In this document: positions 1-22,460 of the stretch, piece by piece
Numbering within the stretch: the stretch's first letter is position 1
Layout of the letters: every line of letters starts with the position of its first letter
From: a virus
Strand: one strand, 5' to 3'
IMG/VR virus record: IMGVR_UViG_3300027754_000473
Location: 1-22,460 of that record
Length of the DNA: 22,460 nt
Program-made: the position numbers and the translations under genes
The notes under the pieces: model-generated
Seen by the model: the letters and a program-made list of their open reading frames with translations, nothing else
Told to the model about the DNA's origin: nothing
The model's database searches: none

Positions 1-120
1 GACATTAGAAAAGTAATTAAGCATCCTGTAGTAAAAGCAGAAATGACTAAAGTTCAGGAAGGTGCAAAAAATCTTCGTCAAACATTAACTGATGAAATTA
101 CTACAAAAGTAACAGCATAA
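1..120 (+). CDS. Unidentified protein, C-terminal end only
   Basis: The first frame is open from base 1 to a TAA at 118-120 and gives the last 39 residues of a protein whose start lies outside the window. The fragment is hydrophilic and lysine-rich, with a likely helical stretch containing KVQEGAKNLRQTLTDEI, and has no cysteine and no recognisable motif. A strong hairpin terminator follows 20 bases after the stop, so it is probably the last gene of its transcript. I do not recognise the family, and the fragment is too short to assign one. Confidence 0.7.
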   Translation, partial: DIRKVIKHPVVKAEMTKVQEGAKNLRQTLTDEITTKVTA

Positions 121-140
121 TTATATAACTACTACTTTTT

Positions 141-167
141 AAAATGCCTCTTTTAGAGGCATTTTTT
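141..167 (+). terminator. Rho-independent terminator
   Basis: The arms AAAATGCCTC and GAGGCATTTT (stem ATGCCTC/GAGGCAT extended by A/T pairs) flank a TTTTA loop, and a T-run follows. It ends the transcript of the gene whose tail is at 1-120 and separates it from the SSB operon that begins at 227. Confidence 0.9.
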
Positions 168-194
168 GTGTTTTATGAAACTTGTCAACTAAGA

Positions 195-213
195 TGTGTA
201 TAATATATTAAAA
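195..213 (+). promoter_or_regulatory. Putative phage promoter motif upstream of gp32-like gene
   Basis: The 19-mer TGTGTATAATATATTAAAA contains TATAATATA and ends 13 bases before the ATG at 227. It matches 15 of 19 bases of the motif at 6789-6807 (ahead of dUTPase) and resembles the one at 10505-10523 (ahead of uvsX). All three end 10-13 bases before a start codon. No -35 hexamer lies at sigma-70 spacing. The promoter role and the implied very short leader are inferences from this recurrence and position. Confidence 0.5.
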
Positions 214-226
214 TAAAATATTTATT

Positions 227-1264
227 ATGACAGATTTTTTTGATTTACCAGAAGAAACTTTTTCTAAACAGAAACAAGTAAGTACTAGAAGAACTGATCC
301 GAACATTTATGATCCGGATCCAAATGCACACAATGGGTCGTACAAATCAGTATTTAGATTCGTACCTTACATTTTTGACAAAACAAAAAGTAAGTATACT
401 AAATATACTGCTAAGTTTTGGAATCCATTAACTAAAGAATCATTAGTTATTGATTGCCCTTCAAATGTAGAAAAGCCTTCTATTTTATGGACAATGGAAT
501 CAGTATTACGTTCTCTTAAAAAAGAAGAACCTGAATTAGTTGAAGAGATTGGTAAAAATTTCTCTAGATGGAGCACTCACCATTCAGCAGTATACATTAA
601 GAAAGATCCACAGAGACCTGATCTTGAAGGATTCGTTAAAATCTTTAAATTCAGAAATCAAATTGATATGTTAATCGATCAACTTGTAAATCCTGAAGAA
701 ATGGATGGACTTACTACCTCTAGAAAAATAAATCCATTTCACCTATTAGAAGGTAAAGATTTACTTTGTATTGTTGGCAAGAAAACTAAAGACTTTAGAG
801 ACTGGTCAAAATGTAAATTTATGGATGAAGTTACTCCATTAGTTTTTAAAGTTGGTGATACTCAAGTACAAGTTAAGAATGAAGAGAAGTCAGTTAAATT
901 AGTTAACGAGTTCTTAACTAAAAATACTCCAAAAATGGATGAGTACTATCACCAGGAATGGACAGAAGAAACATTTGAAAAAGTTGCACAAGCAATTATA
1001 TCAGCGATTCCTCATAATGAGATTTTAGAAATGATTCTTGGAAGAAGTAAAGATACTAAGATGAATGACTTAATTCGTTCTAAAATGAAAGGCGGTAAAA
1101 CAGTTAAGCATACCTCTTCAGTAAACGATGATCTTGAATTTACTAGTGCACCTGCAACTCCAGCAACTCCAATTATTGCATATACTCAAGAACCTGCTAC
1201 AGCAACCGTAAACTCTACTGATTCTAACGATGATGAATATGATTCATTATTTAAAGACCTATAA
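227..1264 (+). CDS. 32: Single-stranded DNA-binding protein, T4 gp32-like
   Basis: This protein coats single-stranded DNA at the fork and during recombination and organises the other replisome proteins. The 345 residues (T4 gp32 has 301) show a basic N-terminal part (about 14-22), an OB-fold core with RFVPYIFD (44-51), the gp32-like stretch VYIKKDPQRPDLEGFVKIFKF (122-142) and INPFHLLEGKD (168-178). A low-complexity Pro/Ala/Thr linker (about 308-328) leads to an acidic C-terminal tip, DDEYDSLFKDL. The T4 zinc-binding Cys/His set is not present: the core has isolated cysteines (77, 181, 196) and no CxxC. It heads an operon with a small gene, the RNase H-like nuclease and GroES; T4 likewise keeps rnh near gene 32. 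The start follows an A/T-only leader without a Shine-Dalgarno. Confidence 0.88.
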   Translation: MTDFFDLPEETFSKQKQVSTRRTDPNIYDPDPNAHNGSYKSVFRFVPYIFDKTKSKYTKYTAKFWNPLTKESLVIDCPSNVEKPSILWTMESVLRSLKKEEPELVEEIGKNFSRWSTHHSAVYIKKDPQRPDLEGFVKIFKFRNQIDMLIDQLVNPEEMDGLTTSRKINPFHLLEGKDLLCIVGKKTKDFRDWSKCKFMDEVTPLVFKVGDTQVQVKNEEKSVKLVNEFLTKNTPKMDEYYHQEWTEETFEKVAQAIISAIPHNEILEMILGRSKDTKMNDLIRSKMKGGKTVKHTSSVNDDLEFTSAPATPATPIIAYTQEPATATVNSTDSNDDEYDSLFKDL

Positions 1265-1278
1265 AAAAATAAAATAAT

Positions 1279-1545
1279 ATGGAAGAAAATACAGCGACTA
1301 CCGCTCAACAAAATGTTCTTTTTGGAACTATCTCCTATGCTGATGATTCTGCATATGAAGAATTTATATCAACGATGAATATTAATCAAGCATTATTTGT
1401 ATTAATTGCATCAGCTAATTCTTCTCAAGCAAAAGGAGCATTTAACTTGCTAGAATCTGAGACTATTTCTACTGCAATACGTACAATACGTAAAAATGGA
1501 GAGAAAAGCGAAGCTCAGCAAGTAGTTCAACATGCAAATCAATAA
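1279..1545 (+). CDS. Unknown small protein between SSB and 5' nuclease
   Basis: This 88-residue protein has no cysteine and no recognised domain. It looks helical, with a conserved-looking core FGTISYADDSAYEEFISTMNINQALFVLI (split here only by position, about 15-43) and a polar Gln/Ala-rich tail. It lies 14 bases after the SSB gene and 20 before the nuclease gene, so it is co-transcribed with replication genes. T4 has the small genes dsbA, 33 and 59 in the equivalent interval, but I see no sequence reason to equate it with any of them. The ATG follows an AT-only leader (AAAAAAATAAAATAAT). Confidence 0.75.
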   Translation: MEENTATTAQQNVLFGTISYADDSAYEEFISTMNINQALFVLIASANSSQAKGAFNLLESETISTAIRTIRKNGEKSEAQQVVQHANQ

Positions 1546-1565
1546 TAAATACTAAAAAATTAACA

Positions 1566-2705
1566 ATGGACTTAATTATAGACGGTAACGCCTTTATTAA
1601 TGTCGCAATAAGCGTCACTAAATCTCAGTCTACTAGAGATAAGAGAACTGGTGATGCTTATTATGTTAATGATTTATTTAACGATAGTGGATTTATTTTA
1701 AAGGAACACGTACGAATATCATTTAGAAATTTTTGTTTTACGTATCTAAATTCTTTAATCACTCCAATATCATCTCATCCACAACGAGTTCACATTGTAT
1801 TTGATTCAGCAAGTTGGAGAAAAGAGTATACTAATGAATTTTTCAAAAATTCAGATTTTAAAACTACTTCTGCTCCTACTGAATTTAAGTATAAAGGAAA
1901 TCGTAAATACGATGACCATCAATACCTTTTCTTTGAATATTTCCAAAATGTTCTTATGCCAGCAATGGCTGATCGTACTGGAATAAATCAATATAAATTT
2001 AAAGGTACTGAAGGAGATGACATCATTGCATATTTATGTGATATTCTAAAATGTGATATCCTGATCTACACAGTAGATCAAGACATAAAGCAAACAACTG
2101 GAACTCCTGATAAAAACGTATTAGTGATTACTCCTAAGCAGATGGCAAAACATAAGAGATTATTTAGATCTGCTCAATTAATTCCTACTGCAGCGAATGA
2201 AGAAATAGATAACTTCTTTTCTCTAAGTGATGATCACATTACTGGAGCATCAATAGAAAAAACTATTTCTAATTTACTAAATAAAGACTATGTTGAATAT
2301 ACTGTTGATCTAGTCGATGATGTACTAAGTAAAATATTACTTGGTGATAAATCAGATAATATTCCAAAGATCACAAGCGTTTCTCCAGCAAAAGCTAAAA
2401 AAGTAATCTTAGCTGTCCATGAAAAATATGGGGATGGTGTAATATCACGCATTGACGACCTAGATGATGAAGTAATTAATGGAATTGTTTCAGAAATTCA
2501 AATAGTCAATAAAATAAAAGATCAGGATAAAATAGATGAGATCAGAGAACACTTACTATTTAATATTAAGTTAATTCGTCTCTCTATTAAAGTATTCCCA
2601 GATGAAATCAAAGATGCTCTAATTGAATTCTTTGAATCATATCAAATGACCAATTTTAGTACTCGAGAATTTACTAATTTAAAAAATAATTTATCATTAA
2701 TATGA
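1566..2705 (+). CDS. rnh: 5'-3' exonuclease / RNase H, T4 Rnh-like (FEN superfamily)
   Basis: This enzyme probably removes RNA primers and 5' flaps during lagging-strand maturation, working with the SSB encoded two genes upstream. The 379-residue protein (T4 RNase H has 305) carries the metal-binding acidic motifs of the family in order: IIDGNAF with D6, VFD with D80, EGDDIIAYL (E149, D151, D152), TVDQD (D171, D173) and LGDKSDNIP (259-267), followed by a helix-hairpin-helix-like PAKAKKVI segment. Residues about 195-255 look like an extra insertion before the last motif. It shares the ATGA overlap at 2702-2705 with the GroES gene, which suggests translational coupling. Confidence 0.88.
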   Translation: MDLIIDGNAFINVAISVTKSQSTRDKRTGDAYYVNDLFNDSGFILKEHVRISFRNFCFTYLNSLITPISSHPQRVHIVFDSASWRKEYTNEFFKNSDFKTTSAPTEFKYKGNRKYDDHQYLFFEYFQNVLMPAMADRTGINQYKFKGTEGDDIIAYLCDILKCDILIYTVDQDIKQTTGTPDKNVLVITPKQMAKHKRLFRSAQLIPTAANEEIDNFFSLSDDHITGASIEKTISNLLNKDYVEYTVDLVDDVLSKILLGDKSDNIPKITSVSPAKAKKVILAVHEKYGDGVISRIDDLDDEVINGIVSEIQIVNKIKDQDKIDEIREHLLFNIKLIRLSIKVFPDEIKDALIEFFESYQMTNFSTREFTNLKNNLSLI

Positions 2706-3001
2706 AACCTTTATACGAACGAGTATTAGTTAAACCTAGAGATAAGGAAACTACTACAAAACAAGGAATAATGCTTCCTGAAAAAGCAGTTAAAAAACCA
2801 AATATCGGAGTTGTTATAAGTTGCGGTGATGGTACTAAAAATAATGAAATGGTGGTTAAATCGGGAGATTTAATATTATTCAACCGTTATGCTGGTGCTG
2901 AGCTAACATATCGAGGCGAAAAACACTATGTTATTATGGCAAATGAAATTATTGGAATCTTAGATGATATCAATGATATTTCATTAGAAGAATTTGAATA
3001 A
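2702..3001 (+). CDS. groES: GroES-type co-chaperonin
   Basis: This is the cap of the chaperonin folding cage, probably recruiting the host GroEL to fold phage proteins; T4 uses gp31 for the same task on its capsid protein. At 99 residues it has the length of bacterial GroES (about 97), and the sequence is close to bacterial Cpn10: KPLYERVLVKP (2-12), a mobile loop with the hydrophobic tripeptide I23-M24-L25 after G22 that contacts GroEL, the VVISCGDGT turn, GDLILFNRYAGAEL (about 56-69) and YVIMANEIIGIL at the end. It is thus a genuine GroES homologue and not a gp31-like divergent form. It adds an acidic C-terminal extension (DDINDISLEEFE). It is the last gene of the SSB operon, overlapping the nuclease stop by four bases. 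Confidence 0.93.
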   Translation: MKPLYERVLVKPRDKETTTKQGIMLPEKAVKKPNIGVVISCGDGTKNNEMVVKSGDLILFNRYAGAELTYRGEKHYVIMANEIIGILDDINDISLEEFE

Positions 3002-3004
3002 TAC

Positions 3005-3037
3005 AAAAAAGGAGCTTTAAAAGCTCCTTTTTTTATT
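3005..3037. terminator. Bidirectional terminator between convergent genes
   Basis: GGAGCTT and AAGCTCC form a stem around a TAA loop, flanked by an A-run on the left and a T-run on the right, so it can stop transcription from both directions. It serves the GroES operon (+) and the YkuD-like gene (-), whose TAA stop at 3033-3035 lies in the T-run. Confidence 0.92.
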
Positions 3038-3635
3038 TAATATCTTCACTAGTCAATAGTGAATAAGTAAATGAATTTCCATGTAAATCTTTTGCTTTTC
3101 TACAAATTGTCATAAATTCATTAAAGTCCTTTACCCTTTTAAATACCATACAACCTTCACTCCAATTTTCAACATATTCTGATTCAGTTTTAGGATTAGA
3201 TCTATGTCCATTAATTCCAAAAATTCCTTCTTGAATAATAGCTTCATCGAAGGTCAAATCTTTATTTTTATCTCGATAGACTTTAACTGGTTTAACTTGT
3301 CGCATAGCTTCATATTTTCCTTGGTGTAAACCGATAGCCCACATTCCACGATATTGTCCAGGAACAACTCTAGCTACTCCATTTGGATTATGATATTCGT
3401 ATACTGCTTTCTTTCCAGGATCAGTCGTTATTTTCCAAGAATAAAATTTCCATTCTCCTCCTTCTTTAAATGAAATAGTTAAAGTATCATCAAATATATT
3501 TGTAACTTTTCTTCCTTCTACTAGATTTCTAACCCCTACAATATTAACATCATATCCTTTATTTTCAGAATCATCAAACCATATGTATCCTTTTGCTTTA
3601 AGTGCAATTTCTATTTGCTCTCGTGTATAACTCAT
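3033..3635 (-). CDS. Putative YkuD/L,D-transpeptidase-like cell-wall enzyme (possible lysis protein)
   Basis: The 200-residue protein contains GIFGINGHRS with H144 and, 15 residues on, the sequence WSEGCMVFKR (S159, G161, C162). This H...S-x-G-C arrangement is the active-site signature of YkuD-type L,D-transpeptidases, in which the cysteine is the nucleophile. Related folds act on peptidoglycan cross-links. There is no signal peptide and no membrane segment. N-terminal residues 1-20 (REQIEIALKAKGYIWF) look like a small helical substrate- or wall-binding module. It lies directly downstream of the tail sheath on the same strand but behind a terminator. A role in lysis or wall penetration is inferred from this setting; the signature alone would also fit a transpeptidase that modifies host wall. 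Confidence 0.55.
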   Translation of the reverse strand: MSYTREQIEIALKAKGYIWFDDSENKGYDVNIVGVRNLVEGRKVTNIFDDTLTISFKEGGEWKFYSWKITTDPGKKAVYEYHNPNGVARVVPGQYRGMWAIGLHQGKYEAMRQVKPVKVYRDKNKDLTFDEAIIQEGIFGINGHRSNPKTESEYVENWSEGCMVFKRVKDFNEFMTICRKAKDLHGNSFTYSLLTSEDIK

Positions 3636-3651
3636 ACTTTAAAACTTTTTT

Positions 3652-3685
3652 CAAAAAAAAGCAGTAGAATTAATAACTCTACTGC
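3652..3685 (-). terminator. Rho-independent terminator after the tail sheath gene
   Basis: On the minus strand GCAGTAGA and TCTACTGC form an 8-bp stem around a 9-base loop, followed by eight T residues. It lies 20 bases past the sheath stop codon (3706-3708) and just ahead of the YkuD-like gene, so that gene needs read-through or its own promoter. Confidence 0.9.
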
Positions 3686-3705
3686 TTCTTATATTTTTTA
3701 ATTAA

Positions 3706-6702
3706 TTAGAAACTTGGAATAAATCCAGTTGCATCTGAACTTAATGTTCCTCCTACTCTAGTAATAGTAATTCTATTAATGAATTTTTGAATTCCTCTAG
3801 GGAAATCTACTCTAATATCAATTACTGCTGAATTAGCCGAAATAACTTCTGTTGTATTATTTGAAGAATCAAAGATAACTTCGAATGTAGCAAGACCTTT
3901 AGCGTTAACTACTGCATTTAAGTAATTTTCAACAATTGTTCTTACTCTTAATCTTGTGATCTCATCATTAAAATCAAATAAGAAATTAAATAAGATTTTT
4001 TCAATATCTCTTTCAATCGTAGATAAGTTATCTCTAACGTGTGCATTGTTAAGTGCTGAGTTAATTCTCTGGTATGCAGTATTATTAGAAAATAATATAA
4101 TTCCAAATCCTCTACGTTTAACAGTTAAGTTAAATCCAACTGGCTCTAAATAATCTCTATCATCATCAGTAAGATCATATTCTAATCCAACTATTTCTGG
4201 ATCACTAAGAGCTCCACGTTTTCCACCTGCCACAATTAAGAATGGTGTACCATTTTTAAATTTTCTAACATATAAGTTAGAAATATATGCTGCTTGAGGT
4301 ACTGATATATTTTTACTTCCGCTTCTTACAATTAAGTTAGGGAAATGGTAAGAAGAGTATGATGATAATGGAACTCCTTTAACATCTTCTTCTGCAAATT
4401 TATATAAGAAACTTGGATTTAAATCTAAATTACCACCTTGTGAAATTAAATTCATAGAAACTAATTTATTAGTGCTATCGATAAAGCTAGGATCAACTGA
4501 TCTTTCAAATTGTTGAACCGATGGTGCATTTAATAATGCCATAGCTTGACCATTTACTGCAGCTAATTTAGCTAATTGATATTTAGAAGATGAAGAAATT
4601 GTACCAGAATAAGTATCAACTACGTATCTAAAATCAATTAATTCACCGTTTGAAAGAGCTTGTGGGATTAAAGTATCTGTAAAAAGATAATCAAGTATTC
4701 CGCCAGTTCCTTCTAAACGTTCTGCTGTTCCATCAGGTAAAGATTCAACTCTTAATTTAAAAGCTTTTAAATTTTGACCTTTTATATTTGTAACAAAATT
4801 TGATATTCCTTTGTATACCTTTAACTCATTTCCAGCAACATCTAATCCAGTAACTTCCTCAACCGTTGGAGCCATAGTAGTTATAACATACGTATTCAAT
4901 ATAGGTAATTTTGTAACTGGATCAATTGCTGATTTAACAGATACTATTCTTAATAATCTATCTCTAGTTAATTGTTGTCCATAATTAGGTGATAATATAT
5001 CATTATCTAAAGCAATATTTGCTTTAATATAATTATTAACTTTAATATATTCGTCAAGAATAGATTTATTTAAAGGATTATACTCTAATGTTAATACATT
5101 CGGTTGAGCAATAGAATAACTTGTAAAAAAGTTAGTATCAGTTAAGTCAAAAGTATATTTAAACTCATCTCCTGAACCTAATACTATTTTTACGTAATCA
5201 TTACTATCTGCTCCAAGATAATTATTTGCATTTATTGGAGTAGTTAATCCAATATTTGCATAAACATTAATTCTAATATATTTAATACCAGCATTTGTTA
5301 AAGTGTCAACTACTTTAATATAATAAGTATTAGTTGCATTTTTAATTAAATCACCAGTTTTTAAGAATCCATTCATGTATGCATCATACATAGCATTTCC
5401 TTCCATTGCAACTAGATAATTAACTGTTCCTGCAACAATATATAATTCATCCATTGCAATTGCATTTCCTCCAATTGTTCCAGCTAAAAATAAAGCCTCA
5501 GTATCTGCTCCAGCTGCTACGAAAATTAATTCAGAATCTGCAGGTTTACTATAACTTAATGTATCGATTAATGGTGTTGGATCAACAATAGTTACTCCAT
5601 CAACATCATATCCTCCATCATCAGCAGAATTATCAAGATCTTCAAATCCATGTCCTACTGTATCAATTCTATGCGAATGTACATCAGTATCTGTAAAACT
5701 ATTTATTGTAAAATCAATTAAATCTAATTTCTCAGTATCTAATGCACATAATATTCCAGTAGTAGGGAAAGCTTTATTTACTAATCTATCGACTGATACA
5801 GTAACTCCACTTTGATCTCTGAAATCAGGAATTAAGCATCCAATTGTACGATTAATTACTTTAACTTCTCTTAATGCAAAGAAATCTGCTGATTTTGCTG
5901 TTTTTAATCCAGCTTCATCAAAAAATTGTTTGTATATAGGATCCTTAGATAATTTTAAATAATTTGTCCATTCTCCACTAATTGCAATAACTTCTACAAA
6001 ATAATCTGAAATAAAATCATCTTGGTGAACATATTCTGGAAATTCAACTGATCCTCCAGCACTTGCGTACCATTCTTTTGCAGTTACATCAAATCCAGAT
6101 ACATTTGCTTTTCTTACCCATATTGTAGTATTAGATTGACCTACATTTACAAATGAAAGAATTTTATTAGACTCAGCATTAGTTATACCGAAACCTCCAG
6201 GAGAAGTAATATAATCATCACCTAATCCTAAATTTTTAGATTTATTTAGTTTATCTGATTCAGCAAACCATAATCTCTGTCTATTGAAGAATTCAGTGAT
6301 TGGCCATTCATGATTAGTTGAACTACCATTATTTTTTGCTGCAGATTCAGTATTAAATGTAGTAAATACTGCTCTGTCTAAATTAGTAGTAGGATCAGTT
6401 ATATCAGTATCCAATGGAATTACATTCATTGCAAATACTGGTCCTTCTCTAAGTGCTACTTCAATTGATCTATGGAAGTAACTTCCTGCTTTTTCAAGTT
6501 TAGTATCAATTTCTCCAAATACTGCTTTTAATGTTCTTAAGTCATTAATTAATACTACTGTATTAAATGGACCTACTCTGCTTGATCCTACGATCAAACG
6601 ACCGGTAGTAAGAGGTAAAACAACATTCTCACTAGCATCAATTTCAACTGTATAAACACCACTAGACTTATAATTATTTAGGTTTATCCTTGGTTCAGCC
6701 AT
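3706..6702 (-). CDS. 18: Contractile tail sheath protein, T4 gp18-like
   Basis: This subunit forms the contractile sheath around the tail tube and drives DNA injection. The N-terminus (residues about 8-97) has the sheath pattern: GVYTVEIDASENVVLPLTTGR, GSSRVGPFNTVVLINDLRTL and AVFGEID, followed by the SYFHRSIEVALREGPVFAMNVIPL segment. The C-terminal domain (about 780-998) has AGGKRGALSDPEI, YLEPVGFNLTVKRRGFGIILFSNNTAYQ, then RDIEKILFNFLFDFND and a final strand FINRITITRVGG, as expected for the conserved gp18 core. At 998 residues it is far longer than T4 gp18 (659); the extra sequence (roughly 110-640) is Thr/Asn/Asp-rich and presumably forms surface-exposed domains. The start codon is ATG at 6702, with only a weak AGAG upstream. 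Confidence 0.88.
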   Translation of the reverse strand: MAEPRINLNNYKSSGVYTVEIDASENVVLPLTTGRLIVGSSRVGPFNTVVLINDLRTLKAVFGEIDTKLEKAGSYFHRSIEVALREGPVFAMNVIPLDTDITDPTTNLDRAVFTTFNTESAAKNNGSSTNHEWPITEFFNRQRLWFAESDKLNKSKNLGLGDDYITSPGGFGITNAESNKILSFVNVGQSNTTIWVRKANVSGFDVTAKEWYASAGGSVEFPEYVHQDDFISDYFVEVIAISGEWTNYLKLSKDPIYKQFFDEAGLKTAKSADFFALREVKVINRTIGCLIPDFRDQSGVTVSVDRLVNKAFPTTGILCALDTEKLDLIDFTINSFTDTDVHSHRIDTVGHGFEDLDNSADDGGYDVDGVTIVDPTPLIDTLSYSKPADSELIFVAAGADTEALFLAGTIGGNAIAMDELYIVAGTVNYLVAMEGNAMYDAYMNGFLKTGDLIKNATNTYYIKVVDTLTNAGIKYIRINVYANIGLTTPINANNYLGADSNDYVKIVLGSGDEFKYTFDLTDTNFFTSYSIAQPNVLTLEYNPLNKSILDEYIKVNNYIKANIALDNDILSPNYGQQLTRDRLLRIVSVKSAIDPVTKLPILNTYVITTMAPTVEEVTGLDVAGNELKVYKGISNFVTNIKGQNLKAFKLRVESLPDGTAERLEGTGGILDYLFTDTLIPQALSNGELIDFRYVVDTYSGTISSSSKYQLAKLAAVNGQAMALLNAPSVQQFERSVDPSFIDSTNKLVSMNLISQGGNLDLNPSFLYKFAEEDVKGVPLSSYSSYHFPNLIVRSGSKNISVPQAAYISNLYVRKFKNGTPFLIVAGGKRGALSDPEIVGLEYDLTDDDRDYLEPVGFNLTVKRRGFGIILFSNNTAYQRINSALNNAHVRDNLSTIERDIEKILFNFLFDFNDEITRLRVRTIVENYLNAVVNAKGLATFEVIFDSSNNTTEVISANSAVIDIRVDFPRGIQKFINRITITRVGGTLSSDATGFIPSF

Positions 6703-6788
6703 CTCTATGTAGATATTTTTAATTATTTATCTAAAATAGTATCAATAAATTTAAAAAAATTGAAAAATTAAGATCCTCGGGTGTATTA

Positions 6789-6807
6789 TTAGTATAATAT
6801 AACAAAA
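6789..6807 (+). promoter_or_regulatory. Putative phage promoter motif upstream of dUTPase
   Basis: The sequence TTAGTATAATATAACAAAA lies 10 bases ahead of the ATG at 6818 and matches 17 of 19 bases of the motif ahead of uvsX (10505-10523). A 6-bp inverted repeat (TAGTAT 6790-6795, ATACTA 6807-6812) overlaps it and could be an operator, though in DNA this AT-rich that may be chance. It sits in the 115-base gap between the divergent sheath and dUTPase genes. Confidence 0.55.
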
Positions 6808-6817
6808 TACTATAAGA

Positions 6818-7285
6818 ATGGCAAACATCGATAATACTTGTGCCGATCTTACGATCGAAGATCTTTATGCAAAAAGCAGTGATACTTTAGGGGACATAAT
6901 GTCAGTCCAAAAAGATACTCAATTAAATGTATATGGGTATGATTTTTCAAAAATGACTCTTAGAGAAGTCATGAATTTTTGGCATATGAATACCCATGCG
7001 TTAATTGATGAGCTACATGAAGCTACTGATGCACTAGGCGGAATCAGTGACGGTAGTGGAAATGCAATATGGAAATACTGGAAAGCAGATTTTAGTAAAT
7101 ATGAGAATTTAAAGTTTTCAGATTTGTCAAATAGCGATCAACTTGAATGTAAATTCGAAATTATCGATATTTTACACTTTTTCATGAATATGGCAATTTC
7201 AATTGGAATGACTCCTCAAGAAATGTACAATATGTATATGAGTAAGAATGAGCATAACCGAGAACGTCAAAGAAATGGATATTAA
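6818..7285 (+). CDS. 56: All-alpha dUTPase/dCTPase (T4 gp56-type NTP pyrophosphatase)
   Basis: This enzyme probably hydrolyses dUTP (and perhaps dCTP) to the monophosphate, keeping uracil out of phage DNA and feeding dTMP synthesis. The 155-residue helical protein has the metal-binding acidic helices of the all-alpha family: DELHEATDALGG (E65, E68) and FEIIDILHFFMNMAI (E114, D117), followed by the substrate-binding end MSKNEHNRERQRNGY (141-155), which is typical of dimeric dUTPases. It starts the long replication operon, directly behind a promoter-like motif. Whether it prefers dUTP or dCTP cannot be told from sequence; MazG-like specificity is less likely given the N-x2-R-x4-GY ending. Confidence 0.82.
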   Translation: MANIDNTCADLTIEDLYAKSSDTLGDIMSVQKDTQLNVYGYDFSKMTLREVMNFWHMNTHALIDELHEATDALGGISDGSGNAIWKYWKADFSKYENLKFSDLSNSDQLECKFEIIDILHFFMNMAISIGMTPQEMYNMYMSKNEHNRERQRNGY

Positions 7286-7298
7286 AAAATAATATATT

Positions 7299-7529
7299 AT
7301 GGATAACATTACCCCAAGTGACAATCAACCTAAATTAAATATTAACTTATCAGATGCTCCTTATCTTGAATGTGAAGCATGCGAAGGAAGAATATTTGAA
7401 GAAAAAATGATGATTAAGAAAGTTTCAAAGTTTATGACTGGGTCAGATCAAGATTCAATAGTTCCTGTTCCAGTAATAGCTTGTTCAGCATGTGGAAATA
7501 TTAACGACTTATTTAAACCGAAAGTATGA
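7299..7529 (+). CDS. Small zinc-ribbon protein of unknown function
   Basis: The 76-residue protein has two CxxC pairs, CEAC (28-31) and CSAC (62-65), about 30 residues apart, which should bind one zinc ion in a ribbon fold. The stretch between them (KKVSKFMTGSDQDSIVPVPV) is well ordered and not low-complexity, and the sequence ends IACSACGNINDLFKPKV. It overlaps the polymerase start in an ATGA arrangement (7526-7529), so the two are probably translated together and may act together. I know no assigned function for this small phage family; a nucleic-acid or protein-docking role for the polymerase is only a guess. Confidence 0.72.
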   Translation: MDNITPSDNQPKLNINLSDAPYLECEACEGRIFEEKMMIKKVSKFMTGSDQDSIVPVPVIACSACGNINDLFKPKV

Positions 7530-8947
7530 TAATTGGAGCAGAAGTATTTAATGACAATACACTAGTTATTTCATATTATGAAGCTAGTGGAAAGATTGGA
7601 TTTATTAAAAAGAGACTAGCTGATCATGAAATGTATAATTGGGTAGAGTCACAAACTCCGACTGCTACTAAAAATTGGAATGGTAAGTTTGTAAAGAAAG
7701 GCCAGTCTCAAGGACAATACATGAATCAGTTTAGAGTTCAAGAATTAATTCAAGAGAAGCTTACTGCAGAAGAATTAGAATTAGTTTATAGTTTTGATAA
7801 TCTTCCTAAGAAAGTCTATTTGGATATTGAGATTAAATTAATTGACGACTCTTTTCCTGAAGCAGATAAAGCTAGAATGCCTGTTGGACTTATTTCTTTC
7901 TGTAATGAAGAAAATGTAACATATATTCTTTCTATTTTAAATACGGATGATCAGCCTGATGGACTTACCTCAGATCAAATTGTTCAGATGGAAAAGGATG
8001 TAAATGCATACTTTAGAAAAACTGTTCCTAAGCGACCTGAAGATTCTAAACTATTCAATCAAGATTTTAAAATAAAATACAAGTTCTTTAAAAGTGAAGA
8101 TGAGCTAATGGCTTTTTACTTTCATAAAACTATGCCAACTTTTAATTTTGTAACTGGTTGGAATGTAACTGAATTTGACTGGAAGTATTTAATGAATAGA
8201 GGCAAGAACCTTAAAATTGATATGATGCAAGAAATGCCATCTAGATCAACTGTTTCTAAAGTTAAAATACCTACTCATTTAGGTGTACTCGATTATATGC
8301 AAGTTTTTGAAAAAATGAAACCATATAAAGTTGTAGAAAACTATAAACTTGATTATATTGCAGATATTGTATTAGGTACTGCTAAATTGCATCATGACTA
8401 TGCATCATTTATGGAATTTCAAAAAGACGTATACTTGTTTACCATGTATAACGTAATTGATGTTATCTTAGTAAAATTAATTGAAGATAAGCTTGCGCTA
8501 TTGGATGTTGCCTTTGCAATGGCAAATGTTGCACAAGTAGATGTAAATAAAGTATTTAGTCCAGTATATATTGCTGAGATCTTAATGTGTCGTGAATTCC
8601 TAAATAAGAATCAAAAAATGATGAAGCTTCCTTGGGGAGAAGAAGTTATGGATGGTACCTATGCTGGAGCCTATGTAAAAGATCCAATTCCAGGATATTA
8701 TAACGCTATTGCATGTTATGATTTCTCTTCAATGTATCCAAATATCCAAATTCAATTTAATATTTCTCCAGATACTTATCTTGGTAAAACAGATAAAGTA
8801 AAGAAGGATGGTACTGAAATACATACAAAAAATGATACTATGTTCTCAAGCAAAGGAGATTCAGTTGCTCGAACAATACTTACTAGATTATATGACGCTC
8901 GTATAAAAACACAAGGTGAAATTAAACAAATTAAAAATTCAAAATAA
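7526..8947 (+). CDS. 43A: Family B DNA polymerase, N-terminal half only (gp43A-like)
   Basis: This is the exonuclease-bearing half of a T4 gp43-type replicative polymerase. The 473 residues show the N-terminal domain, the 3'-5' proofreading exonuclease with Exo I VYLDIEI (D100, E102), Exo II GWNVTEFDWKYL (211-222, D218) and Exo III YNVIDVILV (Y308, D312), then the start of the palm with motif A DFSSMYPN (399-406, D399). It ends after RLYDARIKTQGEIKQIKNSK, at the base of the fingers. Motif B (Kx3NSxYG) and motif C (YGDTDS) are missing, and T4 gp43 is 898 residues long. No frame downstream to 9283 restores them. The catalytic C-terminal half must be encoded elsewhere as a separate polypeptide, as in some Aeromonas T4-like phages with split gene 43. 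Confidence 0.9.
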   Translation: MIIGAEVFNDNTLVISYYEASGKIGFIKKRLADHEMYNWVESQTPTATKNWNGKFVKKGQSQGQYMNQFRVQELIQEKLTAEELELVYSFDNLPKKVYLDIEIKLIDDSFPEADKARMPVGLISFCNEENVTYILSILNTDDQPDGLTSDQIVQMEKDVNAYFRKTVPKRPEDSKLFNQDFKIKYKFFKSEDELMAFYFHKTMPTFNFVTGWNVTEFDWKYLMNRGKNLKIDMMQEMPSRSTVSKVKIPTHLGVLDYMQVFEKMKPYKVVENYKLDYIADIVLGTAKLHHDYASFMEFQKDVYLFTMYNVIDVILVKLIEDKLALLDVAFAMANVAQVDVNKVFSPVYIAEILMCREFLNKNQKMMKLPWGEEVMDGTYAGAYVKDPIPGYYNAIACYDFSSMYPNIQIQFNISPDTYLGKTDKVKKDGTEIHTKNDTMFSSKGDSVARTILTRLYDARIKTQGEIKQIKNSK

Positions 8948-8958
8948 ACCCAAATAAT

Positions 8959-9267
8959 ATGACAACAACTGAAGATTTCGTAAACTGGCTAGAGGGATTT
9001 CTAGATGCATGTAAAGATGCTCCAACTACTAGACAAATTAAAGAAGTTAGAAAGAAACTAAGTACAGTACAACAATTGACTGAAGAACAATATCAATCTC
9101 TTTGGGATCCATCAATGGCTCCACAGTCAGCCAAAGCATTTTCTACAATAACTTTAGTACAAGCACAAAAAGATGCAGCTCACACAAAAAATCCACAAAA
9201 TGAAGATTTTATCCGTGCTATTGAAGAAGGTAAAAATGCTACAACGATGGAAGAGCTTAATTCCTAA
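8959..9267 (+). CDS. Unknown protein directly after the polymerase fragment
   Basis: The 102-residue protein looks wholly helical, with EDFVNWLEGFLDACK (5-19), a basic turn RQIKEVRKKLS (about 25-35) and EEQYQSLWDPSM (42-53), and ends with an acidic EEGKNATTMEELNS. It has no polymerase motif, so it is not the missing half of the neighbouring enzyme. It starts 11 bases after the polymerase stop behind an AT-only leader, and the next gene follows 16 bases later. I do not recognise the family. Confidence 0.72.
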   Translation: MTTTEDFVNWLEGFLDACKDAPTTRQIKEVRKKLSTVQQLTEEQYQSLWDPSMAPQSAKAFSTITLVQAQKDAAHTKNPQNEDFIRAIEEGKNATTMEELNS

Positions 9268-9283
9268 AAAAAAATATAATATC

Positions 9284-9940
9284 ATGCAATACGATGAAAA
9301 TAAATTAATCTCCCTAATGGAGAATTTTTCTGGCTCAAAATTTCAATGGATCAAGACAGATCGTCCTGAGTTATTAGGAAAAGTTGTTACTTGTAGAAAT
9401 ATTGAACCTAGAGGAAATAAATTCTTTGCTGTGTTCGATGATGGATCATCAATCGATACTGCTAATCTTAATAGAAGTCTTCTTATGATTCATGGAGATA
9501 TGCAGCCTTTAAGTAAAGCTGAAGTTGAATCTATTTATAGTCCTAGACCGTCAACTGGTGCACCTGTTCAAAATATGACAGGCCCGATGGGAGCATCTGG
9601 TGGTCCTGGTCCGATTGGTAATATTCACCACTCTGATCCAGCTACTCAATATCAAACTCCGCCGCCAGCAACAACAAATATGTTTGAAATGTTTAATTCT
9701 GAGGAGAGCAAAATAGATTTGCAAATATCTATTAAATTACCAGCTCAAGATTTTCTTAAGATGATGTATGTTAATGCAAAAGAAAAAGATACATTTTTAA
9801 ATGAATTATCTGAGTACATATTTAAAGTGATAAATAAACAAGTCGTAAAAGATTCAATTTCATCAATTGTAATTCCACAAGACACTGTTAAACACACTAT
9901 TTCTGTTCCAATTGTAAATATTACTGAAATCCATGAATAA
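9284..9940 (+). CDS. Unknown protein with a collagen-like linker
   Basis: The 218-residue protein is read from the ATG at 9284, which follows an AT-only leader; an in-frame ATG at 9173 would overlap the previous gene by 95 bases and give an unlikely Lys-rich start. It has an N-terminal part (1-85) with a probable small beta-barrel, GKVVTCRNIEPRGNKFFAVFDDGSSID, then a Pro/Gly-rich linker with four Gly-X-Y triplets (GPMGASGGPGPIG, about 100-112), and a C-terminal alpha/beta part (about 140-218) with QISIKLPAQDFLKMMYVN. The setting, between polymerase and uvsX, suggests a replication or recombination accessory role, but I see no family signature. It overlaps the next gene by eight bases. Confidence 0.72.
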   Translation: MQYDENKLISLMENFSGSKFQWIKTDRPELLGKVVTCRNIEPRGNKFFAVFDDGSSIDTANLNRSLLMIHGDMQPLSKAEVESIYSPRPSTGAPVQNMTGPMGASGGPGPIGNIHHSDPATQYQTPPPATTNMFEMFNSEESKIDLQISIKLPAQDFLKMMYVNAKEKDTFLNELSEYIFKVINKQVVKDSISSIVIPQDTVKHTISVPIVNITEIHE

Positions 9941-10487
9941 TCAATTTAATTCAACTGAAGAATATTCAGATGGCAAATTTAAAATTTTAAATTTTACTAG
10001 TCCAACTGGAGAATTTAAAAGAATTTCATGTTCAAAGGAAGCTATTTGTGTGCTTCCTTTTGATGTTAATGAAAATGACCAGATAAAAAACGTATACTTA
10101 ACGAAGTACCATGATTACGTATTAAATGGTCAAAATCATAAGTGTATCACTGCAACATTAGAGCCGGACGAATTTGATACTTATCATGAGTCTTTAACTA
10201 ATTGCATAGATCATGAACTTGGAATTACTGATATTGACATAAATGACCTGTTTTATTTAGGGCAGGTTCAACATACTATACCCTTTACTAAAACATATAA
10301 GTGTTATGCAATAAACCTCACTAAATATAGCGAGGACCCTACTGGGTTTACCCCAAAGATACTTAGTCCTGACGAGAGACTTCATTCAATAGATAAAGTT
10401 AGATTTTCTAGAATTATGAAAGGCGAAATATGCGATTCATTAACTCTTTCCTGCTCTCTTCTATTACTTTCATATATCTCAGATTAG
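9933..10487 (+). CDS. Hypothetical protein, possible degenerate Nudix fold
   Basis: The 184-residue protein begins eight bases inside the preceding gene. Its middle part, with strands such as AICVLPFDV and NVYLTKY, then CITATLEPDEFDTYHESLTNCIDHELGI, and QVQHTIPFTKTYKCYAINL, runs in the strand-helix order of a Nudix domain, and the ELGI at about 95-98 falls where the Nudix box ends. However, the catalytic residues of the box (R-E and the first E of E-E-x-G) are replaced by N, C and H, so the protein is probably not an active hydrolase of the standard kind. The assignment rests on pattern only. The C-terminus is hydrophobic (SLTLSCSLLLLSYISD). Confidence 0.6.
   Translation: MNNQFNSTEEYSDGKFKILNFTSPTGEFKRISCSKEAICVLPFDVNENDQIKNVYLTKYHDYVLNGQNHKCITATLEPDEFDTYHESLTNCIDHELGITDIDINDLFYLGQVQHTIPFTKTYKCYAINLTKYSEDPTGFTPKILSPDERLHSIDKVRFSRIMKGEICDSLTLSCSLLLLSYISD
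10034..10060 (+). other. Intragenic hairpin inside the Nudix-like gene
   Basis: AAAGGAAGC (10034-10042) and GCTTCCTTT (10052-10060) form a perfect 9-bp stem with a 9-base loop, followed by a T and then GATG. It has the shape of a weak terminator but lies about 100 bases into a coding sequence. It may be an attenuator or a chance feature. Confidence 0.3.
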
Positions 10488-10504
10488 AACTTCTACCCAT
10501 TTTT

Positions 10505-10523
10505 TTAGTAAAATATAATAAAA
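10505..10523 (+). promoter_or_regulatory. Putative phage promoter motif upstream of uvsX
   Basis: TTAGTAAAATATAATAAAA lies 10 bases ahead of the preferred uvsX ATG at 10534 and differs at two positions from the motif at 6789-6807. The gap to the preceding stop is only 46 bases, so this may be an internal promoter that boosts recombinase and helicase expression within the operon. Confidence 0.5.
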
Positions 10524-10533
10524 ATTGACAATT

Positions 10534-11742
10534 ATGGCAAAATCTACAAATGCTGCAATCAATGCATTTAACAAATTCAATGACCTTTTAGAGAAAAAGG
10601 TTAAGACCAAAATAACCTTAATGGGTTTTTCAGACATTGACGATTATATTCCAACTGGAAACTATTTGTTAAATGCTCAAATCTCAGGTTCAGTATTTGG
10701 AGGATATCCTAATACTAGAAGTATAGGAATTGCTGGTGATTCTGGTGCAGGTAAAACGTTCCTTTGTTTGAATGCAGTGTGTGAACTTCAAAAGAAAGAT
10801 TATTTTGTTTTCTATATTGATACTGAAGGTGCTATTGATAGATCAGACTATATAAAATTTGGAGTTGATTTAGAGAAATTAAAATATCTTCGTATGGGAT
10901 TAATTAGTGATGTTAAATTCTTCATTAATGATTTTATTGAAACGATGAGAGATAATCCTGGACTAAAGGCTGCTATCTTTGTAGATTCAGTTGGAATGTT
11001 AGATACTGATAAGAGTAAAAGAGATATGGATGCTGGTAAAAATGCATCTGATATGGGTCTTCGCTCAAAGGAAATGAGAGGTTTATTTAAATCATTTACA
11101 TTAGAATTATCTAATTTAAAAGTTCCATTTATTTTTACAAATCATACATATGCTTCAATGGATCAATATACTCCAAAAGGAATGTCTGGTGGAGGAGGTC
11201 CTGAATTTTCAGCATCTATTATATTAATGTTAAGTAAAGGAACTCTTCGAGATGAAGCTAAAACTACCACTGGAATTATTGTTCGATCTAAAACTAGAAA
11301 AAATCGTCTAGCTCGTCCAATCGATATAGAATTTCATATATCTTTTCACAAAGGTATGAATCAATATGTCGGATTAGAACAATTCGTTAGTTGGGATAAT
11401 TGTGGAGTTGGTCGTGGAAATAAATTAACAGAAAAAGAGTTTTCTAAACTTAAACCAGATGAGCAGACTATTTGTTCAGAGTTTAAAGTTGCAGATGAAG
11501 TATTTTATTACTTACCTAAGAAACTTGGAAAGAGTTATGTACTTCGACACAGTGGCGCATTAGTTCCAGTAAAAGAATTTTTTACAGCTAAATTATTTAC
11601 TCGAGAAGTATTAGAAGAGCTTGATGAAAAAGTAATTAAGCCTACTTTTAAATTTCCTGAAACTCAAGATGAAATTGATTTACTTGAGACTGAAGAACTT
11701 GGTGATCTAAATGACGAGGATGACGATGATTCTACGTTCTGA
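10534..11742 (+). CDS. uvsX: RecA-family recombinase, T4 UvsX-like
   Basis: This ATPase forms filaments on single-stranded DNA and carries out strand exchange for recombination-dependent replication. The 402-residue protein (T4 UvsX has about 390) shows the Walker A GDSGAGKT (68-75), YIDTEGAID with the catalytic glutamate E98, a Walker B-type strand AIFVDSVG (147-154), the DNA-binding loop region with GMSGGGGPEFSAS (216-228), and KTRKNRLARP. It ends in an acidic tail, DEDDDDSTF. The start is taken at the ATG of 10534 (MAKSTNAA), because the in-frame TTG at 10525 falls in the leader. Its position upstream of a small gene and the helicase matches the T4 order uvsX-40-41. Confidence 0.93.
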   Translation: MAKSTNAAINAFNKFNDLLEKKVKTKITLMGFSDIDDYIPTGNYLLNAQISGSVFGGYPNTRSIGIAGDSGAGKTFLCLNAVCELQKKDYFVFYIDTEGAIDRSDYIKFGVDLEKLKYLRMGLISDVKFFINDFIETMRDNPGLKAAIFVDSVGMLDTDKSKRDMDAGKNASDMGLRSKEMRGLFKSFTLELSNLKVPFIFTNHTYASMDQYTPKGMSGGGGPEFSASIILMLSKGTLRDEAKTTTGIIVRSKTRKNRLARPIDIEFHISFHKGMNQYVGLEQFVSWDNCGVGRGNKLTEKEFSKLKPDEQTICSEFKVADEVFYYLPKKLGKSYVLRHSGALVPVKEFFTAKLFTREVLEELDEKVIKPTFKFPETQDEIDLLETEELGDLNDEDDDDSTF

Positions 11743-12058
11743 TCTACCCATAAAATATTATTTAAATCTTTACAATGAGGACGCTTTAACAGATCAATAC
11801 AGCGTCCTCTTTGAGATTCTACAATATATTATTAAAGTTGCTAATGCCAAAGATAAAAGTCTCGAGCTTAAAAATTTAAAATTTTCATCAAAATCTCTTA
11901 AGTATATCTTTGGAGAAAAATTAAAAGATGAAACTTTTAAAACATATGTTGTTAAATCATTAAAAGAAATGATTTTAAAAGAGTATCTTAGACCAGCAGG
12001 AGACTTTATATTTTTTACAAAAAACGGATTAACTTATTTTTATTTGACACATGATTGA
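11711..12058 (+). CDS. Unknown protein between uvsX and helicase, gp40 position
   Basis: Up to 115 residues; starts are possible at ATG 11711, 11720 or 11726, all inside the end of uvsX, and the last two give smaller overlaps. The protein is helical in its first half (YSVLFEILQYIIKVANAKDK) and ends with a helix-strand-strand unit, SLKEMILKEYLRPAGDFIFFTKNGLTYFYL, that resembles a winged helix. It overlaps the helicase start by eight bases, which indicates tight coupling to that gene. T4 gene 40 (114 residues) occupies the same place, but I see no sequence basis for homology; a helicase-loading accessory would be another fitting guess. Confidence 0.7.
   Translation: MTRMTMILRSDLPIKYYLNLYNEDALTDQYSVLFEILQYIIKVANAKDKSLELKNLKFSSKSLKYIFGEKLKDETFKTYVVKSLKEMILKEYLRPAGDFIFFTKNGLTYFYLTHD
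11777..11809 (+). other. GC-rich hairpin just after the uvsX stop
   Basis: GAGGACGCT (11777-11785) and AGCGTCCTC (11801-11809) form a perfect 9-bp stem with a 15-base loop. The stem is rich in G and C compared with its surroundings, starts 34 bases after the uvsX stop and is followed only by TTTG. It lies within the coding region of the gene at 11711. It could slow RNA polymerase or protect the uvsX message 3' end. Confidence 0.45.
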
Positions 12059-13532
12059 TTTTACAGAGAATATCGAATCGCTTGAAAAAATGGTATGGAA
12101 CTTTGTCTTAAATACTACTAGTAATATAGATGATCTTCGACCAACTAATCATGAGTCTCTTCGTAGGGAAGAATTAATAACGATGCTGCGTCCTAATTAT
12201 TTTAATGATGATAACAGACAAGAATCATTTAAAGCTGCTCTAAAATTCTTTAAAGAATATGAGAAGATCCCTAATAAAAAAGAATTAAAAAGTTATATTG
12301 AATTACTTAATATCAACTTAACTGAAGAAGAGTTCTTAGATCTATACGAATTTAATCTTAATGAATATAACTATGATTACTTGTATAAGTATGTTAGAGC
12401 ATTTATCTTATTAAGAAATTTAAATTTAACTGTATTTGATCTACTTACTTATTTAAAAACCACAGTTATTGATCCTAATAATATTGATAAAATTTCTGAA
12501 AAAGTAAGAAATGATATTAGTAATAAATTAGCTTTAAATTTTTCAAGTGTTGATACAGGACTAAATTTCTTTAATCCTGAATCTCACATTCAAATATCTA
12601 AGTCAGGTAGTCCTACTGGCTTTCCATTCCTTGATAAAGTTCAAGGCGGTGGCTGGAATGCAAAGGCACTAGTCGTATTTCAAGGTAGGCCAAAGGTTGG
12701 AAAATCAATGGTTCTTGGAAACATTGCAGCACGATCATTTTTAACAGGTAATGTAACAGGATTAGTTACAGTTGAGCTTGCAGATAGAGCTTATATGAAA
12801 CGTATCGGTTCTAATATATTAGGGATAAAATCAGAAGAATATTCTAGAATAACTGATGCTGCTGCTGCAAATCTAATTAAGGAAAAGATTCAAGATCTTA
12901 AAGATAGTGGAAAAACAGTCGGCGAATTAATAATCAAAGAATTTCCAACCGGTGGTGCAAATGCAATAGATATTGAAAATTATTTTGTTCGACTTGAACA
13001 GAAATTAAATAAGAAATTTAAAGTTATTGTAGTAGATTATTTAAACTTATTAAAACCTTTAAATAATCAAAATGGCTTATATGAAAAAATTAAAGCTATT
13101 TCTGAGGAACTTCGTGGAGTTGCAATGAGAAATGAATGGTGCGTAATAAGTGCAACACAAATTCGTAGAGAAGATATTGATAATTTCGATTTAGGAATGG
13201 ATTCAGTTGCAGAATCATTTGGTTTAATACACACAGTAGATTCACTATTTGGATTAATGAGAAGTCCATTAGAAAGCAGAATGAAAATAAAAGTTATTGC
13301 AAATCGTGATAATGGATATGAGGAAAGCTATAAATTTTACACTATGCATAAAGACTTCTTTAGACTCAGTGAAGAAAGTGGACAAAATAGTGAATTCTAT
13401 AGTGATGATGAAGAAGTAACTAGAATGGCAGATGAACTTAGGAGTGAATATCAAGAGATGAATAAAACTGAAACATCTACTCCGGAAATATTGATTGAAG
13501 ATGACTATGATGCTCTCTTCAATTCATTATAA
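12051..13532 (+). CDS. 41: Replicative DNA helicase, DnaB / T4 gp41-like
   Basis: This hexameric ATPase unwinds the duplex ahead of the fork on the lagging-strand template. The 493-residue protein has a helical N-terminal domain (about 1-160) with the linker before SPTGFPFLDKVQGGGWN (187-203), then the RecA-like core: Walker A GRPKVGKS (212-219), VTVELADRAYM with the catalytic glutamate E242, Walker B VIVVDYLNLL (325-334) and SATQIRRED with Q370. The region EFPTGGANAIDIE (297-309) fits the family as well. Length is close to T4 gp41 (475). The C-terminus, EDDYDALFNSL, closely resembles that of the SSB encoded at 227-1264. The adjacent primase (gp61) is not in the window. Confidence 0.93.
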   Translation: MIDFTENIESLEKMVWNFVLNTTSNIDDLRPTNHESLRREELITMLRPNYFNDDNRQESFKAALKFFKEYEKIPNKKELKSYIELLNINLTEEEFLDLYEFNLNEYNYDYLYKYVRAFILLRNLNLTVFDLLTYLKTTVIDPNNIDKISEKVRNDISNKLALNFSSVDTGLNFFNPESHIQISKSGSPTGFPFLDKVQGGGWNAKALVVFQGRPKVGKSMVLGNIAARSFLTGNVTGLVTVELADRAYMKRIGSNILGIKSEEYSRITDAAAANLIKEKIQDLKDSGKTVGELIIKEFPTGGANAIDIENYFVRLEQKLNKKFKVIVVDYLNLLKPLNNQNGLYEKIKAISEELRGVAMRNEWCVISATQIRREDIDNFDLGMDSVAESFGLIHTVDSLFGLMRSPLESRMKIKVIANRDNGYEESYKFYTMHKDFFRLSEESGQNSEFYSDDEEVTRMADELRSEYQEMNKTETSTPEILIEDDYDALFNSL

Positions 13533-13548
13533 AATAATTAAACAATTA

Positions 13549-14100
13549 ATGGATAGTAATGAATTTACCGATGATCAAACACAAAATAATGCTGAAATTA
13601 TAAGAGAAGATAAAATCTTTAATAATAGTTATTATAATGGTGACAAATTAAAAGATTCAGAAGAATATGAATTTTCAAAAAAAATAACAGTATCTTCAGA
13701 TTATTCAGATAACTATTTAAAGGATCTCTATGACTATGAAGAACAGCTAGAATCAAAATTTATACTAGATATAATCTTTGAATTTTTACAAAAAGATTTA
13801 ATTTTATCTAAATATATTGCTGATTTAACTGAGAATACCACTATATCTAAAGTAAAAGTTTCAAAGGAAGATATCAATATTATTTTTAATAGAATCCATG
13901 AAAAACTTGATGTTACAACATATGGAATAAGCTTTTATAGCCCAATCTACATTTTAGAAGCAATATCATCAGTTGCATCAATGGAATATAAAAAAATATT
14001 TGATGCATTAGATACTGATATTCAAGAAATATTGTTACTTGAATTAAATAAGAAATATCAATTCCTTGAAGGAAAAATGAATAAAAAAAGAATACACTAA
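13549..14100 (+). CDS. Unknown acidic protein between helicase and gp47
   Basis: The 183-residue protein is read from ATG 13549, which stands behind an A/T leader; an in-frame ATG at 13495 would lie within the helicase gene. The first third is very acidic and probably disordered (MDSNEFTDDQTQNNAEII), the rest helical, with YDYEEQLESKFILDIIFEFLQKDLILSKYI in the middle and AISSVASMEYKKIFDALDTDIQEILLLEL towards the end. No cysteine, no known motif. It is joined to the next gene by a TAATG overlap and lies between helicase and nuclease genes, so it should belong to replication or recombination. Function unknown. Confidence 0.72.
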   Translation: MDSNEFTDDQTQNNAEIIREDKIFNNSYYNGDKLKDSEEYEFSKKITVSSDYSDNYLKDLYDYEEQLESKFILDIIFEFLQKDLILSKYIADLTENTTISKVKVSKEDINIIFNRIHEKLDVTTYGISFYSPIYILEAISSVASMEYKKIFDALDTDIQEILLLELNKKYQFLEGKMNKKRIH

Positions 14101-14327
14101 TGGCTTGGATTAAAATAACTCATACTGCTGGATCAATGTATCTTAACTTAGATCAAGTTTATAGATACGAACAAACGGCATCCGCTGAAATTACATTTTA
14201 TGATGCTAATTCAATTCTACCAACATCGTATTCTTTTTCAACAGCACTTGAACTTACTGAGTTTATTGCTAAACTTAAAAGTATTTTAAACGTAATAGAT
14301 ATAGACCAGTTAGCCACGCAAGGATGA
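14100..14327 (+). CDS. Small unknown protein upstream of gp47 (FlbD-like pattern)
   Basis: The 75-residue protein starts with MAWIKITHTAGSMYLNLDQVYRYE, then AEITFYDANSI and a helix ELTEFIAKLKSIL. The order short strands, 'YLN-DQV' turn, strands, C-terminal helix is reminiscent of the small FlbD-type fold seen in many bacterial small proteins, but the resemblance is weak. It overlaps the stop of the previous gene by one base and the start of the gp47 gene by four (ATGA at 14324-14327), so it is translationally coupled on both sides. Confidence 0.68.
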   Translation: MAWIKITHTAGSMYLNLDQVYRYEQTASAEITFYDANSILPTSYSFSTALELTEFIAKLKSILNVIDIDQLATQG

Positions 14328-15433
14328 AATTAGAAAATATTAGAAAAATATTTGTACTTGGTGATCTTCACCTAGGTATAAGAAATAATTCGCTCGAATG
14401 GTCAGATATTCAGAGCGATTTTCTTATTAACAGTTTTTTACAAAAAGTTGATGATGAAGGGTTTGATCCAGAAAAAGATATCCTAGTTCAAGTAGGAGAC
14501 TGGAATCATGTTAGAGAATCTACAAATGTTAGAATCTATAAATTATCATTAAAGATTGCTGAAGCATTCACTAAGAAGTTTAAACGCGGTGTATATGTAA
14601 TCTTAGGAAACCATGATGTCTATTATAAAGATCGAACTGATACTCATTCACTAGAAGGATTTAATCTAATTTATAATAACTTTCATATCTTTGAGAAACC
14701 TGAGGTTCTTAATATTAATTCGCATAAATTCTTAATGCTTCCATGGATTGAAAATCTAGAATCTCTAAAAGCAGTTGTTGCTGAGAATAGATCTTCTAAA
14801 TATGTTTTTTGTCATGCTGATGTTAAGGGATTTAATTTAAATAAAGTAACTAAACTTGAACATGGATTAGAAGCAAGTGATATTGCTAACTTTAAACGAA
14901 TTTATTCTGGACATATTCATATTCGTCAAGAGAAAGGAAACGTATTATATGTTGGAACTCCATATGAAATGGATAGGGGAGATCGCGGTAATACAAAAGG
15001 TTTTTATGTACTTGATGTAAGCGGTGAAGAAGTAACTGAAAAATTCGTAGAAAATTTAATTTCTCCAAAGCACGTAAAATACGATATTTTTGATCTTCTT
15101 TCATTGACTCAAGATCAAGTTAAAGAATTATTTAAGAATAACTTTGTAGATATCTCAATAGAATCTGAAATATCTCAAAAGTTTCCACTTTCTCAATTTA
15201 CGGATTTTGTTAAAGACTTTGGACATCGACGTCTTGAATTATTCTCTTATTCTAAAGAACAATTAAAAACTAGAAGTGAAGTTGAACTTAATTCAAACTA
15301 TGAATATAATATCTTTACGATACTTGATGAGAGAATAAATCAAATGAATTTACCGGTTGCTCAATCAACTCCATTAATTGAAAAATTTAAGGAGATATAT
15401 GATTCACTAAGAAACACTAAACAATACGACTAA
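14324..15433 (+). CDS. 47: Recombination endonuclease subunit, T4 gp47 / SbcD / Mre11-like
   Basis: This metallophosphoesterase is the nuclease of the gp46/gp47 complex that resects DNA ends for recombination-dependent replication. The 369 residues (T4 gp47 has 339) carry the phosphoesterase motifs in order: LGDLHLG (12-18, D14 and H16), QVGDWNH (56-62, D59), LGNHDVY (94-100, N96, H97, D98), FCHADV (162-167, H164) and YSGHIHIRQ (194-202, H197, H199). The typical second-motif GDxxD is here GDWNH, a mild variant. The C-terminal part (about 240-369) should be the capping and gp46-binding region. Its stop overlaps the gp46 ATG by one base, so the two subunits are made together. Confidence 0.93.
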   Translation: MKLENIRKIFVLGDLHLGIRNNSLEWSDIQSDFLINSFLQKVDDEGFDPEKDILVQVGDWNHVRESTNVRIYKLSLKIAEAFTKKFKRGVYVILGNHDVYYKDRTDTHSLEGFNLIYNNFHIFEKPEVLNINSHKFLMLPWIENLESLKAVVAENRSSKYVFCHADVKGFNLNKVTKLEHGLEASDIANFKRIYSGHIHIRQEKGNVLYVGTPYEMDRGDRGNTKGFYVLDVSGEEVTEKFVENLISPKHVKYDIFDLLSLTQDQVKELFKNNFVDISIESEISQKFPLSQFTDFVKDFGHRRLELFSYSKEQLKTRSEVELNSNYEYNIFTILDERINQMNLPVAQSTPLIEKFKEIYDSLRNTKQYD

Positions 15434-17100
15434 TGAGATTATCAGAGTTTTCATATAAGAATATCTTATCCTATGGGAATAAGATTCAAACTTTTAAATT
15501 TGACGATAAACCTGGATTGATCCTCGTGGAAGGAGAAAATGGAAGTGGCAAATCCTCTATTAAAGAGGCACTAACTGTCGCGATCTATGGAAGATCAGCT
15601 ATTCGTAAAATGAAAGATATTCCAAATTGGATTAATAAAAATGCATATACGAATGTTAAATTTACTACAAATTCCGGTGAATTAATTGAATTAGATAGAG
15701 GAATTGATCCTAACTTTAGTGATATTAAAATAAATGGAACTAAATTTAATCTTCCAGATAAAAGAAAAGTAGATGAATTCATTGAAGATGAACTTGCTAA
15801 AATACCATTTTCAGTATTTTGTAATACTATTAGTTTATCATTTGATGATTTTAAATCATTTGTTAATTTAAGTAAAGATGATAAGCGTAAAATAGTAGAT
15901 AGAATATTTGGAATTGATATCTTATCTGATATGCGATCTAAAGTAAAAGATGAACTTCGTGAAAATAAAAGAGAGCTTGACATACTTGATTCTACTCTTG
16001 CTTCAAATGAAAAAAATTTATCTGCATATAGAATTCAATTAACTAATCTAAAAGATAAGATTAGCAAAAAGAAATCTGATATGACTGATAGCTTAACTTC
16101 TAAGATATCTGATTCTACTAACGAATTAGAAGGAGCTAAATTAAAATATCAGGGTATTAAAACACAGCTTGAAAATATAGGAAACTCTAAAACTACTGCA
16201 TCTGATGAATTAAGTAAAGTAAAATCCTCTATTCGAGATCTTAAAGTTAAACTTGAATTATTCAATCAAAACAGGTGCCCGCATTGCTTAAATGATTTAC
16301 ATTCAGAATCATCAATTGAAATAAAAGATAAGATTGATGAAAAACTTGCAAAATTAGAAAAAGCTCTTCCTGAGAAACAGAAAGTTGTAGATGATATAAA
16401 TGACACATCTACTAATCTATTATTAGAAAAAAGTTCAGCTGAATCTGAATATTATAGAGTAAAAGCTATTCTTGATAGTTTGAAAGCATCATTAGAGGCT
16501 GCTAAAGAAACAGATAACTCAGAGGAATTAGTTTCCATTAAAACAATCATTGACGATCTCAGAGATCAAATAAGTAGCGATTCAAATACTCAAATTAATT
16601 TAACAGAAAATAAAAATTTATATCTTAATTTAGATGATCTTCTTTCAGATAATGGAATTAAGAAATCAATGATTGATAAAATTATTCCTACCTTAAATGT
16701 AAGAATTCAAGAAATATCTGAAAAATTAGAATTTAAATTTCCATTTGAATTTGATAGCGAGTTTAATCCATTAATAACTTATCTAGGTATGCAAATATCA
16801 CCGGATAGTTTATCTACAGGTCAGCGTAAAAAAATGAATCTAATCGTTCTTCTTGCATTTATTGAAATAATTAAGATGAAACATAGTCAAATGAATGTAA
16901 TGTTCTTAGATGAGATCTTTAGTTCACTAGATAAAGCTAATGTATATAGAGCTATTTCAATACTTAAAGAATATTCAGAAAAATATGGAATGACTATCTT
17001 TGTAGTATCACATGAATCACTACCTGAAGAATTATTTAATTATAGAATCTGTGTTACTCAACAGGATCACTTTTCAGAGATGGAGATAATTAAAATATAA
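15433..17100 (+). CDS. 46: Recombination ATPase subunit, T4 gp46 / SbcC / Rad50-like
   Basis: This ABC-type ATPase tethers DNA ends and drives the gp47 nuclease. The 555 residues (T4 gp46 has 560) show the Walker A GENGSGKSS (34-42), a coiled-coil arm from about 165 to 390, the zinc hook CPHC (282-285) at the middle of the arm, then the signature LSTGQRKK (460-467), Walker B VMFLDEIFSSLD (489-500) and the switch histidine in VVSHE (524-528). All functional elements are intact. The coiled coil is short, as in phage forms. It ends the plus-strand operon ahead of a bidirectional terminator. Confidence 0.94.
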   Translation: MRLSEFSYKNILSYGNKIQTFKFDDKPGLILVEGENGSGKSSIKEALTVAIYGRSAIRKMKDIPNWINKNAYTNVKFTTNSGELIELDRGIDPNFSDIKINGTKFNLPDKRKVDEFIEDELAKIPFSVFCNTISLSFDDFKSFVNLSKDDKRKIVDRIFGIDILSDMRSKVKDELRENKRELDILDSTLASNEKNLSAYRIQLTNLKDKISKKKSDMTDSLTSKISDSTNELEGAKLKYQGIKTQLENIGNSKTTASDELSKVKSSIRDLKVKLELFNQNRCPHCLNDLHSESSIEIKDKIDEKLAKLEKALPEKQKVVDDINDTSTNLLLEKSSAESEYYRVKAILDSLKASLEAAKETDNSEELVSIKTIIDDLRDQISSDSNTQINLTENKNLYLNLDDLLSDNGIKKSMIDKIIPTLNVRIQEISEKLEFKFPFEFDSEFNPLITYLGMQISPDSLSTGQRKKMNLIVLLAFIEIIKMKHSQMNVMFLDEIFSSLDKANVYRAISILKEYSEKYGMTIFVVSHESLPEELFNYRICVTQQDHFSEMEIIKI

Positions 17101-17116
17101 TAATAATATAAACCTA

Positions 17117-17148
17117 AAAATGGGGATTCTTTTCAGGATCCCCATTTT
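17117..17148. terminator. Bidirectional terminator between gp46 and glycosyltransferase genes
   Basis: AAAATGGGGAT (17117-17127) and ATCCCCATTTT (17138-17148) form an 11-bp stem around a 10-base loop. The A-run on the left and T-run on the right allow it to serve both convergent transcripts. Confidence 0.93.
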
Positions 17149-17162
17149 AAGTATTAATTAGA

Positions 17163-20100
17163 TTAAGCTTGAATAAAACCTATTCCTCCATATTCTGATC
17201 TATGATCTAAAAAATCCATTTTATTTCCTTCTAATTCTGACCATAATTGATCTACTCTACAATTAGCACCTCTATGGAATTCAGTATCCTTAGTATCATG
17301 AAATCCAATCCATCCTCCAGGTTTTACTAAGTGTCTATACATTTCATAATCCTGTTTTACTCCTTCGTAAGTATGATCGCCATCAATAAATAAGAAGTCT
17401 AATAAGTCTCCATTTAATATAGATTCAACTTCTTCTAACATTGTGTATTCATGTGATGAACCCCATAACATAGTTACATTTGAACCTAATGATTTAAGAT
17501 ATTCATCTCTTTCATATTCATTATAATCAGCTCTACCGAATTGTCCATGTGGCATATCGACAGATATTCTAATTCCATCATTTGATAATTTACTCCAGAT
17601 TGCAAAAGATCCTCCTTGATCAGTACCAATTTCCATAAAATTAGTTACATTTAACTCTTTAAAGAATTTAGCAGCTTCAAATATTTCTTTATGGTTTTGA
17701 ACCATTCCTAAATCATATGATTCTTGAACAATTACTTCTACTGATTTTTCAGCATATCCTAATTCATGATATCTTTCAATTTCTTTAATTACATCACCTG
17801 CAGATATTATACTTGTACATTCAAATTGGCGACGAGTTCCTTTTTGATCTGGGCACCAATTCCAATCACCTGCATCTAATCTATGTCGATTAAAACATCC
17901 ATTACATCCTCCTCCTTTAAATACTCTAATTACATTAGTATCAAATATCTCAGTTGAAGGTAAACTAAAGCCAGAAATTAAAACAGTTGGTGTTCCTACT
18001 GCCCATGATAACCAACTTAATCCTGACCCGACTCCTATAAACATTTCACTATGTTTTAAGTGAAGAATAACATTTGCAAGTGTATCTGGACCCTGTTTTC
18101 TAATTGCTCCATTAGGATAATTATTTTGCATATATCCATCTTCTTCAAGCCCTATAATAATTACCTTTAATCCATTGTCTAAAAAATAATTAGTTAATTC
18201 TTGCCAGCCAGTTGGATTATTCCAATATTTTGCTTGTGCAGTTGCATGCATTGCGATACATACATATTTTCCATCTATTGGCGAATTTCCAACCGGAATT
18301 GTTAAATTAGGTTTAACTGTCGAATGAGGTAATCCTAATATATCACATGTAGTAGATTGCATTGGAAGTTTTCTAAAATCATTACAGTGATATTCACTAT
18401 TTATTGTTCCATCACCATTATAAAACCAACCAATTTTATATTGTGCATATAAACCATGAACTATTTCTCCAGGTTGAACGAATGTTATATTAGAATAATT
18501 ATCTCTAAATAATTCATTTTTAAAAGTACTTACTATTACTTCACAATTATGTTTCTTTCTAAATTCTTCAATTTGTGGAAACCATGCAAGAGAATCACCT
18601 AATGCACTTGATTCAAGTGAAATTAAAACTCTTTTTTCAGTAAGATCAATATCTTCTTCATATACTTCCATAGTATCTAAATTAGTTATTTTAACTTTCC
18701 AATCTACGAAATATTTAATATTACTTCTAACCCAGCAATTAATACCGATTATATTTGAATAAAGAATTGAATTACTTTCACCATCGATTAATTCTATTAA
18801 GAATCTACTGTCACTCTGTCCAGTAATCTCAACAAATGCACCATTAATAAAATTAATATTATAATTAATTGTTTCTAGTCTAGTTTCTAATTCTAGTTCT
18901 CTAATGTAATTTGGATTTGATATCATACACGTTGCTTTTTTAGTTGAATTAGTATATTCTTTTTTTATTTTTAAATTAGGAAAGTCTATTGAGAATCCAT
19001 CATTCAGTAAATATTGAGGTATCTTATATGCAATAATTTCACGAGGTGCAAGAAGAGATTCAATAGATTTATCTTGATATTTGATGAGATAAAAAATAGA
19101 TTCACTCTCTGCACCAACTAAACATAAGTAGTTTTCCCCAGCTTGATTTTGTGCAAGATATACAAAACCGTCTCCGCCAGACTTAGTTGTTAATTGAGGA
19201 TATGTTGAAAGAATAAAACTATTAATAATATTTTTCTTTTTAATAGATTCAATATTATTTACCTCTATATCTAGTCCATATGAATCACATGCAGCAAAAA
19301 GCACATCTTCTAATATTACTTTACCTTCATATGCAAAATAACTTGCTTTAGTCGTAAATTGAGCAAGCGCAGAACTTAACATTCCTACATTTGCTGAAAA
19401 GAATGCTGAATTTATTGAACCTTCTCCATTCCATGAATAAGCAATCATATCGTGTTCTATCAATTCAATATGATGCGATTTTAATAATTCAGTATCATCT
19501 ATAATATAATCATAATTTATAAAATGAGCAGTTGAACAATTATTAGCTTTTGCAATACCTAATCCATTTTTAATAAGTTTCATTGCTGCGAATCCATGAT
19601 TAAAATCAAATGAATATGATAAATCAAAATCAGCATATCGAATATAGTGAATTGGTACAGTATTTGAAAAAGTGTGATATTCATCTGGATAAACTACTGG
19701 ATTATCTCTATCAAATACTACATAATCAGCTATTTCATAGAATTCTGCAGGTACTTCAATATGCGATGAGATAATTACAAGTAAACCTTGATTTTTTAAA
19801 GTAATTACTGATCTTCTTAATAGAGACAATTTTTCTTCAGTATCTGCATGCGACATTATAATTGCTGCCTCATCTTTTCGACTAACTTTAAGATCAAGCG
19901 AAATAACCTTTTTTAGTTCTTCAAATCCTTCGTGTCCAACTTTTTCCCAGTTAAATTCCTGGTAAATAAGATCAGCTTCTTCTCTAGCTAATTTCTTCTT
20001 TTCTCCCCAATTCTCAAAGCAGTCAATTAATACTTCTTTAAGATTTTCGAAATCAGGTTCAGCATATACACCTGGAGTATTTCCAGCAAAACCTAGATCT

Positions 20101-21062
20101 GCTCCGATATTTGCAGGTAATTCATTTACTATTTTTACAGGATTTCCTTTTCCTCCAGCAAATTCAAGTTGTGCTCCCCAATTAGAATAAATTACAGGTG
20201 TTCCTGCAACCATTGCTTCAATTAATGGAATATTCCAGCCTTCACTACGTGCACAACTTATTAAGACATGTCCATTTTTAAGATAGTCTTCATATTCTTC
20301 TCTATTTAGAAAATGTTTAACCTTAATTTGATCATCAATTAGATCATAGTGAGCAAGTCTCTCTTCAGTAGACTTTAATCCATCTATTGAATATGGATTA
20401 TCCGCACTTAATATTAATTCAACTTCATCATTATCTGGAAATGCTTCTAGAAATGCTTTAACTATTTCAGGCACAGATTTACGATAGTCCCATCTTCCAA
20501 AAAACATAAATTCAAAACTTTCTCTAGCTTTTCTACTTTCTGGTTTAAAATATAATGATTCACCAACTCCTTCGTGTACTACAAATACTCTATGTTCAGG
20601 ATATCCTTGCTTAATTACTACCTCTTTATGCCATTCAGTTACAACCCATAAATAATCAAATTTTAATAATTGATTAAAGAAATCTTCAGGTAATTCAGTA
20701 CTTTCCCAAACAGTATATGCAATTTTAACCTTGGCAGAATACTCTTCATAGAAATAATAGTGATTCATATCCATTAAGACAATATCAATATCCTGCTTAA
20801 AATTTGATAATTCAGTATTTTTCCAGGGATAATTCGGAAGGCCTTTAGTAATACTATAATCTAAATCCTTTTCTCCATCCTTTAAAGTAATCGTATCAAT
20901 TATTCGATAATCTATATCATTTAAGTAATTTGGATCGATATCCCAAGTATAGTTTCTTACTCTTAGATCTACATGCTTTGATAATTCTCTAAAAAAGGAT
21001 CTTGCGTGTGCTGCATATCCAGTTTTTCCTAAATAGCACGTATGAGCTCTTACTTTTAACAT
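17163..21062 (-). CDS. Multi-domain glycosyltransferase (GT4 + GT-A-like + GT9/TibC-like) fused to a methyltransferase
   Basis: The 1299-residue protein has four parts. Residues 1-385 form a GT4-type glycosyltransferase: MLKVRAHTCYLGKTGYAAHARSF, FFGRWDYRKSV (187-197) and SEGWNIPLIEAM with the E-x7-E pair (E274, E282). Residues 396-625 look like a GT-A-like domain (LLVIISSHIEVP, HFINYDYIIDD). A beta-rich stretch (690-808) leads to 811-1098, a GT9-like domain of the autotransporter heptosyltransferase (Aah/TibC) type: RVLISLESSALGDSLAWFPQ, CIAMHATAQAKYWNNPTGWQ, FIGVGSGLSWLSWAVGTPTVLISGF and four cysteines (C1053, C1056, C1070, C1082) that match the iron-binding set known in TibC. Residues 1120-1299 form a class I SAM methyltransferase (FMEIGTDQGGS, DFLFIDGDHTYEGVKQDY, LVKPGGWIGFHD). 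It lies downstream of the tail fibre gene. Substrates are unknown. Confidence 0.85.
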   Translation of the reverse strand: MLKVRAHTCYLGKTGYAAHARSFFRELSKHVDLRVRNYTWDIDPNYLNDIDYRIIDTITLKDGEKDLDYSITKGLPNYPWKNTELSNFKQDIDIVLMDMNHYYFYEEYSAKVKIAYTVWESTELPEDFFNQLLKFDYLWVVTEWHKEVVIKQGYPEHRVFVVHEGVGESLYFKPESRKARESFEFMFFGRWDYRKSVPEIVKAFLEAFPDNDEVELILSADNPYSIDGLKSTEERLAHYDLIDDQIKVKHFLNREEYEDYLKNGHVLISCARSEGWNIPLIEAMVAGTPVIYSNWGAQLEFAGGKGNPVKIVNELPANIGADLGFAGNTPGVYAEPDFENLKEVLIDCFENWGEKKKLAREEADLIYQEFNWEKVGHEGFEELKKVISLDLKVSRKDEAAIIMSHADTEEKLSLLRRSVITLKNQGLLVIISSHIEVPAEFYEIADYVVFDRDNPVVYPDEYHTFSNTVPIHYIRYADFDLSYSFDFNHGFAAMKLIKNGLGIAKANNCSTAHFINYDYIIDDTELLKSHHIELIEHDMIAYSWNGEGSINSAFFSANVGMLSSALAQFTTKASYFAYEGKVILEDVLFAACDSYGLDIEVNNIESIKKKNIINSFILSTYPQLTTKSGGDGFVYLAQNQAGENYLCLVGAESESIFYLIKYQDKSIESLLAPREIIAYKIPQYLLNDGFSIDFPNLKIKKEYTNSTKKATCMISNPNYIRELELETRLETINYNINFINGAFVEITGQSDSRFLIELIDGESNSILYSNIIGINCWVRSNIKYFVDWKVKITNLDTMEVYEEDIDLTEKRVLISLESSALGDSLAWFPQIEEFRKKHNCEVIVSTFKNELFRDNYSNITFVQPGEIVHGLYAQYKIGWFYNGDGTINSEYHCNDFRKLPMQSTTCDILGLPHSTVKPNLTIPVGNSPIDGKYVCIAMHATAQAKYWNNPTGWQELTNYFLDNGLKVIIIGLEEDGYMQNNYPNGAIRKQGPDTLANVILHLKHSEMFIGVGSGLSWLSWAVGTPTVLISGFSLPSTEIFDTNVIRVFKGGGCNGCFNRHRLDAGDWNWCPDQKGTRRQFECTSIISAGDVIKEIERYHELGYAEKSVEVIVQESYDLGMVQNHKEIFEAAKFFKELNVTNFMEIGTDQGGSFAIWSKLSNDGIRISVDMPHGQFGRADYNEYERDEYLKSLGSNVTMLWGSSHEYTMLEEVESILNGDLLDFLFIDGDHTYEGVKQDYEMYRHLVKPGGWIGFHDTKDTEFHRGANCRVDQLWSELEGNKMDFLDHRSEYGGIGFIQA

Positions 21063-21067
21063 AAAAA

Positions 21068-21100
21068 TTCCTTTATATTAATTATATTAATATAAAGGAA
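21068..21100 (-). promoter_or_regulatory. Perfect hairpin covering the glycosyltransferase ribosome-binding site
   Basis: TTCCTTTATATTAAT and ATTAATATAAAGGAA form a perfect 15-bp stem with a 3-base loop (21083-21085). On the minus strand the second arm ends in AAAGGAA, followed by TTTTT and the ATG at 21062. AAAGGA is the only good Shine-Dalgarno in the window and would be hidden in the stem. Hairpin plus T5 could equally act as a weak terminator after the fibre gene. Either way it should lower glycosyltransferase expression relative to the fibre. Confidence 0.6.
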
Positions 21101-21124
21101 AAAGTTTCACAGTAGAATAATCTA

Positions 21125-22460
21125 TTATAAACTATTCTTTAGATCTTCGAGTGAATCCGCCGTTTTAATCTTATTGATTAAATGTTGCAGTGCACCAAAT
21201 AATGTTTTATATAATTGATCTGCATTCAACGAATGAAAATCTTCGAATCCATGTTCTGCACTATATGATACTGCCTTTGGAAATACTTCCTTTACTTCTT
21301 GTGCAATAAATCCAATCGCATTTCTATCATCTACTTCTGGATAATAATTTTCATCCCACGTAAACCGCTTTAATGATATTCCAGTAACTATATCGTAACA
21401 TGTTTGAAGATTTGCAGGTTCAATATTCGTCTTTACTCGAGCATCTGACCCAGTTAACCAAGTAGTACTCGTTAATTTTCTTGCACCATCTGTTGATAAA
21501 TCTAATTGATATGCTGGAGATGCTGTACCTAGTCCTATTCTAGAAGTTGTTCCATCAAATAATGCAATAACTCCATTTTTTCCATTATAGATACCAGTAG
21601 TTCTAAATTGAGTCGTTCCAGTGTTATATCCTCTATAATTAATATATAATTGATCTGCTGCATTCCCAGAATTTAACCATATCTCATTACTGTTTCCTAT
21701 TGCAATCGGACCGATTATATTAACATTGCCTACAAAATTAGCCGATACTTCTATTTTACCTAATGCAAACAAATTACCTGTAGTTGATTCAATTGTTACT
21801 AGATTTTGTTCTACTGCTGATAAAATTGTTCCTCTAAAATTAAATCCTCTATTTGAAGTATCTGTACTAAAATTAACACCGTCGTCATTTATTCCAACAG
21901 ATAGAGTATAACCTGAAGTACTTGTTCCAGTAGTTAATTTAATTCCTTGATTTCCATTTATTATATGTAATTTAGCTGTAGGTACAGTTGTCCCTATTCC
22001 AACATTGCCACTCGCATGAACAATAGACATCTTTTCTCCCCAAGCAGTTCCACTATATCCCCATATTGTAAACTTACCAACTCCTTGTTGTAATGAAGTA
22101 TAAGATGAGCCAGACCCTCCTACAAAATAAATATTTGCTCCTGCTTGGATTGTATCACTTGGTCCTGATAATAATCTTAATGATGGATCAGAATATGTAA
22201 AATTAGCTTCTCCTTGAATAGTATTAGCTAGGCCAGTTGCAGTAAGTACATAATTATCTACATTACTATTAATTGTTATGCTTGATCCACTAGAACCCGA
22301 CGTGCCTGAACTGCCTGAACTACCTGATGTACCGCTAAGTCCACTAGAACCAGATGTACCACTAGATCCACTTGTTCCACTAAGTCCACTAGAGCCTGAT
22401 GTACCACTAAGTCCACTTGTTCCACTAGATCCACTTGTTCCACTAGAGCCAGAAGTACCT
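21125..22460 (-). CDS. Tail fibre protein with collagen-like repeats and S74 intramolecular chaperone (5' end missing)
   Basis: The frame is open from the right edge (22459) to the stop at 21125, giving the last 444 residues; the methionine at 22030 is internal. The visible N-terminal part is a run of about 19 Gly-X-Ser triplets (GTS, GSS, GLS), then SITINSNVDNYVL and a fibre shaft. Head-like repeats VGIGTTVPTAKLHI and IGLGTASPAYQLDL follow. The end is a peptidase S74 (endosialidase-type) chaperone beginning WLTGSDARVKTNI, with the Ser and Lys five residues apart as in the endosialidase autocleavage dyad, and including AIGFIAQEVKEVFPKAV and the helical end LYKTLFGALQHLINKI. The chaperone directs trimerisation and is then cut off. 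It probably recognises host surface glycans or proteins. Confidence 0.87.
   Translation of the reverse strand, partial: GTSGSSGTSGSSGTSGLSGTSGSSGLSGTSGSSGTSGSSGLSGTSGSSGSSGTSGSSGSSITINSNVDNYVLTATGLANTIQGEANFTYSDPSLRLLSGPSDTIQAGANIYFVGGSGSSYTSLQQGVGKFTIWGYSGTAWGEKMSIVHASGNVGIGTTVPTAKLHIINGNQGIKLTTGTSTSGYTLSVGINDDGVNFSTDTSNRGFNFRGTILSAVEQNLVTIESTTGNLFALGKIEVSANFVGNVNIIGPIAIGNSNEIWLNSGNAADQLYINYRGYNTGTTQFRTTGIYNGKNGVIALFDGTTSRIGLGTASPAYQLDLSTDGARKLTSTTWLTGSDARVKTNIEPANLQTCYDIVTGISLKRFTWDENYYPEVDDRNAIGFIAQEVKEVFPKAVSYSAEHGFEDFHSLNADQLYKTLFGALQHLINKIKTADSLEDLKNSL
22286..22460 (-). repeat. Gly-X-Ser tandem codon repeats in the fibre gene
   Basis: Nine-base units encoding Gly-(Thr/Ser/Leu)-Ser are repeated without a break, in mixed order and with varying third codon positions (GGA/GGT/GGC, AGT/TCT/TCA). 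They continue past the window edge. The protein would form a collagen-like trimeric rod with one or two hydroxyl side chains in every triplet. The repeat region is likely to vary in length by recombination. Confidence 0.9.

What the first reader, a model, noticed from the sequence alone, without database searches (positions are those of the whole stretch)
7526..8947. DNA polymerase split after motif A, with the catalytic C-terminal half missing from this locus
Seen: the frame carries Exo I, II and III and motif A (DFSSMYPN) and ends cleanly after residue 473, followed by a normally spaced unrelated gene. No motif B or YGDTDS occurs in the next 330 bases in any plus frame. Known: family B polymerases need all three palm and finger motifs, and a few Aeromonas T4-like phages have gene 43 split into 43A and 43B. 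Inference: the rest is a separate gene elsewhere and the two chains assemble. The zinc-ribbon gene coupled at 7526 could be a partner of the split enzyme.
Basis: partly seen in the sequence, partly recalled or inferred. Interest (0 to 1): 0.75.

Follow-up and report, generated by a model that had tools for sequence, protein, structure and literature searches.

The report
Phage DNA polymerase encoded in halves
This virus fragment carries only the first half of a T4-type DNA-copying enzyme; in close relatives the second half is a separate gene tens of thousands of bases away, and the break lies at the tip of the enzyme's 'fingers', where at least three phage lineages appear to have broken the same enzyme.

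Summary
Frame 7526-8947 (473 aa) is the exonuclease, motif A and first finger helix of a T4/RB69-type family B polymerase; nothing else polymerase-like is in the 22.5-kb record. It is not an assembly error: all 47 complete relatives found (27-100% identical) stop at the same place. The missing half exists: long relatives (N-half 74-90% identical) carry a separate 477-478-aa gene with motif B (NSIYG) and motif C (YTDTDS), 52-67 kb downstream, beside a primase gene. Models of the two chains map onto RB69 gp43 residues 4-496 and 546-900, so only the fingertip is absent. Each chain holds one catalytic aspartate, so the C-half is not 'the catalytic half'. The same split runs through a wide clade including Lak, PAU, PTm1, pT24, MA9V and other huge phages, and arose separately in Aeromonas phages (43A/43B, published as co-purifying and active) and cyanophage S-CREM2. 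Assembly of this pair is inferred, not shown, and the window's own C-half lies outside its contig. The zinc-ribbon gene is confined to the closest relatives and is not a required partner. Verdict: a genome-dispersed, clade-wide variant of a known kind.

The parts
7526..8947 (+). N-half of a T4-type family B DNA polymerase: N-terminal domain, 3'-5' exonuclease, motif A part of the palm, first finger helix (473 aa)
   Evidence: Pfam/PHROG matches; AF2 model pLDDT 84.9 aligned to RB69 gp43 4-496, Z 28.9
7814..7840 (+). Exo I (D100, E102)
   Evidence: invariant in alignment A2
8144..8191 (+). Exo II (GWN...D218)
   Evidence: invariant in alignment A2
8435..8473 (+). Exo III (Y308...D312)
   Evidence: invariant in alignment A2
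8720..8743 (+). Motif A DFSSMYPN (D399, equivalent of RB69 D411)
   Evidence: alignment; D399, S402, Y404, P405 invariant
8864..8944 (+). First finger helix (residues 447-473), ends at the fingertip; R459 aligns with RB69 R482
   Evidence: AF2 helix 447-472; residue 473 aligned to RB69 496
8945..8959 (+). Split point: TAA stop, 11-nt gap, ATG of the next gene; no room for an intron, no intein sequence, no RNA-family match
   Evidence: position conserved in all complete relatives
7299..7529 (+). Zinc-ribbon ORF (76 aa, CxxC...CxxC), overlapping the polymerase start by 4 nt; subgroup-specific neighbour, not a required partner
   Evidence: upstream ORF found in 29 of 30 close loci, the other cut by its contig end; absent beside L176-L192
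8959..9267 (+). Unrelated 102-aa downstream gene; the slot holds different genes in relatives

Best explanation
The ORF is the N-terminal subunit of a two-chain T4-type (gp43-like) replicative DNA polymerase. The second chain, encoded tens of kb downstream beside the primase gene in close relatives, carries motif B, motif C, the rest of the palm and the thumb. The break falls at the fingertip, between the two antiparallel finger helices, where intact polymerases vary in length and no catalytic residue sits. The chains most likely associate non-covalently after translation, rebuilding the finger hairpin and the palm. One catalytic aspartate (D399) and one triphosphate-binding arginine (R459) come from the N-chain; the second aspartate (D99 of YTDTDS) and the motif B Lys/Asn (K19, N23) come from the C-chain. 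Each chain alone should therefore be unable to polymerise, while the N-chain alone may keep exonuclease activity. SHOWN: anatomy, conservation, presence and complementarity of the C-half in relatives, several independent occurrences of the split. INFERRED: physical assembly and activity of this pair, presence of the C-half in the window's own genome, the residue roles (from RB69 gp43).
For: Profile phrog_262 is covered 60-497 by the N gene and 496-841 by the C gene in the same records. 24 records carry both halves as separate genes (21 in the window's clade plus Aeromonas 44RR and 25 and S-CREM2). The C-halves keep the motif B and motif C residues. N-model aligns to RB69 4-496 (Z 28.9), C-model residues 1-372 to RB69 546-900 (Z 19.7). 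In both separately predicted chains the palm parts that face the partner have pLDDT below 50 (N 370-403; C 29-47, 159-176, 195-203), while the thumb is near or above 90. dN/dS about 0.03-0.07 for the N-half against near relatives; 0.02-0.03 for N and for C between two of them. Six long relatives have no family A or PolIII-alpha match as an alternative replicase. Aeromonas 43A and 43B, split at the same position, co-purify and have polymerase activity (PMC2988022). N and C contigs occur in the same metagenome in at least a dozen cases, e.g. 3300042940, which holds an N-half 99.8% identical to the window's and a C-half.
Against: The window's own C-half was not seen. No complex was modelled or tested. 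Low model confidence in the palm may only reflect shallow alignments. C-halves of the window's subgroup have an extra C-terminal ~105 residues (373-478) of unknown role.
Confidence: 0.9

Rival explanations
1. The N-half works alone as an exonuclease (or is a relic) and another polymerase copies the genome.
For: The exonuclease domain is complete and models well. Some relatives also carry a separate PolB-type exonuclease, PF10108.
Against: Motif A and finger R459, useless to an exonuclease, are invariant or nearly so. The complementary C-half is present in the long relatives. No PolA or PolIII-alpha match in six of them.
Confidence: 0.04
2. The halves are joined covalently by trans-splicing, at protein level (split intein) or RNA level.
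For: C-halves of some relatives do carry inteins, some fractured around an endonuclease, at motif C.
Against: Neither the N-half end nor the C-half start carries intein sequence; the N-half stop is followed by the next gene within about 0-12 nt; no RNA family at the junction. The C-half starts at its own ATG.
Confidence: 0.03
3. Assembly error or frameshift in a normal full-length gene.
For: None found.
Against: Same end in 47 complete relatives from many independent assemblies; no C-half within the flanks held around any of the close N-halves; cultured phages PAU, PTm1, pT24 and MA9V-2 show the same split.
Confidence: 0.01
4. The zinc-ribbon protein (7299-7529) is a third subunit that helps the halves assemble.
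For: Upstream ORF with 4-nt overlap in nearly all of the window's close relatives.
Against: No such ORF beside the N-half in L176-L192, which are split in the same way; no family match. Not exclusive with the main explanation.
Confidence: 0.08

Closest known systems
Aeromonas phage 44RR2.8t / phage 25 gp43A + gp43B
   Same: T4-type PolB cut at the same profile position (497 of phrog_262); the two chains of phage 25 co-purify and are active (PMC2988022)
   Different: Genes 43A and 43B are close together; a separate origin, branching with T4. In the window's subgroup the halves lie 52-67 kb apart and the split is clade-wide
Jumbo phages PAU, PTm1, pT24, MA9V-1/2, Prevotella Lak phages, LR7565xx huge phages
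   Same: Same clade, same split site; both chains annotated 'DNA polymerase' in several records
   Different: The window's lineage is a distinct branch (N-half about 25-33% identical to those), with its C-half beside the primase gene
Synechococcus phage S-CREM2 'DNA polymerase subunit A / subunit B'
   Same: Cut at the fingertip (4-499 / 497-853)
   Different: Independent event inside intact cyanophage polymerases; halves separated by one small gene
Rhodothermus phage RM378 split polymerase
   Same: T4-related phage with exonuclease and polymerase on separate genes
   Different: Cut between exonuclease and palm (111-336 / 379-726), not at the fingertip
RB69 / T4 gp43
   Same: Best sequence and structural match of both halves
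   Different: Single chain
PHROG families 2062 (502 aa) and 1918 (382 aa)
   Same: Already hold N-half and C-half polymerases as separate families
   Different: Annotated only as 'DNA polymerase'

Membership tests
T4 gp43-type family B DNA polymerase (as a two-chain enzyme) | Exo I, II, III | tested here: met
   invariant D100/E102, D218, Y308/D312
T4 gp43-type family B DNA polymerase (as a two-chain enzyme) | Motif A (Dx2SLYP-type) | tested here: met
   DFSSMYPN, D399
T4 gp43-type family B DNA polymerase (as a two-chain enzyme) | Motif B (KxxxNSxYG) and motif C (DTDS) encoded in the same genome | tested here: met
   in relatives with 74-90% N-half identity; not seen in the window's own fragment
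T4 gp43-type family B DNA polymerase (as a two-chain enzyme) | Fold of RB69/T4 gp43 | tested here: met
   Z 28.9 and 19.7, complementary ranges
T4 gp43-type family B DNA polymerase (as a two-chain enzyme) | Templated DNA synthesis by the assembled enzyme | not testable with these tools
   needs protein chemistry
Aeromonas-type gp43A/gp43B split | Cut at the fingertip (phrog_262 position ~497) | tested here: met
Aeromonas-type gp43A/gp43B split | Common origin of the split | tested here: not met
   44RR branches with T4, far from the window's clade
Aeromonas-type gp43A/gp43B split | Halves close together, around a homing endonuclease or untranslated insert | tested here: not met
   halves 52-67 kb apart in the nearest relatives; 11-nt junction to the next gene
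RM378-type split | Cut between exonuclease and palm | tested here: not met
Split-intein fractured gene | Intein fragments at the two broken ends | tested here: not met
   N-half end and C-half start are plain finger helix
Methanothermobacter-type split archaeal PolB | Same break point | not tested
   known from memory only; no sequence compared

The most novel reading that the evidence does not exclude
An entire old clade of T4-like phages, reaching the largest known phages, replicates with an obligate heterodimeric PolB whose fingers close between two chains. The fingertip is a recurrent break site used by at least three lineages, and the separate genes let the phage set N-chain and C-chain levels independently (for example free N-chain as a nuclease or regulator).
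Probability: 0.2. Interest if true: 0.72.

Novelty: new variant of a known kind. Interest (0 to 1): 0.5.

Why it matters
It shows that a replicative polymerase can be carried as two separately encoded chains across a large group of phages, with the active site shared between the chains. Repeated breakage at the fingertip points to one tolerant hinge in the family B fold. In practice, databases and pipelines that demand a full-length polymerase will call these phages polymerase-less or count the halves as two genes.

Tried and rejected
Looked for the C-half in the window's own record: none (the record is a 22.5-kb fragment). A complex of the two chains could not be modelled with the tool (single chains only). 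Homing-endonuclease or intron at the junction: no RNA family match, no intein ends. Alternative replicases: no PolA or PolIII-alpha match in six long relatives. Whether the split arose only once in the clade could not be settled: Flavobacterium phage MaF61 has an intact polymerase on a long branch at or near its base (support for the 20 split rows alone 78/28; a quick tree without five long or divergent rows gave four changes of state, but one clade was not rejected, p-AU 0.40; MaF61 with PAU and MA9V-2 was not rejected either, p-AU 0.17). The first attempts at the concatenated tree failed on scripting errors. No paper in the held library was found that describes this clade-wide split; the PTm1 genome paper itself was not found there.

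Full report
WHAT IS THERE. The window is a complete 22,460-base virus record, a fragment of a genome, with T4-like genes: gp32-type SSB, RNase H-type exonuclease, GroES, tail sheath, UvsX, DnaB-type helicase, and SbcD/SbcC-type nuclease subunits. ORF 7526-8947 encodes 473 residues with Exo I-III, motif A and the start of the fingers. Pfam assigns the PolB exonuclease domain and only positions 35-143 of 453 of the polymerase domain; PHROGs assigns phrog_262 positions 65-488 of 856 and phrog_2062, a 502-residue polymerase family. The next gene starts 11 nt after the stop. No other PolB match exists in the record.

NOT AN ARTEFACT. Thirty loci with 69-100% identity and eighteen more, mostly distant (L175-L192, 27-77%), were examined. 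Every complete frame (47; L030 is cut by its contig end) stops about 74-103 residues after motif A, whereas the intact cyanophage-type polymerases recovered in the same search reach motif B about 115 residues after motif A and continue. None of the N-half loci has a C-half within the flanks held, up to 10 kb, and none of 55 C-half loci has an N-half within 6 kb. Selection on the N-half is strongly purifying: dN/dS about 0.03-0.07 against four close relatives by Nei-Gojobori counts, with dS near saturation.

THE OTHER HALF. In the long relatives the same record encodes the complement. Records G002, G003 and G001 (176, 125 and 207 kb; N-half 90, 90 and 74% identical to the window) carry N and C matches to phrog_262 at about 60-497 and 496-841, 52-67 kb apart. 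The C gene reads MEDKEKHIKKLDLKQNAIKILINSIYGAFGNKW...YTDTDSIYV and overlaps a primase gene. A scan of the viral contigs with it found 55 C-half loci. In all, 24 records hold both halves: G001-G003, G019, G022, G023, G024, G025, G028, G030, G031, G032, G035, Lak-A2, LR756500, LR756501, LR756504, MA9V-2, PAU, PTm1 and pT24 (21, the window's clade; PTm1 and pT24 were not put on the tree and are placed here by their kinship to PAU and MA9V), and Aeromonas 44RR, Aeromonas 25 and S-CREM2 (separate origins). In the window's clade the C gene lies downstream of the N gene on the same strand in 18 of 21 records; the other three (LR756501, LR756504, Lak-A2, all over 540 kb) have them on opposite strands and far apart. 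That order suggests breakage in place followed by growth of the DNA between the halves; this is inference. In MA9V-2 the intervening genes include a TnpB-type nuclease.

WHERE THE CUT LIES. The N-half model (pLDDT 84.9) aligns over its whole length to RB69 gp43 residues 4-496 (Z 28.9, rmsd 4.6, 409 aligned), and the C-half model (pLDDT 71.6) aligns over residues 1-372 to 546-900 (Z 19.7, rmsd 6.9, 333 aligned). The 49 residues between are the fingertip, which varies in intact enzymes: motif A to motif B is 113 residues in cyanophage Sf-CH11, 153 in T4, 174 in Aeh1 and 164 in MaF61; the window's subgroup totals 75 + 22 = 97. The cut removes no known catalytic residue and distributes the active site: D399 and R459 on one chain, K19, N23, D97 and D99 on the other. 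Residue roles are from established knowledge of RB69 gp43. When the chains are modelled alone, the palm segments that should meet are the uncertain ones (N 370-403; C 29-47, 159-176, 195-203, all below pLDDT 50) while exonuclease and thumb are confident; this fits mutual dependence but may also reflect shallow alignments.

HISTORY. In the N-region tree 38 split sequences form one group (100/94) apart from the intact ones, and the Aeromonas split sits beside T4. In the N+C tree the split state needs three changes: the window's clade, 44RR, and S-CREM2 inside the cyanophages. The intact polymerase of Flavobacterium phage MaF61 joins the window's clade (100/100 with it) on a long branch; whether it is a pre-split sister or a re-fusion is unresolved. 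Cultured members infect Bacteroidota (Chryseobacterium, Tenacibaculum; MaF61 Flavobacterium), and Lak is assigned to Prevotella; PAU's record names Sphingomonas.

MECHANISM. Most likely the two chains fold together without covalent joining. The published precedent is Aeromonas phage 25: 43A and 43B co-purify and possess DNA polymerase activity (PMC2988022), and the cut is at the same profile position. Covalent joining is unlikely: no intein or intron sequence at either broken end. The zinc-ribbon ORF overlaps the N-half start in nearly all near relatives but is absent beside the N-half of L176-L192, which are split the same way, so it is not a general partner.

NOVELTY. Split T4-type polymerases are known, several genome records already list two 'DNA polymerase' genes, and PHROGs holds the halves as separate families. 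The MA9V-1 paper lists both ORFs in its gene table without remarking on a split in the passages read (PMC10537231), and a term search of the S-CREM2 paper found no mention of a split (PMC10665884). The jumbo-phage survey discusses a split PolIII alpha, not this (PMC7824862). What I did not find described is the clade-wide, genome-dispersed form and the repeated use of the fingertip. I therefore file it as a new variant of a known kind.

Noticed in passing
L119:6001-7893; L099:4042-7131; L102:4032-7140: The C-half of some relatives carries an intein at motif C (YTDTD/S): an in-frame mini-intein in L119 (PF14890, E 4e-15) and intein halves separated by an endonuclease-like ORF in L099 and L102, so the enzyme there is encoded in three pieces. 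Lak-A2 looks the same, and PTm1 is annotated 'intein-containing split DNA polymerase precursor'.
   Followed up: partly
L281:3953-6937: Flavobacterium phage MaF61 has an intact 994-aa polymerase at or near the base of the split clade: a pre-split sister or a re-fusion.
   Followed up: partly
L282:3830-6773: Cyanophage S-CREM2 has an independent fingertip split, annotated subunits A and B, separated by one 98-aa ORF.
   Followed up: yes
L073-L077, L276-L279: Several relatives carry a separate ~245-aa PolB-type 3'-5' exonuclease (PF10108) elsewhere in the genome.
   Followed up: partly
L084:7117-7434 (C-half residues 373-478): C-halves of the window's subgroup have an extra ~105-residue C-terminal extension with no aligned part in RB69 or T4 gp43.
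   Followed up: no
8959-9267 in the window and the same slot in L002-L031: The gene just after the N-half differs between close relatives (MTTTEDFVNWLEG-type or MAKPIxxV-type), a variable slot at the old break point.
   Followed up: no
window 3706-6702 and 17163-21062: Long tail sheath (998 aa) and a 1299-aa glycosyltransferase-like protein on the minus strand.
   Followed up: no
window 21125-22459: Minus-strand ORF, open at the record end, with GTSGSSGTSG-type collagen-like repeats and a tail-fibre-like C-terminus.
   Followed up: no

Follow-up and report, generated by a model that had tools for sequence, protein, structure and literature searches.

Gene organization and domain architecture

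The window analysed here, the whole 22,460-nucleotide virus record IMGVR_UViG_3300027754_000473, derives from a freshwater phage with a T4-like backbone. Towards its end, and on the minus strand throughout, a gene for a 1299-residue protein that begins with ATG and runs without interruption follows a tail-fibre gene on the same strand at a distance of 63 bp. The features of the two genes are as follows.

21125..22459, minus strand: S74 tail-fibre gene, directly upstream of the enzyme gene, its 5′ end cut by the record end (phrog tail-fibre families)
22280..22459, minus strand: (GTS/GSS)n Ser/Thr-rich collagen-like repeat of the fibre (PF01391, 33 bits)
21269..21448, minus strand: C-terminal S74 intramolecular chaperone of the fibre (PF13884, 55 bits)
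17163..21062, minus strand: four-part enzyme, 1299 residues, GT4 + GT-A-like + TibC-type + methyltransferase (ORF reading)
19875..21062, minus strand: GT4 glycosyltransferase, residues 1–396, E-x7-E at E274/E282 (PF00534, phrog_2170)
18870..19874, minus strand: GT-A-like domain with a C-terminal β-rich part, residues 397 to ~731 (model, moderate fold matches)
17763..18869, minus strand: complete TibC-type domain, residues 732–1100, comprising β-barrel, GT-B core and iron finger (TIGR04414, PDB 4RAP, model)
18594..18596, minus strand: Asp823, equivalent of the TibC catalytic base Asp110 (alignment; role from PMC4358343)
17817..17906, minus strand: iron-finger segment with C1053, C1056, C1070 and C1082 (aligned with TibC Cys339/342/358/370)
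17166..17762, minus strand: class I SAM methyltransferase of the CmcI/rhamnosyl O-methyltransferase kind, residues 1101–1299 (PF13578, PF04989)

A preliminary description of this DNA, which gave no strand for the gene, had placed four activities in a single 1299-residue frame, and this organization is borne out. The same fusion of four parts is present in five phage relatives from IMG/VR (L002–L006; TibC part 54–63% identical), and an origin of the frame through frameshift or assembly error was therefore rejected. The GT4, GT-A and methyltransferase modules also recur together with TibC in various fusions, in keeping with a glycan made in several steps.

Both terminal parts had been recognized correctly. 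The GT4 part matches PF00534 with 46.3 bits (cut-off 26.4) and phrog_2170 at 5.9e-33, and its E-x7-E motif reads E274-GWNIPLI-E282. The C-terminal part, a predicted sugar-type O-methyltransferase, exceeds the cut-offs of PF13578 (Methyltransf_24; 64 bits, cut-off 26.3) and PF04989 (30.9 bits, cut-off 23.2). Residues 397–731 found no match in family profile searches; their model (pLDDT 79, pTM 0.71) shows a moderate to weak likeness to GT-A structures (E 3e-7, TM about 0.40), and the Tyr-Asp of an NYDY motif (516–519) is invariant. This GT-A-like block ends at ~731, earlier than had been counted. The best PDB match was the GT25 collagen galactosyltransferase COLGALT1 (E 3.4e-7, TM 0.40, 11% identity), with many other GT-A folds close behind, and was rejected as too weak to mark a collagen enzyme.

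The TibC-type domain

The third part of the protein is a complete TibC-type domain. It scores 306.7 bits against NCBIfam TIGR04414 (cut-off 200, residues 732–1097), the LPS heptosyltransferase I profile reaching 19.7 bits on the same protein, and matches the sequence of TibC in PDB entry 4RAP with an E value of 1.2e-60 over residues 733–1110. The model of this part, which includes the N-terminal β-barrel (pLDDT 86, pTM 0.86), superposes on 4RAP with a TM score of 0.83 over ~376 columns; the runner-up in the fold search was a WaaC-type GT9 structure with a TM score of about 0.4–0.5. The assignment to a GT9-like, TibC-type domain made from the sequence is therefore upheld, but not its extent: the unit had been delimited as 811–1098 and actually starts at about 732, such that the β-barrel had been left out and counted into the GT-A block.

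Conservation was counted over 83 aligned TibC-type domains (31–63% identity), with residues 23–397 of TibC as the reference row. None of the 83 varies at the equivalents of the four iron-finger cysteines, of Asp110, which is the catalytic base of TibC (PMC4358343), or of Lys230 and Trp305. The cysteines of the source protein lie exactly where they had been reported and align with those of TibC. Neither a fold outside GT-B/GT9 nor variable cysteines, the two outcomes named beforehand as speaking against the assignment, was seen. The source protein keeps the equivalents of Asp110, Thr226, Lys230 and Trp305, and that of Phe368 is also present. On the other hand, Val replaces Arg286, which reads the adenine in TibC, Gly replaces Pro300, and the Phe265-Val266 pair of the dodecamer thumb, a hydrophobic β-hairpin, is Tyr-Met in a loop that is three residues shorter.

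Association with Ser/Thr-rich collagen-like proteins

The visible part of the fibre repeat comprises 60 residues, 62% of which are Ser or Thr, and the remainder lies beyond the record end. The preliminary description had overlooked this adjacent (GTS/GSS)n fibre, as well as the generality of its pairing with TibC. Gly-X-Y fibres rich in Ser/Thr, with lengths reaching about 3,000 residues, are found repeatedly among the sampled phage contigs.

A search for control loci with the C-terminal region of the fibre as query gave ten pattern matches, none of which was confirmed, and for this reason pattern-picked contigs and UvsX relatives served as controls. Among contigs of at least 30 kb, a TibC-type domain was found in 24 of 44 chosen solely by the DNA pattern (GTS)(GSS)(GTS)(GSS), in contrast to none of 32 chosen by a GGNCC collagen pattern (Fisher 9e-8, from counts that are not phylogenetically independent); of the contigs in these tables that reach 60 kb or more, 20/25 and 0/14 have the domain. 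The 20 repeat-bearing contigs with no TibC domain include many fragments and some contigs longer than 100 kb, and in eight of the 24 TibC-positive contigs the Ser/Thr-rich collagen does not lie within about 10 kb. Close UvsX relatives carry the repeats in five of six TibC-positive records, the sixth ending just beyond TibC, compared with none of 19 TibC-negative records; in six relatives with a retained backbone, TibC and a Ser/Thr-collagen ORF are both absent from the site. Where a phage locus picked by TibC shows no collagen-like ORF at all, it is usually a fragment that extends only a little way upstream, and a 735-kb megaphage carries a Ser/Thr-collagen ORF near its TibC gene. The presence of TibC may in part be a mark of large phages whose tail regions are hypervariable.

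The tree of TibC-type domains separates an autotransporter clade from a second, collagen-associated clade (support 93; SH-aLRT, from a quick tree without bootstrap), which includes the source phage. An autotransporter neighbour was found in ten of the 24 rows of the former and a collagen in none, while 37 of the 50 rows of the latter have a Ser/Thr-collagen neighbour and none has an autotransporter in the loci scanned. Arg286 is kept in 24/24 domains of the autotransporter clade and in 12/56 of the second. Bacteria also contribute to the second clade: on methanotroph chromosomes, TibC lies 41–110 bp from genes for secreted-type (GTS)n proteins, in which a signal-peptide-like N-terminus precedes a (GTS/GTA/GTT)n repeat. 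Within the same clade, L029 and L045 adjoin Ser/Thr-poor collagens and the bacterial locus L051 is without a collagen neighbour. As for the synthesis of ADP-heptose, rfaE_dom_II rose above its cut-off in only one of the virus records searched (G026), all matches in the others falling below it, and an NCBIfam search with the cytidylyltransferase-like gene of Microcystis phage Mel-JY01 gave no match.

Proposed function and alternatives

The source protein is probably a phage protein O-glycosylation enzyme directed at the tail fibre of the same phage, namely at its Ser/Thr-rich collagen-like stretch; the product of the adjoining gene is the probable substrate. Since TibC-type transferases recur beside Ser/Thr-collagen fibres in unrelated phages and beside similar secreted proteins in methanotrophs, the TibC-type enzyme most likely coats collagen-like fibres with methylated sugars. 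In the mechanism that we infer, the TibC-type part would act in the cytoplasm, before or during fibre assembly, and attach the first sugar to many Ser/Thr residues of the (Gly-Thr/Ser-Ser)n repeat, with Asp823 as the putative base and Lys945 and Thr941 presumably holding the donor phosphate; this sugar may be one other than heptose. One or more sugars would then be appended by the GT4 and GT-A-like parts, and the C-terminal methyltransferase would O-methylate the glycan, leaving the fibre stalk covered with short methylated glycans. Such a coat could perhaps stabilize a proline-poor triple helix, resist proteases or shape adsorption. The role proposed earlier, in which one protein builds a glycan and caps it with methyl groups, fits the domain composition.

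It is unlikely that the enzyme instead alters a surface glycan of the host (LPS, O-antigen or capsule), for instance against superinfection. Enzymes of the GT9, GT4 and GT-A kinds typically serve in the synthesis of LPS and O-antigen, and O-antigen clusters encode sugar O-methyltransferases as well. Such a role is the usual proposal for glycosyltransferases in tail regions of marine phages. Those in the same hypervariable region of pelagimyophages have been interpreted as modifiers of host surface glycans (PMC7029224). However, the TIGR04414 score far exceeds that of LPS heptosyltransferase I, the β-barrel and iron finger retained here are features of protein O-glycosyltransferases, and the linkage to Ser/Thr-rich collagens is specific and extends to bacteria. 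That the collagen-like fibre is a mere neighbour, the true target being some other virion protein such as capsid, sheath or a different fibre, is improbable: virion proteins of mycobacteriophages do carry glycans (Freeman et al. 2023, as cited in PMC12691614) and some TibC-positive contigs lack a Ser/Thr-collagen within 10 kb, but the partner is almost always a GXY protein rich in Ser/Thr and methanotrophs, which show the same pairing, have no virion.

The preliminary description had cited the transfer of heptose to Ser of autotransporters by TibC/Aah enzymes, a role that is not supported for the source protein. That the protein is an ordinary BAHT, using ADP-heptose on a host or phage autotransporter or adhesin beside an incidental collagen, accords with its passing the equivalog cut-off of TIGR04414 and keeping four of five donor/catalytic residues, but is quite improbable given the Val and Gly in place of Arg286 and Pro300, the rarity of Arg286 in its own clade, the lack of autotransporter neighbours in the loci scanned there and the single virus record, among those searched, with rfaE_dom_II above its cut-off. 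DNA glycosyltransferases are common in T4-like phages, to which the backbone points, but glycosylation of phage DNA is highly improbable, as profile searches found no domain resembling the DNA glucosyltransferase or arabinosyltransferase families, the gene sits in a fibre cassette and is missing from close relatives that share the replication genes.

Returning to glycosylation of the fibre, the chances appear about even that the whole second TibC branch, in large environmental phages and methanotrophs, is dedicated to O-glycosylation of (Gly-Thr-Ser)n collagen-like helices, mostly with a donor other than ADP-heptose, and that the phage one-protein assemblies extend and methylate the tail-fibre glycan. 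How proline-poor, Ser/Thr-rich helices stay stable or protected has, as far as we know, not been described, and a dedicated enzyme partner would make this question directly testable. If the proposal holds, phages possess a protein glycosylation factory of their own, the catalogue name 'autotransporter O-heptosyltransferase' over-annotates an entire clade, and enzymes become available for adding sugars to recombinant collagen-like materials.

Comparison with known systems

The autotransporter heptosyltransferases TibC and AAH (BAHT; TIGR04414; PDB entries 4RAP and 4RB4; PMC4358343) share with the source domain the β-barrel, the GT-B core, the four-Cys iron finger and the five residue equivalents named above. 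They differ from it in the Arg286, Pro300 and thumb positions, in clade and in partner, which is a strand-loop-strand autotransporter rather than a Ser/Thr collagen-like S74 fibre, and the source domain, unlike them, is fused to GT4, GT-A-like and methyltransferase parts.

Glycosylation by a virus of its own collagen-like protein, as proposed here, has a parallel in Mimivirus L230, a collagen lysyl hydroxylase/glucosyltransferase that glucosylates hydroxylysine through a GT domain related to human GLT25D1 (PMC9614988). In contrast, the source transferase is a TibC-type GT-B enzyme with Ser/Thr as proposed acceptors, and the match of its GT-A-like block to COLGALT1 gives no evidence of GT25 membership. 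BclA of the Bacillus exosporium likewise carries sugars on a collagen-like repeat (PMC8968730), although in the context of a spore and with no TibC-type enzyme reported there. For the glycosylation of mycobacteriophage virions, no description of a TibC-type multi-domain enzyme or of a collagen fibre was found.

Phage TibC proteins are already annotated, since UniProt entry A0A6J5SVC1 bears the automatic name 'Glycosyltransferase Aah/TibC [uncultured Caudovirales phage]', though seemingly not discussed, a literature search having found no paper that describes them. Another example, WWT39291.1 of Microcystis phage Mel-JY01 (1227 residues), is annotated as 'methyltransferase FkbM', which overlooks its TibC part; it is without the C-terminal methyltransferase of the source protein and combines GT4, GT-A and TibC parts near a Ser/Thr-collagen ORF.

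Domain organization of the window enzyme

The frame at 17163-21062 is open over 1299 residues, as the preliminary description had it, but solely on the minus strand, from an ATG at 21062 to a stop at 17163. The proposed four-part composition was borne out by family, profile and fold matches, all four parts being real; the TibC-type domain, previously placed from residue 811, begins about 80 residues earlier, the late start having omitted a β-barrel.

Parts of the window enzyme
Residues 1-396, minus strand: GT4 (family match)
Residues 397-~731, minus strand: GT-A-like domain (model pLDDT 79; moderate GT-A fold matches; no family match in profile searches)
Residues 732-1100, minus strand: TibC-type domain (sequence, profile and fold matches)
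Residues 1101-1299, minus strand: methyltransferase (PF13578 and PF04989, both above cut-off)

The window is a complete IMG/VR record of 22,460 bp with a T4-like backbone, and relatives of its UvsX (78-96% identity) are encoded in records as long as 271 kb. Elsewhere in the window, a GroES-type co-chaperonin is encoded at 2702-3001 (plus strand; Cpn10 match of 81 bits). A family B DNA polymerase ORF at 7526-8947 (plus strand) ends early in the polymerase domain, the Pfam DNA_pol_B match reaching only position 143 of 453; the remainder was found in none of the other window ORFs scanned, and as read from the sequence the gene is split or interrupted.

Residue conservation and donor of the TibC-type domain

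The region originally described as GT9-like has the TibC fold: it matches TibC (4RAP) with an E-value of 1.2e-60, scores 107 bits over the curated TIGR04414 cut-off, and its predicted structure (pLDDT 86) superposes on TibC with a TM-score of 0.83, WaaC-type GT9 enzymes reaching ~0.4-0.5. In TibC, Asp110 is the candidate base, Thr226, Lys230, Arg286 and Trp305 serve ADP-heptose, and Cys339/342/358/370 bind the iron, the cysteines being required for both dodecamer and activity (Yao et al. 2014, PMC4358343). Across 83 different phage and bacterial domains, Asp110, Lys230, Trp305 and the four clustered cysteines already remarked upon in the window enzyme are invariant, and position 226 is Thr or Ser. 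Arg286 is kept in 24/24 members of the autotransporter clade versus 12/56 of the window-enzyme clade, counts whose statistics ignore kinship. The alignment thus shows a window clade that retains catalysis and the iron finger and has mostly lost the base-reading residue, and for this reason its donor may differ from ADP-heptose. Of the virus records searched, only one has an rfaE_dom_II (HldE-type) protein scoring above cut-off, and it also contains a divergent TibC-type gene that keeps Arg286 (L418, G026:65787-66893); this phage perhaps supplies its own ADP-heptose.

Phylogeny and bacterial members

A tree of 78 domains (quick method, SH-aLRT support only) resolved an autotransporter clade of 24 rows (support 100), with an autotransporter/AIDA neighbour in ten, TibC itself being scored from the literature, and a collagen neighbour in none. 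A second clade of 50 rows (support 93) has a Ser/Thr-collagen neighbour in 37, a share raised by selection since some rows were fetched by repeat pattern, and an autotransporter in none; one member, L051, has no collagen within reach. The bacterial members and the loci found by enzyme sequence were not selected by repeat pattern. Among the former are chromosomal genes from Methylobacter and Methylomicrobium, from other Methylococcaceae and from a Polaromonas MAG, with a collagen-like ORF 8-110 bp from the TibC-type gene; the three neighbours inspected combine a signal-peptide-like N-terminus with (GTS), (GTA) or (GTT) repeats. One locus adjoins a transcription-repair coupling factor gene and is therefore not obviously prophage.

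Pairing with a Ser/Thr-rich fibre

A tail-fibre gene, truncated by the record end, lies 63 bp upstream of the window enzyme on the same strand and encodes an S74 chaperone and a (GTS/GSS)n collagen-like repeat. Most phage loci found by enzyme sequence alone have a Ser/Thr-rich GXY ORF near TibC, and those devoid of any collagen-like ORF are for the most part fragmentary and include little sequence upstream. Two of the phage loci, L029:78-5886 and L045:241-5803, carry Ser/Thr-poor collagens (GQGGQG, GYTGRTG; ~10% Ser+Thr) near stand-alone TibC-type genes that keep Arg286, possibly a second substrate type inside the clade.

As a reverse test against circularity, contigs were chosen solely by a degenerate (GTS)(GSS)(GTS)(GSS) DNA pattern and kept if at least 30 kb long: a TibC-type domain was present in 24/44, versus 0/32 chosen by a control collagen-type pattern (20/25 versus 0/14 at 60 kb or more in the same tables). 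Among 25 close UvsX relatives of the window phage, six records have the domain; the repeat occurs in five of these and in none of the 19 others, the positives representing few lineages only, and the sixth stops within 1 kb after TibC, in the stretch where a sister record has repeats. Six relatives sharing the UvsX-to-gp46 backbone (L429-L434) carry other genes at the site and lack both TibC and a collagen ORF rich in Ser/Thr; one of the six, likewise TibC-free, encodes a Gly-Pro-Gln collagen. Since the repeat tracks TibC in the first set and both are absent from the second, enzyme and fibre appear to be gained and lost jointly as a cassette. The variable segment (window:17100-22460) adjoins a gp46-like gene, and the six relatives differ there in gene content.

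A 735-kb megaphage and Microcystis phage Mel-JY01 fit the pairing; the 636-kb megaphage LR756504 has the TibC domain and no Ser/Thr-collagen within 15 kb. In Mel-JY01, a 1016-residue frame (L001:2-3052, plus strand) includes 606 residues that form a Ser/Thr-rich collagen repeat, yet the record places two 'hypothetical proteins' (1-651, 739-2298) over it on the opposite strand, so that the fibre is probably misannotated; WWT39291.1, labelled 'methyltransferase FkbM', is really GT4-GTA-TibC.

Proposed function

The GT4-GTA-TibC-MT fusion of the window recurs in L002-L006. Other loci have GT4-x-FkbM plus MT-GTA-TibC (L007 type), FkbM-GT4-GTA plus a stand-alone TibC (L029), GT4-TibC (L403, L411, L414, L421) or FkbM-...-GT4-TibC (L409, L410). 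Because TibC is found repeatedly with modules of similar kinds, fused in various ways, these architectures support a single putative pathway, in which a first sugar would be placed on protein and the glycan would then be extended and finally methylated, in that presumed order.

Domain identities, fold, residue conservation and gene partnership are demonstrated by the analysis. The proposed chemistry is that the window enzyme probably O-glycosylates Ser/Thr of the fibre repeat, and this reading is favoured over four less well supported ones. Modification of the host surface is unlikely, that of another virion protein more doubtful, and classical heptosylation of an autotransporter marginally more doubtful again; DNA glycosylation is very improbable.

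Relation to known systems

Glycosylated bacterial collagens (BclA; PMC8968730) and a viral collagen glycosyltransferase (mimivirus L230; PMC9614988) are already known, as are glycosylated phage virions, according to work cited in PMC12691614. TibC-type enzymes as such are also known, and UniProt holds a phage protein automatically named 'Glycosyltransferase Aah/TibC'; in open-licence papers, neither phage TibC proteins nor a link between the TibC family and Ser/Thr-collagens was found described. By fold and catalytic residues the window domain is a member of the TibC superfamily; it is not a bacterial autotransporter heptosyltransferase in the strict sense, because it lacks both Arg286 and an autotransporter partner, which help to define that group.
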